Shown: in pieces, positions 1 through 64,000 of the stretch | Layout: every line of letters begins with the position of its first letter | How positions within the stretch are numbered: position 1 is the first letter of the stretch | Source: Microlunatus parietis | GTDB lineage: Bacteria > Actinomycetota > Actinomycetes > Propionibacteriales > Propionibacteriaceae | Direction of reading: 5' to 3' | Assembly: GCF_013407955.1 (NCBI RefSeq) | Contig: NZ_JACCBU010000001.1 | Span: 5,270,001-5,334,000, forward strand | Length of the DNA: 64,000 nt | Made by a program: the position numbers and the translations under genes | Notes under the pieces: model-generated | The model's database searches: none | What the model was told of the DNA's origin: nothing | The model's input: the letters and a program-made list of their open reading frames with translations, nothing else

Positions 1-644
1 ACTTCGTCGGCCGGCACGCCGCCGGGCACGGCGCGCTCGGTGACTTCTTCGCCCGGCAGTTGCCCGCGGTGAAGATGGGTGACAGCCCGACCGTCAGCTG
101 GCTGCTGCACGGGGCTCAGGACCCGTCGCGAGCTTCGTGGGGTGGTCGCTACATTCCGCTGTGGGGCGGCCGGAAGACGATCTTCGAACGGCACACCACG
201 GCGGGCGATGTCGCCGAGGTCTACGGCGTGGTGGAGTTCTGGCTACCCAGGCCGGTCGGCTACGGGTCGGGCGACACCGCGCGGATGATCATCGACGGCC
301 GCCGGCAGGGTCCGTTCTCGGTTGCCGTCGATCATGGTGACCGGCTGCGGTTCCGTTGCGCGCCACGGGATCCCAAGATCATTCCGTACCTGATCGAGAG
401 CAGTCATCCGGACCTGGACGGCCGGACCGGGGCGTTCACCGCGGCGCCGCCGCCGGAGGAACGGTGGCGGACCCCGGCCGCCGAGCATCCCCATTGGTGG
501 TGCGACGACCAGGACCCTGCCGCGGCACTCGGGCCGTGGCCGGGAGCGCGGACGATCAGCGACTGGCGGGACGAGTTCCTGGCCGACTTCGCGCACCGGC
601 TGGACCGCTGTCGGCCGGCCGGTCACCGCGCTGCAGGCGCTTGA
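1..644 (+). CDS. DUF1593 nucleoside-hydrolase-like protein, 5'-truncated
   Basis: The open frame runs in from the left edge (first full codon at base 3), so the N-terminus is missing and about 213 residues remain. The visible part has a stretch resembling the Sde182/DUF1593 family: KMGDSPTVSWLLHG, then DPSRASWGGRY, an FERHT segment and a VVEFWLP segment. That family combines a nucleoside-hydrolase-like fold with a cellulose-binding-type C-terminal domain and is usually secreted; the signal peptide would lie outside the window. It ends 33 bases before the ArsR-type gene, with a palindrome in the gap that overlaps its stop. The family call is from motif memory and is fairly confident; the substrate is unknown. 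Confidence 0.7.
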   Translation, partial: FVGRHAAGHGALGDFFARQLPAVKMGDSPTVSWLLHGAQDPSRASWGGRYIPLWGGRKTIFERHTTAGDVAEVYGVVEFWLPRPVGYGSGDTARMIIDGRRQGPFSVAVDHGDRLRFRCAPRDPKIIPYLIESSHPDLDGRTGAFTAAPPPEERWRTPAAEHPHWWCDDQDPAAALGPWPGARTISDWRDEFLADFAHRLDRCRPAGHRAAGA

Positions 645-660
645 CAAAAATATTTGTCAA
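641..660. promoter_or_regulatory. Palindromic operator / promoter upstream of ArsR-type gene
   Basis: Arms TTGACAAA and TTTGTCAA form a perfect 8-bp inverted repeat around AATA. The left arm contains a consensus -35 hexamer (TTGACA). The site lies 17 bases before the GTG start of the regulator and overlaps the stop of the upstream gene. AT-rich dyads of this kind in front of ArsR-type genes are usually autoregulatory operators; that role here is inferred. Confidence 0.6.
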
Positions 661-676
661 TGATTCGCTGGGTCTC

Positions 677-1282
677 GTGAACGACATCGAGGTGATCGCG
701 GATCCGGCGGCGGCCGTGGTCGCCCTAGACCCGGGCCGGGCCCGGTTGCTCGGCGAACTGCGGAAGCCGGCCTCGGCCGCGGAACTCGCCGGGCGGCTGG
801 GCCTGCCGCGGCAGAAGATCAACTACCACCTCCGCCAGCTGGAGCAGCACGGTCTCGTCGAGGTGGCCGAGAACCGGACCTGGGGCGGGCTGACCGAACG
901 GCGCCTGGTCGCGACCGCGGCCGGTTACGTGGTCTCGCCCGAGGCCCTGGGCGCGGCCGGCGGCGGGCCCGACCAGATCCGGGACCGGCTGTCGGCCTCG
1001 TACCTGATCGCCCTCGGCGCCCGACTGATCCGGGAACTGGCTGCACTGGCCCGGACCGCGGCGCGGCGCCGCAGCCGGCTGCACGTGTACGGACTGGACA
1101 CCGAACTCCGGTTCGCCAGCACCGCCGACCGGGCCGCCTTCGCCGAGGAACTGACCACTGCGGTCACCCGGCTGGCCGCGAAATATCACGACGAGGGCGC
1201 GCCGAACGGCCGCTGGCACCGGCTGGTGATCGCCGTCCATCCGCGACCCGCGGCTGCCGAGCGAGAGGACCAGCCGTCATGA
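677..1282 (+). CDS. ArsR-type winged-helix transcriptional regulator
   Basis: 201 residues. Residues ~15-75 form a winged helix: a segment like LLGELRKPASAAELAGRLGL, then the recognition-helix region RQKINYHLRQLEQHGLVEV, as in ArsR/helix-turn-helix_20 proteins. The C-terminal half is alpha-helical and probably a dimerisation or sensor region; no metal-binding Cys cluster is present. GTG at 677 is chosen because it follows the palindrome; the frame is open further upstream without a convincing start. It overlaps the next gene by 4 bases (ATGA), so it heads an operon with an SRPBCC protein, a dihydrofolate-reductase-like enzyme and an SDR. This pairing with AHSA1-type SRPBCC genes is common in actinobacteria. 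Confidence 0.8.
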   Translation: MNDIEVIADPAAAVVALDPGRARLLGELRKPASAAELAGRLGLPRQKINYHLRQLEQHGLVEVAENRTWGGLTERRLVATAAGYVVSPEALGAAGGGPDQIRDRLSASYLIALGARLIRELAALARTAARRRSRLHVYGLDTELRFASTADRAAFAEELTTAVTRLAAKYHDEGAPNGRWHRLVIAVHPRPAAAEREDQPS

Positions 1283-2106
1283 GCGGGGACCGCGGACGCC
1301 ACGGCGAGACGGAGATCGAGGTGCCCGGCACGCCGGAGCAGGTGTGGCAGGCGATCGCCACCGGGCCGGGCCAGGCCGCCTGGCTCTTCCCGGCGGACCT
1401 GGATCCGGCCGTCGGCGGTTCCATGATCATCCATCGGGAGCCGTTCGGCCCCGACGCCGAGACGACCGTGACCCGCTACGAGCCGCCGCACGCGTTCGGC
1501 TACGACGAGCCGAACCAGGGTCCGCCGAGCCCGCTGGCCACCGAGATCCTGGTCGAGGCGAAGTCGGGCGGCAGTTGCGTGGTCCGGGTGATCTGCGGCT
1601 TCGCCGACGCGGGGGAAGAATGGGAGGACCTGGTCCAGGGCGCGCTGGAGGGGTGGCGGATGGCCCTGGTCGTGCTGGCCGAGTACCTGCGCTCGTTCGC
1701 CGGGCGGCCGGGCCGGCCGGTCGACGTGATCACCATGATCGCTCCGGCGCCGGCAGACCGGGCCACCCCGGCGGCCGAACTGTTCCGCCGCCTCGGCCTG
1801 GGCTCCGGTGCCGTGAAGCCCGGCGCGCGGTTCCGCCCGGCGCCGGACGCCCCCGAGCTGGCCGGTGTCGTGGTCCGCTCGGAACCCGGCTACCTACTGC
1901 TGCGGTCCGAGTCCCCGGGGCCCGGTCTCTGGGCGTTGTCCTGCTTTCCGATGGGCTTGGACCGGCCGATCTCGATCAACTTGATGGGCCGGGTGTACGG
2001 CTGGGCCGATGATCAAGCCGCCCGACTCCGTACCACCTGGCAGACCTGGCTGCAGCGGCAGGCCGAGGAACTCGCCGCGCCCGAAACGATCTTGGAGGAG
2101 AGATGA
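1279..2106 (+). CDS. SRPBCC (AHSA1-like) domain protein
   Basis: 275 residues. The N-terminal ~125 residues look like an AHSA1/START-type lipid-binding fold: opening ETEIEVPGTPEQVWQAIATG, a middle PPHAFGYDEPN segment, and a closing WEDLVQGALEGWRMAL helix. The second half (from ~residue 150) is a further domain I do not recognise, possibly a degenerate second SRPBCC copy (FCFPMG... WADDQAARLRTTWQTWLQR region). Start overlaps the ArsR stop by 4 bases, and the stop overlaps the next gene by 4 bases, so translation is probably coupled. Ligand unknown. Confidence 0.75.
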   Translation: MSGDRGRHGETEIEVPGTPEQVWQAIATGPGQAAWLFPADLDPAVGGSMIIHREPFGPDAETTVTRYEPPHAFGYDEPNQGPPSPLATEILVEAKSGGSCVVRVICGFADAGEEWEDLVQGALEGWRMALVVLAEYLRSFAGRPGRPVDVITMIAPAPADRATPAAELFRRLGLGSGAVKPGARFRPAPDAPELAGVVVRSEPGYLLLRSESPGPGLWALSCFPMGLDRPISINLMGRVYGWADDQAARLRTTWQTWLQRQAEELAAPETILEER

Positions 2107-2687
2107 CGAGAACCGTGAGCGTCGAGCTGTTCTGCTCGGTGGACGGGTACGGGTTCGCGAAGGACTACCCGGCCTACTTCGGCTACGGCGGCCCGGACCT
2201 GGACCGCTGGATCGATGCGCGGACGTCTGCACCGCACGTCGAGGTGATGGGCCGGCAGACGTACCAGGACCTGGTGGAGATCGTCGCCAGCCGTGAGGAT
2301 CCGAGCTCCGCGGTGGGGGACGGCGGCAGCTTCGAGGAACTGAAGCGGATGCCCAAGATCATCTTCTCCTCGACGCTGACCGAGCCGCCGGTCTGGCCCA
2401 ACGCCACCCTGATCGCCGAGGACGCGGTGCCGGCCGTCACCCGGCTGAAGCAGGAACCGGGAGACCCGCTCAGGGTGATCGGCAGCCTGTCGCTCGGCTG
2501 CAGCCTGATCCGGGCCGGACTGGTCGACCAGGTCTCGCTGGTCGTGTTCCCACTGCTGGTCGGGCGCAGCGGCGGCAAGCCGATCCTCACCGAGGTCGAT
2601 GATCATGGCCTGGAGCTGACCGGCAGCGAGGTGCTGGACGGCCGGCTGATCGCCCTCGACTACCGTCTCGCACCCGCGGCGGCATGA
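2103..2687 (+). CDS. Dihydrofolate reductase family protein (RibD C-terminal type)
   Basis: 194 residues, the usual length for the RibD_C/DHFR-like family common in actinobacteria. Visible landmarks are the opening beta strand VELFCSVDGYGF, the VMGRQTYQDL motif near residue 48, KIIFSSTL near residue 83, and the late motif VFPLLVGRSGGKP. The family reduces small substrates with NADPH; the real substrate is not known. It is translationally coupled to both neighbours by ATGA overlaps, so it shares regulation with the ArsR-type gene. Confidence 0.8.
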   Translation: MTRTVSVELFCSVDGYGFAKDYPAYFGYGGPDLDRWIDARTSAPHVEVMGRQTYQDLVEIVASREDPSSAVGDGGSFEELKRMPKIIFSSTLTEPPVWPNATLIAEDAVPAVTRLKQEPGDPLRVIGSLSLGCSLIRAGLVDQVSLVVFPLLVGRSGGKPILTEVDDHGLELTGSEVLDGRLIALDYRLAPAAA

Positions 2688-3436
2688 TCATGCTGACCGA
2701 AAAGATCGCCGTGATCTACGGCGGCGCCGGCCCGGTCGGCGCGGCGATGGCACGCGGCTTCGCCCGCAACGGCGCCCGGGTCCACCTGGCCGGCCGGACC
2801 GAGCAGACCCTGCGCGCGGTGGCCGACTCCATCCCGGACGGAGCCGCGACTCCGCACGTCGTCGACGCCCTCGACCGGGAGGCGGTGGACGGCTTCGTCG
2901 GCCGGGTGCTCGCCGCCGAGGGCAGGATCGACATCTCGGCGAACGTGATCGGCGTCGGCGACGTGCAGCGGCCGTTGCTGGAGATCGACCCGGACGAGTT
3001 CGTCCACCCGATCGCCACGATGGCGCGAACCCAGTTCCTGACCACCCGAGCCGTCGCGCCGGCCATGATCGAACAGGGCGGCGGCGTGATCCTGGCCTTC
3101 GGCGGGTCCGGCCCACAGACCGTGCCCGGCCTGGGCGGCTTCAAGATCGCGCTGGACACCCTGGAGGGGATCCGGCGGCAGTGGGCCGTCGAGCTGGGCC
3201 CGCACGGCATCCGGGTGATCACGCTGAAGTCCGGCGGAATAGGCGAGGCCCTGCCCGACTCGATGCCCGCCGCCGATCGCCGGCAGCTCCTGGACAGCCT
3301 GACCGCCCCGACCCTGCTGGGCCGCCTGGCCACCCTGGCCGACGTCGGCAACGTAGCGTCCTTCGCCGCCTCCGACCTGGCCGCCTCGATCACCTCGACC
3401 GAGCTCAACATCTCCTGCGGAGCCACCCCCACCTAA
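2684..3436 (+). CDS. SDR-fold protein lacking the usual catalytic Tyr
   Basis: 250 residues with a Rossmann nucleotide site (VIYGGAGPVGAAMARG, residues ~8-23), an ANV element in place of the classical NAG, and a C-terminal ISCG end. Where classical SDRs have YxxxK, this protein shows LGGFKIALD: the lysine is kept but the tyrosine position is not a Tyr. It may be an atypical or non-oxidoreductase member. It is the last gene of the four-gene operon; its ATG overlaps the preceding stop in ATGATCATG. An imperfect inverted repeat follows at 3439-3497. Confidence 0.75.
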   Translation: MIMLTEKIAVIYGGAGPVGAAMARGFARNGARVHLAGRTEQTLRAVADSIPDGAATPHVVDALDREAVDGFVGRVLAAEGRIDISANVIGVGDVQRPLLEIDPDEFVHPIATMARTQFLTTRAVAPAMIEQGGGVILAFGGSGPQTVPGLGGFKIALDTLEGIRRQWAVELGPHGIRVITLKSGGIGEALPDSMPAADRRQLLDSLTAPTLLGRLATLADVGNVASFAASDLAASITSTELNISCGATPT

Positions 3437-3438
3437 CC

Positions 3439-3497
3439 GCCGACCAGTCACCAAAGCAGCGGTTTTGGCGGCGTGTCGCTGCGTAAGTGACCGGTCG
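3439..3497. terminator. Inverted repeat after the ArsR operon
   Basis: Arms CGACCAGTCAC (3439-3449) and GTGACCGGTCG (3487-3497) pair at 10 of 11 positions around a 37-base loop. No U tract follows, so this is only a possible terminator or processing hairpin at the end of the operon. Confidence 0.35.
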
Positions 3498-3539
3498 ATG
3501 GGGGTGGTGTGCGGGGCGAGGTGAGGCCGACGGTTGGGT

Positions 3540-3787
3540 ACGGGGCGAGGTGAGGTGGTCGGGCGGGCGCACGGGGCGAGGTGAGGTGGTCGGGCGGGCG
3601 CACGGGGCGAGGTGAGGTGGTCGGGCGGGCGCACGGGGCGAGGTGAGGTGGTCGGGCGGGCGCACGGGGCGAGGTGAGGTGGTCGGGCGGGCGCACGGGG
3701 CGAGGTGAGGTGGTCGGGCGGGCGCACGGGGCGAGGTGAGGTGGTCGGGCGGGCGCACGGGGCGAAGTGCGGTGGTCCGGCGGGTGT
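3540..3787. repeat. 31-bp tandem repeat array
   Basis: Seven consecutive exact copies of a 31-base unit start at 3540, 3571, 3602, 3633, 3664, 3695 and 3726 (unit begins ACGGGGCGAGGTGAGG). A degenerate eighth copy starts at 3757 and a partial copy precedes at about 3511. There are no spacers, so it is a minisatellite and not CRISPR. Because 31 is not a multiple of three, the open frames through it show rotating Pro/Arg-rich repeats that are not credible proteins. Exact identity of seven copies suggests recent expansion. Confidence 0.95.
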
Positions 3788-4456
3788 GCGGGACGAGGGC
3801 GTTCGGGTCGGGGTGTTGCATCGGCCGGGGTGTGTATGGCGGGGGCGTTCGGGTCGGGTGGTGGCGTCGGCGGGGGTGCGCGGGGCGGGGCGTTCGGGTC
3901 GAGGATGGGTGTTGCCGGCCGGGGTGCGTGTGGAACGGGCCGTTCCGACCGGGGATGGGTGTTGTGTCGGCCGGCCCGCGTGGACCGGGCTGTTCCGATC
4001 GGATCGATGTCGCAGAATCACTGCTGATCGAGCGCTCCGGGCGATTCCAACGTTGAACCGTCCGACGTCAAGAGAAATCGCGACATCGAAGCCAGCTGAA
4101 TGTGGAGGCAGCGGTGTAGGCGTGGCCGCGAGCGCCACCGTCGCGTTGCCTGATCGCCGCGCCGGACCGCGAACTCGGTGGCGCGCCCACTATCTTCCCG
4201 CCGGCCGGGCCGCGCACACATTCGCCCGCTGACCGGGTCGACCAGGCCTGGTCATGTCTCGAGTTCGTCCGAACTGTCCGGACGAACCCGAGACATGAGT
4301 GTCCGGACGAACACAAGTCAGGACGCCGGCCGACCAGGCCCGGAGGCCGGTCTTTGGGTCCGCTCGGCGGGGCGATGGTGGACGCGGGAGGTCCTTGCGA
4401 GACCGCGTGCGACTCCCGCCGTGGCCTCGACGTCCGCCACGGACACCGACCCTGGG
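3788..4456. other. Gene-free region with G-rich sequence and hairpins
   Basis: I find no credible gene here. The left part is G/T-rich and grades out of the tandem array. At 4070-4085 is AAGAGAAATCGCGACA, which recurs as both arms of a palindrome at 19765-19845. At 4253-4297 is a long hairpin. The region lies between the end of the ArsR operon and the end of the minus-strand deacetylase-like gene. Confidence 0.6.
4253..4297. terminator. 19-bp-stem hairpin downstream of deacetylase-like gene
   Basis: Arms 4253-4271 (CATGTCTCGAGTTCGTCCG) and 4279-4297 pair at 18 of 19 positions around a 7-base loop. A further partial direct copy, GTCCGGACGAAC, begins near 4301. The position fits a terminator for the minus-strand gene ending at 4457, but no U tract is seen, so it could equally be an intergenic repeat. 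Confidence 0.45.
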
Positions 4457-6202
4457 TCAGCGCAACTGGAGCCGGACCTCGCGTTCCTGATCATGATCCT
4501 CGGCGATCGGTACGGTGATCACGACGCTCGGCCAGCCGAAGACGTCCAGCTCGGTCAGCGCGACCGGCTGGCCGTCGACGGTCGCCGAACCGGCCCGGCC
4601 GGCCGGCAACGGTACGGTGATCGCGAGCGCGCCGCGGGGCGAGCGGCCGCTGACCCGGCAGCTGAACGCGTCCTCCGTCCAGGTCACCTGGCCGACCCGG
4701 GCGGCGTCGCGGGCGCGGACGAACTCGGCCCATTCGAAGGCACTCCAGATCGGCATCCCGAACTCGCGGGCGATGCTCCAACAACGGTTCTGGAAGGCAC
4801 GCGAATAGGTGGCGAACGAGACCGGGTGCGACAGCATGGACAGCGGGCTGAAGTAGCGCTCGACCTTGTCGATGATCAACTGCTTGACCAGCGCGGCCTG
4901 GCCCTCCGGGTCCGAGGACAGCAGCCCCTTGATCCCCAGGTCGTCGTAGGCCTGGGTGGCCTGCTGGAAGCAGTCGATCACGGTGCCGTCCTCGTCGACC
5001 ACGCGCAGCGGGCGCGCGGAACCGGTGAGGTACTGCAGCCAGGACGGGCCGGCGTTGTTCGCGTTCAGGTCCATGATCACGCCCAACTCCGCGTACACCT
5101 TGGGCAGCTCCACGTAGCCCTTCCAGCCCAGGCAGTGATTGCGGTTGGTCACCGGCACACCGCCGTACAGCTCGGTGAACTCGGCGATGTCGCGCCGGAC
5201 CACCTGTTCGATCACCTCCTCCTGGTCCTCACCACCCAGCGACGGGTCGAACGCGTTGTGGTGGATCCCGAACGAGTGCCCACGCTCCCGCCACGCGGCA
5301 ACCCGCTCCGGGGTCGCGATCGTCCGCTGCCCGCCGCCGAGCATGAGATAGATCGTGATCTTGCCGCCGTGCTGTTCCACGGACTCGATCAGGGCATCGA
5401 AGTGCTCCGGTGCCGACCAGTCGTCGTCGGAGTCGAGCACCAGGACGCTGCGCATGCTCGCCTCCGGGTAGTACCAGAGCCGCGGCTGAGCCGCCCGCGC
5501 GACCCGGTGCACGGCGTTGATCAACAACATCGCGTGCAGGTCCGCCTGCGGCAGGTGCCAGCAGCGCGGATCGGCGTAGCCGGTGAGCAGGTCCTGCATC
5601 CGGTACGGCTCGCCGGCGCCCAGCCCGTGACCGCCCACCCGTCCCGGGTCACCCTGCCGGATCAGCGAGACCGCCTTGGCCAGGTCGTACCCAAAAACGA
5701 TCACCCGACCCTCGCCGTACGGCAGCTCGATGATCGCCGGGAACGCGGTCCGGGTTTCCGGGTCGAGTCGCAGCTCGGCCACCACCCGGGCGCCGGGCGG
5801 CAGTGCATCCGGTTGGTAGCCGTCGGCCGGTACGTGGGTCTCGAACGGCTCCCGGGTGAGACCGGCGCCGACCGGATGATCATCGCGTGCGCTGACGTAG
5901 GCGGGATCGATCATGGAATGCGTCGGAGCCAGCCCGAGCTGGACCGCGAGCAGGTACGAGGGCCGGATGATCACCAGCCGGCCGCCGCCGCGGGCGTAAT
6001 CGAGCAGTGCGCCGACCTGGGCCTTCGTCGGCCGCAGCCGGGCCACCACGACGGCGTCGTGATCATCCAGGGCGGGCCACTCGGCACCGGTGAACAAGAT
6101 CACCGTCTGGTCGGCGAATCCCTCGGCACGCAGGATCTCGGCGAGGTAGTCACCGAACCGGCCGACCACCTGATCAGTCCGGGTGAGGACGGCGATGCTC
6201 AT
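4457..6202 (-). CDS. GATase-like plus polysaccharide-deacetylase-like protein
   Basis: 581 residues in three parts. Residues 1-~220 resemble a class-I glutamine-amidotransferase/ThuA-like fold (AVLTRTDQVVGRF start, ARGGGRLVIIRPS strand-turn) without an obvious catalytic Cys triad. Residues ~245-500 look like a deacetylase-type beta/alpha barrel: VLVLDSDDDWSAPEHF carries the acidic metal-site motif, and GHSFGIHHNAF resembles the metal-binding His pair. The rest is a beta-rich tail. No signal peptide is visible, so it is probably cytoplasmic. It follows the Gfo/Idh/MocA gene by 11 bases with GGAAAG as ribosome site, so the two form a carbohydrate-related operon. Substrate unknown. Confidence 0.65.
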   Translation of the reverse strand: MSIAVLTRTDQVVGRFGDYLAEILRAEGFADQTVILFTGAEWPALDDHDAVVVARLRPTKAQVGALLDYARGGGRLVIIRPSYLLAVQLGLAPTHSMIDPAYVSARDDHPVGAGLTREPFETHVPADGYQPDALPPGARVVAELRLDPETRTAFPAIIELPYGEGRVIVFGYDLAKAVSLIRQGDPGRVGGHGLGAGEPYRMQDLLTGYADPRCWHLPQADLHAMLLINAVHRVARAAQPRLWYYPEASMRSVLVLDSDDDWSAPEHFDALIESVEQHGGKITIYLMLGGGQRTIATPERVAAWRERGHSFGIHHNAFDPSLGGEDQEEVIEQVVRRDIAEFTELYGGVPVTNRNHCLGWKGYVELPKVYAELGVIMDLNANNAGPSWLQYLTGSARPLRVVDEDGTVIDCFQQATQAYDDLGIKGLLSSDPEGQAALVKQLIIDKVERYFSPLSMLSHPVSFATYSRAFQNRCWSIAREFGMPIWSAFEWAEFVRARDAARVGQVTWTEDAFSCRVSGRSPRGALAITVPLPAGRAGSATVDGQPVALTELDVFGWPSVVITVPIAEDHDQEREVRLQLR

Positions 6203-6213
6203 GGATCTTTCCT

Positions 6214-7365
6214 TCAGGGGTTGCGGAAGTCGGGTACGGCGAGCGGCCGGCTGCCCTGCTCGATCGAGGTAGCGGCCAGGATCGCCGGCGCGGTTGCGTC
6301 CATCGCCCGGTAGACGTCGAAGTCCGGCTGCTGGTCGGCGAGGACGGCGTCGCGGAACGCGATGTGGGTGTAGTAGTCGGCGTCGCCGTGGCCGCTGCCG
6401 CGGGCCGCCGCCGGCGCGTCCGGGCGCTCGAAGCCCCAGTCGGCGTCGACCAGATCCGGGCCCTGGCCGAACCGCCAGATCTTGGGATGATCATGGCCGG
6501 CCCGTTTCCACTCGACCCGGCCGGTGGTCCCGGTGATCTGGTACCAGTGCCAGTTGCCCTCGGGGTGCGGCTGGACGAAGCTCGCGGCCAGCCGCAGCAC
6601 GGCCCCCTTCGCTGTCTTCATCAACGCCACCTGCAGGTCCGGCTGGCTGATCTCGGGATGGGCGGCGCTGGGACCGTCGGTGCCCATGCCGACGACCTCG
6701 ACGACTCGGTCGTCGAGCACGCTGAGCAGCGGGCTGAGTTCGTGCGGCAGGTAGTGGATCGGCGGCATCAGCTGGGACCAGGTCGGCCGGGCACCGGGGT
6801 GCTCGGCAAGATCATCCGGCCCGTACAGCCGGTGGGTCTCCGGGTCCCGGAACATGGCGCCCGGGTGGTAGTGGAAGTACTGGCCCTCGGCGAAGGTGAT
6901 CTTGCCGAGCTCGCCGTCGGCGACCATCCGGCGCCACGCGTCGACGAAGCCCCAGTAGCGGGTCTGCTCGGCGAGTTGGTACGTCAGCCCGGTCCGCTCG
7001 ACCGCGCGGACGATCCGCCAGCAGTCCTCGATCCGGTGCGCGCCGGGCACCTCCGCGTGCACGTGCTTGCCCGCCTCGAGTGCCATCGCCGCCAGCGCGC
7101 CCTGCTCCTCGCAGCGCACGGTCAAGGCGATCGCGTCGACGTCGGTCCGGCGCAGGACGTCTTCGTACGACGAGCAGACGGTCACCCCGGCCGGATCCGC
7201 GAGCCGCTCCAGGGCCGGCCGGTGCGTCGCTGGGACCGGGTCGCAGAGGGTGGTGATCTTGAAACCGTCCAGCTTCTGCAGCAGTGGCAGCCAGGTGCCC
7301 AGAGCGCGTGCCCCGAGCCCGACCAGCCCGATCCGGATCTCCTGCACGGCGACCCCGTTCTTCAA
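6214..7365 (-). CDS. Gfo/Idh/MocA family oxidoreductase
   Basis: About 383 residues. The N-terminal Rossmann motif is IRIGLVGLGARALGTW. The mid-domain EAGKHVHAEVPGAHRIEDCW contains the family EKP-like segment, here with EVP, so the usual catalytic Lys is absent. The C-terminal half is the alpha/beta substrate domain with GHDHPKIWRF-like regions. It probably uses NAD(P) on a sugar or inositol derivative. The longest frame starts with TTG at 7365; GTG at 7347 (MQEIRIGLVGLG) fits family length better and is equally plausible. First gene of a two-gene operon; divergent from a siderophore-binding lipoprotein gene. Confidence 0.85.
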   Translation of the reverse strand: MKNGVAVQEIRIGLVGLGARALGTWLPLLQKLDGFKITTLCDPVPATHRPALERLADPAGVTVCSSYEDVLRRTDVDAIALTVRCEEQGALAAMALEAGKHVHAEVPGAHRIEDCWRIVRAVERTGLTYQLAEQTRYWGFVDAWRRMVADGELGKITFAEGQYFHYHPGAMFRDPETHRLYGPDDLAEHPGARPTWSQLMPPIHYLPHELSPLLSVLDDRVVEVVGMGTDGPSAAHPEISQPDLQVALMKTAKGAVLRLAASFVQPHPEGNWHWYQITGTTGRVEWKRAGHDHPKIWRFGQGPDLVDADWGFERPDAPAAARGSGHGDADYYTHIAFRDAVLADQQPDFDVYRAMDATAPAILAATSIEQGSRPLAVPDFRNP

Positions 7366-7446
7366 TATGTCGAAGAGTTCATCGAATATCGAGAAGATAG
7401 CATTTGTTGATCATGGTCGACAAGATCCGTCGGGCCGGGTTCCGGG

Positions 7447-7506
7447 TTGTGATCTCGATCGATGACCACCTACACTCCCGTACCGAATTAGGTGTGCCTA
7501 ACCATA
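7447..7506 (+). promoter_or_regulatory. Promoter with IdeR/DtxR-type iron box
   Basis: TTAGGTGTGCCTAACCATA at 7488-7506 matches the consensus iron box (TTAGGTTAGGCTAACCTAA) at 14 of 19 positions, with perfect TTAGG...CCTAA arms. It sits just before the ribosome site and GTG start (7516) of a siderophore-binding lipoprotein. A possible promoter is TTGTGA (7447-7452) and TACACT (7471-7476), 18 bases apart, so bound repressor would sit just after the -10. Iron-dependent repression is inferred from site and gene function. Confidence 0.75.
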
Positions 7507-7515
7507 GGGGGATTC

Positions 7516-8547
7516 GTGGTCCGACCTGTTGCCGTCATCGTCGCGCTGGTGGTGTTCCTGGCCGGACTGGCCGGCTGCGCGAATCCGGGCGCCGAAGCGG
7601 ACCCGGCCCCGGAACCGCCCGGGAATGCCGCCGCCGAAGGGTTCCCGGTCACGATCAAACACGCGTTCGGCGAGACCACGCTGGGCAGCAGGCCGGAGCG
7701 GGTCCTCACCTGGGGCTGGGGCAGCACCGATGCCAGCCTGGCGCTCGGCGTCGTGCCGGTGGCGATGCCGGCCGCGATCTACGGCGGCGACGAGAACCAG
7801 GTGCTGCCCTGGAACGCGGAGAAGCTGAAGGACCTGGGCGCCGAGACGCCGACCCTGCTGGCCAACCCGGACGGCGGCACCACGATCCCGTTCGAGGAGT
7901 TCGCCGCGGCCGCGCCGGACGTGATCTTGGCCGTCTACTCGGGCGTCACCGAGGAGGAGTACCGCCGGTTGTCCGAGATCGCGCCGACCATCGTGTATCC
8001 GGACCAGCCGTGGGCCACGGCGTGGCAGGACGTGGTGACCACTGTGGGCACCGCGCTGGGCAGGACCGTCGAGGCCGAGACCCTGCTCCGTGACATCGAC
8101 AAGGCGACCCGGGAGGCCGGGGCGGCGCACCCGGAGTTGGCCGGCAAGAGCGTGATCGCGGTGTTCGACGTCGCCGAGCAACTGGCCGTCTACAAGGAGA
8201 TCGACCCGCGGGTCGTGTTCCTCACCGACCTCGGGATGACCGTGCCGCCGGCCGTGGCCGAGGTGCCGGCGGTCGATGACGGCTTCTACGGCAACGTCAG
8301 CTACGAGAAGGCCGATCTGTTGGTCAGCGACGTGTTGTTGATCTACTCCGAGAGCGAGGAGACCCTGCAGAAGACCCTCGCTCGGCCGTCGATCAAGAAT
8401 CTGCCGCAGATCAAGAGCGGACGCTACGCCGCGATCGTCGGCCAGCAGCTGGTCGCGGCCGGTTCGCCGCCCACGGCGCTGTCGCTGACTTGGGCCCTGG
8501 ACGCGTACACGACGAAGTTGGCCGCCGCCGCTTCCCGTACCTCGTAG
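7516..8547 (+). CDS. Iron-siderophore ABC transporter substrate-binding lipoprotein
   Basis: 343 residues from GTG 7516, chosen because GGGGGA precedes it and it places the signal at the N-terminus. The signal VAVIVALVVFLAGLAGC ends in a lipobox Cys. The FhuD/FepB-type periplasmic-binding fold starts at FPVTIKHAFGETTLGSRPER and contains the family pattern of E/D-rich helices and KSGRYAAI near the end. It would capture ferric siderophore outside the membrane and hand it to an ABC permease that is not in this window. An iron box directly upstream supports the role. A second paralogue is at 27092-28087. Confidence 0.9.
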   Translation: MVRPVAVIVALVVFLAGLAGCANPGAEADPAPEPPGNAAAEGFPVTIKHAFGETTLGSRPERVLTWGWGSTDASLALGVVPVAMPAAIYGGDENQVLPWNAEKLKDLGAETPTLLANPDGGTTIPFEEFAAAAPDVILAVYSGVTEEEYRRLSEIAPTIVYPDQPWATAWQDVVTTVGTALGRTVEAETLLRDIDKATREAGAAHPELAGKSVIAVFDVAEQLAVYKEIDPRVVFLTDLGMTVPPAVAEVPAVDDGFYGNVSYEKADLLVSDVLLIYSESEETLQKTLARPSIKNLPQIKSGRYAAIVGQQLVAAGSPPTALSLTWALDAYTTKLAAAASRTS

Positions 8548-8607
8548 GTGTCTCGCCGTTCACCTCGAGTTCCGCCGAGGCGGTGTGCCCGCAGTTAGGG
8601 TGCTGAC

Positions 8608-9882
8608 ATGCCGACTGCCCTGACCCGGCGGTCCGTGCTCGGGGGAGCCGTCGCCGCATCCCTGGCACTGACCGCGAATCCCGCCCACGCCGCCGAGCGC
8701 GACTTGTTGATCTTCATCGCACTGGACGGCTTCGACATCGACTACCTGGACGGGCGGGTGGAACTGCCGCACCTGCGCTCGCTCGCCCGGCGCGGCTCGC
8801 TGACGACCAGTACCGGTGTGATGACCACGATCACCAACCCGTCCTGGACGGCGATCTCCTGCGGTTGCTACCCGGACCGGACCCGGAACGCGGCTTACTA
8901 CTACGACGAGGCGGCCGGGGTCGCCCGCGGTCAGAGCCGGGACAGCGCGGTCGAGGGCCTCGGCCAGGCCTGGCGCCGGCAGGGCATCCTGATGGCGTCG
9001 GCCCAGTGGTTCATCCTGCAGGACAAGGGCGTGGCGTACGGCGACACGGGCGGTCTCTACACGCAGCCCGGCGGCCGGATCGACGCCCGGGTGGACGACG
9101 CGATCGCCATCCTGCGCGGCGAACCGGTGAACAGCGGCGGTCAGCAGGTGACGCTGCCGCGGCGGCCGGACTTCCTCGCCGTCTACTCCAGCGATGTCGA
9201 CGGCGACGGGCACGCCTGGGGCCCGCACGACCCGCGGATGCTGAACACGCTGCGCGAGACGGATGCCGCGATCGGCCGGTTGATCAACGCCGTCCGTGAT
9301 CTTGACCTGTTCGGCCGGACCACCTGGGTGGTCACCGCCGATCATGGCATGACCGCCTGGAACAAGCCGATGGCGCCGCAGGCGATCGCGGCGCTGACCG
9401 CGGCCGGCTTCCGGCCCGAGGTGTTCGGCTCGGGCGGGAAGCCTTCCTCGCCGGACACCGACGTGGTGCTGATCGCCGGCGGCAGCATCTCCTCGGTGCA
9501 CCTGCTCGGTGCGCTGGCCGACGACGCGGACGCGATCGAGCGGGCCCGCGTCGCCCTGGCCGGAGTGGAGGGCGTCGACGCCGTCCTCACCAAGGCTAAT
9601 CAGGCGAAGCTCCGGATGGCGCCGCAGTACGGCCAGCTGGTCCTGGAGCTCGAGGAGCCGTACGCCCTCGCGGCCGCGCCGCCGCCCGAGGGGTCGGACG
9701 GCCGCCACGGCAGTCGCGCCGAACTCGCGGTCCCGTTGATCTTGTCCGGCCGCCGGATCCGTCAGGGCGTACGGCCTCGGAAGCCGCGCCACATCGACCT
9801 CGCCGCTACGATGTCCGCGCTGCTCGGGGTCGACCCGCCGGCGGCCTCCGAGGGCCGGGTGCTCCGCGAGGCCCTCCGCTAA
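8608..9882 (+). CDS. Secreted alkaline-phosphatase-superfamily phosphodiesterase
   Basis: 424 residues with an N-terminal Tat signal (TRRSVLGGAVAASLAL... AHA cleavage near residue 27). The core is the type-I phosphodiesterase/nucleotide pyrophosphatase fold. Metal ligand FIALDGFDIDYLD follows the signal, a TNPSWTAI segment carries the probable nucleophile, then come the SSDVDGDGHAWG and VTADHGM metal motifs. It should hydrolyse an extracellular phosphodiester or phosphonate; the substrate is unknown. It stands alone between two gene groups with 60 bases to the upstream lipoprotein gene. Confidence 0.85.
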   Translation: MPTALTRRSVLGGAVAASLALTANPAHAAERDLLIFIALDGFDIDYLDGRVELPHLRSLARRGSLTTSTGVMTTITNPSWTAISCGCYPDRTRNAAYYYDEAAGVARGQSRDSAVEGLGQAWRRQGILMASAQWFILQDKGVAYGDTGGLYTQPGGRIDARVDDAIAILRGEPVNSGGQQVTLPRRPDFLAVYSSDVDGDGHAWGPHDPRMLNTLRETDAAIGRLINAVRDLDLFGRTTWVVTADHGMTAWNKPMAPQAIAALTAAGFRPEVFGSGGKPSSPDTDVVLIAGGSISSVHLLGALADDADAIERARVALAGVEGVDAVLTKANQAKLRMAPQYGQLVLELEEPYALAAAPPPEGSDGRHGSRAELAVPLILSGRRIRQGVRPRKPRHIDLAATMSALLGVDPPAASEGRVLREALR

Positions 9883-9886
9883 CCGA

Positions 9887-10210
9887 TCACTGGAACGGCC
9901 GTACCTCGATCTTGCGGTCGCAGACCTTCGACGCCTCGGTGGCGAGCTTGAGCGCAACGTCCAGATCGGGCGCCTCCCAGACCCAGACGCCGGCGAGGAA
10001 CTCCTTGGACTCGATGAACGGACCGTCGGTGATCACCGCCTGCTCGCCCCGGTTGTCGATCACCGTGGCCTCCTCGGTCGCCGCGAGGCCGCCCGCGAAG
10101 ACCCAGTAGCCGTCGGCGATCAGCCGTTCGTTGAACTCGCTGATCATGGTCATCCGGTCCTCACTGCCGGGGTTCTCCTTGTCGTCGATGACGGAAACCA
10201 GATACTTCAT
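9887..10210 (-). CDS. YciI-like (YCII/DGPF-domain) protein
   Basis: 107 residues. The sequence MKYLVSVIDDKENPGSEDRM opens the family, FNERLIADGYWVFAGGL follows, and ITDGPFIESKEFLAGVWVW holds the DGPF motif (residues ~65-70) that names the family; EVRPF is the typical end. The family is a small alpha/beta barrel often linked to ECF sigma factors, but none is seen here. The ATG at 10210 is preceded by GGGAAGG; the frame stays open upstream without coding sense. Confidence 0.9.
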   Translation of the reverse strand: MKYLVSVIDDKENPGSEDRMTMISEFNERLIADGYWVFAGGLAATEEATVIDNRGEQAVITDGPFIESKEFLAGVWVWEAPDLDVALKLATEASKVCDRKIEVRPFQ

Positions 10211-10339
10211 GCGGACCTTCCCTGTTGGCTCGGTGCGCCACGCGACCGTGACGGCTCTACCCCTGCTACGAACAGCATCGCCCCGATCGGACACCCGACG
10301 TTGGACAGTCCATGCCCAATCCGCGACTGTTCCTCGCAC

Positions 10340-10361
10340 ACGCGACCGCTGCAACGGTCGC
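10340..10361. terminator. Short GC hairpin between operons
   Basis: CGCGACCG (10340-10347) and CGGTCGCG (10354-10361) form an 8-bp stem around a 6-base loop, and a second GTGCAACGGTCGCG follows. It lies just beyond the end of the minus-strand PLP-enzyme gene, where a terminator is expected. No U tract. Confidence 0.4.
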
Positions 10362-10425
10362 GAATGGGTGCAACGGTCGCGGCTTGGTATGAGGGTTGCG
10401 GGTGGCTCCGGGGGATCGGGCTGGA

Positions 10426-11538
10426 TCAGCGGGGTGGGCGGAGAAGGGCGGTCAGGGCGGCGAGCAGGGTGGGCAGTTCGTCGTCGCGGAGACACTGGGG
10501 GTTGATCGCGAGGCGATCCTGCTCGATGCCGACGGCGATCGGCGGGTCGTGCTCGAGCAGGGCGTCCCGGAGCTCCGCGGCGGGGCGACCGGCCTGGCTG
10601 ACGTACGCGCGGGGGATCACGATGGGCTGGATCCCGGGCTCGGTCGGGAAGCCCCGCTCGGCGGTGACGCCGGGCAGACCGGCCAGCGCATCGAGCACCT
10701 GGGCGACCAGGGACTCCCAGCGGTCGAAGATCACGGAGTAGTCCCGGGCGACCCACAGCTCGACCGCCTTGACCAGGCCGGCGATGGTCTCCTTGTCGGT
10801 CTTCATCCCGCGGCCGATCGAGTGCTCCGGGAACGAGTTCGCGTGGCAGAAGTCGATCAGGCGCCGGTCGCCGATGATCAACCCGGACGACTGCGGGCCG
10901 GCGAGTTCCTTGCCGCCACTGACCACCACCAGGTCGGCGCCCTCGTCGAGGAAGCGGCGCAGGTTGTCCGGCGGCGGGATCTCGGCGGCGGCGTCGACCA
11001 GCACCGGTACGCCGCGCGCGTGCGCGCACTCGGCCAGCGCGGCCAGCGGCAGCGAGCCGCGGGTGTCGGCGGACTCGGCCGCATAGAACAGGCACGCGGT
11101 GTTGTCGGTGATCGCCGCGTCCACCTGCTCGATCCGCGCCGCCGACGCGACGCCGACCTCGACGAACCTGGCTCCGGCGACCAGCACCGCCTGGTCGTAG
11201 AGCATCCGGTGCGCCTTCAGGACGACCACCTCGTCGGGCAGCCCGGTGGTGTCGGGCAGGGCCAGGACGGCTTCGATCCGGTCCCGCGCCATCAACGCCG
11301 CGGTCGCGATCGTCAGGCCCGCCGCCGCACCCGAGGTGACGCAGGCGGCCTCGACGCCGAGCAGGTCGGCGATCCGCCGCCCGGCCCGGCGGTGCAGGTC
11401 GGGCAGGTCGACGAACGCGGTCGCGGCCTCGGCCATCGCGGCGACGACGGCCGGGTCCATCACGCTGCCGCCGAGGGCGGTCAGCGTCCCGCGCGCGTTG
11501 ATCACCGGGCGCACGCCGAGGGCCTCGTACACACCCAT
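10426..11538 (-). CDS. SelA-like PLP-dependent enzyme
   Basis: 370 residues. It opens MGVYEALGVRPVINARGTLT, the typical start of the SelA/DgaE branch of fold-type-I PLP enzymes. CVTSGAAAGL is the cofactor-phosphate region, VPVLVDAAAEIPPP holds the PLP Asp, and VVVSGGKELAGPQSSG contains the probable Schiff-base Lys (SGGK). Family members include D-glucosaminate-6-phosphate ammonia-lyases and related sugar-acid eliminases; selenocysteine synthase proper is longer, so it is not SelA itself. It overlaps the upstream Gfo/Idh/MocA gene by one base (TGATG), so the two form an operon for sugar or sugar-acid breakdown. Confidence 0.8.
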   Translation of the reverse strand: MGVYEALGVRPVINARGTLTALGGSVMDPAVVAAMAEAATAFVDLPDLHRRAGRRIADLLGVEAACVTSGAAAGLTIATAALMARDRIEAVLALPDTTGLPDEVVVLKAHRMLYDQAVLVAGARFVEVGVASAARIEQVDAAITDNTACLFYAAESADTRGSLPLAALAECAHARGVPVLVDAAAEIPPPDNLRRFLDEGADLVVVSGGKELAGPQSSGLIIGDRRLIDFCHANSFPEHSIGRGMKTDKETIAGLVKAVELWVARDYSVIFDRWESLVAQVLDALAGLPGVTAERGFPTEPGIQPIVIPRAYVSQAGRPAAELRDALLEHDPPIAVGIEQDRLAINPQCLRDDELPTLLAALTALLRPPR

Positions 11539-12854
11539 CAGCCGATGCCGCCGATCACGCCGGGGTCCGCCGCGAACTCGGACAACTCCACCAAGCGTCG
11601 TTCGGCCAGGGCGCGGTCGGCGGCGAAGACGATCAGGTGGCCGTCGATCGAGTTCTCGATCTTGGTGCTGGACACGCTGACCGGCTCGCCGCGGACCGCC
11701 CGGACGAAGTCGGCGACCAGCTTCAGGTCACCGCCCCCGTGCGCCTGGCCGGCCACGTCGGTGGTGATCAACTCCTCCCGGTACAGCTGATCACCGGAGT
11801 CGGCGATCCGGCGCAGCCTGATCGTGCCGGTGTCCGGCGATCCGGAGAGCTCGCCGCGGGTGCCGACGATCTCCAGCGTCCGATTGCCGACCGCGGCGTT
11901 GCCGGACAGCAGGAACGAGCCGACGACGCCGTCGGCGAACTCGATCGAGACGGACTGCCGGTCCAGCACGTCGTTGTCGCTGCGCCAGACACAGCGGCCG
12001 TACGGGTTGTCGGAGGCGAGCGAGGCCAGCTTCTGCTCCGGCGTCGGTTCCGGGCCGAGCTCCTCGATCCCTTCCCAGGCGTACATTCCCCAGAGGCCGA
12101 GCTCCAGGTACTGCCGGCGGGCCGAATAGGCGCACCGGGACTCGATCGCGCAGTCGTCGACGCAGCGGGTTCCGGCGCCGGCCGGGGCCCGCTCGGCCGT
12201 GAACAGCCGGCGCGACCCGGCACTGGCGACCCGGACCGGCCGGTCGTCGCAGAGCCAGGCCAGCAGGTCGATGTCGTGGCAGCACTTGGAGAGCAGGATG
12301 CCCGAGCCGGACCGGGTCGAGTTGGCCCAGCGGCCGCGGACGTAGGCCGCCGCCATGTGGTCGAAGCTGACGTACTCGGCCATCTGGATGCTCATGATCT
12401 CGCCGAGGTCGCCGGCCAGCACCCGCTCCTTCGCGGCGACGTAGAACGGCGAGTAGCGCAGCACGTGACAGATCATCAGCAGCCGGCCGGTGCGGCGGCT
12501 GGTCTCGGCCAGCCCGAGCACCTCGGCCGCGGTGCCGGCGATCGGCTTCTCCAGCAGCACCGGATAGCCGTTCCGCAGCAGCCGTTCCGCGGTCGGGACG
12601 TGATCGGCGTCCATCGTCGCGTCGATCGCGACGTCCGCGATCGCTCCGGCCGGAGGAAGATCATCGAGCGAGGCCAGCCGCCGGTCGGGCGGCAGCCCGT
12701 GTGCGTCGCCGAGCCGGTCGCGGCGGACCGGATCGGGATCGACGACCGCGGTGATGATCAACTCGGTGCGTTCTTCGAGGGCGTACGTCGCGTACAGGAC
12801 ACCGCGGTGGCCGGAGCCGACGACGACGGCGCGGAGAGGTCCAGCAGGGTTCAT
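11538..12854 (-). CDS. Gfo/Idh/MocA family oxidoreductase
   Basis: 438 residues. A Rossmann start LRAVVVGSGHRGVLYATYAL is followed by VLLEKPIAGTAAEVLGLAE, which holds the EKP catalytic motif near residue 105, and ICHVLRYSPFY, the usual strand after it. SKCCHDIDLLAWL supplies the conserved HD pair. The C-terminal region contains several Cys (GTRCVDDCAIESRCAYSARR) that might bind metal. It likely oxidises a cyclic sugar or inositol with NAD(P). First gene of a two-gene operon with the PLP enzyme; start ATG at 12854. Confidence 0.88.
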   Translation of the reverse strand: MNPAGPLRAVVVGSGHRGVLYATYALEERTELIITAVVDPDPVRRDRLGDAHGLPPDRRLASLDDLPPAGAIADVAIDATMDADHVPTAERLLRNGYPVLLEKPIAGTAAEVLGLAETSRRTGRLLMICHVLRYSPFYVAAKERVLAGDLGEIMSIQMAEYVSFDHMAAAYVRGRWANSTRSGSGILLSKCCHDIDLLAWLCDDRPVRVASAGSRRLFTAERAPAGAGTRCVDDCAIESRCAYSARRQYLELGLWGMYAWEGIEELGPEPTPEQKLASLASDNPYGRCVWRSDNDVLDRQSVSIEFADGVVGSFLLSGNAAVGNRTLEIVGTRGELSGSPDTGTIRLRRIADSGDQLYREELITTDVAGQAHGGGDLKLVADFVRAVRGEPVSVSSTKIENSIDGHLIVFAADRALAERRLVELSEFAADPGVIGGIG

Positions 12855-12944
12855 GGCGGTCCGCCTCGGCAGGAAGGGGCACGGTTTCGGCCCATGATCA
12901 TTATCCCTGTCCTGCTCGGCGCCGATCTCAGCCCGTGGCCAGCA

Positions 12945-12960
12945 GGTAAGCCTCTCCTAA
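12945..12960. promoter_or_regulatory. Iron-box-like site before a Cys-rich small gene
   Basis: GGTAAGCCTCTCCTAA; its reverse complement TTAGGAGAGGCTTACC matches the core of the IdeR/DtxR iron box at 13 of 16 positions. It lies 22 bases before the GTG at 12983 and 90 bases before the divergent oxidoreductase start. Position favours control of the small gene; binding is inferred. Confidence 0.55.
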
Positions 12961-12982
12961 TTCGGCTGGTACGGTCTCGTCC

Positions 12983-13165
12983 GTGGGAAAGTCCCGGAAA
13001 GTGCCGAAGCTCAAGTGCTGCGTGTCCAAGGACCGCTGCTCGCGCTGCCCACTGCGCATGCTCAAGGACGGCACCCTGCCCGACGGTTACACGGTCAAGC
13101 ACCGCGAGGTGGTCCGCCTCGACGGCAAGAAGGTGACCAAGAAGAAGCTGGCCAAGGCCGCCTGA
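12983..13165 (+). CDS. Small Cys-rich basic protein, possibly iron-regulated
   Basis: 60 residues from GTG 12983. Four cysteines are clustered near the N-terminus in KLKCCVSKDRCSRCPLRML, then a LPDGYTV stretch and a Lys-rich tail (KKVTKKKLAKAA). Similar very short actinobacterial proteins with a CC...RCxRCP core occur near iron genes; I recognise the pattern but know no function. The CC/CxxC spacing suggests a metal site. An iron-box-like sequence is just upstream. It stands alone, convergent with the ADP-ribosylglycohydrolase gene. Confidence 0.7.
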   Translation: MGKSRKVPKLKCCVSKDRCSRCPLRMLKDGTLPDGYTVKHREVVRLDGKKVTKKKLAKAA

Positions 13166-13237
13166 CCGTTCGGCTGGGATCGGGGAGGACGCGGCCGGGA
13201 GTACCCGGCGTCAGGCTCCCCGATCGAGGCGTGACGA

Positions 13238-14548
13238 TCAGCCGCGGAGGGTGTCGACCAGCTTCACGGTGCGGGCGGCGAGGTCGGAGATCACCGAGTT
13301 GTCGAAGCCGAACAGGGCCGACCGGGTCCGGTCCTGCAGCGGCTCGACGAAGTGGCTCGGCAGCGCCTTGGCGCCGAGCACGACGCCGGCCACCGAGCCG
13401 GCCGTCGCACCGTTGGAGTCGGTGTCCCAGCCGCCCTGCACGGTGAATCCGACGGTTGCGGCGAAGTCCTCCTCGCCCCAGAGCAGGCCGGCCGCGATGA
13501 TCGCCGCGTTGTTGATCGTGTGCACCCAGCTGTAATGGCCCCAGCGCTGCTGGATCTGGGCGATCGCCTCGTCCCAGGTCGCGCCGTCGTCGCGCAGGTC
13601 CTGCACCGCGGTGAGGGTCTCGTACAGCCGGGACTGCGGCGGCACCGACTTCAGCGACCGGTCGAACGCCTCCCGGACCGTGCTCGCGGTGAACGCTGAC
13701 GCGACCAGGGCCGCCGACCAGAGCTCGCCGTACACACCGTTCGCGACGTGCGACAGCGAGGCGTCCTGGTACGCCAGTGTGAGCGCGGCCCGCGGATCTC
13801 CCGGGTGCGTCCAGCCGAAGATGTCGCCGCGGATCAGGGCCCCGATCCATTCCCGGTACGGGTTCCGGGTGAGCGACACCCGGTCGATCGGGACCCGGGA
13901 CAACAGGTTCCGGTAGGCGGCGCGCTCGGCCGTGTAGGTCTGCGCGTACGGCAGCAGGTGCAGCCAGCCGTCCGCGACCAGCTCCGGCGTCAGCGCGTTG
14001 CCGTGCCGTTCCAGCAGATGCAGGCCGAGGATCGGGTAGTCGATGTCGTCGTCGCGGGCCGAGCCGTTCACCCGGCCGCGGGTGGTCTCGGTCCAGTTCG
14101 GCAGCAGCCGGAACTCCTCCGGCATCGGGTCCAGCACCGGCACGTAGTCGCGCAGCGGCCAGGCCTCGGCCCGCTGCAGATAGTCGCGCAGGTGAGCCGT
14201 GGTCCAGTGATCACCGTTCTCGACCGGCTTGCCGAGGTTGCAGCCGGCGATCCGGCCCAGCCAGCCGCCGTTGATCTTGTCCGCCAGCACCGCGCCGGTC
14301 GGCGGTTTGCTGGCCGGGTCGTCGGGCAGCGAGCGCAGGATGCCCGGCAGCAGTTCGGGTTCCCAATAGGGCCAGTCCAGCCGGCGCTTCGCCGTGACGA
14401 CCTCGAAGTAGAGCCGCTCCAGCGCCTCCGTGTCCTGCGGATCCAGCTCGGCGAATCGTTGATCAAGATCATCGACGAGATGCCCGGTCTCCCGGGCCTG
14501 GTCCAACTCGTCGTGAACCAGGTCCACTGCGCTCAGCGGATCGTGCAT
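13238..14548 (-). CDS. ADP-ribosylglycohydrolase family protein
   Basis: 436 residues. ADKINGGWLGRIAGCNLGKPVENG (in part: GGWLGRIAGCNLGKP) is the family opening. The di-metal acidic motifs are SARDDDIDYPILG in the middle and GGWDTDSNGATAGSVAG near residue 375. The family removes ADP-ribose from proteins or hydrolyses related ribosyl groups using Mg2+; the N-terminal ~100-residue helical extension is specific to a subgroup of larger members. The target is not known. It is transcribed alone, upstream of dprE2 but separated by 45 bases and on the same strand further up, so cotranscription with its neighbours is uncertain. Confidence 0.85.
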   Translation of the reverse strand: MHDPLSAVDLVHDELDQARETGHLVDDLDQRFAELDPQDTEALERLYFEVVTAKRRLDWPYWEPELLPGILRSLPDDPASKPPTGAVLADKINGGWLGRIAGCNLGKPVENGDHWTTAHLRDYLQRAEAWPLRDYVPVLDPMPEEFRLLPNWTETTRGRVNGSARDDDIDYPILGLHLLERHGNALTPELVADGWLHLLPYAQTYTAERAAYRNLLSRVPIDRVSLTRNPYREWIGALIRGDIFGWTHPGDPRAALTLAYQDASLSHVANGVYGELWSAALVASAFTASTVREAFDRSLKSVPPQSRLYETLTAVQDLRDDGATWDEAIAQIQQRWGHYSWVHTINNAAIIAAGLLWGEEDFAATVGFTVQGGWDTDSNGATAGSVAGVVLGAKALPSHFVEPLQDRTRSALFGFDNSVISDLAARTVKLVDTLRG

Positions 14549-14592
14549 CCGACCTCCCCCGATCGATGCCGTACGTCCCCGGACGGCACGCT

Positions 14593-15348
14593 CTAGATCG
14601 GCAGTTTACGGAACAGCGGCCGGGGCACGTGACGCAGTGCCGACATGACGAACCGCCACGGTCCCGGCACCCAGATCAACTCCTTGCCCTGGCGGACCCC
14701 GTCGGCGACCGCCGCGGCGACCTCGTCCGGCGTCGAGGAGAGCGGCGTCGGGCTCAGACCCTCGGTCATCTTGGACTTCACGAAGCCCGGCCGCACCACC
14801 AGCACCCGTACCCCGGAGCCGTCGAGCGCCTCGCCGAGGCCGAGGTAGAACCCGTCCAGGCCGGCCTTGGTGGAGCCGTAGACGAAGTTGGACCGGCGTA
14901 CCCGCTCGCCGGCGACGCTCGACAGCGCGACGATCCGGCCGTGGCCCTGGCTGCGCATCCGGTTTGCCAGCAGCACCCCGAGATGAACCGGTGCCGTGTA
15001 GTTGATCTCCGCCAGCTCGAGCGCATGATCGGCATCGGTCCAGGCCCGTTCCGGTTCGCCGAGCACGCCGAACGCGACCACGACAAGATCAAGATCACCG
15101 CCGGCGAAGGCCGCGTCGATGGTCGCCGCATGGGTCGCCGGGTCGCGCGCCTCAAGATCGACTTCGGTCACCTCGCAGCCGAGCCCGGTCAGCTCCTTCG
15201 CCGCTTCCGTACGGCGATCACCGGGCCGGGCGGCCAGCACCACCCGAAGCGGCCGTACGCTCGCGTACCGCCGGGCGATCGCCAGCGCGATGTCGGAGGT
15301 GCCGCCGAGCAGCAGCAGGGACTGCGGGACACCGAGGGAGTCGATCAT
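14593..15348 (-). CDS. dprE2: Decaprenylphospho-beta-D-erythro-pentofuranosid-2-ulose 2-reductase DprE2
   Basis: 251 residues, SDR fold. LLLLGGTSDIALAIARRYA is the nucleotide site, ALSSVAG and YGSTKAGLDG give Ser and the YxxxK pair, and RPGFVKSKMTEGL follows. DprE2 reduces the 2'-keto intermediate made by DprE1 to decaprenylphosphoryl-arabinose, the donor for arabinan in the cell wall; identity here rests on both sequence and context with dprE1 and the ubiA-type gene. Start ATG at 15348 has GAGAGG as ribosome site. Unusually, 169 bases with a hairpin element separate it from dprE1, where close spacing is normal. Confidence 0.88.
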   Translation of the reverse strand: MIDSLGVPQSLLLLGGTSDIALAIARRYASVRPLRVVLAARPGDRRTEAAKELTGLGCEVTEVDLEARDPATHAATIDAAFAGGDLDLVVVAFGVLGEPERAWTDADHALELAEINYTAPVHLGVLLANRMRSQGHGRIVALSSVAGERVRRSNFVYGSTKAGLDGFYLGLGEALDGSGVRVLVVRPGFVKSKMTEGLSPTPLSSTPDEVAAAVADGVRQGKELIWVPGPWRFVMSALRHVPRPLFRKLPI

Positions 15349-15364
15349 GAATTCCTCTCACTTG

Positions 15365-15527
15365 AGTGCTGTGATACGGCTGAGGCGCGACGTCTGGCGA
15401 CGCCCGGGCACGCACATCGCTGCGTTCTCCTCGGTCGCGTTGCGACCCGGCAGCCCTCCCTCGTCGGCCTTGCGCTGCACGCACTCGGACGCCGCCAGAC
15501 GCCACTCCTCAGCCGTATCACAGCACT
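15365..15527. repeat. Hairpin element with perfect 20-bp terminal inverted repeats
   Basis: Left arm AGTGCTGTGATACGGCTGAG (15365-15384) and right arm CTCAGCCGTATCACAGCACT (15508-15527) are exact reverse complements. Inside, CGTCTGGCG is again paired with CGCCAGACG with a two-base offset, and the rest is imperfectly self-complementary. The 163-base unit sits between dprE2 and dprE1, and its right arm contains the dprE1 stop codon (15518-15520), so the last codons of dprE1 come from the element. This looks like a MITE/REP-type insertion. Confidence 0.85.
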
Positions 15528-16888
15528 GCGAGATGGAGACGGCGGGCCAGGTCGGAGACGAAGATGCCGTCGGGGTCGACCCGGCGCCGGACCGCCAGGA
15601 AGTCGTCCAGGCGCGGATACATCAGCCGCAGCGCGTCCGCGTCGATCCGGGAGTCCTTAGCCAGATAGACCCGGCCGCCGACGCCGAGCACCAGTTCGTC
15701 CAGCCGCCGGCAGAGTTGATCAAGGCCGGACGTGATCGGGAAATCGACCGCCAGCGTCCAGCCCGGCGTCGGGAACGAGAGCGGCGAGGCGTTGCCCTCG
15801 CCGAACCGCTTCAGCACATTGATGCAGGAGATCTGGCCCGAGTTGGCGATCTCCCGGACGCACTCGGCGAACGTCTCGGTCGCGGAGAACGGCACCGCGA
15901 ACTGGTACTGCAGGAAGCCGGGCGGACCGTAGACCCGGTTCCACTCACCGAACATGTCCAGCGGATGGAAGAACTGGGTGATGTTCTGGATCTCGCCGAC
16001 CCGGTGCTTCGGGGCCTTGAAATACCAGGCCAGGCTGAACGCCTTGCCGGTCGCGCGGTTGACCAGCCCGCTCGGGAACAGGTCCGGGAACGTGCCGAAG
16101 TTCGGCGCCGCGAACTTCATCGGGTCCCGGCGCAGCTTCGCCGGCAGGTCCTCGAGCTTCGCCTTCTCGCCCCGGGTCAGCACGGCCCGGCCGAGACCCT
16201 TGCCGCGGGTGACCGCGTCGAACCAGGCCACCGAGTAGGTGTAGTTCTCGTCGCCGGTGCTCATCTGCGTCAGCAGGTCGTCCAGGTCCCGGGTGCGGTC
16301 GGTGTCGACGGTGAAATAGGCCGACTCGACCCGCTGCAATCTGATCTTGGCCCGCGTGACCACGCCGGTCAGGCCCATCCCGCCCACCGTCGCCCAGAAC
16401 AGGTCCGGGTCGCCGCCGTCCGGGCTGAGCCGGTGCTCGACGCCGTCGGCGGTGACCAGGTCGAGCCACTCGAGATGATCACCGAAGCTGCCCTGGGTGT
16501 GGTGGTTCTTGCCGTGCACGTCGGCGGCGATCGCACCGCCGATGGTGACCTGGCGGGTGCCCGGCAGCACCGGGACCCAGAGGCCGCAGGGGAGCAGGGC
16601 CCGCATCAGCGAGTCGAGGCTGACGCCGGCCTCGGTGATCACGGTCGGCGGTTCGCTCTCGGCGTCGATCGCGAGGATCCGGTGCATGGCGGTCAGGTCG
16701 AGCGCGGTGCCGCCGGCGTTCTGCGCGGCGTCGCCGTAGGACCGGCCCAGCCCTCTCGCGATCACACCCCGGTTGCCGTCCGCTTTCCGTACCCAGGAAG
16801 CGATGTCGGCCGACGTCGTCGGCCGGGCGACCTGTGCCGCGGACGATCCGGTCCGGCCCCACCCGTGCAGTTCTTCGAGAGTGCTCAC
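15518..16888 (-). CDS. dprE1: Decaprenylphosphoryl-beta-D-ribose 2-oxidase DprE1
   Basis: 456 residues. The FAD-binding region contains IARGLGRSYGDAAQN (residues ~42-56) and PGTRQVTIGGAIAADVHGKN with the HHTQGSFGDHLEW segment, as in DprE1. PLSFPTPGW is the start of the active-site strand, where the M. tuberculosis enzyme has Cys387; here the strand reads GWTLAVDFPI with Ala at that place. The enzyme oxidises decaprenylphosphoryl-ribose in arabinan synthesis. GTG 16888 overlaps the ubiA-type stop by 4 bases. The C-terminal LAVL and stop are contributed by the inverted-repeat element. Confidence 0.92.
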   Translation of the reverse strand: MSTLEELHGWGRTGSSAAQVARPTTSADIASWVRKADGNRGVIARGLGRSYGDAAQNAGGTALDLTAMHRILAIDAESEPPTVITEAGVSLDSLMRALLPCGLWVPVLPGTRQVTIGGAIAADVHGKNHHTQGSFGDHLEWLDLVTADGVEHRLSPDGGDPDLFWATVGGMGLTGVVTRAKIRLQRVESAYFTVDTDRTRDLDDLLTQMSTGDENYTYSVAWFDAVTRGKGLGRAVLTRGEKAKLEDLPAKLRRDPMKFAAPNFGTFPDLFPSGLVNRATGKAFSLAWYFKAPKHRVGEIQNITQFFHPLDMFGEWNRVYGPPGFLQYQFAVPFSATETFAECVREIANSGQISCINVLKRFGEGNASPLSFPTPGWTLAVDFPITSGLDQLCRRLDELVLGVGGRVYLAKDSRIDADALRLMYPRLDDFLAVRRRVDPDGIFVSDLARRLHLAVL

Positions 16889-17802
16889 AGGAACACCGCG
16901 ATCGCGATCAAGATCAACCACAACACTCCCAGGACTTGCAGGATCCGGTCTTTCAGGACGATGTCCTCCGGCTCGCCCGCCGTGCCCGCATCGATCTCCA
17001 GTGCGTACTGCAGCAGCGCCAGGGTGAACGGTGCGATCGACAGTGCGGTCCAGGGTACGCCGAGCCACGGCTCGCCGCGGTTCTCGAACGCCCACAGGCT
17101 GTATGAGACCAGGACGGTGCCCGCGGCGAGCATCCAGACGAACCGCAGGTACGACTGCGAGTAGCGCTCCAGCGAACGGCGGGTGCCGGCCTCGACGCCG
17201 AGCGACTTGAGCTCCGAGTAGCGCTTGCCGGCGACCATGAACAGCGAGCCGAACGAGGCCACCAGCAGGAACCACTGACTCAGCACGATCCCGGTCGCGA
17301 CCCCGCCGGCGACTGCGCGGAGCAGGAACCCGCTGGACACCACCGCGAGATCGATCACCGGCCAGTGCTTCAGCCAGGTCGAGTAGCCGACCTGAATGAC
17401 CGCGTAGGCGGTCAGCGTGAGACCGAGCGGGATCGCGGTGACGAACCCGAGGCCGAGGCCGATCACGCCGCAGACCCCCGCGAGGATCACCGCCGGCCGG
17501 GTGCCGAGCTCGCCGGCCGCGATCGGGCGGAACCGCTTCTTCGGGTGCTGCCGGTCCTCCTCGACGTCGCGGACGTCGTTGATCAGGTAGATCGAGGCGC
17601 TGATCAGGCAGAACGCCACGAAGGCCAGCGCCGCGTTGAGCAGCACGGCCGGTTCGAACAACCGGCCGGCGGCGAGCGGAACGGACAGCACCAGCACGTT
17701 CTTGATCCACTGGCGCGGCCGCATCGCGCGGATCGGTGCGGGCAGCCGCGGCTGGCGGACCGCGACGGCCCCCGGCTCGGAGATCTCTGGTTGCTCGGGC
17801 AT
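16885..17802 (-). CDS. UbiA-family decaprenyl-phosphate phosphoribosyltransferase
   Basis: 305 residues, polytopic membrane protein with about eight hydrophobic segments. RPRQWIKNVLVLSVPLAAGR opens the family; YLINDVRDVEEDRQHPKKR is the first Asp-rich NDxxDxxxD-type substrate motif and YSELKSLG lies near the second. It matches the Rv3806c-type enzyme that puts phosphoribose on decaprenyl phosphate before DprE1/DprE2 act. ATG at 17802 is chosen to give a short cytoplasmic N-terminus; the frame runs on upstream with no coding sense. It is the first gene of the operon and overlaps dprE1 by 4 bases. Confidence 0.9.
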   Translation of the reverse strand: MPEQPEISEPGAVAVRQPRLPAPIRAMRPRQWIKNVLVLSVPLAAGRLFEPAVLLNAALAFVAFCLISASIYLINDVRDVEEDRQHPKKRFRPIAAGELGTRPAVILAGVCGVIGLGLGFVTAIPLGLTLTAYAVIQVGYSTWLKHWPVIDLAVVSSGFLLRAVAGGVATGIVLSQWFLLVASFGSLFMVAGKRYSELKSLGVEAGTRRSLERYSQSYLRFVWMLAAGTVLVSYSLWAFENRGEPWLGVPWTALSIAPFTLALLQYALEIDAGTAGEPEDIVLKDRILQVLGVLWLILIAIAVFL

Positions 17803-17984
17803 CGTCTGAGAGGTTATCCGCCCGGGTCGGGCTGGGCGATTCGGGCGCTGTCGCAGATTTGACGACAGCTTCGCGGAGACCGGTTGCTGCGGCCGATTCG
17901 GCGAACAGATGTCAGATTCGCGACAACCCCCGTTCATGACGCCGGGTGAGCCTGAGCCTCGTGAACGCTCGGGAGAACTCAGGA

Positions 17985-19541
17985 ATGGTTTCGCGCCGGC
18001 TCTTGCTCGGCGGAGGCACCGCGACCGCGATCGGGCTGGCCTCGGCGCCGGCCCTGGCCCAGGCTCAGCCCACGGCTCCGGCCCAGGTGCGGCGGGGTCG
18101 GCCCTCGCTGACTCATGGCGTGCAGTCCGGTGACGTACGGACCCGGAAGGCGGTGCTCTGGTCCCGCGCCGACCGGCCGTCCCGGCTGATCGCGGAACTG
18201 TCGCGGGACCCGTCCTTCCGGAAGGCGGTGACGGTGCCCGGTCCGGTGGTGACGCCGCGGACCGACCTGACCGGGGAGCTCGACCTGTCCTGGCTGACGC
18301 CGGGGACCGAGTACCACTACCGGATCCAGGCCGTGGACCTGCACGATCCACGGCGTTCCAGCGAGCCGGTGGCGGGACGCTTCCGTACCGCGTCGGAGCG
18401 GCCGGCCGACCTGAGTTTCCTCTGGTCCGGCGACATCGCCGGGCAGGGCTGGGGCGTCAACCCCGAGCTCGGCGGCTTCCGGATCGCCGACGCGATGCGG
18501 GCCCGGAACGCCGACTTCTTCCTCTGCAGCGGCGACAACGTGTACGCCGACGGGCCGGTCACCGAGTCCGTCGCGCTGCCGGACGGCTCGACCTGGAAGA
18601 ACCTGGTCATCGAGGAGAAGCTCAAGGTCGCCGAGACCCTGGACGAGTACCGCGGGCAGTACAAGTACAACCTGCTCGCCGACAACTGGCGCGCCTTCCT
18701 GGCCGAGACGCCGCAGGTGACCCAGTGGGACGACCACGAGGTGACCAACAACTGGTACCCCGGCGAGATCCTCGACGACGACCGTTACACCGTCACCGAT
18801 GTCGACACCCTGGCCCGGCGGGCCCGGCAGGCCTTCCACGAGTACATGCCGGTCGCGAAGATCTCGCCCGATCCGGAGGGCCGGCTCTACCGGGTGATCA
18901 ACTACGGCCCGCTGCTCGACCTGTTCGTGCTCGACATGCGGACCCACAAGGACAAGAACTCCGACGGTACGGAGACGGTCCCCGACGGCGGCCTGCTCGG
19001 CGAGCGGCAGACCCGCTGGCTGCTCCGCGAGCTGAAGAAGTCGAAGGCGACCTGGAAGATCATCGCCAACGACCTGCCGGTCGGCCTGATCGTGCCCGAC
19101 GGGGCGGCGGCGCAGGAGGGCGTCGGCCAGGGCGACCCGGGCGCGCCGCGCGGCCGAGAACTTGATCTTGCTCCGGTGCTGTCGTTCCTGAAGCGGGAGG
19201 GGATCCGCAACCACGTCTGGCTGACCGCCGACGTGCACTACACGGCGGCGCACCACTACTCGCCCGACCGCGCCGCTTTCCAGGACTTCGACCCGTTCTG
19301 GGAGTTCGTCTCCGGCCCGCTCAACGCCGGCGCCTTCGGCCCGAACGTGCTCGACCCGACGTTCGGCCCCAGGGCCGAGTTCGTCGCCGCGCCGCCGGCC
19401 CCGAACACGTCGCCGGCCGACGGGTTCCAGTTCTTCGGCGAGGTGTCGATCGACGGCAAGACCCGGGAACTCACGGTCGACCTCCGCGACATCGACGGCA
19501 CGTCGCTCTACTCGAAGACCCTCGCCCCGGAACGCCGCTGA
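17985..19541 (+). CDS. Secreted alkaline phosphatase PhoD-type
   Basis: 518 residues from ATG 17985, chosen because it puts the Tat signal (VSRRLLLGGGTATAIGLASA... ALAQA) at the N-terminus; GTG starts lie up to 36 bases further upstream. A PhoD N-terminal Ig-like region (THGVQSGDVRTRKAVLWSR) is followed by the metallophosphatase core: WSGDIAG, CSGDNVYADGP, WDDHEVTNNW and TADVHYTAAHHY hold the metal ligands. PhoD enzymes are Ca/Fe phosphodiesterases/phosphatases exported by Tat. No phosphate-box sequence was found upstream. Divergent from the ubiA-dprE operon with 182 bases between starts. Confidence 0.92.
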   Translation: MVSRRLLLGGGTATAIGLASAPALAQAQPTAPAQVRRGRPSLTHGVQSGDVRTRKAVLWSRADRPSRLIAELSRDPSFRKAVTVPGPVVTPRTDLTGELDLSWLTPGTEYHYRIQAVDLHDPRRSSEPVAGRFRTASERPADLSFLWSGDIAGQGWGVNPELGGFRIADAMRARNADFFLCSGDNVYADGPVTESVALPDGSTWKNLVIEEKLKVAETLDEYRGQYKYNLLADNWRAFLAETPQVTQWDDHEVTNNWYPGEILDDDRYTVTDVDTLARRARQAFHEYMPVAKISPDPEGRLYRVINYGPLLDLFVLDMRTHKDKNSDGTETVPDGGLLGERQTRWLLRELKKSKATWKIIANDLPVGLIVPDGAAAQEGVGQGDPGAPRGRELDLAPVLSFLKREGIRNHVWLTADVHYTAAHHYSPDRAAFQDFDPFWEFVSGPLNAGAFGPNVLDPTFGPRAEFVAAPPAPNTSPADGFQFFGEVSIDGKTRELTVDLRDIDGTSLYSKTLAPERR

Positions 19542-19622
19542 GCCGGAATCCACCGAACCCCAACCGAAGCGGCTGGGCCGAAGTCGCGGCTTGTCGCGGT
19601 CAGGTGCGGGCGCGCAGCTCGT

Positions 19623-19685
19623 CGTCACAGACGATCTGACCTCGATCCCGGCGACGTTTCCCCGGTCAAGCAGTCCGCTCGGTGA
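19623..19685. repeat. Dispersed intergenic repeat, copy 1
   Basis: The right part GGTCAAGCAGTCCGCTCGGT (19664-19683, continuing GA) matches 20 of 22 bases of the corresponding arm at 37367-37388. The left part (TCACAGACGATCTGACCTC) is a degenerate version of that copy's other arm, and GGTGCGGGCGC precedes both copies. The better preserved copy at 37 kb is an inverted repeat. Confidence 0.6.
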
Positions 19686-19764
19686 TCCAGGGGCTCCGAT
19701 CGTGACGCAGCGGGCGCGGTGAACGGTCGGGCTGTGAGGGTCGTGTTGCGTGCGGCCGGGCCGG

Positions 19765-19845
19765 GTGTCGCGATTTCTCTTCGCATCGGAGCGTGCAACG
19801 TTGCACCGAGCGGTTGTGGTCGATGCCCAAGAGAAATCGCGACAC
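19765..19845. repeat. Palindromic element with perfect 17-bp arms
   Basis: GTGTCGCGATTTCTCTT (19765-19781) and AAGAGAAATCGCGACAC (19829-19845) are exact reverse complements around 47 bases containing GCAACGTTGC. The right arm recurs at 4070-4085, also near a CAACGTTGA sequence, so this is a dispersed element. It could act as a bidirectional terminator for the convergent genes on both sides. Confidence 0.75.
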
Positions 19846-19930
19846 ATCTCACCCGCGCGGGATCGTGGGCATGAACGGGGTTGGCGGATCCGGGCGCAGG
19901 GAGCGTTGTGGCCTTGCCCTTCCGTGCTGC

Positions 19931-20773
19931 TCAGGGAGCGTTGTGGCTGAAGGCGTCGGCGTTCTGCTCGGCCCACTGGCGGAAGGTACGGGGCGGGCGG
20001 CCGGTCACCTCGGCGACGGTGGGCTGGACGGTGGTCTCGTCGATCGTGCCGTCCACGAAGAAGGAGAAGAAGGCGTCGACGTACGGCTGCGGCATCGCGG
20101 CGAGCATCCGGGCCCGGGCCTCGTCGTCCGGTTCGGCCTCGAACGTGAGCGGCCGATCGAGCACCTCGGCGAGCAGCGCCACCCGGTCGGCGGGCCGCAG
20201 GGCCTCCGGTCCGGTCAGGGGATAGGCCCGGCCGTCATGCCCCTCGCCGAGCAGCGCCTCGGCGGCGACCGCGGCGAGGTCGGCCGGGTCGATGGTCGCG
20301 ATCGGTACGTCGGCGAACGGGGCCCGCACCACGTCGCCGGCCGCCAGCTGCGGCCTCCACTCGTACGTGTTGGTCATGAAGCTGACCGGGCGCAGGAAGG
20401 TCCAGGCCAGGCCGGAAGCCCGTACGGCATCCTCGGACCGGGCCATGTACTCGGTCACCGCGTTGTCGGGAGCGGAGCTGAGCACGGAGCCGCCGGACAG
20501 CAGCACGATCCGCCGCACTCCGGCGCGGGCCGCCTCGGTCGCGATCTCGTCGGCGTACCCCGGCATCAGGAACAGCCCGTCGACCCCGGCCAGGGCGTCC
20601 CGCAGGCTGGTCGCGTCGGTCAGGTCGCCGACCGCAGCTTCCACGCCGGCCGGCACCGGCCTGGCCGGGTCGCGGACGACGGCACGGGTCGGCACGCCGC
20701 GTTCGACGAGGGTTCGAGCGAGCGCACCGCCGACGTTCCCGGTCGCTCCGGTGACGAGAATCTTCGAGTCCAC
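19931..20773 (-). CDS. NmrA/atypical-SDR family NAD(P)-binding protein
   Basis: 280 residues. ILVTGATGNVGGALARTLVE is the GxxGxxG nucleotide motif; AVVRDPARPVPAGVEAAVGD and RRIVLLSGGSV follow as in NmrA/QOR2-type proteins, and WTFLRPVSFMTN is the typical active-site strand of the family (no YxxxK). Such proteins bind NADP(H) as reductases or redox sensors. It stands alone, convergent with the phoD-type gene and divergent from the lipoprotein gene at 20840. Confidence 0.88.
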   Translation of the reverse strand: MDSKILVTGATGNVGGALARTLVERGVPTRAVVRDPARPVPAGVEAAVGDLTDATSLRDALAGVDGLFLMPGYADEIATEAARAGVRRIVLLSGGSVLSSAPDNAVTEYMARSEDAVRASGLAWTFLRPVSFMTNTYEWRPQLAAGDVVRAPFADVPIATIDPADLAAVAAEALLGEGHDGRAYPLTGPEALRPADRVALLAEVLDRPLTFEAEPDDEARARMLAAMPQPYVDAFFSFFVDGTIDETTVQPTVAEVTGRPPRTFRQWAEQNADAFSHNAP

Positions 20774-20839
20774 GCGGTCGAGGATGCCATGCCTCGCGGC
20801 TCGGCGCGGCGGCTTCGGCCGGCCCGCTACCTTAGGCGC

Positions 20840-21271
20840 GTGCGTTTCCTTCGGGCCGGTGGCCTTCTCGCCATCATGGTGATGATCATGCTGGCCGGCT
20901 GTAGTGCCGCTCCGAACGGGACGCGGCCCACCGGGGGATCGAGCACCCCGGCGCCGACCTCGAGCGCAGCGATCCCCGCGGACGGGGTGAGCCTGGCCGA
21001 GCTGGGGTTCCAGAACGGTCCGAGTGATCGGGTGTCGCTGCCGCGGGACGTGTCGTTCGTGACGTCGGCGGACCAGCCCAACGCGGTGACCCTGGTGATC
21101 GACCGACCGTCGGGTGCAGCGGTGGCGACCTATCTGCGACGGAGTCTTCCGCCGGCCGGCTTCACGATCGACTCCGATCTCGGCACGACGCTCACGTTCA
21201 GCGGGTTCGGCTGGGCGGGCAGCTTCACCGGTTCGGCGGACAGCTCGGCGCTCGTGCTCCGTCCTGCTTGA
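20840..21271 (+). CDS. Small lipoprotein of unknown function
   Basis: 143 residues from GTG 20840. The signal VRFLRAGGLLAIMVMIMLAGC ends in a lipobox Cys at about residue 21, followed by a Ser/Thr/Pro linker (GGSSTPAPTSS) and a ~100-residue domain with VTLVIDRPSGAAVATYLRR and the ending SSALVLRPA. I do not recognise the domain; the layout fits a small membrane-anchored exterior domain. No operon partners. Confidence 0.75.
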   Translation: MRFLRAGGLLAIMVMIMLAGCSAAPNGTRPTGGSSTPAPTSSAAIPADGVSLAELGFQNGPSDRVSLPRDVSFVTSADQPNAVTLVIDRPSGAAVATYLRRSLPPAGFTIDSDLGTTLTFSGFGWAGSFTGSADSSALVLRPA

Positions 21272-21334
21272 TCAACTTCGTTCTTGATCAACTCTTGACA
21301 GCTGTGTCGCCGCGCGGTTTCCTTGTCTCAAGGA

Positions 21335-21362
21335 TTACGAAAACATCTTCGATATTTCGTAA
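21335..21362. promoter_or_regulatory. Inverted repeat before secreted alpha-barrel gene
   Basis: TTACGAAA (21335-21342) and TTTCGTAA (21355-21362) pair perfectly around 12 bases that include CTTCGATA. The site lies 24 bases before the ATG at 21386, and TTGACA occurs at 21295-21300. A related CTCGATATTCG sequence lies on the minus strand upstream of the Gfo/Idh gene at 7365. It is probably an operator for a regulator not encoded here. Confidence 0.5.
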
Positions 21363-21385
21363 GTAACCTCGGGGCGGAGGACCTC

Positions 21386-23863
21386 ATGTCCGGACCATCC
21401 ATGTCACGGCGCGGCATGCTGCAGGCGGCCGGTGGCGGCGCGGCTCTCGGTGTGGCCGGCATCCTCGCTCCGACGGCCGTGACGCCCGCGTATGCGACGC
21501 CGGGACGTCCGGAGGGAGCAGCGATGACCGAGCCCGACGCCGAAGCGGCCCGCCACTGGTGGCCGCCGCAGCGGCAGGTCTGGACGCCGGTCGGCTGGAA
21601 GGGGCACCTGTTCCGGTTCGACGTGTTCTACAACGGCGCGATCCTGAGCCACCCGGCCGTGGCCCTCGCGCCGAGCAGTGCGCCGACCCTGAAGCCGTAC
21701 CTGAAACCCTATCTGGGCAAGGATTTCCAGGTCACGCCGGTGATGCCGCAGGGCTCCGGCTTCCCGGCCCTGAGCACGACGCCGTACTACCTGCACCGGG
21801 GCGACTTCGGGGTCGGGCTGCAGGGTTGGCGGACCGACACCGAGGCCCCGGTGCTGTGGACCGAGCACCGCCGGCAGGCCGGGCTGGTGCTGCGCCAGGA
21901 GACGTTCGCCCACCTCAAGGGCGGCGGTGAGGTCGACACGGCCGACGAGCCGCTCTACTCCTGGACCAGGTTCACCGTCGACCACGTCGATGATCATGAC
22001 GCACCGGCCGAGTTCACCTTCGTGCTGCGGCTGAGCAAGGTGTTCTACCGGCATGTGGTCGGACCGCCGGAGCAGCAGGAGGCCTTCATCACCATCGAGT
22101 CCCGGCCGGCCGCCGCACCGCTGGACGGGCCGCCCTGGATCGACCGGATCTGGAACCCGGACGGCAAGCCGCTGACCGTACCCGTCTACGACCACGAAGA
22201 TCAGGTACGGATGATCGTCGGCACCCCGGCCGGCGGGACGATCAGTCTGGCCGCCGCCGAGAACCATGATCAGGTGTACGACCTCAAGGTCGGCCTGCCG
22301 GTCAAGGAGGGCACCTCGATCGACGTCCTGCTGCCCGCCGTCCCGCAGGCCGAGGCGGAAGCGCTGCGGGAATGGGAGGTCGGACGCGCCGCCGCCCTCG
22401 CCGAGTGTGAGGCGTTCTGGGCACCGCCCGCGCAGGCGACCGAGTTGATCACTCCGGAACCGCACGTCAACGAGTACTTCCGGCGCAGTGTGCAGTTGGC
22501 CGAGGTGATCGCGGAGAAGAGCCCGGACAGCGGCAAGTACACGTTCCTCACCGGCTCGTACGGCTATGACCTGTTGTGGAGCACGCCGACGTCGATGATC
22601 GGCCACATGTTCCTCGACCTGCTCGGCCGGCACGAGGTGGTGGAGCGCCATATCGATCTCTACCTCGACGTCCAGGGCAAGCGGAAACCGCCCGGCCAGG
22701 CCTACGCGACGCTGCCCACGGATGGCTTCTTCGCCACGCCGCTGAGCCTGCAGTCGTTCGACTGGCTCGGTGATCATGGGGCGATCCTCGAGGTCGCCGC
22801 CCGGCACGCCCTGCTGAGCTGGGACGAGGCGTTCACGCAGCGGTGGCTGCCGGCCATCGTCAAGGCGTGCGAGTTCATCAAAGCCGCCGTCGAGTTCACC
22901 GGGCACGACGGGGTCAAGGGGCTGATGCCGGCCGCCGCGTCCAACGACACCGGTGTCGAGCAGCAGTCGATCTGGATCCAGGTCTGGAACTACAAGGGTC
23001 TGGCCAGTTCCGTCGAGCTGCTGCGCCGGGTGAAGCACGCGCGCGCGGAGGAGTTCGCGACGGTGGCGTCGACGTTCCGGGAGACCTTCGTGACCGCGCT
23101 CCGTGCCGCGGCGAAGGACGCACCGACCTGGACCGATCCGGACGGTGCGACGCACCCGATCCTGCCCAGCAAGTTCCACGGCCCGACCAGTCCGTGGCCG
23201 TACCTGGAGGCGTTCGACACCGGCGCCCTCACCGCGGTCTGGGCCGGGCTGCTGCCGGCCTCGGATCCGCTGATGCGGTCCTATCTCGAGTTCTACCGGG
23301 TCGGGCCGAACACGAAGCTGTTCGACCCCTGGCACCACACCGCACTGGACCGAGTGGTGCTTGATCACGAACAGAGCAGCGGCGAACCCTGCTACAGCTG
23401 GAATCTCTTCCACACCTGGCAGACTGGCGATCGGGCCCGGTTCCTGGAAGGGCTGTACGGGCTGATGCTGGGCGCCTGCTCGGAGAACACGTTCATCGCC
23501 GGCGAGCACCGCAACGCCATGTACGGCACGCTGTTCGTGCAGCCGTTGGTGACCTGGGCGGCACGTACCGCGCTGGTCGACGACGGGCTCGACCCCGACG
23601 AGCTGCACCTGCTCCGGCTCTGTCCGCTGGCGTGGCTCGTCGACGGTACGCCGACGAAGCTGCTCCGGGCCCCGACCCGATACGGCACGGTCAGCCTCCA
23701 GCTCAGTCGCGACGACGCGAACCGGCAGCTGGATGTCAAGCTCGACTTCTCCTGGAAACGTAAGCCGAAACGGATCGTGCTGCACCCTCCGCCGATCCCG
23801 GACCTGCTCAGGATCACCGTGAACGGCACCGGCTATCCCGCCCGCAAGCCGATCGAGCTCTGA
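21386..23863 (+). CDS. Tat-exported six-hairpin glycosidase-like protein
   Basis: 825 residues from ATG 21386, preceded by GGCGGAGG. The N-terminus has a Tat signal (MSRRGMLQAAGGGAALGVAG... PAYA). Residues ~40-340 are beta-rich; from ~350 the sequence is alpha-helical with WSTPTSMIGHMFLDLLGRHE, HDGVKGLMPAAASND, CYSWNLFHTWQTGDR and AWLVDGTPTKLL, consistent with an (alpha/alpha)6 barrel of a glycoside hydrolase. Catalytic acids cannot be assigned. It is followed after two bases by an FG-GAP protein gene (TGATCATG junction), so both are probably cotranscribed and exported for breakdown of an external glycan. Confidence 0.7.
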   Translation: MSGPSMSRRGMLQAAGGGAALGVAGILAPTAVTPAYATPGRPEGAAMTEPDAEAARHWWPPQRQVWTPVGWKGHLFRFDVFYNGAILSHPAVALAPSSAPTLKPYLKPYLGKDFQVTPVMPQGSGFPALSTTPYYLHRGDFGVGLQGWRTDTEAPVLWTEHRRQAGLVLRQETFAHLKGGGEVDTADEPLYSWTRFTVDHVDDHDAPAEFTFVLRLSKVFYRHVVGPPEQQEAFITIESRPAAAPLDGPPWIDRIWNPDGKPLTVPVYDHEDQVRMIVGTPAGGTISLAAAENHDQVYDLKVGLPVKEGTSIDVLLPAVPQAEAEALREWEVGRAAALAECEAFWAPPAQATELITPEPHVNEYFRRSVQLAEVIAEKSPDSGKYTFLTGSYGYDLLWSTPTSMIGHMFLDLLGRHEVVERHIDLYLDVQGKRKPPGQAYATLPTDGFFATPLSLQSFDWLGDHGAILEVAARHALLSWDEAFTQRWLPAIVKACEFIKAAVEFTGHDGVKGLMPAAASNDTGVEQQSIWIQVWNYKGLASSVELLRRVKHARAEEFATVASTFRETFVTALRAAAKDAPTWTDPDGATHPILPSKFHGPTSPWPYLEAFDTGALTAVWAGLLPASDPLMRSYLEFYRVGPNTKLFDPWHHTALDRVVLDHEQSSGEPCYSWNLFHTWQTGDRARFLEGLYGLMLGACSENTFIAGEHRNAMYGTLFVQPLVTWAARTALVDDGLDPDELHLLRLCPLAWLVDGTPTKLLRAPTRYGTVSLQLSRDDANRQLDVKLDFSWKRKPKRIVLHPPPIPDLLRITVNGTGYPARKPIEL

Positions 23864-23865
23864 TC

Positions 23866-25608
23866 ATGATCACCACGATCCGGCGCCGGCTGATCATCAC
23901 CGCGCTCGCCGTCCTGCTCGCGCTGCCGCTCCTCGTCGCGGTCGCCGCGGAACCGGCCGCGGCCGGCCAACGCCAGGCGAAGTTGATCTTGGCCAGGGAC
24001 CAGCCCGACCGGGCCGACCGGGCTCGGGCGGCCACCCTGGCAGCCGGGCCGACCGACGTCACCGGTGACGGGCTGGCCGACGCCGTGGTCCGCGATCCGG
24101 GCGCCGAACGTGGCACCCTGCGGCTCTACGCCCACACCGGCGCGACGGCCGAGAATCCCTGGCCGGCGGCGGAGACACTGGGCGGTGAGTGGGGCTTCGC
24201 CGACCCGCTGCTACTCGGTGACGTCACCGGCGATGATCATCCGGACCTGATCACCCGGGACCCGGCCGGTGCGTTGTCGATCTTCCCGTGGACCGGCACT
24301 GAGCCGAATCCGTGGCCGGACAAGATCGCCGCCGGCACCGGCTGGTCCCGCTACAACACCTTGCTGCTGGGCGATGTGACCGGCGACGGCCGGCCCGACC
24401 TGCTCGGCCGTGACCCCGGCGCCGCCTCCGGCACGCTGTGGATCATCCGTCACGACGGCAGCCGGCAGCCGTACGGCTCGACGCCGGTCTGGGCCGGCAC
24501 CGGCTGGAACCTCGCCGACGCGATGCTGCTCGGCGACGTCAACGGCGACGACTTCCCCGACATCGTGGTCCGCGACGGTGCCGGAGCGCTGTGGATCTAC
24601 CCGCACAACCGGTCCACCACCCAGAACCCGTACACCAGCCGGATCGCTGCCGGCACCGGCTGGCCGGTCGGGCAGCCGCTACTGCTCGCCGACGCCACCG
24701 GCGACGGCCGGCCCGACCTGATCGCCCAGACCGACGACCGGCTGGCGATCCACCCACACCGAGGCGCGGCCAGTGGCGACGTCTGGGGCGGGACGGCTAT
24801 CGAGGCCGGCACCGGCTGGGACTTCGCCAATACGATGATCACCGGCGATGTCACCGGCGACGGCCGGCCGGACCTGCTGGCCCGGGTGCACCGCGGCGAC
24901 CTCTGGGTCTACCCGAACGACGGTGAAACGCCTTGGTCACAACGGTTCTCGGCCGGCGATCGCTGGACCTACGTTGATCAACTGCTGCTCGGTGACGTGA
25001 CCGGCGACGGGAAGCCCGACCTGGTCGCCCGGGACCCCAAGGCCGCGAACGGGACGCTGTGGCTCTATCCCGGCACCGGCGCCACGGACTCCGACCCCTG
25101 GACCGCGCCGCGGACCTTCGCCGGCACCGGCTGGAACCTGGCCACGGCGCTCGCGCTCGGCGACCTGACCGGCGACGGCCGCCCGGACGTGCTGCTCCGG
25201 GACCGCGGCGGCGAACTGTGGGTCTACCCGCACAGCGGCCTGACCGGCCCGGGCAACCCGTGGACGGTGCCACGGCGCTGGGTCGGGTCCGGCTGGAACA
25301 CGGCCCGGGAATTGCGGCTGGCCGACGTCGACGGCGACGGCCGCGCCGACCTGATCGACCTGGAACGCGACGGCTCGCTCTGGGTCTATCCCACCGGTGG
25401 CACGGCGCCGATCAAGATCGCCGGCGACTGGAGCGACGTCGCCACGTTCGCGATCGGTGCCGTGGACGCCACCGGCCGGCCGAGCCTGGTGACGATCACC
25501 ACCGCCGGCGACGTGATCACCTACGCCCATTCCGGTGCGATCGACCCGTGGCCGACTGGACGTGTCGTCGCCTCGGACTGGACCTTCGCCACAGCCCTCC
25601 TGCTCTGA
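23866..25608 (+). CDS. Secreted FG-GAP/VCBS repeat protein
   Basis: 580 residues with an N-terminal export signal (RRRLIITALAVLLALPLLVAV... AAAG). The rest is about nine blade repeats, each with a DxTGDGxPDL-type calcium-loop core (for example LLGDVTGDGRPDLLGRD, residues ~170; DVNGDDFPDIVVRD; DVDGDGRADLIDLE) and a LW(I/V)YPH strand, plus a degenerate last unit (GAVDATGRPSLVTI). This predicts a beta-propeller that binds carbohydrate or protein partners outside the cell. The ATG follows the upstream stop by two bases with no clear ribosome site, suggesting reinitiation. Confidence 0.85.
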   Translation: MITTIRRRLIITALAVLLALPLLVAVAAEPAAAGQRQAKLILARDQPDRADRARAATLAAGPTDVTGDGLADAVVRDPGAERGTLRLYAHTGATAENPWPAAETLGGEWGFADPLLLGDVTGDDHPDLITRDPAGALSIFPWTGTEPNPWPDKIAAGTGWSRYNTLLLGDVTGDGRPDLLGRDPGAASGTLWIIRHDGSRQPYGSTPVWAGTGWNLADAMLLGDVNGDDFPDIVVRDGAGALWIYPHNRSTTQNPYTSRIAAGTGWPVGQPLLLADATGDGRPDLIAQTDDRLAIHPHRGAASGDVWGGTAIEAGTGWDFANTMITGDVTGDGRPDLLARVHRGDLWVYPNDGETPWSQRFSAGDRWTYVDQLLLGDVTGDGKPDLVARDPKAANGTLWLYPGTGATDSDPWTAPRTFAGTGWNLATALALGDLTGDGRPDVLLRDRGGELWVYPHSGLTGPGNPWTVPRRWVGSGWNTARELRLADVDGDGRADLIDLERDGSLWVYPTGGTAPIKIAGDWSDVATFAIGAVDATGRPSLVTITTAGDVITYAHSGAIDPWPTGRVVASDWTFATALLL

Positions 25609-26439
25609 GTCGCCGTTGGAGCCCGTGCCCGGTGCGACCACGTGTTGCGAGCACTCCGCGCAGAGCCCCGGCCAATGGGGCTTGCGGATCATCAAGGCGA
25701 CCGGATGCCCGCCGGCACGGCCTATCCGATCTTGGACCGACGACGATGCCCAGCCCGGCCCTCGGCGCCGGCTCTCGCTTCACGCCCGACGGCGCCGCGG
25801 CGGTGGTCGACCTGTGCGCGGCCCACGACCAGCGGCCGGGGTCGGCGGTCCACCAACCGAAGCCGTCATGATCATGGTCGCCGCGGTCCTGCTGCCACCC
25901 GATCAACGGTCCGTTCGGCGCGAGCAGAGGCCGGCCGACCTGCAGGGCTGTGCTGAACCGGACATCCCGTCCCACCAGATCAGCCTCGTGCGCTCGCCGT
26001 GGCTCTCCGTATCCCGAGAACCGTCATGCTTCCGATCGGTCGCATGCGCCTCTTCCGTTCCCCGCCGACGTGCCGCTGGCCATCGCCCCGGGCTTGCCCT
26101 TGCTGATCGGAATCGGCCCGCTGCCCGTTCCCGTAGCCGGCCCAGTGGTCACTCTGGCCACAAGTTTTTCACGTTACGTGAAAAACTGTCGCTTACAGGG
26201 TGATGCAGAACCGTAGGCACCGTCGCCGAAGACCTTGCGGCCCTGCTCGTACTCAAGGCCTACGACCGGAGTGAATTTCAGCCGGGCAGTCGCGGCGGAA
26301 ATCCACAGCGGTCGCGTCGTGAGGCGGACGCCGTCCAGGCCGACCGGCGACTGGCACGATGGTGCACTTTGCTGCACGGAGAGACGGCGGAGTCCGCTCG
26401 ACGAGGTCACCGCACCAACAAGATCTTCCTCGGGTGAGG
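25609..26439. other. Gene-free region with decayed sequence
   Basis: No credible gene is seen in about 830 bases. Open frames are arginine/proline-rich shadows. It holds a strong palindrome at 26164-26186 and runs into a broken VOC-family gene. The area looks like gene decay between the FG-GAP gene and the truncated YdeI-type gene. Confidence 0.55.
26164..26186. promoter_or_regulatory. Orphan 23-bp operator-like palindrome
   Basis: GTTTTTCACG (26164-26173) and CGTGAAAAAC (26177-26186) are perfect reverse complements around TTA. The dyad TTCACGTnACGTGAA looks like a repressor operator, but no intact gene starts next to it. It may be left over from a lost gene. Confidence 0.5.
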
Positions 26440-26687
26440 ACGGCGTAGAGGTCGACGTTGTTGCCGCCCGGATCTCGTACGGTCGCGAACCGGTGTCCTC
26501 AGGGTGCGTCGAAGCGTTCGTGGGCACTGTCGAATCCCGACGTCAGTCAGTTCGCAATGGGCGCCAGCTCGCACTCAATGTGGTCGCCGATCGCATCTCC
26601 GAAGTCGAGGCCGAGCCGACGACAGAAGTCGACCGCTGCCGCGCCATCGGAGACGATGAGGTCCAGAGCGTTCGCCTGTGGTTTCAT
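26440..26687 (-). pseudogene. Broken VOC (glyoxalase/bleomycin-resistance) family gene
   Basis: The N-terminus (MKPQANALDLIVSD..., then AVDFCRRLGLDFGD and DHIECELAPIAN) is typical of the family. An in-frame TGA follows after 46 residues. The same frame then continues with GFDSAHERFDAP, a second TGA where the family has Trp, and GHRFATVRDPGGNNVDLYAVL, the family C-terminal motif. About 30 to 50 middle residues are missing. So an internal deletion and two stops have destroyed the gene while leaving the frame. It starts two bases after the stop of the YdeI-type gene (TGATCATG), so the two once formed an operon. Confidence 0.75.
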
Positions 26688-26689
26688 GA

Positions 26690-27037
26690 TCATCCTGTCT
26701 CGTCCGGGCTGGCGCGCTTGCGGAACTCGGCGAAACCGGCCGGGCGCATCCGGCCGGACTCGATCAGTCGCTCGGCGGCGGCGACGTTGAGTTGCGACCA
26801 ACGGCTGCCGCGACGGCGCGGCGAGTACCGCTGGAAGTAGGTCGTCTGGTCGCCCCGGCGGCGGTGGCTGTCGATCCAGCCGAAGCAGAGCGCGACCTCG
26901 GTCGCTTCGGCCGGCTGCACCGACGCGACACCCGAGGCCTTCTTGGCGATCTTGATCCAGATCTCGCTCTCGGAGTGGTGGTGGGCTTCGAGCCAGGCCT
27001 CCCACTCGCGTGCATCTCGTGCGGTGATCACGTTCAT
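26690..27037 (-). CDS. YdeI/OmpD-associated family protein, C-terminally short
   Basis: 115 residues. ITARDAREWEAWLEAHHHSE, IWIKIAKKASG, ALCFGWIDSHRRRGDQTTYFQRYSPRR and WSQLNVAAAERLIESGRMRPAGF are the family landmarks. Usual members are ~180-200 residues and continue for another ~70; here the protein ends at KRASPDETG. It may be a truncated but still translated remnant, in line with the broken gene after it. Function of the family is unknown. Confidence 0.75.
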   Translation of the reverse strand: MNVITARDAREWEAWLEAHHHSESEIWIKIAKKASGVASVQPAEATEVALCFGWIDSHRRRGDQTTYFQRYSPRRRGSRWSQLNVAAAERLIESGRMRPAGFAEFRKRASPDETG

Positions 27038-27091
27038 GACTCCAGGCTCTCGCCTGAAGTGCTCACCTTGTGCACACTTTGTTCGTCCGGC

Positions 27092-28087
27092 TCAACCCAG
27101 GACGCGTTGCAGTTCCGGGACCAACCGCTCGACGGCGTACGGAATCGACAGCACGCTGTTGTACGTCATCGCGCCGCGGGTGTCGGTGTCGGGGATGATC
27201 GTGCGCCCGTCCCGGACCACCGGCAGCGCCTGCAGGACCTTGTCCTTGTCGGTGAAGGACCGGTCGGCCGGCTGATCGGCGAGCAGGATCAGGACGTCCC
27301 CGTCGACCAGGTCGAGACGTTCGGGCGAGACCTCGATGAAGTAGCTCTTGCCGTCGTCCAGGGCGCCGAGCCGCTCGGGCAGCCGGAAGCCGAGCTGCGC
27401 CATCACCCGGCCACGGGCGTCCGTCGGCGTGTAGGCACCGTACTTGCCTTGGAAGGGCAGCATGACCGTAGCGGTTCTGCCCTTGAACTGAGGATGATCC
27501 GCAGCCGCACCGGACAACGCCTGCTCGGCCTGCTCGATCAGCCGATCGCCCTCGGCGGAGCGGCCCAGCGCCGTGACGATCAGGCGGGTCGCAGCGTCCA
27601 TCGGCACCGTGTACGCCGCGTGTTCGGCCGGCCGCGCGATCGTCGGGGCGATCTGGGAGAGGCGGTCGTAGACGTCCTGCTCGAAGCCGGCCGATACGCC
27701 GATGATCAGGTCCGGTTCCAGCGCGGCGAGTTGCTCGAGGTTCGGTTCGGCGTCGGACTGCAGGCGCAGCGGCCGGTCACCGTGGATGAGTTCCTCCGCC
27801 CAGGGGCCCAATCCGGTCTCGGGATAGAAGGTGTAGCCGGTGACGGCGATCGGGGTGGTGCCGAGCGCCAGCACCGCATCGGCGTCGGTGACGCCGAGCG
27901 TGATGATCTTGGTCGGCCGGCTCTCGATCGTGGTCCGGCCGAACACGTGCTCGATGGTGACCGGGAACTGGTCGTTCCCCGGCCCGTTCCCGCCGTCGGG
28001 CTGGGCCGGCGAACCGACCGTGGCGCAGCCGGCCACGGCGAGCAGGGTCAGGACAGCGAGAAGCGCATGAAGCCGGATGAACCGCAC
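27092..28087 (-). CDS. Iron-siderophore ABC transporter substrate-binding lipoprotein
   Basis: 331 residues from GTG 28087, chosen because it gives a normal signal (IRLHALLAVLTLLAVAGC, lipobox Cys) and has GGAAAGG upstream; the frame is open 57 bases further. The binding fold starts FPVTIEHVFGRTTIESRP, closely like the paralogue at 7516 (FPVTIKHAFGETTLGSRP). It would deliver ferric siderophore to an ABC importer not seen in the window. An imperfect iron box lies 26 bases upstream. Confidence 0.9.
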   Translation of the reverse strand: MRFIRLHALLAVLTLLAVAGCATVGSPAQPDGGNGPGNDQFPVTIEHVFGRTTIESRPTKIITLGVTDADAVLALGTTPIAVTGYTFYPETGLGPWAEELIHGDRPLRLQSDAEPNLEQLAALEPDLIIGVSAGFEQDVYDRLSQIAPTIARPAEHAAYTVPMDAATRLIVTALGRSAEGDRLIEQAEQALSGAAADHPQFKGRTATVMLPFQGKYGAYTPTDARGRVMAQLGFRLPERLGALDDGKSYFIEVSPERLDLVDGDVLILLADQPADRSFTDKDKVLQALPVVRDGRTIIPDTDTRGAMTYNSVLSIPYAVERLVPELQRVLG

Positions 28088-28112
28088 GAGCAACCTTTCC
28101 GTTTTGGTGAGG

Positions 28113-28131
28113 AAAGGCAACGCTAACCTGG
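28113..28131. promoter_or_regulatory. Imperfect iron box before siderophore-binding gene
   Basis: AAAGGCAACGCTAACCTGG matches the IdeR/DtxR consensus at 12 of 19 positions, with an intact CTAACCT half-site. It lies just before the ribosome site of the minus-strand lipoprotein gene. Weaker than the site at 7488. Confidence 0.5.
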
Positions 28132-28140
28132 GGCCGCGGG

Positions 28141-28767
28141 TCACCAGAGCTCGGGCCAGGCGACGCCCAGCTCGGCCAGCAGCTCCCGCAGCAGCGGCAG
28201 GCTGATCCCGACCACGGTGTGGTGATCACCGTCGATGCTCGTGACGAACGGCCCGCCGAGGCCGTCGATGGTGAACGCGCCGGCCACCTGGAGCGGCTCC
28301 CCGGTCGCGACGTACGCCTCGATCTCGGCGTCGGACAGGTCGGCGAACCGGACCCGGGTGCTCGCGGTGCGATTGCGCTCCCGCACCTCGTCGCCGTCGA
28401 TGATCATGATCTGGTGTCCGGTGTGCAGTACGCCCTCGCGGCCCCGCATCCGGCGCCACCGGCCCACCGCCTCGGCATGATCAGCCGGCTTCCCGTACGG
28501 CCGCCCGTCCAGCTCCAGCAGCGAATCGCCGCCCAGCACGATCGTCGGGCCGGCCACGCCCTCGGCCCGGAGCCGGCCGACCACGGCGGTGGCCTTGAGC
28601 CGCGCCAGTTCGGCCACCAGGTCCGGCACCCGGTCCGCGTGGACGGCGTCCTCGTCCACTCCGGAGACGATCACCTCGGGATCGAGGCCCGCGGAGCGCA
28701 GCGTCGCCAGCCGGGCCGGCGAGGCCGAACCGAGCACCAGTCGCCAGGGTTTGCCCGTTCCAGTCAC
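28141..28767 (-). CDS. maf: Maf-type nucleotide pyrophosphatase
   Basis: 208 residues from GTG 28767 (AGGG eight bases upstream). RLVLGSASPARLATLRSAG is the canonical Maf start, VSGVDEDAV follows, and VLGGDSLLELDGRPYGKP carries the catalytic GxDxxxxxxG motif. QVAGAFTIDGLGGPFVTSIDG is the typical C-terminal motif. Maf proteins hydrolyse non-canonical or modified NTPs as housecleaning and affect septation. It follows accE by 10 bases on the same strand, the usual actinobacterial order, though the expected accD is absent. Confidence 0.93.
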   Translation of the reverse strand: MTGTGKPWRLVLGSASPARLATLRSAGLDPEVIVSGVDEDAVHADRVPDLVAELARLKATAVVGRLRAEGVAGPTIVLGGDSLLELDGRPYGKPADHAEAVGRWRRMRGREGVLHTGHQIMIIDGDEVRERNRTASTRVRFADLSDAEIEAYVATGEPLQVAGAFTIDGLGGPFVTSIDGDHHTVVGISLPLLRELLAELGVAWPELW

Positions 28768-28777
28768 GCCGGTCACC

Positions 28778-28933
28778 CTAACGTGAGCCGCCGCGCCGTA
28801 CGTCGCGCCAATAGCCCGCCCAGCCACGGGATCGGCCGGCGGCGGAACGGGCCCGGAGCGCGGTCAGCGCGGCGATCACGGCCGCGATCTCCTCGTCGGT
28901 CGGGTTGCCGCGGATGACGGTCGGCTCGGTCAC
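28778..28933 (-). CDS. accE: Acyl-CoA carboxylase epsilon subunit
   Basis: 51 residues from GTG 28933. VIRGNPTDEEIAAVIAALTA is the conserved core of the short AccE/PccE family, followed by a basic GWAGYWRDVRRGG tail. The subunit stabilises the alpha-beta acyl-CoA carboxylase complex of actinobacteria. In the usual order birA is divergent from accD-accE-maf; here accE lies directly next to birA (24 bases between starts) and the carboxyltransferase gene is missing from the locus. Confidence 0.88.
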   Translation of the reverse strand: MTEPTVIRGNPTDEEIAAVIAALTALRARSAAGRSRGWAGYWRDVRRGGSR

Positions 28934-28957
28934 TGGGCCAGCGTAGGCTTTCCGCCC

Positions 28958-29764
28958 GTGCCGTACGACGAGCCGCTGGATGCCGCCGAACTCCGCGCCG
29001 CGCTGACCGGGCCCGGCTCGCTCTGGCGAGACGTCCAACTGATCGACGAGACCGGCTCGACGAACACCGACCTCGCCGCGCAGGCGCGGGCCGGCGCGCC
29101 GTCCGGCACGGTCCTGATCGCCGAGCACCAGACCGCCGCCCGGGGCCGGCTGGGTCGCAGCTGGACCGCGCCGCCGGGCACCGCGATCGCGCTGTCGCTG
29201 CTGGTCCGGCCGGAGGTCCCGGCCGCCCGCTGGACCTGGCTGCCGCTGCTGACCGGGATCGCCGTGAGCGAGTCGTTGCAGCGCGCCGCGAAGGTGCCGG
29301 CCGACCTGAAATGGCCGAACGACGTGCTGGTCCGGGACCGCAAGCTCTGCGGCATCCTGGCCGAGCGGGTCGAGCCGGCCGGCGGCGCCGAGACGGCCGG
29401 CTGCGTGATCGGGATCGGGATCAACGTCGGCCTGACCGAGGAGCAACTGCCGGTGCCGACCGCGACCTCGCTCCGGCTGCAGCCCGACGCCGCGCCGGTG
29501 GGCCGGTCGACGATGATCATCACGGTGCTGCGGGCGTTCGCGCTGCTCTACGCCGAGTGGCGCGAATCGGTCGACGACACCGCGCTCGCGGCCGCCTACC
29601 TGGCCCGGTGCGGCACGGTCGGCCGCCGGGTCCGGGTGACCCTGCCCGGGGCCGAGGACGTGGTCGGCGAGGCGGAGGCGATCGACGCCGACGGACGGTT
29701 GGTGGTGCGGACCGAGGCCGGCCGGCGCGCGTTCGGAGCGGGCGACATCGTGCACCTGCGCTGA
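28958..29764 (+). CDS. birA: Biotin--[acetyl-CoA-carboxylase] ligase
   Basis: 268 residues, without the N-terminal DNA-binding domain of bifunctional BirA. QLIDETGSTNTDLAAQA begins the catalytic domain, AEHQTAARGRLGRSW holds the GRGRxGR-type biotinyl-adenylate loop, LKWPNDVLVRDRKLCGIL the KWPND motif, and VIGIGINVGL the next strand. The C-terminal SH3-like cap runs from ~215. It attaches biotin to carboxylase carrier proteins, in keeping with its divergent neighbour accE. GTG start at 28958. Confidence 0.95.
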   Translation: MPYDEPLDAAELRAALTGPGSLWRDVQLIDETGSTNTDLAAQARAGAPSGTVLIAEHQTAARGRLGRSWTAPPGTAIALSLLVRPEVPAARWTWLPLLTGIAVSESLQRAAKVPADLKWPNDVLVRDRKLCGILAERVEPAGGAETAGCVIGIGINVGLTEEQLPVPTATSLRLQPDAAPVGRSTMIITVLRAFALLYAEWRESVDDTALAAAYLARCGTVGRRVRVTLPGAEDVVGEAEAIDADGRLVVRTEAGRRAFGAGDIVHLR

Positions 29765-29800
29765 TGCACGGGCTCGTCCACGTGTGTCACGATGGGCGGC

Positions 29801-30340
29801 ATGGGATTACCGGCCAAGCTGCTGGGCGCCGACGAACACGTCGTGCTGCACATGCGGACCCATGGAAAAGCACTGATCCTGCCCGCGCTCGCCCTGGTGC
29901 TGTGCGGTGCCCTGATCGGAGTCGGGCTCGCCCTGATCCCCGTGGACTACCGGCCGGTCGGGCAGTACTTCATCGTCGGCATCGGGCTGGTCCTGATCTT
30001 CTGGTGGTCGCTGATTCCGTTCCTGAACTGGCTGACCCGGACCTACACGGTCACCAATCGCCGGCTGATCACTCGCTGGGGCATCCTGAACAAGATCGGC
30101 AAGGACCTGCCGCTGATCAGGATCAACGACGTCTCGTACGAGCGCAGTCTGCTGGACCGGATCCTCGGTTGCGGCACCCTCAACATCCAGACCGCCGCCG
30201 ACGCCGGGCCGATCGTGCTGGACGACGTGCCGGACGTCGAGCGGGTGCACGTCGTGATGACCGAGCTGCTGTTCGGCACCGGAGGCCACGAGCAGGGCAG
30301 CCTGCCGGCCGAGCCGCCGGACCGGGACTCGGACACGTGA
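29801..30340 (+). CDS. PH-domain (bPH2/YdbS-like) membrane protein
   Basis: 179 residues. Two hydrophobic segments (ALILPALALVLCGALIGVGL and FIVGIGLVLIFWWSLIPF) are followed by a bacterial PH-like domain (YTVTNRRLITRWGILNKIG, DLPLIRINDVSYERSLLDRI, GTLNIQTAADAGP). Function of these domains in bacteria is not settled; they are common next to birA in actinobacteria. ATG 29801 is chosen; an in-frame ATG lies nine bases upstream. The stop overlaps the enoyl-CoA hydratase GTG by 4 bases. Confidence 0.88.
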   Translation: MGLPAKLLGADEHVVLHMRTHGKALILPALALVLCGALIGVGLALIPVDYRPVGQYFIVGIGLVLIFWWSLIPFLNWLTRTYTVTNRRLITRWGILNKIGKDLPLIRINDVSYERSLLDRILGCGTLNIQTAADAGPIVLDDVPDVERVHVVMTELLFGTGGHEQGSLPAEPPDRDSDT

Positions 30341-31116
30341 CGCAGCCGGTGGAGACCCGGCCGGCCGCCGAGCACGTCACCGAGTTGATCTTGAACCGGG
30401 CCGAGGCGCTGAACGCGATCTCCACCGCGCTGGCCGAATCGATCACCACGGCCTGCGCCGCCGTGTCCCAAGGCGCCGCGACGGACGTCGTCGTGATCAC
30501 CAGTGCATCGGAGAAGGCGTTCAGTGTCGGCGCGGATCTCAAGGAACGGGCCGGTTTCAGCGATGATCAACTCGGTCGTCAACGGCCGGTGCTGCGAGCC
30601 GCCTTCGCTGCCGTACGGGAGCTGCCGATGCCGGTGATCGCCGTCGTGGAGGGGTACGCGCTCGGCGGCGGCTGCGAGCTGGCCCTGGCCGCCGACGTGA
30701 TCATCGCCGGGGCGGACGCCACGTTCGGGCTGCCGGAGACGTCGGTCGGGCTGGTGCCGGGTGGCGGCGGCACCCAGGCCCTGCCGCGCCGGGTCGGCCC
30801 GGCCCGGGCGGCCGAGTTGATCTTCACCGGCCGGCGGGTGCCGGCCGACGAGGCGGGCCGGATCGGGCTGGCCGACCGGGTGGTCCCGGCCGGCACGGCG
30901 CGGGCGGCGGCCCTTGAGTTGGCGGCGTCGATCGCGAGCAACTCACCGCTCGCCGTACGCGCCGCCAAGAAGGCCCTCCGCGACGGCGCCGACCGGCCCT
31001 GGTCCGAGGCGCTCGAGGTCGAGGACCGGGCCTGGCGGGCCGCGGCGTTCTCGGCCGACCGGCGTGAGGGCATCGCCGCTTTCGTGGAGAAGCGGCGACC
31101 GGAGTGGGTCCGATGA
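30337..31116 (+). CDS. Enoyl-CoA hydratase/isomerase family protein
   Basis: 259 residues from GTG 30337. Crotonase fold: LILNRAEALNAIST opens it, FSVGADLKERAGF gives the first oxyanion-hole segment, VEGYALGGGCELALAADVI the second, and FGLPETSVGLVPGGGGTQ has the catalytic Glu region. KKALRDGADRPWSEAL and the C-terminal helix follow. It probably hydrates a 2-enoyl-CoA; substrate is not defined. Overlaps the PH-domain gene and the GtrA gene by 4 bases each, forming a birA-PH-echA-gtrA run. Confidence 0.9.
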   Translation: MTQPVETRPAAEHVTELILNRAEALNAISTALAESITTACAAVSQGAATDVVVITSASEKAFSVGADLKERAGFSDDQLGRQRPVLRAAFAAVRELPMPVIAVVEGYALGGGCELALAADVIIAGADATFGLPETSVGLVPGGGGTQALPRRVGPARAAELIFTGRRVPADEAGRIGLADRVVPAGTARAAALELAASIASNSPLAVRAAKKALRDGADRPWSEALEVEDRAWRAAAFSADRREGIAAFVEKRRPEWVR

Positions 31117-31568
31117 CGTCCGGGACGGCCAACATGTCGGAGCCCGCAGACCGGCCGGAGCCGATGCCTCTGGGCACCCAGCTGTTCCGGTTCGTCGCGA
31201 CCGGCGGGCTGTCCGCGATCGTCGACTTCGGCTCCTGGACCCTGCTCACCCTGCTCGGTGTGAACGTCTCGCTGGCCAAGGCGGTCGGCTTCCTGCTCGG
31301 CACCACGACCGCCTACCTGATCAACCGGCGCTGGACCTTCAAGGCGACCCACTCGGCCCGCCGGTTCGTCGCCGTCTTCGTGCTCTACCTGGTGACGTTC
31401 TTCCTCAACACCGGCCTGACCCTGCTCGTGTTCTGGGCCCTGCAGCGCTACGGCCCGCCGGAGCTGCCGCAGATCGGGGCCCAGGTGATCGCCTTCGTGA
31501 TCGGCCAGGGCGCCGCGACCACGGTCAACTTCCTGGTCCAGCGCCTGTTGATCTTCCGCATCCGGTGA
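31113..31568 (+). CDS. GtrA family membrane protein
   Basis: 151 residues with four predicted membrane segments. LFRFVATGGLSAIVDFGSWT opens the GtrA domain, ATTTAYLINRRWTFKA is its conserved loop, and FVIGQGAATTVNFLVQRLLI the last helix. GtrA proteins help flip or transfer lipid-linked sugars for cell-surface polysaccharides. ATG overlaps the echA stop (ATGA). It converges with the aldo/keto reductase gene with no gap. Confidence 0.9.
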   Translation: MTSGTANMSEPADRPEPMPLGTQLFRFVATGGLSAIVDFGSWTLLTLLGVNVSLAKAVGFLLGTTTAYLINRRWTFKATHSARRFVAVFVLYLVTFFLNTGLTLLVFWALQRYGPPELPQIGAQVIAFVIGQGAATTVNFLVQRLLIFRIR

Positions 31569-32648
31569 TCACGACGGCCACCACGGGCTGCGGTCCCGGA
31601 TCCGCTGCTGGCCACGACTGACCAGGCCCCGATAGTTCCTGCCCGGATACCACGGCATGCCGGCCAGCTCCGCGAAACCGTCCAGCTCGGAGAGCTCCGC
31701 GACCAGCCGACGTCGCTGCTCCGGGTCCGGCAACGGCCCCCGCAGCGCGCGAAGATTCTCGGTCAGGTGATCGGGATTCGACGTCGCCGGCAGCACCGCG
31801 GTCACCGCCGGATGGGCGATCACCCACTTCAGGTACAGCTCGGGCCAGCTGGTGATCCCGAGCTCTGCGGCGAAGCCCGGCAGCGGCTTGCCCTCCGTGA
31901 TCGCGGGCAGGCGACCCTTCTCCAGCGGCATGTTGACGAAGACCGCGGTACCCCGATCGGCGGCCGCCCCGAGCACCCGTTCCTCGGCGATCCGGGTGTG
32001 CACCGAGTAGTGCACCTGGATCGCGTCCAGATCGCCGGTCTCGATCCACCGGACCAGGAGGTCGAAGTAGGCCGGATCGTGGTGGGTCACGGACAGGTGC
32101 CGGATCCGTCCCTCGGCCTTCCACGCGTGCAGGAGCGGAACGATCACGTCCACGTTGACCAGGTTGTGGCAGGCCACGATGTCCAGCGGTCGGTCCCGGG
32201 TCAGCCGTTCCATCGACCGCCGCAGGCTGGCCTCGGCGTGGCTGTCGTCCCAGAGGAAGTCGCCGGTGGACCAGATCTTGTTCATGAGGAAGGCCCGGTC
32301 GGCGACCCCGCGGAGGAAGCGGCCGAGATTGACCTCCGCGCGCCCGTACAGCGGAGAGGTGTCGATCACCCGTCCGCCGCCACGCCAGAAGCGACGGGTC
32401 ACCTCCTCGATCCGCCGCGTGTCGTCGCCGGGGAGCGAATCGAAAGTCATGAACGTGCCCAGCCCGACCGCCGGCACCTGCTGACCGGTGCGTGGGAACG
32501 GGCGGAGGATCGGCCGGGCTTGATCATTCGGCCCGGCGGCGGCCGGCGGCGCGGTGACGAGATCGGTGGCGATCAGACCGGCGACGGTGAGGCCGCCGGC
32601 GCCGAGCACGGCGCGTCGGGACGGGTGCTGATCTGCGTTGTCGATCAT
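31569..32648 (-). CDS. Tat-exported aldo/keto reductase-like protein
   Basis: 359 residues from ATG 32648. A Tat signal (SRRAVLGAGGLTVAGLIATD) precedes an AKR barrel: VPAVGLGTFMTFDSLPG, VIDTSPLYGRAEVNLGRFL (with the Asp and Tyr of the catalytic set), FLMNKIWS (Lys), and DIVACHNLVNVDV with His. SVTHHDPAYFDLL and YSVHTRIAE complete the barrel. Export of a nicotinamide-dependent fold is unusual; secreted AKR-like members may use another cofactor or partner. The divergent LysR gene, 109 bases away, probably regulates it. Confidence 0.85.
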   Translation of the reverse strand: MIDNADQHPSRRAVLGAGGLTVAGLIATDLVTAPPAAAGPNDQARPILRPFPRTGQQVPAVGLGTFMTFDSLPGDDTRRIEEVTRRFWRGGGRVIDTSPLYGRAEVNLGRFLRGVADRAFLMNKIWSTGDFLWDDSHAEASLRRSMERLTRDRPLDIVACHNLVNVDVIVPLLHAWKAEGRIRHLSVTHHDPAYFDLLVRWIETGDLDAIQVHYSVHTRIAEERVLGAAADRGTAVFVNMPLEKGRLPAITEGKPLPGFAAELGITSWPELYLKWVIAHPAVTAVLPATSNPDHLTENLRALRGPLPDPEQRRRLVAELSELDGFAELAGMPWYPGRNYRGLVSRGQQRIRDRSPWWPS

Positions 32649-32744
32649 GGAGGGATTCCTTCTGTGGTTGGGGTCTGCGCCTGGAACAACGGCCGGCGCC
32701 GACGGTGCGACTCCCACGTCGCCAGACCCGGTTGGTCGGTCCGG

Positions 32745-32759
32745 ATACCCTGCGGGTAT
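32745..32759. promoter_or_regulatory. LysR-type palindrome overlapping a start codon
   Basis: ATACCC (32745-32750), TGC, GGGTAT (32754-32759) form a perfect 15-base dyad that includes a T-N11-A pattern and overlaps the ATG of the LysR gene (32758-32760). It lies between divergent LysR and AKR genes, as expected for an autoregulatory operator. Confidence 0.55.
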
Positions 32760-33666
32760 GTCGGTGGAGTTGCGCCTGATGCAGTACGTGATCGCGGTCG
32801 CCGAAGAGGGCAGCTTCCAGCGCGCCGCCGTCCGGCTGCACATGGCCCAGCCGCCGCTCAGCCGCCAGATCCAAGCCCTGGAACGCGAATTGGGGGTACG
32901 GCTGTTCGAACGCCGACCGACCCGGGTGACGGAGGCGGGTCAGGTGTTCGTCGACCTGGCCCGGGGCGTGCTGGCGGCGGCGGACCGTACGGTTCGACTG
33001 ACCCGGCGAGCCGCCGGACCTGCCACGGTGCGGGTCGGCTACGGGCCGACGGTCGGTCATGCGGAGCTGCCGACCTTGATCACCGCCGTCGCCGATCGCG
33101 CGCCCGACCTGATCTTGACCACGCGGGATGGCTGGGACCACGCGCTGGTCGACGCGCTCCGCTCGGGCGAGCTGGACGTCCTGCTGGGCCGCCACCTGCC
33201 GGTGCCGGACGGCTTCACGGCCGAGGTGCTGCGGCGCGAGCCGTATGTGGTCTGCCTGCCGGCCGGATCGCCGTGGGCGGCGAGCACGGCCCCGCTCGCC
33301 CTCGCCGCGCTGCGCGGGGAGCCGTTCCGGTTCCTGGATCGAGACCTCGCACCCGACTACCACGATGCCGTGCTCGCGGTGCTGCGCCGAGCCGGCGAGT
33401 TCGAGATCCAGCGCACACCCCTACCCGGCCTGCGCAATCCGCTGGCCGTCGGTGACGGCGGTTTCATGCTGCTGCCGCGGTCGGTCGCGACCCGACTGCC
33501 CGGTGCCGTGGTCCGCGCGATCACGGACCCGCTGCCGCCAGTGGACCTGAAGCTGATCCGTCCGGTCCGCCCGGATGGTGCCGTCACCGCGTTTCTCCGG
33601 ATCGCCCGGTCCGTCGCGGTCGACGCCGGCTGGCTGCCGACTGAGCCGGCAGCGGTCGCCCAGTAG
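32758..33666 (+). CDS. LysR family transcriptional regulator
   Basis: 302 residues. Residues 1-60 are the LysR winged helix (LRLMQYVIAVAEEGSFQRAA, LHMAQPPLSRQIQALERELG, LFERRPTRVTEAGQVF). A linker helix and a periplasmic-binding-like effector domain follow (VRVGYGPTVGHAELPTLI, GELDVLLGRHLP). Effector unknown. Divergent from an exported aldo/keto reductase, the likely target. A dyad overlapping the start suggests autorepression; a start at 32758 implies a very short leader or leaderless mRNA if the promoter lies before the dyad. Confidence 0.92.
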   Translation: MSVELRLMQYVIAVAEEGSFQRAAVRLHMAQPPLSRQIQALERELGVRLFERRPTRVTEAGQVFVDLARGVLAAADRTVRLTRRAAGPATVRVGYGPTVGHAELPTLITAVADRAPDLILTTRDGWDHALVDALRSGELDVLLGRHLPVPDGFTAEVLRREPYVVCLPAGSPWAASTAPLALAALRGEPFRFLDRDLAPDYHDAVLAVLRRAGEFEIQRTPLPGLRNPLAVGDGGFMLLPRSVATRLPGAVVRAITDPLPPVDLKLIRPVRPDGAVTAFLRIARSVAVDAGWLPTEPAAVAQ

Positions 33667-33676
33667 GCTGACCGGC

Positions 33677-34843
33677 GTGTCAGAGCGAGCCTCGTCCACG
33701 CGGTCATTTGTTGTCGGGATCATCGGCGGCGGCCAGTTGGCCCGGATGATGCACGCGGCCTCGGTCGGGCTCGGGATCCGGGTCCGGCTGCTGGCCGAGG
33801 GCCCCGACGTGTCGGCCGCCCAGGTCGTCGGCGACGTGACGGTCGGCGACTACACCGACCCGGAGACCGTACGCAACTTCGCCGCGGGCTGCGACGTGAT
33901 CACGTTCGACCACGAGCACGTACCGACCGGGCTGCTGCGCGAACTCGAAGCGGCCGGGGTCCAGGTCCGGCCCGGGCCGGCGGCGTTGATCCACGCGCAG
34001 GACAAGGCGATCATGCGGGAACGGCTGACCGCCGCCGGGATCCCGTGCCCGATCAACCGGGTGGTCGCCGACCCGGCCGCACTGCAGGCGTTCGGCGACG
34101 AGCACGGCTGGCCGGTGATCGCGAAGACGTCCCGCGGCGGCTACGACGGCAAGGGCGTCTGGAAGATCGACACCGCCGCCGAGGTCGGCATCCCGTTCGA
34201 GAACCTGGGGGACGGGATCCAGATCGTCGCCGAGGAGTACGTCGCGTTCACCCGGGAGCTCAGCGCCCTGGCCGTGCGCTCGCCGTCCGGGCAGGCGGTC
34301 GCGTACCCGATCTCGGAATCCGTGCAGCGGGACGGGATCTGCGTCGAGACCGTCACCCCGGCGCCGGGGCTCACCGAGCAGCAGGCGATCGACTGCCAGC
34401 GGCTCGCGCTGACCGTGGCCGCCGAGCTCGAGGTGGTCGGGCTGCTCGCGGTCGAGCTGATGCAGCGCGACGACGGTTCGGTCGTCGTCAACGAGCTCGC
34501 GATGCGGCCGCACAACACCGGCCACTGGACCATCGACGGTTCGCACACGTCGCAGTTCGAGAACCACTTGCGGGCCGTGCTCGACCTGCCGCTCGGCGAT
34601 CCGACGACCCGGTCGCCGTGGACCGTGATGACGAACGTCCTGGGCGGCACCGTCGAGGATCTTCCGTCGGCGCTGCTGCACTGCTTCGCCCGCGATCGTC
34701 GGCTCCGGGTCCAGCTGTACGGCAAGGACGTCAAGCCGGGCCGCAAGGTCGGTCATGTGACCACCTACGGTGATGATCTTGCCGACGTACGGAAGCGATC
34801 CCGGCACGCCGCCGGTTATCTGATGGGAGACCCGGATGCCTGA
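33677..34843 (+). CDS. purK: N5-carboxyaminoimidazole ribonucleotide synthase PurK
   Basis: 388 residues from GTG 33677. [20 protein letters not shown] is the PurK opening, [11 protein letters not shown] follows, [15 protein letters not shown] is the ATP-grasp glycine-rich loop and [15 protein letters not shown] the lid region; [19 protein letters not shown] holds the Mg/ATP ligands. It makes N5-CAIR from AIR, bicarbonate and ATP in purine synthesis; PurE next door converts the product. The 8-base overlap with purE indicates coupled translation. Confidence 0.96.
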
Positions 34844-35348
34844 AACCCCACCCAGGGTGGGAATCCTGATGGGTTCGGACTCGGACTGGCCCGTGATGCG
34901 GGCGGCCGCTGAGGCGGTCGCCGAGTTCGATGTCGCGTACGAGGCGGACGTCGTGTCGGCGCACCGGATGGTCGACGCGATGATCGACTACGGCCGGACC
35001 GCGCACATCCGCGGCATCGAGGTGATCATCGCGGGCGCCGGCGGGGCGGCCCATCTGCCCGGCATGCTCGCGTCCCTGACGCCGCTGCCCGTGGTCGGGG
35101 TGCCGGTGCCGCTGAAATACCTGGACGGGATGGATTCCCTGCTGTCGATCGTGCAGATGCCGGCCGGGGTCCCGGTGGCGACGGTGTCCATCGGGAACGC
35201 CCGCAACGCCGGGTTGCTCGCGGTCCGGATCCTGGCCGCCGGCGATCCCGTACTGACCGAGAAGATGATCACGTTCCAAGATCAACTCCGGGCGGCCTCC
35301 GAGGCGAAGGGGGAACGGGTCAGGTCCGACCAGGTGGGCCAACCGTGA
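34836..35348 (+). CDS. purE: 5-(carboxyamino)imidazole ribonucleotide mutase PurE
   Basis: 170 residues. [17 protein letters not shown] is the class-I PurE phosphate-binding start, [19 protein letters not shown] the active-site His segment, and [16 protein letters not shown] with [19 protein letters not shown] the other signature stretches. It rearranges N5-CAIR to CAIR. It overlaps purK by 8 bases and the following SDR gene by 4. Confidence 0.97.
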
Positions 35349-36079
35349 CCGGCCCGGTCCTGATCACCGGCGGCAGCCGCGGCATCGGCGCGGCGACCGC
35401 CCGCCGGCTCGCCGCGGACGGCCGCGACGTCGTGATCACGTACGCCAGCCGGGCAGCCGACGCCGATCAGGTGATCACCGACTGCCGGGCCGCCGGCGTC
35501 ACCGCGCACGCCCGCCAGGTCGAACTGACCCGGCCCGGCGCGGTGGACGAGTTGTTCGGTTGGCTCGATGCCGAGGTCGGCCCGATCGGTGCCCTGGTCA
35601 ACAACGCCGGCGTGGTGTCGCCGGGTGCGCCGGTGGCCGACTACGACAGCGAACGGGTCCGCCGGGTGATGGAGATCAACGTCGTCGGCGCGTTCGCGAT
35701 GGCGACCGCGGCCGCCCGCCGGATGGCCCATGATCATGGTGGCGCAGGCGGGGTGATCGTCAACGTGTCGTCCCGGGCCGCGGTGCGCGGTGGTGCGTTC
35801 GAGTACGTCGACTACGCCGCCAGCAAGGCCGCGATCGACGCACTGACCACCGGACTCGGCCTGGAACTGGCCCGGCAGGGTGTCCGGGTGGCCGGTGTGC
35901 GGCCGGGCGTGATCGACACCGAGATCCATGCGCCCGGCCGGCTGGAACGGGTGGCGCCGGAGATCCCGCTGGGCCGGGCCGGCACCGCCGAGGAGATCGC
36001 CGCCGCGATCGCCTGGCTGCTCAGCGACGACGCCTCGTACGTCACCGGAACGACGATCGATGTGGGAGGCGGCCGATGA
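35345..36079 (+). CDS. SDR family oxidoreductase (FabG-like)
   Basis: 244 residues. [20 protein letters not shown] is the TGxxxGIG-type cofactor motif, ALVNNAGVV the NNAG motif, [11 protein letters not shown] the Ser, and [14 protein letters not shown] the YxxxK pair. [12 protein letters not shown] and a C-terminal [12 protein letters not shown] are usual for 3-oxoacyl-ACP-reductase-like members using NADP(H). Substrate undefined. Overlaps purE and the EI24-type gene by 4 bases, so it is part of the purK-purE run. Confidence 0.92.
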
Positions 36080-36834
36080 TCTCCGAGGTCCTCACCGGGG
36101 CCGGCCTGCTCGGCCGTGGCGCCAAGATCATTCTAAAGCGGCCGAAGCTGTTCCTGCTCGGCGCGTTGCCGGCCGTGATCACGTCGGTGATCTTCCTGAT
36201 CCTGTTGATCGTCCTGCTGTTCCGGGTGGACGAGATCGTCCTCTGGCTGTCCCCGTTCGCCGACGGCTGGGACGCCGGCTGGGCGATGACGGTGCGGATC
36301 CTGATGGGGGTCGCGTTGATCGCCGGCTCGATCCTGCTGATGGTGATCAGCTTCAGCGCGCTCACCCTGGCCCTCGGCGCGCCGCTCTACGACCAGATCT
36401 CCGAGGCCGTCGACGCCTCTGAAGGGGACGCGCCGCCGCCGCGGGAGGAACCGCTCGGCACCCAGATCGGACGAGCCGTCCGCCAGGCGATCGCGCTGAT
36501 CCTGGTCTCGCTCGTCGGCGCGATAGTCCTGTTCGCGATCGGCCTGGTCCCGGTCGTCGGCAACGTCGTCGGCGCGGTGCTGTCGGCGCTGTTCGGCGGC
36601 TGGATGCTGGCCACGGAACTGATCGGCTCGGCCTGCGAACGGCGCGGCATCATCACCCTGGCCGGCCGCCGCGCCGCGATGCGGACCGCGCGAGCCAAGG
36701 TGTTCGGGCTCGGCGTGCCGACCTTCCTGCTGCTGTCAGTGCCGCTGGTCGCGATCGTCGTCTTCCCGATCGCGACCGCCGCCGGCACCCTGCTCGCCCG
36801 CGAACTGCTGCCGGCCGAGGAGAAGCTCCGGTGA
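36076..36834 (+). CDS. EI24/CysZ-like membrane protein
   Basis: 252 residues with four or five hydrophobic segments. [20 protein letters not shown] is followed by LLGALPAVITSVIFLILLIV, and a LALGAPLYDQISEAVD loop typical of the EI24 domain; GNVVGAVLSALFGGWMLATE and FPIATAAGTLLARELLP end it. The CysZ branch moves sulfate in other bacteria; actinobacterial members have no proven substrate. Overlaps both neighbours by 4 bases. Confidence 0.85.
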   Translation: MISEVLTGAGLLGRGAKIILKRPKLFLLGALPAVITSVIFLILLIVLLFRVDEIVLWLSPFADGWDAGWAMTVRILMGVALIAGSILLMVISFSALTLALGAPLYDQISEAVDASEGDAPPPREEPLGTQIGRAVRQAIALILVSLVGAIVLFAIGLVPVVGNVVGAVLSALFGGWMLATELIGSACERRGIITLAGRRAAMRTARAKVFGLGVPTFLLLSVPLVAIVVFPIATAAGTLLARELLPAEEKLR

Positions 36835-37271
36835 TCACCGTCTTCCTCGACCGCGACTCGGTCGCGATGGGCGACGACATCGATCCGCACGTCGTCGCCT
36901 GGCAGTTCGACGACGGCGCGACGCCCGGCGACGTACTGGTCCGGGCCCTGGCCGAGCACTACCTCGCCAACGTTGCGGGAGAGGTCGCCTGGGCCTACGA
37001 GGTGGGCACCTTCACCCTGGACCGCTACCCGGACTTCATCGCCCCGCGGGCCCAGCAGACCGTCACGGCGGCCGCCGTGCTGCAGCCCGGGCCCGGCCGG
37101 TGGGCGGCCCTCCCGCTGCGCCGCCGGGTCCTCGAGCAGCCCTTCCTGGACCGGCCGGACTGGGCCGCCGGCGACCGCGAGTTCGCGGTCAACTTCCACT
37201 ATGCGAGCGAGGGACAGGTGCTGGACCTGCCGTCCCTGACGAGCAGGCTGCGCCCGAACCGACACAGCTGA
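36831..37271 (+). CDS. Conserved hypothetical protein
   Basis: 146 residues with no signal or membrane segment. It begins VFLDRDSVAMGDDIDPHVV and contains YLANVAGEVAWAYEVG and AGDREFAVNFHYASEGQ. I do not recognise a family. GTG at 36831 overlaps the EI24-type stop by 4 bases, making it the last member of the purK-purE-SDR-EI24 run. An intergenic inverted repeat follows. Confidence 0.75.
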   Translation: MITVFLDRDSVAMGDDIDPHVVAWQFDDGATPGDVLVRALAEHYLANVAGEVAWAYEVGTFTLDRYPDFIAPRAQQTVTAAAVLQPGPGRWAALPLRRRVLEQPFLDRPDWAAGDREFAVNFHYASEGQVLDLPSLTSRLRPNRHS

Positions 37272-37322
37272 GCCGGGTTCCCGACGGATCGCGGCCGTCG
37301 TGGCCGAGGTGCGGGCGCCAGG

Positions 37323-37388
37323 TCACTGAGCGGACCACTTGACCTCAACTTTCGGCGAGTTCTGCCGGTCAAGCGGTCCGTTCGGTGA
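37323..37388. repeat. Dispersed intergenic inverted repeat, copy 2
   Basis: Arms at 37323-37344 and 37367-37388 pair at 19 of 22 positions. The core of the left arm is GAGCGGACCACTTGACC and of the right arm GGTCAAGCGGTCCGTTC. The right arm and its flanks match a second intergenic site at 19623-19685. Between two convergent genes, it may serve as a bidirectional terminator or be a REP-like element. Confidence 0.65.
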
Positions 37389-37427
37389 TGTGGAGCCTGC
37401 GATGGTGATGCGACACCGCGTGAGCCG

Positions 37428-37877
37428 TCAGCGGGCGCGGCCCTCGGCGAGCATCGCGACCGAGGTGGCGACCCGCTTGGCCCGGGTCTCGGGCTTCTTG
37501 GCCCCGGTCACCTGGAGCACGTGCCAGCTCTGCTTGCTGTACGACAGCGAGTCGAAGAACTCCTTCGCGGCGGGCTGCTCGGCCAGCGCGGCGGCGAGGT
37601 CGTCGGGCACCTCCACCGTCCGCTCGGCGGTGTCCAATTCCACCTCGACATCCAGCACGTCGCCGGCCGCGACCCCGGCCTCGGCCCGCCGCTCGGCACT
37701 GACCCCGAGCAGGAACCGGCCGCCCATCCGGGCGATCGAGGTACGGAACTCGTACCCCTGGAGCCGGACCAGCACCTTCGGATGCCGGCCGCCGCCGAGC
37801 CCGTCGACGATCTCCTCGGGGACTTCGAAGCCGGCGGTGTTCTTGCCCGAGGCCTCGAGCGCTGCACGGAACTTCAT
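37428..37877 (-). CDS. DUF1905/YdeI-like domain protein
   Basis: 149 residues from ATG 37877. A DUF1905 double-psi-like domain comes first ([55 protein letters not shown]). A bacteriocin-protection (OmdA/YdeI)-type tail follows ([38 protein letters not shown]). Function unknown. GGAGG lies close upstream. Divergent from proA with 136 bases between starts. Confidence 0.85.
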
Positions 37878-38013
37878 GTCGGGGTGCCTCCTGTGGTCGT
37901 CGTGGTACCGGTATCGACCGGCGCCGGGTGGTGGAATCAGCGGCCCGGCCGCGGATCGGACGACTAGATTGTTGCGGGTCAGATCACGAAGAGCAGCGGA
38001 GGAGAACACGGCG

Positions 38014-39255
38014 ATGACCGTCCGTGAACAGGCGTTGCGGGCCCGCGAGGCCTCGCGCACGCTGGGGTCGGCGATCCGGTCGGCGAAGGACGCGGGGCTG
38101 CAGTCGATGGCCGACGCCCTGCTCAAGGCCGAGACGGTGATCCTCGAGGCCAACGCGGCCGACGTCCGGCGAGCCGAGGATGCCGGTACCGGTGCGGCCC
38201 TGATCGACCGGCTGCGGCTCACCCCGGACCGGATCGCCGGCATGGCCGACGGCCTGCGGGCGCTGGCCGACCTGCCCGACCCGGTCGGCGACGTGGTCCG
38301 CGGCTGGACCAACCCCAACGGTGTCCAGGTCCGGCAGGTTCGGGTGCCGTTCGGCGTGGTCGGGATCATCTACGAGGCGCGGCCCAACGTCACCGCCGAC
38401 GCCGCCGGCATCTGCCTGAAGTCCGGTAATGCGGTGCTGCTGCGCGGCTCGTCCAGCGCCGCCGACTCCAACGCCGCGATCGTCACGGCGCTGCGGGCCG
38501 GCCTGGCCGAGGCGGAGCTGCCGGAAGACTCCGTTCAGCTGATCCCCGGTCCGCGTGAGGTGACCGGCGAGCTGATGGCGGCCCGCGGCCTGGTCGACGT
38601 CCTGATCCCGCGCGGCGGCGCCGGCCTGATCGAGACCGTGGTGACCCAGAGCCAGGTGCCGGTGATCGAGACCGGCACCGGCAACTGCCACCTCTACGTC
38701 GACCGGTCGGCCGACCATGATCAGGCGATCCGGATCATGATCAACGCCAAGGCGCAGCGGCCCAGCGTCTGCAATGCGCTGGAAACCCTGCTGGTGCACG
38801 CCGACGTCGCGGATTCCTTTGTGCCGAAGGCCTTGCAGGCCCTGGCCGAGGCGGGCGTCACCGTGCACGGCGATGATCGTTTCGCGTCGTACGGTGATCA
38901 GGTGGTGCCGGTGACCGAGACCGACTACGCCGAGGAGTTCCTGTCCCTCGACCTCGCCGCGGCCGTGGTCGACTCGCTGGACGACGCACTGGCCCACATC
39001 CGGCGGTACAGCTCCGGGCACAGCGAGACGATCGTCACCGACTCGCAGGCGGCGGCGAACCGGTTCGTGGCCGAGGTCGACGCGGCGGCGGTGCTGGTCA
39101 ATGCGTCCAGCCGGTTCGTCGACGGCGGTGAGTTCGGGTTCGGCGCCGAGATCGGGATCTCCACCCAGAAGCTGCACGCGCGCGGGCCGATGGGGCTGCC
39201 CGAGATGACGTCCACGAAGTACGTAGTGACGGGCGCGGGGCAGGTCCGCGGGTAA
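38014..39255 (+). CDS. proA: Gamma-glutamyl phosphate reductase
   Basis: 413 residues. Aldehyde-dehydrogenase fold: [20 protein letters not shown] is the ProA signature, [11 protein letters not shown] follows, [20 protein letters not shown] and [16 protein letters not shown] contain the catalytic Cys, and [20 protein letters not shown] is the C-terminal signature. It reduces gamma-glutamyl phosphate to the semialdehyde for proline. ATG 38014 has GGAGG nine bases upstream. Followed by a small membrane protein, nadD and rsfS, a common actinobacterial order. Confidence 0.97.
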
Positions 39256-39295
39256 CGATGCACGGAGCCGTCGCCGGCACCGGTAGAGTTCCCCC

Positions 39296-39442
39296 ATGCT
39301 GTTTGGGTTGACCGCGCTGGAGACCGAGGTCCACACGGAGTTGCCGATCCCGGCCTGGGGCTTCGGTGTGCTCGCCTTCGTCTTTCTCATAGTGCTGCTG
39401 CTGATCACGCTGTCCATCGGCAAGGGCCGAAGGCACAGCTGA
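39296..39442 (+). CDS. Small single-span membrane protein
   Basis: 48 residues starting at ATG 39296. A short N-terminus ([20 protein letters not shown]) is followed by one membrane helix ([20 protein letters not shown]) and a basic tail GKGRRHS. Tiny proteins of this shape are regularly found between proA and nadD in actinobacteria; function unknown. The charge pattern suggests the N-terminus is outside. Only 7 bases separate it from nadD. Confidence 0.8.
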
Positions 39443-39449
39443 TCCTGTC

Positions 39450-40124
39450 GTGTCGGAGAACCATCGGTCGACCGGACTGGCTCGCGATCCCGGCGAGCCG
39501 AACGGTCGGCACTACCGGCTCGGGGTGATGGGCGGCACGTTCGACCCGATCCACCACGGCCACCTCGTCGCGGCCAGCGAGGTCGCCGCCCGGTTCGGCC
39601 TGGACGAGGTGGTCTTCGTCCCGACCGGCCAGCCGTGGCAGAAGGCCGACCGGGACGTGTCCGGAGCCGAGGACCGCTACCTGATGACGGTGATCGCGAC
39701 CGCGTCCAATCCGAGGTTCACGGTCAGCCGGGTCGACGTCGAGCGGCCCGGAATGACGTACACGGTGGACACACTGAAGGACCTGCGCGCCGAACGTGGC
39801 GACGACGTCGACCTGTACTTCATCACCGGTGCGGACGCGATGGCCCAGATCCTCACCTGGCGGGGCGTCGACGAACTGTTCGAGCTGGCGCACTTCGTGG
39901 CCTGTAACCGGCCCGGCGTCGAGCTCGACCCGGCGATCACCGGAGGGTTGCCGAAGGACCGGGTCAGCATGGTGTCGATCCCGGCGCTGGCGATCTCGTC
40001 CACCGACTGCCGGTCGCGCGTCGCCGACGGCGAACCGATCTGGTACCTGGTGCCCGACGGCATCGTGCAATACATCCAGAAACGCGGGCTCTACCGAGAG
40101 CCCGCGCAGGAGAGGCGAGAATGA
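39450..40124 (+). CDS. nadD: Nicotinate-nucleotide adenylyltransferase
   Basis: 224 residues. [20 protein letters not shown] is the nucleotidyltransferase signature with the HxGH-type motif; [16 protein letters not shown] and [17 protein letters not shown] follow, and [15 protein letters not shown] is the ISSTxxR motif near residue 187. It adenylates nicotinate mononucleotide in NAD synthesis. GTG at 39450; a later start near residue 23 would also give a complete domain. Overlaps rsfS by 4 bases. Confidence 0.96.
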
Positions 40125-40489
40125 CTGCAACCGACCGAGCGATCGAGCTGACCCGCGCCGCGGCGCAGGCCGCCGTCGACAAGCTCGGCACCGACCTGAT
40201 CGCCTACGACGTGTCGGACCAGTTGGCGATCACGGACGTGTTCCTCGTCGTCACGGCCAGCAACGAGCGGCAGGTAGGCTCGGTCGTCGACGGCGTCGAG
40301 GAAGCCCTGCGCGACCTGGACGCCAAGCCGGTCCGGCGGGAAGGCGACCGGCAGCAGCGTTGGGTGCTGCTCGACTACCTCGACCTCGTGGTGCACGTCC
40401 AGCACACCGAGGAGCGCCAGTTCTACGCGCTGGAACGACTCTGGCGGGACTGCCCGGAGATCGACCTGGACATCGACGAGCGACGCTGA
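40121..40489 (+). CDS. rsfS: Ribosome silencing factor RsfS
   Basis: 122 residues. [40 protein letters not shown] and [23 protein letters not shown] are the RsfS/DUF143 landmarks, with [14 protein letters not shown] at the end. It binds L14 and blocks subunit joining under starvation. Position after nadD is conserved. ATGA overlap with nadD. Confidence 0.96.
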
Positions 40490-40517
40490 ACGTACGCGAC
40501 ACAGAGGGGGAAGCTTC

Positions 40518-41171
40518 ATGACCGCGAGCCGGATGATCATCTGGCGACACGGCCGGACCGAGTGGAACGCCACCGGGTTGATGCAGGGTCAGGAGGACAT
40601 CCCGCTCGACGAGCTGGGGCAACTGCAGGCCAAGACCGCGGCCCGGCTGATCGCGACCTACAACCCGACCTCCCTGTACGCCAGCGACCTGTCCCGGACC
40701 CGGCAGACCGCCGAGGCGCTGGTCGAAGTCTCCGGCCTGAAGATCAACTTCGAGCCGCGGCTGCGCGAGATCCACGTCGGCAGCTGGGCCGGCCTCAGTC
40801 ATGATCAACTGGCCGAGATCGACGCCGAAGCTGTGATCAAGATCAAGTCCGGCGAGGACGTACGGCGCTCGGCGACCGGAGAGGACCACCGCGAGGTGGC
40901 CGACCGGGTCGTCCAGGCGTACACCGAGATCACCGAGTCCGAACCCGACGGCTCGATCGTCGTCTGCGCCATGCACGGCCTCTCCGGTCGACTCGGCATC
41001 GCCGCCTTCCTCGGGCTTCCCGAAGAGCATTGGAACCTGCTCCGAGGGATGGACAACTGCGCCTGGGCGATCCTTGATCGTCAGCCCCTCGGCTGGCGGC
41101 TGACCGGCTACAACCTGACCGGCCTGACCGACGTCCCGGACCCCGTCGCCCCCTTGGATCCCAAGTCGTGA
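40518..41171 (+). CDS. Histidine phosphatase family protein
   Basis: 217 residues. MIIWRHGRTEWNATGLMQGQ is the RHG phosphohistidine motif, YASDLSRTRQTAEAL follows, LREIHVGSWAG and CAMHGLSGRLGIAAFLGLPE contain the second catalytic His. In this position actinobacterial members are often glucosyl-3-phosphoglycerate phosphatase-like; that role is not established by sequence alone. GGGGGAAGC precedes the ATG. It is the last chromosomal gene before tRNA-Ala. Confidence 0.9.
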   Translation: MTASRMIIWRHGRTEWNATGLMQGQEDIPLDELGQLQAKTAARLIATYNPTSLYASDLSRTRQTAEALVEVSGLKINFEPRLREIHVGSWAGLSHDQLAEIDAEAVIKIKSGEDVRRSATGEDHREVADRVVQAYTEITESEPDGSIVVCAMHGLSGRLGIAAFLGLPEEHWNLLRGMDNCAWAILDRQPLGWRLTGYNLTGLTDVPDPVAPLDPKS

Positions 41172-41256
41172 CCTGATTTCGCCTCCGCGGGGTCGGCACG
41201 CTAGTATTTCCGAGTTCTCACGGCCCGGCGGGTCGGGCCGAGGGAGCCAACCACGA

Positions 41257-41329
41257 GGGGCTATGGCGCAGTTGGTAGCGCGTCTCCATGGCATGGAGAA
41301 GGTCAGGGGTTCGAATCCCCTTAGCTCCA
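41257..41329 (+). tRNA. tRNA-Ala (GGC anticodon)
   Basis: 73 bases. The acceptor stem GGGGCTA pairs with TAGCTCC (one G-U), the anticodon stem-loop reads TCTCC-ATGGCAT-GGAGA with anticodon GGC, and the T arm is AGGGGTTCGAATCCCCT. The discriminator is A and the next base C; full CCA is not encoded. The island begins directly at its 3' end, so the tRNA is the probable integration site. Confidence 0.97.
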
Positions 41330-41645
41330 CGTAAGAATCGAAAATCGAACCCTGCCCTTGGTCATGATCGGGCAGGGTTCTTTCGGTTCCTGAGCTTTGA
41401 CCGCGGCTCGGCGCGGCGTCGAGAATCGTGGCGACGGGTTCGGCTGGGGTGACGGTGACGTTCTCCTCATCGTCGACGACAATCCTGCTGAAGAGTGCCC
41501 GGTTGAGCATGCGGCGTTCGGCTGGTCGACTCTTTCGGTAGAGGTCGGAGAGGTCGTGGAGCAGGTCGAGGATGGCATCGAGGCCGTCGCGGGCGCGGTC
41601 GTAGGCGGTGCTGAGTGTTTCGAGTCGACTGGTGGCAGCCTGCAG
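41330..41645 (-). pseudogene. Serine recombinase C-terminal remnant at tRNA-Ala
   Basis: The minus-strand frame encodes AATSRLETLSTAYDRARDGL, then LHDLSDLYRKSRPAERRMLN, RALFSRIVVDDEENVTVTPAEP and runs without a stop into the tRNA complement. The RxxLNRALF.RIVV pattern is that of the C-terminal tail of large serine recombinases (compare EPIRKQLNRAVFERVLIG in the recombinase at 46984). The catalytic domain is missing: an IS3 element begins at 41646 and no matching N-terminal part is found beyond it. The recombinase tail facing the tRNA suggests it mediated integration there. Confidence 0.75.
41347..41380 (+). terminator. Terminator hairpin after tRNA-Ala
   Basis: GAACCCTGCCC (41347-41357) and GGGCAGGGTTC (41370-41380) form a perfect 11-bp stem with a 12-base loop, followed by TTTC. 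It lies 18 bases after the tRNA and overlaps the end of the recombinase remnant. Confidence 0.7.
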
Positions 41646-41685
41646 TGAACCGCCCCGGGTTTTCCGGACGCTTCGGGTTGTGTCT

Positions 41686-42597
41686 CTACCCGGTCGGGCT
41701 GAGACGGTTTCTTGCAGCGTAGTACGCGGTTTCGACCTCGATGGGTGTGAGGTCGTCGATGGCTTCGTGGGTGCGTTCGTGGTTGAACCAGTGGACCCAG
41801 TGCAGGGTCTCGATCTCGACATGATCAACATTGCGCCAAGGCCCGCAGCGTCGGATCATTTCGCTCTTGTAGAGGCCGATCTGGGACTCGGCGAGGGCGT
41901 TGTCGTAGGCGTCGCCCACTGAACCGACGGAGGGGTCGACGCCGGCCTCGATCAGCCTGCTGGTGAAGGCGAACGAGGTGTATTGGGAGCCGGCGTCGGT
42001 GTGGTGGACCAGGCCGGTGAGGTCGGTGATCCCGGCTTGATGGCGGGTCCAGAGCGCGTGTTCGAGGGTGTCCAGGACGAGTTCGGTGGTCATGGTGGTG
42101 GCGGCTCGCCAGCCGACGATCATCCGGGAGTAGACGTCGATGATGAACGCGACGTAGACGGTGCCGGCCCAGGTCGGCACGTAGGTGAAGTCGGCGACCC
42201 AGAGCCGGTTCGGCGCCGGCGCGGTGAAGTCCCGGTCGACCAGATCAGCCGCTCGGGCTTGCTTGGGGTCGGCGATCGTGGTTCGCACCTGCTTGCCCCT
42301 GAGTGCGCCGTGCCAGCCGTTTTGTGCCATCAACCGCTCGACCGTGCACCGGGCCACGTCGTGGCCCTGTCGGCGCAGATACAGCCACAGCTTCCGAGCA
42401 CCGAACCCGTCGACGAACCGCTGCTGCCGGGCGGTCTTGATCAACTCGACGATCTCGGTGTCTCGTAACGCCCGCCGAGATGGCGGCCGGTTACGGGCCT
42501 CGTAGTAGGTGGACGGGGCGATCTTGATCCCGTGCTCGGTCAGCACGCGACAGATCGGCTCGACCCCGAACCGGTCCCGGTGTTCGTCGATGAACAC
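41686..42597 (-). CDS. IS3 transposase orfB (integrase catalytic domain)
   Basis: 303 residues. The HTH_21 region (EHRDRFGVEPICRVLTEHGI) comes first, then the rve/DDE core with WVADFTYVPTWAG (first Asp), HHTDAGSQYTSFAF (second Asp) and NALAESQIGLYKSEMI (Glu), so the active site is complete. The end, HERTHEAIDDLTPIEVE, is typical. It starts with GTG three bases after orfA stops (TGATCGTG); IS3 elements usually join orfA and orfB by frameshifting, but I cannot identify a slippery heptamer. Confidence 0.93.
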   Translation of the reverse strand: MFIDEHRDRFGVEPICRVLTEHGIKIAPSTYYEARNRPPSRRALRDTEIVELIKTARQQRFVDGFGARKLWLYLRRQGHDVARCTVERLMAQNGWHGALRGKQVRTTIADPKQARAADLVDRDFTAPAPNRLWVADFTYVPTWAGTVYVAFIIDVYSRMIVGWRAATTMTTELVLDTLEHALWTRHQAGITDLTGLVHHTDAGSQYTSFAFTSRLIEAGVDPSVGSVGDAYDNALAESQIGLYKSEMIRRCGPWRNVDHVEIETLHWVHWFNHERTHEAIDDLTPIEVETAYYAARNRLSPTG

Positions 42598-42599
42598 GA

Positions 42600-42929
42600 T
42601 CAGTACCTGGGTGGGCGGTCGAGCTCCGCCGCGAAGAAAGCCGACGCGCTCTTGAGGATCTCGTTCGCTCGGCGCAACTCGGCGTTCTCCTTCTTCAACG
42701 CCTTGATCTCAGCGATTTCCTCGCTGGTCTTGCCCGGCCGCTGACCATGATCAACTTCGGCCCGGCGGACCCACTTCCGGACGGTCTCGGCCGACCCGAT
42801 CCCGAGCTGGTCCGCGATCGTGCGGATCGCTTCGAACTCGGACGGGTAAGCGCCGCGCTCCAGCGCCTCAGCGACCAGCCGGACCGCACGCTCCCGCACC
42901 TCGCGGGGATACTTCGACGGACGTGCCAT
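42600..42929 (-). CDS. IS3 transposase orfA (HTH protein)
   Basis: 109 residues from ATG 42929, which has GGAGG eight bases upstream. An N-terminal HTH_Tnp_1 domain (KYPREVRERAVRLVAEAL, AIRTIADQLGIGSAETVRKW) is followed by a leucine-zipper helix (EEIAEIKALKKENAELRRAN). It binds the element ends and pairs with the orfB product. Confidence 0.93.
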   Translation of the reverse strand: MARPSKYPREVRERAVRLVAEALERGAYPSEFEAIRTIADQLGIGSAETVRKWVRRAEVDHGQRPGKTSEEIAEIKALKKENAELRRANEILKSASAFFAAELDRPPRY

Positions 42930-43169
42930 GACTTCATCCTCCAACTAATGAAGCCTCCCGACACCCCGGGGCGGTTCACTCCGGGCCGGCGGTCCGAGGG
43001 CCACACGGCAGCCCAGCCTTTCCATCAGGAGCCGGAGCTTGCTTGTCATCGCGAACCTGAACCCACATCTACGTCCGACGACCGCGAGTGCGCCGTCCAC
43101 CACCAATCATCGAAATGGCGCCCGAACTCTGCCAGAATTGGTGCGCTGTCGGGACATGGGGAGGTTCGG

Positions 43170-44066
43170 GTGGATCGGCCAGAGGCTCGTCGACCGGGCG
43201 GCTTGTTCATGGCGGTTGCCGGCAAGGCGCGTCCACGCCGGGTCGCGCTGGCGGAGTATGAGAGAAGTGTCGCCGAGCTGCGGAGACGGTGTAGGCCAGC
43301 CTTATGGCCGTTGATCGCGCCGAAGGTCGAGGACCAGTATCGATGGCGCGTCGAGTTGAGTTGTGGATGCGTTCACGAGATCTACACGAGAGGTAAGGAT
43401 TCCTTTCCTGACGATCGCCCGGTCATCGATCCGGTGACAAACCAGGAACTGCCGGAAGGCGAGTCCTGGTGTATGGCCGACCATCGGACTCCGTCGCCGT
43501 ATCGGATGATCGTTGAGTGGACGAGCCGGGAAGTCAAGGAGCTTCCTCCCGATCCGGAGGAGCCCCAGCACGGCCTCGATCAGGCTACTTGGTCCAAGAT
43601 CCGCTGTGCTGAGCCTCGTTCGCGGGCGTACTGGCGAGTCAAGCTTGCGTGTGGTCACGTCCATGACTCCGTGATTACCGATGCGGACTGGCGGCCTGAG
43701 CAGGGCCCCGAGCTGGTCACGGCCGAGCGTGCTGCGGAGATGCGCAGCGAGCTCGAGAAGCTGTGGGAGCTCGACGGCGACTTGACAGCTTCTGATGAGA
43801 ATGAGCGGGATCACTGGCGCAGGATGATCGACTTGCGCTGGCCGCAGCCGAGTCCGGAGGTGGCCTGTTACACGTGCAGGCACGCTTATCGAGTCACCGG
43901 ATACCAGCGAGTCGGTTGGCTCATTCCACGAACGAGGCCTGCGGCAGTTCCGAAGTCACCAAAGTCACCCGATCGGCGGAGAATCGAGGCGCAGTTGAGC
44001 AAGATCGAGGCAGAAGCAGAATCCCTGCGTAAGCGCCTGCGAGAGCTAGACAATGGCGCCGGCTGA
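43170..44066 (+). CDS. Island protein with repeated Cys/His motifs, unknown
   Basis: 298 residues from GTG 43170, chosen for GGGGAGG just upstream. Two similar segments are visible: YRWRVELSCGCVHEIYTRGKD and YWRVKLACGHVHDSVITDAD (last residue trimmed in each), each followed by a WC/DW stretch, and then a VACYTCRHAYRV CxxC pair, suggesting repeated zinc-ribbon-like modules. The C-terminus is a charged helix (EAQLSKIEAEAESLRKRLRE). I do not recognise the family. The next gene overlaps it by 14 bases, so the two are one operon. Codon use is less GC-biased than in the chromosome. Likely mobile-element cargo. Confidence 0.7.
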   Translation: MDRPEARRPGGLFMAVAGKARPRRVALAEYERSVAELRRRCRPALWPLIAPKVEDQYRWRVELSCGCVHEIYTRGKDSFPDDRPVIDPVTNQELPEGESWCMADHRTPSPYRMIVEWTSREVKELPPDPEEPQHGLDQATWSKIRCAEPRSRAYWRVKLACGHVHDSVITDADWRPEQGPELVTAERAAEMRSELEKLWELDGDLTASDENERDHWRRMIDLRWPQPSPEVACYTCRHAYRVTGYQRVGWLIPRTRPAAVPKSPKSPDRRRIEAQLSKIEAEAESLRKRLRELDNGAG

Positions 44067-44916
44067 CGACACTGATCAGCCGAACCCTGGCGAGATTTGG
44101 GGATACCGTGCCCGCAGCGTCGACCGACTGGTCCCGGTCCGCGTGGTGCGTCATGGGACGAAGAGGCCAGCGAGGGTGTTGATCAACTTCGTCGATCCGG
44201 CCATGGAAGGCAAGGCGGAGTGGGTGCCGCCAGGACGGTTGAAGGTGCCCTGGGACCAGGCCGAGAGTTTCCATGCCCGCGAGGCAAGGTGGAATGCTGT
44301 CCTTGCCGAGTCGCCCCACGACAACGATCTGCCCGAGGTCGTCGCGGCCAACACAGTCTTTGAGCAGGTCGTTGACTACGAGGTCGCCGATATCGACTGG
44401 CGTGAGAGCTATCTGAGAATCGATGATCTTGATCGCCTTTGTGGCCTTTCAGGCTTGCCGCGAAATCTGTTCACGTCAGATCCTCTCGGCTTCCAGGCGG
44501 GCGGCACGCTCATCGTGACCTGGCAGATTGCGCTCAAGACTGCCCAAGCGCTGGCGAAACGCCATGCGGGGCCGCTGCTTGAGCATGTCGAGCAGGAAGA
44601 ACGGGACTACCTTCGAGAGTCGATCCATGGCAGCTATCACCATGGCCGAGGAGGTCGCACAATGATCTCACCGGAGATAATTCGTGAGGTTGACCAGAAG
44701 TATCGGCCGGCGCGAAATCTGGTGCGGGAGTGGTGTGGTGTCGAGGCGGTCTCTCGATGGGAGGAGCTTGCTGCACTACGGGCCGAGATTAGGCGAGTCG
44801 GTGACATCGCCGAGGAAGCAATTCAACGGCTCGGCAAGCTGGGCCACGCTGACGATGCCGAGGATCTGGCAGCGAAGCTGGGGCAGACCCTCGGAACTCT
44901 CCGCACGCGCGACTAG
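44053..44916 (+). CDS. Island protein of unknown function
   Basis: 287 residues, overlapping the previous gene by 14 bases. Residues ~10-65 (GEIWGYRARSVDRLVPVRVV, RPARVLINFVDPAMEGKAEW, VPPGRLKVPW) are beta-rich and resemble a small SH3/chromo-like barrel. The rest is helical, with a Trp/Arg-rich ADIDWRESYLRIDDLDRLCG segment and a C-terminal HADDAEDLAAKLGQTLGTLR helix. No catalytic motif is obvious. It was probably acquired together with the Cys/His-motif gene, perhaps as a nucleic-acid-binding pair. Confidence 0.7.
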   Translation: MAPADDTDQPNPGEIWGYRARSVDRLVPVRVVRHGTKRPARVLINFVDPAMEGKAEWVPPGRLKVPWDQAESFHAREARWNAVLAESPHDNDLPEVVAANTVFEQVVDYEVADIDWRESYLRIDDLDRLCGLSGLPRNLFTSDPLGFQAGGTLIVTWQIALKTAQALAKRHAGPLLEHVEQEERDYLRESIHGSYHHGRGGRTMISPEIIREVDQKYRPARNLVREWCGVEAVSRWEELAALRAEIRRVGDIAEEAIQRLGKLGHADDAEDLAAKLGQTLGTLRTRD

Positions 44917-44933
44917 CCGGACGTCGTAACTGA

Positions 44934-46316
44934 TCACTCGGGTGGATGCAGCGCGGTCAATCCTTCAGGCATGTATTTGTTGAGTTCCCAGTAGGAGATC
45001 CGGTCGGGGGTCACGTACCTGAGCGCGCCGGGGTGGAGTGTCGGGTCGATCCGGTCCGCCTCGGCTCTGATCCACCTGATCCATTCGAGAGCAGCTTCTT
45101 GCTCGGACCCAGGATCCATTGTCCGGGTTCCGATCTCGACTGCCGCGGCATATGAACGCAGCTGGAGGGCCCGGAGGTGGGCACCGATCTGCTTCTCGAG
45201 CTGGGCACGGTTCTGATCATCGATGTATTCCTGGCGGGCTTTTGGGACTGACTCTTCCCACAGTTTGCGGCGTTCGCTCTTTTCGCGTTCGGCACGTTCC
45301 CGGTCCGCCTTCCATTGGGCAGCCAGATCCTCGACTTCTCGGATGATCCGTGGCAAACGGCTCTCGAGGGTCCACCGTTTCCGGTCTGCCCACAGTGGCT
45401 TGATTCGCCAACGGACTTCGAAATCGATGCAGATGGCGAGCCTTCCGCTCCAGTCCCAGGTGGTGACGGGTTGGGCGCGTTGCCAGTCGTACTTCAGTTC
45501 TGCGACCGCCTCCGGGGAAATCTTGCTGACCTTTTCCTTCTCTTCCCACATGACAACCGGAACTCTGTCCTCGCCGATGATGACCTCGACACCGGTTCCC
45601 TCCGAACGTGGCTGTACCCGGTACCCGCGGTCTATGCACTCTGCGATCAGGGCTTGCATGATGAGGAGCGCCCGGTCTCGGGTCGCGCTGGAGACCTCTA
45701 TCAAGTTCGGGTGCTGGACTAGATGTCGGATGGTCGGCTGGCTCAGGTCGATTGAGGTGGGCACGGCGATCGGTGGGTCGGGCTCGACTTGGGGCTGCCT
45801 ATCCACAAGGCGGATGACAAGATTCCCGGAATTGCGGCCGCTGTAGGTCAGGCGTTTTCCATCCGGAAGATCATCAACGCTCGTCCTGGCCAACGCACTG
45901 CGATATGACGCTCGGGTCTGATCGTCGGGATCCTGAACGACCAGCACGCCGTCTGCCTCAAGGAGTTGATCGATCAGGCCAGAGCTACTGATCGCCCTTT
46001 TGCTTTTGCCTGTTTCGCTGGTGCCTGCGCCGGCAGATGGATCCGTGTTGCGTCGACCACGGCGTGCATGACCTCGTCCGGTGTTGCGACGCGCACCTTT
46101 GGTGCGCGGGGGCACCTCCTGCGCCCCGGCTCGCACGCGCCGACCGAGATCAGTGATCTCCGCGGTCCAGGACGAACCGTGTCCGCGGACCTTCACCAGG
46201 CCGTGCGCCTGCAGCACCTTCGCCGTCGCCCGGTGGGTGAAGTCCGGCCACGGCCTTACCGGCGTGCCATCGGCGATCCACGCGAGGATCTCGCGTTGTC
46301 GATCGGTCAGGGGCAT
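44934..46316 (-). CDS. Winged-helix plus coiled-coil island protein, unknown
   Basis: 460 residues from ATG 46316. The first ~60 residues look like a winged helix (MPLTDRQREILAWIADGTPV, TAKVLQAHGLVKVRG). A basic linker (PPRTKGARRNTGRGHARRG) follows, then a mixed domain (SGRNSGNLVIRLVDRQPQ), and from ~residue 330 a highly charged coiled coil (DRERAEREKSERRKLWEES). The tail IRWIRAEADRIDPTLHPGAL is typical of hypothetical proteins in actinobacterial mobile islands. Convergent with the two-gene operon on the left (17 bases between stops). No function assigned. Confidence 0.7.
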   Translation of the reverse strand: MPLTDRQREILAWIADGTPVRPWPDFTHRATAKVLQAHGLVKVRGHGSSWTAEITDLGRRVRAGAQEVPPRTKGARRNTGRGHARRGRRNTDPSAGAGTSETGKSKRAISSSGLIDQLLEADGVLVVQDPDDQTRASYRSALARTSVDDLPDGKRLTYSGRNSGNLVIRLVDRQPQVEPDPPIAVPTSIDLSQPTIRHLVQHPNLIEVSSATRDRALLIMQALIAECIDRGYRVQPRSEGTGVEVIIGEDRVPVVMWEEKEKVSKISPEAVAELKYDWQRAQPVTTWDWSGRLAICIDFEVRWRIKPLWADRKRWTLESRLPRIIREVEDLAAQWKADRERAEREKSERRKLWEESVPKARQEYIDDQNRAQLEKQIGAHLRALQLRSYAAAVEIGTRTMDPGSEQEAALEWIRWIRAEADRIDPTLHPGALRYVTPDRISYWELNKYMPEGLTALHPPE

Positions 46317-46535
46317 CACAGCAAGATGTATATCCAACAAAGCGGGGTAGTTCAGCGATAGGCCGTTCTTCGATGTTTCGGCAGACCGGGCTCGGCCGAA
46401 GGCCCCGCATGCTCCGGCTCGCCGATGGCGGAAGTGAGCTCCTGGGCTCTGCAAACCTGTCCTGAGGGGACCCTCGAGCCCAGATCCGGATGCCTAGCCT
46501 TGCGAGGACCCGGTAATCGGCGTCAGAGATTGCAG

Positions 46536-46844
46536 CTATCGCTCTCGTCCCTGTGGGTCGCGGAGGGCGACATCGGCACGAAGGAGATGCGTTCGGACCG
46601 TGGTGGCGTCGAATCCCAACACTGCACCGATCCGCGCCAGTGATTGGCCGCGGAGATACCGATCCTTCATCTCCCAGACCTGGGCCTCGGAAGGTCCTTG
46701 CCGACGCAGCCTGACTCCGCGGTCCTGCAGGCATCTTGAAAGCCGCTCGCGGCTAATCCCAAGACGACCAGCGATCGAACGCAGCGTCTCGCCGGCAGCG
46801 TACCTGGCCGCCGCGTCCGAAAGCATCCCCTCACTCGGTCGCAT
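46536..46844 (-). CDS. Small double-HTH protein, island unit 1
   Basis: 102 residues from ATG 46844. Two resolvase/Hin-like helix-turn-helix units are visible: AAGETLRSIAGRLGISRERL (residues ~16-35) and LRGQSLARIGAVLGFDATTV (~68-87), each followed by a basic RGVRLRRQG or ADVALRDPQGRER end. It is a close paralogue of the gene at 60417. Both sit at the right end of their unit, next to a conserved 39-base sequence. It could regulate excision or the recombinase; this is inference from position. Confidence 0.75.
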   Translation of the reverse strand: MRPSEGMLSDAAARYAAGETLRSIAGRLGISRERLSRCLQDRGVRLRRQGPSEAQVWEMKDRYLRGQSLARIGAVLGFDATTVRTHLLRADVALRDPQGRER

Positions 46845-46935
46845 CACCGTGCATCTAGCGACGGCCCCTGAATCTGCGTCTGGCAAGGGACGTTGCCGAA
46901 TCTGATCCCGCATCCTCACGACCCGCAGGAGGGCC

Positions 46936-46974
46936 GGGGCAGGGTATGAACATTGTCGCGCTAGGTCCACTGGA
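46936..46974. repeat. 39-bp direct repeat, copy 1 (possible attachment core)
   Basis: The stretch contains GAACATTGTCGCGCTAGGTC and ends CACTGGA. It is 35/39 identical to 60817-60855 in the same orientation. Similarity to the other locus extends left toward the HTH gene but stops at the right end, ten bases before the recombinase stop. Either an att core or the HTH promoter. Confidence 0.6.
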
Positions 46975-46983
46975 ATGTTCTTA

Positions 46984-48545
46984 TCAAAAGTCTGTCTCGG
47001 TTGAGGATTCGTTGTCGGGGCTGACGAGTTCTCGGTAAGGATCATTGAGTTCGACACGGATCTGGTCAGGTTCGTAGCCGATGAGCACACGCTCGAAGAC
47101 GGCGCGGTTCAGCTGTTTGCGGATGGGCTCGGTGGCGCGCTCGTAGGTTGTGTGCACGTCCTGCAGCAGATCAAGCGCATCGCGTGTCTGACGCTCGATC
47201 GTCGCGTGGTCGGTCTCGATCGTCGCGCGCTCCCGGTTGATGCGGGCATGCTCGATCTTGAGTCGGCGTTGTTCTGCGAGGAAGAGGTCGCGAGGGATTG
47301 CGTCGCTGTAGTAGGCGTCGAGCAGTTTGCCGCGGTTGGCTTCGAGGGTCCGGCCCTGCTTGATCAGATTGTGCAGCCGTTCGGCCTTGGCGGCTTTCTG
47401 GTGGTGGAGGCCGGCCACCGCTACCTGCTCGATGCGGTCGCGCAGTTCTGCAGTGAGAGTGAGGTTGCGGTAGCTGTCGGCGACTCGTTGCTCGACATCG
47501 GCGATGGGTAGCGCCCTGCGCTGTGGGCAGTCGAAGTTGCCGCGGCGGTGGCAGACGAAGTATTCGTAGACGCGGCCGCTGCGGGTGCGGGTGTGTTGCA
47601 CTATCAGCCGGCGGCCGCACTTGATGCAATAGACGGTGCCTTTGAGGTAGTGGTCGTGGGTTCGGCTGCGTTCGCCGTTGCGGTGCGCGGTCAGGATGTC
47701 CTGGACAGCCGCCCAAGTCACGGGATCGATCAGAGGCTCATGCTGCTCAGGACTTTCGACACCGTTGAAGGTCACGACGCCCTTGTAGTAGGGGTTCCGG
47801 AGGAGGTGGTGCACGCTGCGCAGCGTGAGCGGTCGGGCTGCCGTGTTGGGCCCTGGCCGGGTGGTCAGGCCGCGGGTGTTGAGTTCGTCTGCGAGCTGGG
47901 TAATGCTCCACTGACCGGTTGCGTAGGTATTGAAGGCCCAGGTGATGTGTGGGCCGCGTTCCGAGTCGACGCAGACGGTACGGATCTCACGTCCGTCACC
48001 TTCGTGGTGGCGCTGATTGAGGTATCCCAGCGGCGCACGGCCCGGGGTGCCTCCCTGGTTTGCCTTCTGTCGCATCCCTTTCATCACCTCAGTGGCGAGG
48101 TTGTGGGAGTAGAACTCCGCGATCGAGGCCATGATCCCATGCAGGAGGCGGCCGCCCGGGGTTGTGTTGATCGGCTCGGCGGTGGAGACCAGCCGGGCGC
48201 CTGTTCCCGTGATCAGGTTGGTGATGGCCGAGTCGTCGGCTCGGTTACGGGCGAGCCGGTCGATCTTGTGAACGATGACGAAGTCCACGGGCCGGGTTTG
48301 GAGGTAGGCAAGCATCTGCCGTAGTTCGGGTCGCTCCATCGACCTGCCGGAGCGGCCTCGCTCGATGAACTCGGCCACGACGAGCGCTCCGAGTTCCAGT
48401 GCCCGGTGCCGGTTCGCTTCGCGCTGCGCCGGGATGGAGAGGCCGTCGGGATCCGACCCGCGCTGCGCCTGGCTGACGGTTGGACGCGGACGTAGGAGAC
48501 CGCGCGCAGCGGGGAAATCGCATGATCGAAATCCGAAGGAACCAT
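46984..48545 (-). pseudogene. Large serine recombinase, frameshifted at the catalytic serine
   Basis: From codon ~22 on the frame is intact: QAQRGSDPDGLSIPAQREAN, then VDFVIVHKIDRLARNR and SIAEFYSHNLATEVMKGMR of the resolvase domain, a Recombinase domain (APLGYLNQRHHEGDG), a zinc-ribbon (YCIKCGRRLIVQHTRTRSG... CHRRGNFDCPQ), a coiled coil and the C-terminal EPIRKQLNRAVFERVLIG. The N-terminal RAVSYVRV lies in another frame, ending at about 48480, exactly where the family has the nucleophilic Ser (YVRVS). One base appears lost, so the catalytic Ser is not encoded. A sequencing error would also explain it. Confidence 0.8.
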
Positions 48546-48648
48546 GCCTCAACGCTTGGAAGCGGCCACCTGTTCCGAGGATGATCAATGGCGATCAGAC
48601 GCCGGGATGGTTGGATCGAGCATCTTCCATCGGCCCATGTGCGCCCGG

Positions 48649-49551
48649 TCAATGTCGCCATCGGAGCTCCTGCGGCAGCCACATCGCCGTGGGTGGTCGC
48701 GCTTCGATGAGTTGATCGGCGAAGGCAGCGACTGTTTCGACGAGTGTGCTGAACACTTGGGGCAGGTGCTCGCCGTCGGCTCCGAGCGATGCTCGGTACG
48801 CGACATAGGCCTGGTGCCGCAGGTTGGCCAGCTCATCGATGACTTCCGATAGCGGTTGGAGTGATGTGCCGCGGAATTCCGCGGTGGCCAGCAGTGCCTC
48901 GTGTACGGCGGCGTGGTGAAGCTGTTGTTTGCTGATGAGGGTGTAGATGTCGGCGTAGTCACGCACTCTGGTGTTCGCGTCGCCGAGGGTGATGGCGGTG
49001 GTGATCTTCTCGGCGAGGACGGTCTCGATCGGATAGCCGAGGATCCGGATCGGAGCAGTCTCTGGACGCAGTGTTGGCAGGTTGATCATTTGTGGAGCCG
49101 GGGTGACCGGATCGCCGAAGTTGACATCGATCCGAAAACGAACGGTGGCGGTTGCGAGCCTGGCGTCCATGGTGACGCGAAGGCCTGCGTAGAGCGCTTC
49201 GTCTCGGATCGTGTGCGCGGTGACGGTGTCGGTGCGGAACTCGACGCCATCGTTGTCGGGAAGGCTAGCGATCTCGAGGATGCGTTCGATGACGGTGGCT
49301 TCGTCGTTAGCCATGTCACGGGCGAGTGCGTCCGCATCGGCGGTGGGTCGGCGAGCGTCGAAGGTCGCGAGGAGCATTCCTCCCTTGAGCACGAACTGCT
49401 CGGTGTGGGCGGATTTGCTGAGCCGGGCGAGCCATCGTTCGACGATGTAGAGGGTCAGGAGTTCCTGGGTGTTGCGGTGTTCCCGGCGGGCGCGGTTCTG
49501 CAGATCGAGGTAGGCGCGTCCGGCTTCTGTTTCGCGGGTGACTCTGGTCAT
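48649..49551 (-). CDS. AbiEii/AbiGii-type nucleotidyltransferase toxin
   Basis: 300 residues. QFVLKGGMLLATFDARRPTA DAD (residues ~52-74) is the KGG...D(x)D nucleotidyltransferase signature, here TADAD where many members have S/T-xDID. ETVLAEKITTAITLGDANTR gives the Lys motif and RDYADIYTLIS the next Asp motif, as in the AbiEii DUF1814 family. Type IV/abortive-infection toxins of this family modify tRNA or other acceptors. It overlaps the AbiEi-type gene by 4 bases and is transcribed with it. Confidence 0.88.
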   Translation of the reverse strand: MTRVTRETEAGRAYLDLQNRARREHRNTQELLTLYIVERWLARLSKSAHTEQFVLKGGMLLATFDARRPTADADALARDMANDEATVIERILEIASLPDNDGVEFRTDTVTAHTIRDEALYAGLRVTMDARLATATVRFRIDVNFGDPVTPAPQMINLPTLRPETAPIRILGYPIETVLAEKITTAITLGDANTRVRDYADIYTLISKQQLHHAAVHEALLATAEFRGTSLQPLSEVIDELANLRHQAYVAYRASLGADGEHLPQVFSTLVETVAAFADQLIEARPPTAMWLPQELRWRH

Positions 49552-50138
49552 TCGGCGCTCGCAATGTCGATGGCTAGACGGACGGGCTGTCGAACATCGA
49601 GCGTTGTCGCCATCCGCAGCAGCAGCCCGGGTTGTGCGTCGCGGCGACGGAGGTAACGGCGGAGTGCGGCGTGAGCCAACGGTTCGCCCAGGCGATGTCG
49701 CAGTCGCATCAGGTCGACGACAGTTCGCGTGGGGTCATAGATCCGCACCGACTCGTCGGGTGCGGCTTCGACCGTTGTCAGGCCGAGTTCGAAGGTGTCG
49801 GTGCCGAACCGGAACACCTCGACGGCGGGGTAGGCGATTCGTGGCGGCCGGTCCGCGGTCGTCACCGCAATCTGCACTCGGGGCGGTATGACGTCGGTCA
49901 AGTCGTAGACCGCTGCCGCGGACACACAGCACACGATGGCACGGGGCGCCCGGTAGGCGACAGCGAGCAGGTCCGGATAGCTCGCAGGCGGCGCGTCCGC
50001 GCGGCGGAACACCCCTCGGGACAACTCGATGACGGCGCCACTGTCCCGCGCCCTGTAGAGATCGCGGGGATGCACGCCACGTGCAAGCGCGGTTGCCGTG
50101 GTGAATGTGTCGGGCAGTCTGTCCGATGTCGCGATCAT
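49548..50138 (-). CDS. AbiEi-type antitoxin
   Basis: 196 residues from ATG 50138. An N-terminal winged helix (TTATALARGVHPRDLYRARD, GAVIELSRGVFRRAD) precedes an AbiEi C-terminal domain (AIVCCVSAAAVYDLTDVIPP, VFRFGTDTFELGLTTVE, VRIYDPTRTVVDLMRLRHRL). The antitoxin binds DNA and represses the operon while offsetting AbiEii. A perfect inverted repeat lies immediately upstream. Together with the toxin it is a complete defence/maintenance module. Confidence 0.88.
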   Translation of the reverse strand: MIATSDRLPDTFTTATALARGVHPRDLYRARDSGAVIELSRGVFRRADAPPASYPDLLAVAYRAPRAIVCCVSAAAVYDLTDVIPPRVQIAVTTADRPPRIAYPAVEVFRFGTDTFELGLTTVEAAPDESVRIYDPTRTVVDLMRLRHRLGEPLAHAALRRYLRRRDAQPGLLLRMATTLDVRQPVRLAIDIASAE

Positions 50139-50140
50139 GG

Positions 50141-50183
50141 ATAGAAGTGTCGCACGAATGAAGCATCCGTGTAACACTTCTAT
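50141..50183. promoter_or_regulatory. AbiE operator inverted repeat
   Basis: ATAGAAGTGT (50141-50150) and ACACTTCTAT (50174-50183) are exact reverse complements, 23 bases apart, starting two bases before the AbiEi ATG. AbiEi proteins are known to bind inverted repeats in their own promoter, so this is a good operator candidate. Confidence 0.7.
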
Positions 50184-50407
50184 CGCATCGATCCGGGTAT
50201 GAAGGTCATGGGTTCACTATGACTACTCCCGGCTTCAGTCCGACGGTGACGTAGTCGCCTTGTCTGGCGACGTCAGATGTCAGTGGTCGCTGTCAGACTT
50301 GAGTCGATTCCTTGGGTCGAGGCCAAGCGGGAGGTTCTGGTGATCAACGTCCTCCTGGGCACGTCCCCAACCGTCGAAGAGGGTCAAGGGCGACGGTTTT
50401 GAGGAAC

Positions 50408-51862
50408 ATGTCCGATTCAGGAGGCGCCGAGCGGTCGTTCGTGCGCCGGCTGAGGGTTCTTGCACACCTCCAGCCGTTGCTCGATATCGAGCACGACAAG
50501 AACCGGGCGGCCCGCGCGGGTGGGGCGAACCGCTCCTGGGATGCCTACGACATGCGGCTGCTTCAGGTCTCCGCCTTCGACGCCATTGCGGCGGAGTACG
50601 GTCTGCATCCCGAAGGCGGTGTTCCACGGATGTCTGTGGAGGCTGCGATCCGGGCGCAGGCGGCGCAATCCGCGCCGGGGCGGACGTCGGCTGAGCATGC
50701 CGAGGTCGCGACATGGCTCATCGATCGCCTGCTGAACGTGGGGTATGCCGCTCGTGGGTTCGACGTGCCCTGGATCAACCCGGCCGACTACACTCGAGCG
50801 GACTTGCGCGTCGTGGCCCTCTACGAGACTTTGACGTCCGATGGCGAGGTCCGACTGCATGCGGACGAAGCTGCTCTCAATCTGACCCTGGCCGGTCTTG
50901 ATTTGGATCTCGAGGACCGGCAGATCGCCGCGGAGGCGGTGCTGCGCGCGCAGATCGAGTCCGGCCGGTGGTTGCAGGCGGAACAGTCCGCCGCGATGAC
51001 TCAGCGGATGGCCGTGGAGTACCGCAATCGGCTTGACCGGTATCTCCGATCGGTCGAGCGCGATCTGCGTGACATCGACTGGGAGGCCGATGCCGAGACC
51101 GTGATCGAGGACGCCCTGGCCCACCTCGAAGGGCGGGTCCGAGCCCTCCATCAATTGTCGGACCATGCGACCCAGTTGGCCGAGGACGTCGATCCGGCGT
51201 CCCGGACCCAGGCGGCCTCGGTCGTCCGGCTTGTCGGCGACACGCTGCAACACCTGCTCGCTCTGCAACGGCACATCCTGGCAGCGCGATCGCGCTTCCG
51301 TGCCGCTCAGGTCGCCCAGGGATTCGCGATCTCACTCGCCGTCGGAAGGGTTCACCTGCACGACGATGTGTTCAAGCCGCTGCTCTCGATGCCACCCGAT
51401 CAGCTCGCGGACCTGGCGCCGGCACTGGTCACACTGTCCGCCGGAGCGACCGCACCCAGGGTGCCGTCGCTGGCGGTGCTGGCCAACGTCCTTCTCGCCC
51501 GGCCCCGCGAGCGGGAGGAAGCCTTCGTCGGCGTGGACCTCGGCGATCTCGAGGAGATCGGGAATCCGTTCGAGAGGTTCGACGACGACACCTGGGCCAA
51601 GGCCCGATCGATGATGGCACAGCTCGGGCCGGAACCGATTCCACTGTCGGCCCTCGTGTGCGGCGCGGACGACGACGTAGCGCTACTCGTAGCGCTGTGT
51701 TCGATGCGGTGCTGGGGCGAGCGAGGCTCGTCGGAGACCCGCGACCCCATGCTGGTCGGCATCGTCGCGATCGAGAGTGGCATTGATCTGAGTCTCGACC
51801 GGTTCACGGTTCCGGATCTGCTGCTGTCCCGCTTGTCAGGAGGTGCAGATGCGGCCAGATGA
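50408..51862 (+). CDS. jetA: Wadjet JetA-like (MukF/kleisin-type) protein
   Basis: 484 residues from ATG 50408. It is largely helical with no catalytic motif. RRLRVLAHLQPLLDIEHDKN opens it, DLRVVALYETLTSDGEVRLH follows, and ALAHLEGRVRALHQLSDHAT to LQRHILAARSRFRAAQVAQG forms a helical middle, as expected for the kleisin subunit that bridges the SMC-like ATPase. Identification rests on order (JetA-B-C-D), overlaps and neighbours rather than a signature. The stop overlaps jetB by 14 bases. Low TGATCA content marks the whole cluster as foreign. Confidence 0.8.
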   Translation: MSDSGGAERSFVRRLRVLAHLQPLLDIEHDKNRAARAGGANRSWDAYDMRLLQVSAFDAIAAEYGLHPEGGVPRMSVEAAIRAQAAQSAPGRTSAEHAEVATWLIDRLLNVGYAARGFDVPWINPADYTRADLRVVALYETLTSDGEVRLHADEAALNLTLAGLDLDLEDRQIAAEAVLRAQIESGRWLQAEQSAAMTQRMAVEYRNRLDRYLRSVERDLRDIDWEADAETVIEDALAHLEGRVRALHQLSDHATQLAEDVDPASRTQAASVVRLVGDTLQHLLALQRHILAARSRFRAAQVAQGFAISLAVGRVHLHDDVFKPLLSMPPDQLADLAPALVTLSAGATAPRVPSLAVLANVLLARPREREEAFVGVDLGDLEEIGNPFERFDDDTWAKARSMMAQLGPEPIPLSALVCGADDDVALLVALCSMRCWGERGSSETRDPMLVGIVAIESGIDLSLDRFTVPDLLLSRLSGGADAAR

Positions 51863-52565
51863 TTTCGCGGACGCGAACAGGCTCCTCAGGTTCTCCATCG
51901 ACGGGACCAGCCGCCCGGGCTCGGATCTCGCCCATCGGGCGTTGCTGGAGCGCTTCCGGACCGACCCCGGGTACGCGAGCGTGGTGCGGTTCGCCGCCGA
52001 GCCGCTCGGTCTGCGCGTGCTCGGCGCCGATCCGCAGGTCGGGCTGATCCTCGACGTCGCGGACGACTCACCGTTTTCGCTCCGGTCGGACGACCTCGCG
52101 CGGGAGTTCAAGTGGACGTCGGCCGCGGAGCGGATCACGTACGGCGTCGCGTTCGTCGGCATCGCGACGTACTGCTACCCCACAGCGAACTCGTTCGGAG
52201 AGTCGGGCGCACGTCAGGTGACGGCCGTCGAGGTCGACGAATGGATCCGAAAGGCTGCGACCGCGGCGCAGACCGACTCGACGGTGGCCGGGGACGAGAT
52301 CGCCACTGCCGACGCGCTAGCCGTATACGTAGCGGAGAAGTCGATCTCCCGGAACAAAGGATCGTCGGCCTTGCGTCAGGACTGCACCGTGTACCGGATC
52401 GGCCGTGTACTGCGCTGGCTGGCCGAGCAGCAATTCATGGTGCGCGACACCACCAAGTCGGACGTGTTCCGCAGCACAGAACGATTCCGTCTGCACGTCC
52501 GCGAGGTGGCAGCGAAGGCGGTCTTCGACGCCATACGATCGGCCGCAGCGGGGAAGGACGACTGA
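51849..52565 (+). CDS. jetB: Wadjet JetB-like (MukE/DUF4194-type) protein
   Basis: 238 residues from ATG 51849, which has AGGAGG five bases upstream and so is preferred over GTG 51843. Winged-helix type protein: ANRLLRFSIDGTSRPGSDLA, RVLGADPQVGLILDVADDSP, ITYGVAFVGIATYCYPTANS and VYRIGRVLRWLAEQQFMVRD are the visible landmarks, fitting the MukE-like subunit of Wadjet/MksBEFG complexes that binds the kleisin and DNA. One-base overlap with jetC (TGATG). Confidence 0.8.
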   Translation: MRPDDFADANRLLRFSIDGTSRPGSDLAHRALLERFRTDPGYASVVRFAAEPLGLRVLGADPQVGLILDVADDSPFSLRSDDLAREFKWTSAAERITYGVAFVGIATYCYPTANSFGESGARQVTAVEVDEWIRKAATAAQTDSTVAGDEIATADALAVYVAEKSISRNKGSSALRQDCTVYRIGRVLRWLAEQQFMVRDTTKSDVFRSTERFRLHVREVAAKAVFDAIRSAAAGKDD

Positions 52566-55500
52566 TGTGGCATCTTCGGCGCGTTCACCTGGAATCGGTC
52601 GGGCATCCGGATGCCCGCTTCGATCCACTCACCGTGAATCTCACCGACATCGACGGGGAACCGACCTCTTCGGTGCTATGGCTGGAAAACATGGGCGGCA
52701 AGACGTCCTGGCTGTCGCTCGTGTTCTGCCCATTGCGACCGGCACTCGACGACTTCCTCGGGAGGCCCGATAAGTATCTGGGTGACTATGTGCTGGCGAC
52801 AGACACGTCGCAGATCCTACTCGAGTTCGCTCAGATCGCCGGTGTCCGGACGCTATCGGGATCGGGCACGCGGCTTTTGCTGGGTCAGGTTATGCAGTGG
52901 AAGCACCGCCGCCAGGAGCGGTCCCGCGAGTCCACCCAGTTGCTAAGGCAATTCTGGGCAGCCGTCGTACCTCCGAGCGGTGGCCGGCTGACGTTCGAGA
53001 GTGCCGTACGGCTGATGCACACCGATGACGATCAACGCCGGCCGCTGTCCGACTTCTCGGCCGGGATTTCGTCGTTGATCGAAGGGGATGCGTTCCGGCC
53101 TGACAACCACCAGGGGCGCTGGGCGGACTGGCTCCGTCAGCACGGGCTGGACCCGGAGGTGTTCGCGGACGAACTCAAGATGTCGGCGGACGAGGGATCC
53201 ATCTCGGAGCGGTTCCACTTCGAGGGCGGTGACCAATTCGTGCAATGGGCGATGCCGTACATCATTCCGCCGGAGGTGCCGGATGGTGTCGCGACTGTGG
53301 TCGAGGGTGTGCGGGACACGTTGACGCAGCGACCGAGCCTCCTCGCTCAACAGCAGTTCTGCCGGACGGTCGAGGGCAAGCTCGAGTTCGCCGCTTCGCA
53401 GCAGACTCAGCTGGAGGAGGAACGGTCGGAGGCGGCCGGAAACTGGGATGCGGCTTTGCGTCTGGTCGACCAGTTCCGCGCTGCGATGGTCCTTGCGAAA
53501 AGCTCAGTCCGACACCACAAAGGACGGGCAGAACACTTCGAGGACAAGGCGAAGAGGGCGCAGTCGGTCCGCAACCACCGCCAGCAGCAAGGTCGGGAAG
53601 CCCAACTTGTCGCGGCACGCTTGCAGTATGAGGAGGCAGCCGGGACTTACGGAGAGCTCACCGAACAGCTCGAGAAGGCGCAGCTGCGAGTTGACGCCTG
53701 GGAGATCACAGGTCGGTTGCGGTCCCAGGGTGAAGCCAAGGCCAGGCTGGCGCAGATCGGTGTGCTGCTCGGGGATATGGACGACCGCGCCGCGCCCCTA
53801 CGCACAGCGGTCTCCGAGGCCGAGTTGCGACTTGCTGCCAAGCTCACGAGCCTTCGCGCCGTGGAACAGGCGACAGTAGACGAAGCGGAGGAGGAACTCG
53901 CGAACGCCGATAGTGCCGCTGCGGCCGCCGAGGAGGAGGAGGGGAAGGCCCGGAGCCAGTACCTCCAAGCGACCAGCGCGGTCGCGTCCGCAGAGGAGCG
54001 GATGCGGCAACTCGACGATGAGCTGTCCCGGGCGATAGAGGACGGCTTGCTTAGGTCTGGACAGCCACTCGATGACGCTCGGGCCTCAGCGGCGGCCGAA
54101 CGCGACCGCTGGAACGCAGAGGTCGAACGCCTCGCGATTTTGGCGGACGGTGCTCTCGGGACCGTCGGCAGGGCGGAGAGAGAGCGTGAATCGGCGAGAG
54201 CGGCGCTGAGCGATGCCCAGGCTGAGTACGAGAAAGCCGCTGCGCGTTCTGAGGCCGTGGATGCCGCCTTGAGTCAGCTTTTGTCGACGCCGGGACTAAC
54301 CGCGGTGTTCGATGCCGCGCACCCTGACGTATGGCAGGACGGCGAAGCGGCGGCCGATCGACTGAGCCGAGATGCGGACTGGGCGGCGGCCGATCGAGTG
54401 GCGGTCGAGCTCGCAGCCGCGACAGATACCCGGGCTGTGGACTGGTTGAATCGCACGGGTTTACTGCCACCCAGCCCCGATGTCGAGGCCGTTCTGGACG
54501 TCCTCGCCGCAGCGGAGGACATCGGCGTGGCCTTCTCTGGTTGGGACGTCCTTCGCAGGCGTGTGCCGGTTGACCAGCAGGCGGCGTATATCTCGCGGTG
54601 TCCTGAGATTGTCAGTGGAGTGGTCCTGGACGGTCCGTCTGACCTGGAAGCCGCGGCCGCGATCGCCAGGAGCGTGGTCCTGACCGGCCCGGTCGTTCTG
54701 ACAACCATGGCTGCCCTTGACGGGGAACGGACGGAGCCATTCACGGTTCTCCAGGGCCCGGCCGCGTTGTACGACGAAAACGCGGCCGCGGCCGAGGCGA
54801 CGCTTCGCGAGGCCCGACTGGACGCCTTCGACGAGGAAAAGCAAGCCGCGAGGGCCCGAGAGGACGAGGCCAGGTCAGCGCGGGCAGCGCTGACTGGATT
54901 TCTCGACCGGCATCCTGCCGACGCGGTCGCTCGCTGGCGCACAGAAGTGGCTGACCGCCAAGCAATTGTCCGGGAGGTACGCGAACGGCTCGGGACGACA
55001 GAAGTGGGCTACCGGCAAGCCCGTGCAACGGCGCAGGCCGCGACGGCAGCCGTGCAGCCGGCTCGTGATCGACTGGGTGAGGTCGAGCGAGCGCAGGAAG
55101 CACTTCGCGGGCTGAGCGACAGGCAAGCTGCTCGGCCGGGGGTGTTGGTCAATCTGCAGGAGGCAGGAGAACAGCTCGCTGCGGCCCGACGTCGTTCTCA
55201 GAAGGCTGATGCGGCCCGTCAGTCGGCGCGCACCCGGGAGAAATCGGCGAACGAGATGATCCTGGGGCTGCAGATTCGCATCAGCCGCATCGACGACGCG
55301 TTCACCCGTTGGCGATTGGAGGCCGTGGATACTGCACCGCCCGACGATCCGGTTGACAGCCTGGAGTTTGCTCTCGAGGCCGCGCGAACCGAACTGCAGC
55401 TGGCCAGCCCGCCCAGCGAACTGCTGCGCGAGCGCAACGACCTGCAGAAGCAACTCGCGGAGCTGGGGTCGCTGATCCGGCAGGCGAACGGCGAGGTCGT

Positions 55501-56971
55501 CACCCTCGCTCGGACACTGCTGTCCGGGCCAGAGGGCGCCACCCTGGACGCACGGGAGACCGCGCTCAGAGCCGCTAAGGCGAGCCTGATGGAGCTGGCG
55601 AAGCAGGAAGCGCTCGCCAAGCAGACATTGTCCGCTGCCCAGGACGACCTGCGGCAGAAGGAGGCGATCGCTCCGAGCCGTCGAGCGCCGCTCGACGAGG
55701 AGCCGGCCACCGCCGACCGAGCGCGGGAGCTGCTCGAGCAGTTGACAGCCCAGGCAGCAGCTGCGTTCGAGGAACACTCGGAAGCGACAGATTCCCAGAA
55801 GCATCACGCCCGAGCGGCCGACGAAGCCGAACAGGACCGGAAGGCTTTCGAGCGGGAAGCAGCTGACCTCGCGGTCGTGCTGCGCCGCTGTGCGGTGATG
55901 ATGGATCGCCCCGCCGACATCATCGACCTGCCGCGGGAAGAGTCCGCATGGTCGGGTGGTACGGAGTTCGCCGAGAAGGCCCGGCGCGGCAGTCAGACCA
56001 AGCTCGACGACGCCGCCGAGTACATTAGGCTCGCGATTCAGGAACGTGACGGCGCGCTTGACGACGTCCGCCATCTCGCCAATCAATTCAGGAAGCTGCT
56101 CACCGACGACCTGCCGACGCTGATACCGCGGTTGACCGAGGGGACGGCGGACCAACGCGGCGCCTACGCACGTCAATTGACTGGTCAGCTGCATACGTTC
56201 GCGCTGACCATAGACAAGCAGCTCGCCGATGTTGAGCGGCACCGGCGGATCGTGATCGAGCATCTGGTCGGCAAGGTGAAGGAGACCGTGAAGCTGCTCG
56301 AGCGGATGCAGCGACGGACCCGGATGCCGGCCGGGCTCGAGGAGTGGTCGGATCGTTCGTTCCTACATCTCACCCATCCCAAGCTGCCCGAGACGACGGA
56401 AGAGCTGTCAGGCAAGGTCGCGACGGTTGTGGACCGGGTGTGCGCCGATCCGGACAAGACGGTGCCCTCCGGCATGGACCTGTTGTACACCGCGGTATCG
56501 GCTTCGATCGGCGGTCCGTTCCACGCAACGATCCTGAAACCTCACAAACGGCTGACAAACGAACGGGTGGACATCGGTGAAATGTCGGTGTTCTCCGGCG
56601 GCCAGAAGGTGACCGTAGCACTGGTGATGTTCGCCGCGCTGACCAGGATGCGCACCGAGGCCCGTTCATCAGGCTTGCAGACGAACGCCGCGCTGCCCCT
56701 GCTGCTAGACAATCCGATCGGCAAGGCCAATCAAGCCACGTTGATGGAGGTGCAACAACGGGTGGCGGATGCTTTCGGACTGCAGCTGATCTACACAACC
56801 GGGCTACACGACGTCGGTGCTCTTGCATCCTTCAAGAACATCGTGCGACTGGACGGTCGCGAGAACCCACGCTCAGGTCACGTTCATCTCGTCGTCGACA
56901 AGATGGCTGCCGATCTCGTGTACCTGGATTCCATCCGGCTGGTTCAGCATGAGGAGCCGGGGTATGACTGA
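52565..56971 (+). CDS. jetC: Wadjet JetC-like SMC/MukB-type ATPase
   Basis: 1468 residues. A Walker A-like loop SVLWLENMGGKTSW lies at residues ~37-49 (ENMGGKTS), the long middle is coiled coil (for example residues ~430-700 and ~950-1180) with a central hinge-like domain near 730-900, the ABC signature VFSGGQKVTVAL is at ~1342 and Walker B LPLLLDNPIGKAN at ~1378-1390 has Asp-Asn where most SMC proteins have Asp-Glu. IYTTGLHDVGAL carries the H-switch. This is the motor of a loop-extruding complex that recognises and restricts circular plasmids. Overlaps jetD by 8 bases. Confidence 0.9.
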   Translation: MWHLRRVHLESVGHPDARFDPLTVNLTDIDGEPTSSVLWLENMGGKTSWLSLVFCPLRPALDDFLGRPDKYLGDYVLATDTSQILLEFAQIAGVRTLSGSGTRLLLGQVMQWKHRRQERSRESTQLLRQFWAAVVPPSGGRLTFESAVRLMHTDDDQRRPLSDFSAGISSLIEGDAFRPDNHQGRWADWLRQHGLDPEVFADELKMSADEGSISERFHFEGGDQFVQWAMPYIIPPEVPDGVATVVEGVRDTLTQRPSLLAQQQFCRTVEGKLEFAASQQTQLEEERSEAAGNWDAALRLVDQFRAAMVLAKSSVRHHKGRAEHFEDKAKRAQSVRNHRQQQGREAQLVAARLQYEEAAGTYGELTEQLEKAQLRVDAWEITGRLRSQGEAKARLAQIGVLLGDMDDRAAPLRTAVSEAELRLAAKLTSLRAVEQATVDEAEEELANADSAAAAAEEEEGKARSQYLQATSAVASAEERMRQLDDELSRAIEDGLLRSGQPLDDARASAAAERDRWNAEVERLAILADGALGTVGRAERERESARAALSDAQAEYEKAAARSEAVDAALSQLLSTPGLTAVFDAAHPDVWQDGEAAADRLSRDADWAAADRVAVELAAATDTRAVDWLNRTGLLPPSPDVEAVLDVLAAAEDIGVAFSGWDVLRRRVPVDQQAAYISRCPEIVSGVVLDGPSDLEAAAAIARSVVLTGPVVLTTMAALDGERTEPFTVLQGPAALYDENAAAAEATLREARLDAFDEEKQAARAREDEARSARAALTGFLDRHPADAVARWRTEVADRQAIVREVRERLGTTEVGYRQARATAQAATAAVQPARDRLGEVERAQEALRGLSDRQAARPGVLVNLQEAGEQLAAARRRSQKADAARQSARTREKSANEMILGLQIRISRIDDAFTRWRLEAVDTAPPDDPVDSLEFALEAARTELQLASPPSELLRERNDLQKQLAELGSLIRQANGEVVTLARTLLSGPEGATLDARETALRAAKASLMELAKQEALAKQTLSAAQDDLRQKEAIAPSRRAPLDEEPATADRARELLEQLTAQAAAAFEEHSEATDSQKHHARAADEAEQDRKAFEREAADLAVVLRRCAVMMDRPADIIDLPREESAWSGGTEFAEKARRGSQTKLDDAAEYIRLAIQERDGALDDVRHLANQFRKLLTDDLPTLIPRLTEGTADQRGAYARQLTGQLHTFALTIDKQLADVERHRRIVIEHLVGKVKETVKLLERMQRRTRMPAGLEEWSDRSFLHLTHPKLPETTEELSGKVATVVDRVCADPDKTVPSGMDLLYTAVSASIGGPFHATILKPHKRLTNERVDIGEMSVFSGGQKVTVALVMFAALTRMRTEARSSGLQTNAALPLLLDNPIGKANQATLMEVQQRVADAFGLQLIYTTGLHDVGALASFKNIVRLDGRENPRSGHVHLVVDKMAADLVYLDSIRLVQHEEPGYD

Positions 56972-57992
56972 CATTGAGCGTTTCGTGGCCGAGCTCCGGG
57001 AAGCCGCGGGGCGGCGTACCCGGGTCGACACCGACGAGATCTGGCGGATCTTCATCCGGCTGTTCGTCGACGCATCTCGGGCCGTCGACGCCAGGAAACA
57101 GCTCGCCGAGCTCATCGGGGCGGCCGGCGAGGCTGGTTTGATTCAGCCGTCCGTTTCGACGGACAACCTCGCTCCGATTCCGTTACCCCGCTTCGTGAAA
57201 CTGATCGACGGCCGGCCGGCGCGAGTTGGCCGCCGCCCGGTTCCGTGGGTGGATGCGCTTGCCTGGGCGTCGGACGTGGACCTCAGTGACCCGCAGTACG
57301 ACGTGCTCGACCGTGTGAACCGTTGGCTGCGAGATGGTGGTGCGGAGCGTCCGATCGTTCCGGCCGAAGAGCGGTCTGCCGAACTGTTCGATGATGAGAA
57401 GGCGATCGCACGTCGAGTCGGGGGAACTGCGACGTTCTGGCGGCCAGATCGCTTATCGCCAACGCTGCTGCGGTACGAGAACGTGCCGATCCCGTTTGCA
57501 TATCGGGTGGTTGGCGAGGGCACCAGCCTGCTGATGGTCGAGAACACTGCCGCGTTCCGGACTTGCGCCCGCCTCCTCGCCGCTGAGTCCGGCCACCCGT
57601 ACTGCGCAGTCGCGTTCGGGCAGGGCACCTGGGCTGCGCAGACCATCACCGCAGCTCTCGACCATCCGACTCCGATCACTGAAGTCCATTACTGGGGCGA
57701 CCTCGATGTCTGGGGGCTCGAGATCACCCGCGAGGTCCTCGCAGCTGCGAGGACGGTCGACCTCACCGCCCGTGTGCATACCTCGCTGTGGACTCTCATG
57801 CTCTCCAAGCGTTCGATCCCAACAACTAAGGGACCGACTACATTCGATCCCACGCTGGTCGACGTCCTGCCCGTGCAACTCCGCCAACGCGCAATAACGG
57901 TTCTTGCGAAGCGCCACAGAATCCCACAGGAACGAGTCGGCTACGAGCTTCTGCTCTGCACTCCGCGCTGGTGGGAGTTCTCGGGTCATTGA
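56964..57992 (+). CDS. jetD: Wadjet JetD-like TOPRIM nuclease
   Basis: 342 residues. The N-terminal ~140 residues are winged-helix/linker (FVAELREAAGRRTRVDTDEI, RPVPWVDALAWASDVDLSDP). The TOPRIM domain follows: LLMVENTAAFRTCARLL with Glu193, AVAFGQGTWAAQTITAALD, and VHYWGDLDVWGLEITREVL with Asp246 and Asp248, the metal-binding set of the topoisomerase VI A-like family. JetD cleaves plasmid DNA trapped by the JetABC complex. ATG 56964 lies inside the jetC 3' end. A 150-base gap follows to the convergent DUF6119 gene. Confidence 0.9.
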   Translation: MTDIERFVAELREAAGRRTRVDTDEIWRIFIRLFVDASRAVDARKQLAELIGAAGEAGLIQPSVSTDNLAPIPLPRFVKLIDGRPARVGRRPVPWVDALAWASDVDLSDPQYDVLDRVNRWLRDGGAERPIVPAEERSAELFDDEKAIARRVGGTATFWRPDRLSPTLLRYENVPIPFAYRVVGEGTSLLMVENTAAFRTCARLLAAESGHPYCAVAFGQGTWAAQTITAALDHPTPITEVHYWGDLDVWGLEITREVLAAARTVDLTARVHTSLWTLMLSKRSIPTTKGPTTFDPTLVDVLPVQLRQRAITVLAKRHRIPQERVGYELLLCTPRWWEFSGH

Positions 57993-58140
57993 CCGCGTTA
58001 CGTCGCCCGGCTTGGCACAGAATTGGCCAACCAGTCTCGGTTGTCCACCACCTTCGTTAGAACCGCTCAACTGGGACGATCCGATTGCCGGTGCGCCTCC
58101 AGGCCCCGACTATCTGGACCGCCTTCCAGCGTGCAGGCGG

Positions 58141-59700
58141 TCATGTCTCGGCCAGGTGGATGGAACGAACCTCGACTTCGATGCGCGCCGACTGTAGAAG
58201 TCGAGCGGCCTGGACGAGCGCAACCTGCGAGAATGGAAACAGAGTGCGAGGCGTGATTTCCTCACCGGCTTTGAGCAGGATCCCGAAGATGATTTTGGCT
58301 GGCTTGAAGTCGGGCGGGAGTTCGCGGCCGCGCCCGTGCTTCCGGACGATCTCCCGGAATCGGCTGCGTGCCTGAACAGAACCCTCGAGGCCCTGGATGG
58401 CCACGCAGGCCTGCATGAAGAGGTGACTTAGTGGCGAGGACCCAGTGGCCTTCTTGACGTGGATCAACTCGTTGCCAGGTCCGAGCAGGTCGCACGCCTC
58501 AAAGCCCCACCGCGTGTGGAATTCGTCCTGGACTCCCTTGCGGTCCAGGCAGATCAGGTGAAGGTCGGGATCGAACGCAGCGGCCTCGTTGTAGTCGCGC
58601 TCCGACTGGTCCACACGCCAGTCGGGAAGAACGATGTCGGACCGGATCTTGAGTAGCTCATTCACCGCCTGGCGCAGCCGTTCCTGGTAGTCGGCGTCGA
58701 TCTCGTACCAGTGGCCGTCCACGAGCGCGAAGTGCCGGTCATCGAAGTTTGTGATCGCTTCGAGCCACTCGATGGCCTTAGTGCCGCCAAGCAGATGGTC
58801 GCAGTCGTCGTCGGCATACGCCGAGATCCGCCCGTCCCGGAAGGATTGCAGTCTGGTTCCGGCCCGGAGAATGTGCGCCCGGTTGAGGAGATTGGCCACG
58901 GTGACCTCGGATTCTCTGCGGCTGACACCGTTCAGCCTGACCTTGTATGCGCGAACATCGTCGATCGCATCGGCGAGTTCCATGGGGACGACGCTGCTCA
59001 GCCGGTGCCCGGCCTCGTCGGCCTTATTGCCCAGCATCAGCTCGAGATCTTTGTCCAGGCGAGTGACGGTGTCGATATCCTGCAGGGGACGCATGCGGTC
59101 GGCGAACTCCAGGTCCGTGACGCGTGCTCGGTCGAGAACTTGAGCGATGGTTCGGATATCCGACACCAATTCGGCTGGGTCGGTCGCAAGGCGGATCCGC
59201 AAGCCGATGCCTCCGTCTATCGGCACAGGACGGTCCGGGCGCGTGTGGGTGAGTTGAAGGCTCTCCGACTTGCCGCCGGCGCCGCCCACGAGGTCGGCGT
59301 ACGCATCGGACACGTCGAATGCCCAGATCGACGATCCGCTGGGCATCCGTGTCACCTCGGTCCTCCCACGGGCGCCAGGCCGTCGGCGCATCAGCTTGCT
59401 GACCTGCTTCGGATCGAGAGCGCGCATCGCGAACTCGAGCCCGAACCGGCGGTCCTTCTGATCGCCAGAAAGAAGTCGGTGGCCCTGGCCGTAGCCAATG
59501 GCATAGGTCCGCTTGTCGACGATCAGCAACAGGAGGCCAGCCGACCGCGAGTCAACGAAGTGCACCGGTCTGCCTGTGGTGCGGCTGGCGGCCAAGCACC
59601 ACTCGGCCGAGTCTCCATCCGTGGTTCGAAACGACCCTTCGACCCATAGGCCTGGAGACCCGGCCACAGTGACGTCATCCACGTCGAAGTCCTCGAGCAT
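58141..59700 (-). CDS. TIGR04141/DUF6119 family protein
   Basis: 519 residues. Family landmarks are RSAGLLLLIVDKRTYAIGYG, RFGLEFAMRALDPKQVSKL, RDYNEAAAFDPDLHLICLDR (Y-N-x-A-A-A), FEACDLLGPGNELIHVKKAT (residues ~415-435) and SPLSHLFMQACVAIQGLEGS. This sporadic family occurs in mobile and defence islands and is thought to have a nuclease-like core; the function is unproven. Usual members are ~540-570 residues with an extra N-terminal strand, so this copy may lack ~30-50 residues; the frame is open 78 bases above ATG 59700 but offers no better start. Convergent with jetD. Confidence 0.85.
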   Translation of the reverse strand: MLEDFDVDDVTVAGSPGLWVEGSFRTTDGDSAEWCLAASRTTGRPVHFVDSRSAGLLLLIVDKRTYAIGYGQGHRLLSGDQKDRRFGLEFAMRALDPKQVSKLMRRRPGARGRTEVTRMPSGSSIWAFDVSDAYADLVGGAGGKSESLQLTHTRPDRPVPIDGGIGLRIRLATDPAELVSDIRTIAQVLDRARVTDLEFADRMRPLQDIDTVTRLDKDLELMLGNKADEAGHRLSSVVPMELADAIDDVRAYKVRLNGVSRRESEVTVANLLNRAHILRAGTRLQSFRDGRISAYADDDCDHLLGGTKAIEWLEAITNFDDRHFALVDGHWYEIDADYQERLRQAVNELLKIRSDIVLPDWRVDQSERDYNEAAAFDPDLHLICLDRKGVQDEFHTRWGFEACDLLGPGNELIHVKKATGSSPLSHLFMQACVAIQGLEGSVQARSRFREIVRKHGRGRELPPDFKPAKIIFGILLKAGEEITPRTLFPFSQVALVQAARLLQSARIEVEVRSIHLAET

Positions 59701-60416
59701 GTCGATCTGTTCCTGGTCCAGAACGTCGAAGAGTGCGGCCGAGTTGTCATGGGGTAAGCCAAAGCCGATGCAATGTCACCAGCCGCGCCCGTGGAGTCCG
59801 AGTGGCCTCCAGCTTCCCTCCCGCCGCCCTGGTTGCCTCCCAATCCATGGTAAAGACTTTCCGGCTGTGGGGCTTGCTGCCTGACGAGACTGACTGGAAC
59901 GCCGCACGATGGTGGGCACGGACCGCCGCGAGCGTACGGACACAAGGTGTTCCAGGCGCTTGACCCGACTACGGGTACCACATTCCAGGGGTCAAGGACA
60001 TGCGCAACCGCTCCTACCTCTGGGGTCGCGGTGGGCGACCTGAGCCCGAAGGAGTTTGGCGGATCCGTCGCGGCGTTCAGACCCATCGCCAGAAGCCCGA
60101 TCCCACAGGTTTGGCTGCCATTCCTTTCATCTCGTGTAGTGGGAGGAGGTGCAGTCGGATGGTCCTGGCGTCGCTTGTCAGCCGCAAGAGAAGTAACCGC
60201 ATAGGAGCCGGTGTGAACCGTGAGGATGAGATCACGGGTTGCCATCGAGGACCCACGTGGCTGACGCTTTGCCAGTCATGGGACCATCGCTCGGCGTGGC
60301 CGCAGAGCTCCCCGGTTGTTCGGCCGATCTACTAGCCGAATGAGCTACCGGAAGTATGGGTGAGCCGTCTGGTCGCGGTCCTCCGACAAAGATGTGGCGC
60401 TCAGATTTGAGCATGA
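59701..60416. other. Gene-free region between DUF6119 and HTH genes
   Basis: About 716 bases without a credible gene. Near 60310-60355 the minus strand reads GGTAGCTCATTCGGCTAGTA, which resembles a tRNA D arm, but no anticodon or T arm can be fitted. The rest shows no structure I can name. It may hold promoters for the minus-strand DUF6119 gene or lost coding sequence. Confidence 0.5.
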
Positions 60417-60740
60417 TTACCGTTCGCGTCCGTGGGAGTCGCGCAGGACGACTCCAGATTTGATGAGCTGGTTTCGGATCGTGCTCGGATCGAGGTTCAT
60501 CCTCGTCCCGATCCGCATCAACGAGTCACCACGAGCGTATCGACGTTGCATCTCTTGTATCTGGACTTTCGTGGGTCCGCGGCGTCGCAGTCTGACTCCA
60601 CGCTCGCGAAGTCGCGTTGACAGTCGTTCGCGACTGACTCCGAATCTGCCGGCGATCGAGCGCAGCGTCTCGCCGGTGGCATAGCGAGTCTCAGCAGCGG
60701 TCAGCATTTGCTCGCTCAGGCACACGATCGCGCGCGCCAT
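60417..60740 (-). CDS. Small double-HTH protein, island unit 2
   Basis: 107 residues from ATG 60740. It repeats the plan of the 46536 gene: ATGETLRSIAGRFGVSRERL and ARGDSLMRIGTRMNLDPSTI are the two helix-turn-helix units, followed by RGVRLRRRGPTK and SGVVLRDSHGRER. The two proteins are alike over nearly their whole length. It ends unit 2 at the right, with the 39-base repeat 77 bases upstream of its start. No recombinase lies next to it on the far side. Confidence 0.75.
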   Translation of the reverse strand: MARAIVCLSEQMLTAAETRYATGETLRSIAGRFGVSRERLSTRLRERGVRLRRRGPTKVQIQEMQRRYARGDSLMRIGTRMNLDPSTIRNQLIKSGVVLRDSHGRER

Positions 60741-61069
60741 CTCGGTTCCAGACTCCCGCGCTGGCCAGGGGTGTTTCCGTATCTGAAGGTGTGTCGTCGT
60801 GACCCATTTCAGGATGGGGGCAGGGTTCGAACATTGTCGCGTTAGGTCCACCGGACTGAGGACGACCCTGCTCAGGTGCACTTGCACCTTTCGCCGGGTC
60901 GTCCGGTTGTTTTCTGGGGGTGCAACCCCCCAGGCCCCGCCCGGAGGGGCTTCGCCCCCGGACCCCCGTCGCGTCGGCTCAGACCTGGGCGCGGTCCCTG
61001 ACCAGTGGCGGCTCGTTGGGCTGCGTGGAGCCCGCTTCGAATGGTCATACCAGGGGTAGAGTGGCCGGT
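60741..61069. other. Intergenic right flank of the island with GC hairpins
   Basis: No gene is seen. Besides the 39-base repeat it contains CTGGGGG (60914-60920) paired with CCCCCAG (60927-60933) around 6 bases, then a second GGGGCTTCGCCCCC hairpin near 60946-60959. These look like terminator or transposon-end hairpins marking the return to chromosome. Confidence 0.5.
60817..60855. repeat. 39-bp direct repeat, copy 2 (possible attachment core)
   Basis: The stretch contains GAACATTGTCGCGTTAGGTC and ends CACCGGA, 35/39 identical to 46936-46974 in the same orientation. It lies at the presumed right end of the island. Parts (CAGGGTTCGAA, TTAGGTCCAC) faintly resemble the tRNA-Ala 3' end (CAGGGGTTCGAA, TTAGCTCCAC). 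Confidence 0.6.
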
Positions 61070-61330
61070 ATGGCCAGGAAGATCGGCGTGTCGCTCCCCG
61101 ATGATCTCTACGAGTGGGCGACGGCCGCGGTGGCCGAGGGGCGGGCGGAGTCGGTGTCCGCGCTCGTGGCCGAGGGGCTGGAACTGTTGGAGGCAAGGGC
61201 ACACCTCGAATGGATCGTGGCCGATCTGCGTACCGACGTGACCGTCGACGAGGCGTCGGAGGAGAAGCTGCGTGAGTTGCTCGCGGCGGCTGATCGGGCG
61301 CAACGGCGTCCCGGGGGCAGGGTCGCGTGA
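61070..61330 (+). CDS. VapB-type antitoxin
   Basis: 86 residues from ATG 61070. RKIGVSLPDDLYEWATAAVA (residues ~3-22) and ESVSALVAEGLELLEARAHL form a ribbon-helix-helix-like N-terminus, and the acidic tail TVDEASEEKLRELLAAADRA is typical of a toxin-binding region. It overlaps the PIN-domain gene by 4 bases (GTGA), the normal antitoxin-toxin arrangement. Autorepression with the toxin is expected but no operator stands out. Confidence 0.85.
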   Translation: MARKIGVSLPDDLYEWATAAVAEGRAESVSALVAEGLELLEARAHLEWIVADLRTDVTVDEASEEKLRELLAAADRAQRRPGGRVA

Positions 61331-61719
61331 AAGGCGTTGTCCTCGATCCCGGCGCGCTGATCGCGCTTGAGCAACGGAAGCCGATCATGCTCCAGATCAT
61401 CGAAGAGGTCCTCGCGGGTGCTCTGCAGATTGTCGTGCCGCGAACGGTCGTCGCGCAGGTGTGGCGTAGCGGACCGCGGCAGGCCGGCGTGGCGCGATTG
61501 ATCAAGGCCGGTCGGCCTGATCATGGGCCGGTGATCATCGATGAACTCACGGCCGCGCGAGCGGAGCAGATCGGGATCACGATCGGTCGGGTCAAGCACC
61601 CCGACATCGTGGATGTGCATGTGGCCCTTGCTGCCCGCGAACGCCGCCATACCGTCTTCACGTCGGCTGACGCGGACATCGCTCGGGTCGATGCCGACCT
61701 GGAGATCGTCCACGTCTGA
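61327..61719 (+). CDS. PIN-domain toxin (VapC-like)
   Basis: 130 residues from GTG 61327. GVVLDPGALIALEQRKP holds the first PIN Asp, the mid-region VVPRTVVAQVWRSGPRQAGV has the usual T-V-A-Q-VW helix, and HPDIVDVHVALAARERRHTV then FTSADADIARVDAD carry the acidic Mg site. VapC toxins cut tRNA or rRNA; the target is unknown. The three TGATCA sites inside match the chromosomal pattern, so this pair may be native and not part of the island. Confidence 0.88.
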   Translation: MKGVVLDPGALIALEQRKPIMLQIIEEVLAGALQIVVPRTVVAQVWRSGPRQAGVARLIKAGRPDHGPVIIDELTAARAEQIGITIGRVKHPDIVDVHVALAARERRHTVFTSADADIARVDADLEIVHV

Positions 61720-61778
61720 CGTACGGCGAGGTTCTGGTCAGGTGTTTGTGGACCACGGCGGGCCCAGCGACGGCTTCG

Positions 61779-62798
61779 TCAGTGGGGCGGAGGGGCGGTT
61801 GACTCGCGGATCACCAGCTCGGGGGTCACGACGGAGGCGGGCAGGTTGGTCTCGCCCTCGGTCTGGCGCAGCAACAGCCCGAATGCGCGCGAGCCGAGGT
61901 CCTCGAAGTCCTGGTCGACGGTGGTCAGTGCCGGTCGCCACAGCGACACCAGGGGCTGGTCGTCGAAGCCGATGACGGAGACGTCCCGGGGGACATCAAG
62001 ACCGTGGTCGGTCAGGGCGCGCATGATGCCCAGGGCGATCTCGTCGTTGCCGCAGAACACGGCGGTGACGTCGCGCCGTTCGGCGATCCGCTCACCCCAG
62101 CGATAGCCCGACCGTGCATCCCACTCGGCATTCATGACCTGTGGCACAGCGGCGTCAGCGGCCTTCAGCGCAGCGCGCCAGCCCTCGGTGCGGCCGGAGT
62201 GCTTGCCCTCGGTCGGGCCGGCGACGTGGTGCACGGTCCGGTGCCCGAGATCGAGCAGATACTCCGTGGCCCGGCGCCCGGCGGCACGTTCGTCGATCAG
62301 GGCCGCCGCCACCGGGCCGACTCGCCGTGAGCCGCCGCCGACCACCACCATCGGCAGGCCTTCCGGAAGGGACCGGGAGGCGCGCAGGCCGGCGCGGTCG
62401 AACTCGAGGACGATGACGCCGGCGGTCGGCTGGGAAAGGGTCAGGTCGACGGCGCGCTTCACGTGCTCGTCGGAGGCCGATTCGACCACGGTGATCGAGA
62501 CGGCCATGCCGGCCTGTCGCGCGGCGATCTCGATGCCCTGAATCGTCTGCGCGTAGCCGTAGTTGGCGGTGCCGCCGGCGAGGACGGACACCAGCGTGCG
62601 CTGGGTGGAGCGCAGTGACCGAGCTGCCCCGTTGGGCCGGTAGCCGAGTGCGGCGATCGCTTCGTGGACGCGCTGCTTCAGCTCGGGTGCGACGTACTTG
62701 GTGCCGTTGAGCACCCGCGACACGGTCGGTACGGAGACGTTCGCCGCTGTGGCGACGTCGGCGAGCACCGGCGCTCGGTAGGACTTCGGGGCGGTCAT
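61779..62798 (-). CDS. LacI family transcriptional repressor
   Basis: 339 residues. The LacI DNA-binding domain is clear (VLADVATAANVSVPTVSRVL, NGTKYVAPELKQRVHEAIAA, LGYRPNGAARSLRS), with the hinge helix and a periplasmic-binding-like sugar domain (VSVLAGGTANYGYAQTIQGI, VFCGNDEIALGIMRALTDHG, VSVIGFDDQPLVSLWRPALT). Its divergent neighbour is a sugar solute-binding protein gene, and a perfect LacI-type operator lies between them, so it most likely represses that transporter and itself until the sugar binds. Confidence 0.95.
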   Translation of the reverse strand: MTAPKSYRAPVLADVATAANVSVPTVSRVLNGTKYVAPELKQRVHEAIAALGYRPNGAARSLRSTQRTLVSVLAGGTANYGYAQTIQGIEIAARQAGMAVSITVVESASDEHVKRAVDLTLSQPTAGVIVLEFDRAGLRASRSLPEGLPMVVVGGGSRRVGPVAAALIDERAAGRRATEYLLDLGHRTVHHVAGPTEGKHSGRTEGWRAALKAADAAVPQVMNAEWDARSGYRWGERIAERRDVTAVFCGNDEIALGIMRALTDHGLDVPRDVSVIGFDDQPLVSLWRPALTTVDQDFEDLGSRAFGLLLRQTEGETNLPASVVTPELVIRESTAPPPH

Positions 62799-62838
62799 GC
62801 TCCACAGGATAGACGTTTTCCTGATGTCCGGTTACGCT

Positions 62839-62852
62839 GGATAACGTTATCC
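62839..62852. promoter_or_regulatory. LacI-type operator
   Basis: GGATAACGTTATCC is a perfect 14-base palindrome with the central CG typical of LacI/GalR operators. It lies in the 155-base space between the divergent repressor (start 62798) and sugar-binding protein gene (start 62954). Confidence 0.85.
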
Positions 62853-62953
62853 CGGAGCCTTGTTCGCGTTCGCGATAGCGCTGAGAGGGACGGGGTGCCC
62901 GCTCCCATCCGTACGTTGCTCAACCTCCATCAACGCCGCTAGGAGGCCAGTCC

Positions 62954-64000
62954 ATGGTCGAGTTGTCCCGCCGTACCTTCCTCGGAGCCGTCGGTATCGG
63001 AGTCGGCGGTCTTGCCGCCGGAGGAGCCCTCAGCGGATGCTCCAACGATGCCGGTCCGGCCGTGGGAGGGGCCGAGTTCACGCTGCCGAGCTACCGGGCC
63101 GCCCCGGATCTCGACGTGCAGCCCTATCACGCCACGAAGACGCCGGGGATGGAGAACGTCTACACCGAGCAGGTGCAGACCTACTTCAAATCCGTGAACC
63201 GCGAGCCCGGTTCCGGCGGCAAGGTCACCAGCTTCCAGCTCACCTGGGGCGATCCGTCCAAGCCGTTGAAGGAGAATCCGTACTGGCAGGAGTTGAACAA
63301 GCGCCTCGGCGTGAGCTTCGAGCCGCAGTTCGTGCCCCAGCCGGTCTTCGACCAGAAGTTCGCCACCATGCTCGCCTCCGGCGACGTGCCCGACCTGGTG
63401 TTCGTCAACGACCAGTCGGCGGCGAATCTCCAGGGCATCCGCGACGGCGCCTTCGCCGACCTGTCCGAGACGCTGTCCGGCGACAACATCCTCAAGTGGC
63501 CCAACCTGGCCGCACGCAAGGAGGAGATCTGGCAGGCGAGCCTCAAGGACGGGCGGATCTATCAGATCCCTTCCATCGTCTGGGCGCTCACCAACCTGCC
63601 GACCATGCGCGCCGATCTGGTCGAGCAGACCAGCGTCGGCCGCGCCCCGACCGACGCAGAACAGCTGTTCACCATGCTCAAGGAGGTCTCGGCGCTCGGC
63701 TCGGGCCCCGGCGGCCAGAAGGTGTACGGCCTGAACAAGTACGACCCCGCCACGGCGCTCATGTTCCAGCGGCTGTTCCGGACCGGCCCCGAGTGGCAGC
63801 TGAACGACGACGGCGTCCTGGTGCACATGATCGAGACCGAGAACTACAAAGCGATGCTCGCATGGCTGGCCCGCGCCTGGTCCGAGCGCATCTTCGATCC
63901 GGTCTCGCTGTCGCCCACGCCGGCCGACATCGTCTCGGGTGCAGCGCTGCGCTACGACGCGGTCGGCGCGGCGATCAGTGCCACCGGGCTGTCCCAGTGG
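62954..64000 (+). CDS. Sugar ABC transporter solute-binding lipoprotein, 3'-truncated
   Basis: The first 349 residues; the gene runs off the window. AGGAGG precedes ATG 62954 by seven bases. The N-terminus combines a twin-arginine motif and lipobox (LSRRTFLGAVGIGVGGLAAG, then ALSGC), so export by Tat with lipid anchoring is likely. The body is the cluster-1 sugar-binding fold of the YtcQ/LipO type (PYWQELNKRLGVSFEPQFVP, KFATMLASGDVPDLVFVNDQ, LKDGRIYQIPSIVWALTNL). Such proteins bind oligosaccharides for LplBC/MalFG-type permeases, expected just outside the window. Controlled by the adjacent LacI-type repressor. Confidence 0.92.
   Translation, partial: MVELSRRTFLGAVGIGVGGLAAGGALSGCSNDAGPAVGGAEFTLPSYRAAPDLDVQPYHATKTPGMENVYTEQVQTYFKSVNREPGSGGKVTSFQLTWGDPSKPLKENPYWQELNKRLGVSFEPQFVPQPVFDQKFATMLASGDVPDLVFVNDQSAANLQGIRDGAFADLSETLSGDNILKWPNLAARKEEIWQASLKDGRIYQIPSIVWALTNLPTMRADLVEQTSVGRAPTDAEQLFTMLKEVSALGSGPGGQKVYGLNKYDPATALMFQRLFRTGPEWQLNDDGVLVHMIETENYKAMLAWLARAWSERIFDPVSLSPTPADIVSGAALRYDAVGAAISATGLSQW

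Follow-up and report, generated by a model that had tools for sequence, protein, structure and literature searches.

A complete Wadjet type III operon in Microlunatus parietis whose JetC carries asparagine in place of the catalytic glutamate

Can an SMC-like ATPase of a Wadjet system do its work when the Walker B glutamate is replaced by asparagine? ATP hydrolysis involving this glutamate underlies the models of SMC loading and loop extrusion. The question arises from an operon in the window, a stretch of 64,000 nucleotides of Microlunatus parietis DNA, which an earlier note, made from the sequence alone, had described as a JetABCD cluster of a divergent actinobacterial subtype with a non-canonical JetC Walker B, travelling on a recombinase island.

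The cluster is complete and belongs to the Wadjet/Mks group, as had been proposed. Four overlapping ORFs on the plus strand span positions 50408-57992, all with an ATG start and a TGA stop; the overlaps are 14 nt (JetA/JetB), 1 nt (JetB/JetC) and 8 nt (JetC/JetD), and the genes stand in the order A-B-C-D in one operon, as in Wadjet type III. PADLOC profiles identified the kleisin-like JetA (50408..51862, 484 aa; JetA3 PDLC00567, E 1e-85), the SMC-like ATPase JetC (52565..56971, 1468 aa; JetC3 PDLC00579, E 6.1e-204) and JetD of the TOPRIM nuclease family (56964..57992, 342 aa; JetD3 PDLC00594, E 3.6e-57). The JetC3 match covers residues 1-1464 with an E-value far beyond chance, so the ATPase is not placed in an unrelated family. 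Up to E 0.1, neither the JetC1 and JetC2 profiles nor the LmuB profile of Lamassu matched the window JetC, and the Wadjet type II model TIGR02680 had no match at this threshold and none genome-wide at E 1e-20. A MukBEF/MksBEF condensin without nuclease was ruled out by the presence of JetD in the operon, and Wadjet type I by the unmatched JetC1 profile together with asparagine at residue 1383. We conclude that the operon is a complete Wadjet type III system, with A, C and D assigned by profile. It is thus a member of an already known class, found in proteobacterial records too, and not of a divergent actinobacterial subtype.

Identification of the second gene product, a putative KITE/MukE-like JetB (51849..52565, plus strand, 238 aa), probably holds on the strength of its position and its homologues rather than of Jet models. 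Its size and position fit, and it aligns with 11 homologues adjoining JetC3 (alignment A4); none of the three JetB3 models matches it, and among the 12 aligned JetB members they detect 3, 2 and 2 (best E 7e-5). Profile searches of the four proteins therefore assign JetA, JetC and JetD to type III and leave JetB without a Jet match. When the JetB profile was compared with solved structures, nothing was found below E 0.029. Models predicted from two-sequence alignments (the window protein and its Kribbella relative, described below) were poor for both JetB and JetD, with mean pLDDT of 48.7 and 41.0, respectively.

For JetD, the acidic residues E193 and D246-x-D248 pointed out in the earlier note (57540..57707, plus strand) are present, and all three are invariant in 12/12 aligned JetD3 proteins, the window included; they are putatively metal-binding. 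Pfam JetD_C (PF09983) matches the window JetD with 34.2 bits against a cut-off of 22, a threshold also reached by 11 of the 12 JetD homologues. With the JetD3 profile, the acidic stretch aligns to an MksG chain of known structure (E 0.00033) and, at lower significance, to two JetD chains (E 0.022 and 0.085), while single-sequence JetD and JetC queries gave nothing useful against solved structures.

The translation of JetC bears out the earlier reading of 1468 residues, a Walker A of LENMGGKTSW and a Walker B of LLLDNPIGKAN. On the plus strand, Walker A (LENMGGKT, residues 40-47) lies at 52682..52705, the ABC signature SGGQK (residues 1344-1348) at 56594..56608, and Walker B with the stretch that follows it (residues 1379-1389) at 56699..56731. 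N1383 (codon AAT, 56711-56713) occupies the place of the catalytic glutamate; a global profile-profile alignment sets it opposite the Glu in IDEAFGRGSD of type I JetC. The alignment of type I with the window class has a probability of 93 in the N-lobe and is weak in the C-lobe (37.5, E 6e-5), and that of type II with type III is uninformative (probabilities of 0.1 in the C-lobe and 18 in the N-lobe). Among solved structures, myosin coiled coils were the only matches of the JetC profile, and we took them as compositional. Two further plus-strand positions deserve attention: E203 (53171..53173), in what appears to be a Q-loop-like stretch, and E210 (53192..53194), just after that stretch. The latter is a candidate substitute catalytic residue, placed by sequence only and standing opposite a gap in the type I alignment.

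Asn-Pro follows the Walker B Asp in 36/36 aligned type III loci, a picked subset of those fetched. Of 76 ORF matches in a further set, which overlaps the first and alone covers loci L063-L092, 70 have DNP and the other six fall short of the Walker B stretch. The asparagine is therefore real but does not mark the window copy as odd, as had been supposed; it is a trait common to all type III members examined. Type I proteins have the catalytic Glu (D-E-A) in 8/8 loci, and at this position type II proteins have Glu in 2/4 and Asp in 2/4. N-lobe counts comprise 34 type III rows, two partial JetC rows that lack the N-lobe (L058 and L102) being left out of these counts and of the tree. E210 and the Walker A Lys are each invariant (34/34), position 43 is Gly in 32 rows, and position 203 is Gln in 31. 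Met43 and Glu203 occur only in the window and Kribbella (2/34 each) and, among the rows aligned, seem peculiar to this lineage. In the signature, S1344 and G1346 are kept in 20/20 lineages and G1345 in 19/20.

The window operon shares with the type III class the A/C/D profiles, gene order, JetC size and DNP Walker B, and differs from other members in Met43, Glu203, a long branch and a JetB below the detection of JetB3 models. Type I/MksBEFG systems (E. coli GF4-3, C. glutamicum) have the same four-part architecture and the TOPRIM acidic residues of JetD/MksG, whereas their JetC differs in its D-E-A and in a model of ~1120 positions, against 1468 aa in the window. Another type III example, that of Cupriavidus necator H16, was compared by its annotation (PMC12645576).

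In the JetC tree the window stands on an isolated long branch with one relative, from Kribbella sp. VKM Ac-2527 (locus L019, NZ_SNWQ01000003.1), whose DNA is 88.6% identical over 50371-57996 and whose JetC is 86% identical. Comparison of the two copies gave dN/dS of 0.14 for JetA, 0.12 for JetB, 0.21 for JetC and 0.22 for JetD. These values place all four genes under purifying selection, and the ATPase is thus maintained with its asparagine.

The operon is part of a lower-GC region downstream of a tRNA-Ala(ggc) gene (41257..41330, plus strand), where DNA synteny with four same-genus genomes stops (at 41330, 41330, 41354 and 41605), and we conclude that an island begins at this tRNA. On the minus strand there follow a transposase with an rve integrase core (41686..42597; PF00665, 6.7e-25), which we take to be IS3-like, a large serine recombinase with Resolvase, Recombinase and Zn_ribbon_recom domains (46984..48588), an AbiEii nucleotidyltransferase toxin of a type IV toxin-antitoxin family (48649..49551; PF08843, 5.2e-33; PADLOC AbiEii, 2.6e-82) and the AbiEi antitoxin (49548..50177; PF13338, 2.3e-8; PADLOC AbiEi, 6.2e-87). 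Behind JetD, and convergent with it, lies a DUF6119/TIGR04141 protein (58141..59700, minus strand; PF19614, E 4.6e-102; TIGR04141, E 6.8e-118). In a search for the right edge, the post-tRNA ORFs of four relatives (ORFs of at least 150 aa, E 1e-40, identity 45%) had no match within 175 kb downstream of the tRNA; the one exception is a recombinase (from G242) that matches the recombinase of the window. Neither the window nor the next 19 kb yielded a repeat of the tRNA end, and no tRNA gene was found in the 152 kb beyond the window.

The 14.4-kb Kribbella locus has JetABCD, most of DUF6119 and the AbiE pair in common with the window, the AbiE proteins being only 43-50% identical, and differs in the recombinase: that of the window has no match within it. 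Lower GC, the tRNA, the serine recombinase and a sporadic distribution support the island claimed earlier, but not the idea that this recombinase carries the operon. DUF6119 is convergent behind JetD also in L019, L056 and L057, and the window protein was matched in 3/35 other JetC3 loci, many of which end a few kb beyond JetD. As an obligate partner of JetABCD it was rejected: it occurs in 8/38 Kribbella-genus genomes, including two without JetC3 (G285 and G287).

JetC3 had no match in any of 19 other genomes of the same genus or in any of 25 of the same family. Outside Actinomycetota, where sampling was thin, it was found in Polaromonas, Microvirga, Salmonella and E. coli (one each among 9 plasmid-collection records) and, in closely alike form, in E. 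coli chromosomes (92/5426 genomes match, 63 of them over at least 80% of the query). The viral contigs scanned contained no relative, a phage collection gave no match to the Polaromonas JetC as sole query, and nothing in the plasmid collection was close at the DNA level to the window operon or to the core locus of a Streptomyces-like genus, g3. In g3, JetC3 is present in 98/98 good genomes and JetD3 in 9/101, and three copies of this near-core JetC have dN/dS of 0.13-0.16. One contig (L110) ends ~100 bases past JetC, so the absence of JetD there says nothing.

We favour, with a probability of about 0.6, the reading that this is a selected type III operon in a defence-rich island that would act by plasmid capture and cutting by JetD, with ATP hydrolysis persisting. 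If type I is a guide, a complex of JetC dimers, JetB and the kleisin JetA would load on DNA, and an ATP-driven head cycle would capture or extrude the plasmid; the loaded complex would then activate JetD, whose TOPRIM site would cut it. The head cycle of the class would run with the invariant Asn where Glu is canonical, the catalytic base being supplied from elsewhere, for which E210 is the best candidate in the sequence. A different ATPase cycle for the type III class is plausible. The literature searched on Wadjet contained no type III biochemistry and no statement on the Asn trait, which may be in print, preprints lying outside the scope of the search.

Glu-to-Gln abolishes DNA entrapment and loading by MukB (PMC7617805) and impairs the ATPase of MksB (PMC10123090), so that turnover may simply fail at a site lacking the Glu. 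JetC3 could then bind ATP, hardly hydrolyse it, and license JetD as a single-turnover clamp or sensor rather than act as a processive loop extruder. Such behaviour would resemble that of LmuB of Lamassu, another SMC/Rad50-like defence ATPase with natural loss of the catalytic Glu (generally to Gln), which, according to a review (PMC10586767), may hydrolyse little or none; LmuB belongs to another family, with other partners. We judge this unlikely, though worth weighing. It agrees with the asparagine of all 36 type III loci, with Gly for the Walker A Ser/Thr in 2/34 rows and with the D-loop, whose Asp place is taken by N (22), S (13) or T (1) in type III, against Asp in 4/4 type II and 4/8 type I proteins by hand count. 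The D-loop argument is weak because Ser occupies this place in the other 4/8 type I proteins as well, and in the profile alignment the D-loop Asp of the type I template lies one position later. Strict conservation of the Asn and of E210, together with purifying selection, fits an active site of the class's own at least equally well.

A main role in chromosome maintenance rather than plasmid defence, suggested for relatives by the near-core, JetD-less JetABC of g3, is quite improbable for the window operon, whose JetD keeps its catalytic residues under selection and which is sporadic among relatives and adjoins AbiE in an island. Deletion of the type III operon of C. necator H16 left electroporation efficiency and plasmid stability unchanged under the conditions tried (PMC12645576), and this lack of phenotype, like Met43 and Glu203, could hint at a degenerate operon with motifs altered by decay, but we consider this very improbable, as there is no stop or frameshift, dN/dS is 0.12-0.22 and both residues are common to the Kribbella JetC.

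A wider proposal we put forward tentatively, at less than even odds: all type III systems would run a Glu-less site with a conserved Asn, through either catalysis by E210 or a one-shot capture by ATP binding only, and one branch, having lost the nuclease, would have become a near-universal chromosomal complex in g3. The near-universal JetD-less JetABC of this large actinobacterial genus would be a possible second condensin-like system. Since the asparagine recurs in every class member examined, the energy cycle of type III is a testable question, and these natural, selected SMC-like ATPases offer a direct way to test whether extrusion or plasmid sensing depends on the glutamate.

The four genes of the window operon lie on the forward strand and overlap one another: JetA at 50408-51862, JetB at 51849-52565 (14 nt shared with JetA), JetC at 52565-56971 (1 nt shared with JetB) and JetD at 56964-57992 (8 nt shared with JetC). 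The earlier note had proposed a four-gene Jet cluster, and a PADLOC model search matched the type III models JetA3 (1e-85), JetC3 (6.1e-204) and JetD3 (3.6e-57); the JetC and JetD residues which that note had named were all found in the window genes. Window JetB had no match to Jet models, but in 11 other type III operons the second gene encodes a protein that can be aligned with it. Of these 12 proteins, three JetB3 models hit 3, 2 and 2. Pfam gave JetD_C above cut-off for JetD and nothing above cut-off for JetA, JetB or JetC, and no window Jet protein had an NCBIfam match above cut-off. Among the three Wadjet types set out in a passage of PMC12647877, the window operon is type III.

In a quick JetC tree of 34 rows and 502 columns, whose many long branches leave the deep order unsure, window JetC and the copy from Kribbella sp. 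VKM Ac-2527 sit on a long isolated branch. Only these two rows of the 34 carry Met43 in place of a P-loop Gly, and only these two carry Glu203 in place of a conserved Gln. The pair is under constraint, with dN/dS of 0.14 for JetA, 0.12 for JetB, 0.21 for JetC and 0.22 for JetD.

Walker B columns 1382-1384 read D-N-P in all 36 type III loci, the window and seven near-copies from one genus included. Type I loci have D-E-A there (8/8), and type II proteins have DE (L031, L034) or Asp-Asp, not Asp-Glu (L032, L033). A global profile alignment places N1383 on the type I Glu (probability 93 for the N-lobe, 37.5 for the C-lobe); aligning type II and type III profiles gave nothing usable. Columns invariant across 20 chosen lineages include N42, G45, K46, W186, E210, S1344, G1346, R1363, D1382, N1383, P1384 and Q1407. 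Since D-N-P is universal in the 36 loci and N1383 is among the invariant columns, the asparagine is a conserved class feature and not a defect of the window gene. E210 lies seven residues past the conserved Gln that Glu203 replaces; the spacing from Walker A suggests that this stretch is the Q-loop. In the profile alignment E210 faces a gap in type I. At the D-loop place N, S or T stands in 36/36 type III loci; because a hand count found Asp in only 4/8 type I loci (4/4 in type II), this difference is softer than that at Walker B. Two type III JetC (L054, L100) have Gly for the Walker A Ser/Thr (NGGGKG).

The first 40 kb of the window have a GC content of 0.67-0.73, the remainder one of 0.61-0.68. 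DNA synteny with four same-genus genomes ends at the tRNA-Ala end or at most 275 bases beyond, and in the nearest of them, G242, a match to the window's serine recombinase comes directly after it. By eye, a window frame after this tRNA (41400-41700, minus strand) resembles the C-terminus of a further serine recombinase, and the DNA remains similar to that of G242 as far as 41605. AbiEii/AbiEi lie upstream of JetABCD and a convergent DUF6119 gene downstream. The Kribbella locus shares DNA 50371-57996 at 88.6% identity and, at 86%, a 1.2-kb part of DUF6119; its AbiE proteins are only 43-50% identical to the window's and it has no match to the window's serine recombinase. Near another type III operon, in the putatively Streptomyces-like genus g3 (L108), stands an AbiE pair 40% (AbiEii) and 51% (AbiEi) identical.

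JetC3 matches were found in 0/19 other same-genus, 0/25 same-family and 2/32 same-order genomes, in 11 of 198 sampled from the phylum (own genome counted) and, with a wider profile, in 61 of 394 genomes of the class, mostly genus g3 and family f71. This distribution supports horizontal spread of the window copy. The window's genome also holds two type I loci about 120 kb or less from the type III operon (contig G000:C1, 5433000-5446000, L061, and 5380000-5395000, L060): a complete JetA1-B1-C1-D1, and a second JetABC with a fourth tested ORF lacking a JetD match.

The DUF6119/TIGR04141 gene (58141-59700) is likewise convergent behind JetD in the Kribbella locus and in L056 and L057, where JetC shares just 23% (L056) and 26% (L057) identity with window JetC; it adjoins three different JetC lineages. 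Despite that distant JetC, DUF6119 of L057 has 87% identity to its window counterpart, and in G744 a DUF6119 gene lies near a JetC3, on its upstream side. DUF6119 is not an obligate partner of JetC3.

Genus g3 carries JetC3 in 100/101 genomes (98/98 good ones) and JetD3 in 9/101 (profile A3, E 1e-6). Every one of the ten JetD matches is adjacent to a JetC3, and all nine genomes carry another JetC3 at a different place. Seven of seven core loci examined in g3 encode JetA, B and C but lack JetD in the stretch. The same holds, within the locus stretch searched, for the five f71 and f97 family loci whose sequence continues past JetC (L114 is cut before JetA, and in a sixth, L110, the contig ends after JetC). 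The JetD-less loci are L045-L047, L049-L052, L055, L109, L111, L113 and L114. Under midpoint rooting they need at least 3 changes on the tree, and because they are scattered among JetD-bearing rows, JetD was likely lost, or lost and regained. JetC dN/dS of three g3 core copies is 0.13-0.16. In G721, a type III JetC-JetD pair occurs as two inverted copies, one near each end of the 9.24 Mb contig C1 (11107-16700 and 9222605-9228027), as if inside terminal inverted repeats; this duplication and the genome size make g3 putatively Streptomyces-like. Several Wadjet-group members without JetD are described in a section of PMC7617805, and an actinobacterial defence survey (PMC10482375) reports, in the part cited, that 42% of genomes have Wadjet and that in Streptomyces it lies towards the chromosome ends; in these portions of the two papers we found nothing on a JetD-less core copy. 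The annotation of a Salmonella plasmid (L024, 3931-8357) splits a type III JetC into two overlapping genes, so this copy looks broken or misannotated.

Research so far has mostly concerned type I (PMC10586767, section 7). As excerpted from PMC12647877, type I acts on circular DNA by extruding and cutting it, a type II complex cuts naked circles and type III has no hinge channel; a passage of PMC12645576 reports that type III deletion in C. necator had no effect. An ABC exporter that has Met instead of Glu in one of the two sites regains transport after three additional residue changes, as a portion of PMC7544095 describes, so by analogy a Glu-less ATP site need not be dead. The exporter's other site stays canonical, however, whereas a JetC homodimer would offer no such site. 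The window system is real, intact and ordinary within its class; the class-wide ATP site is not ordinary.
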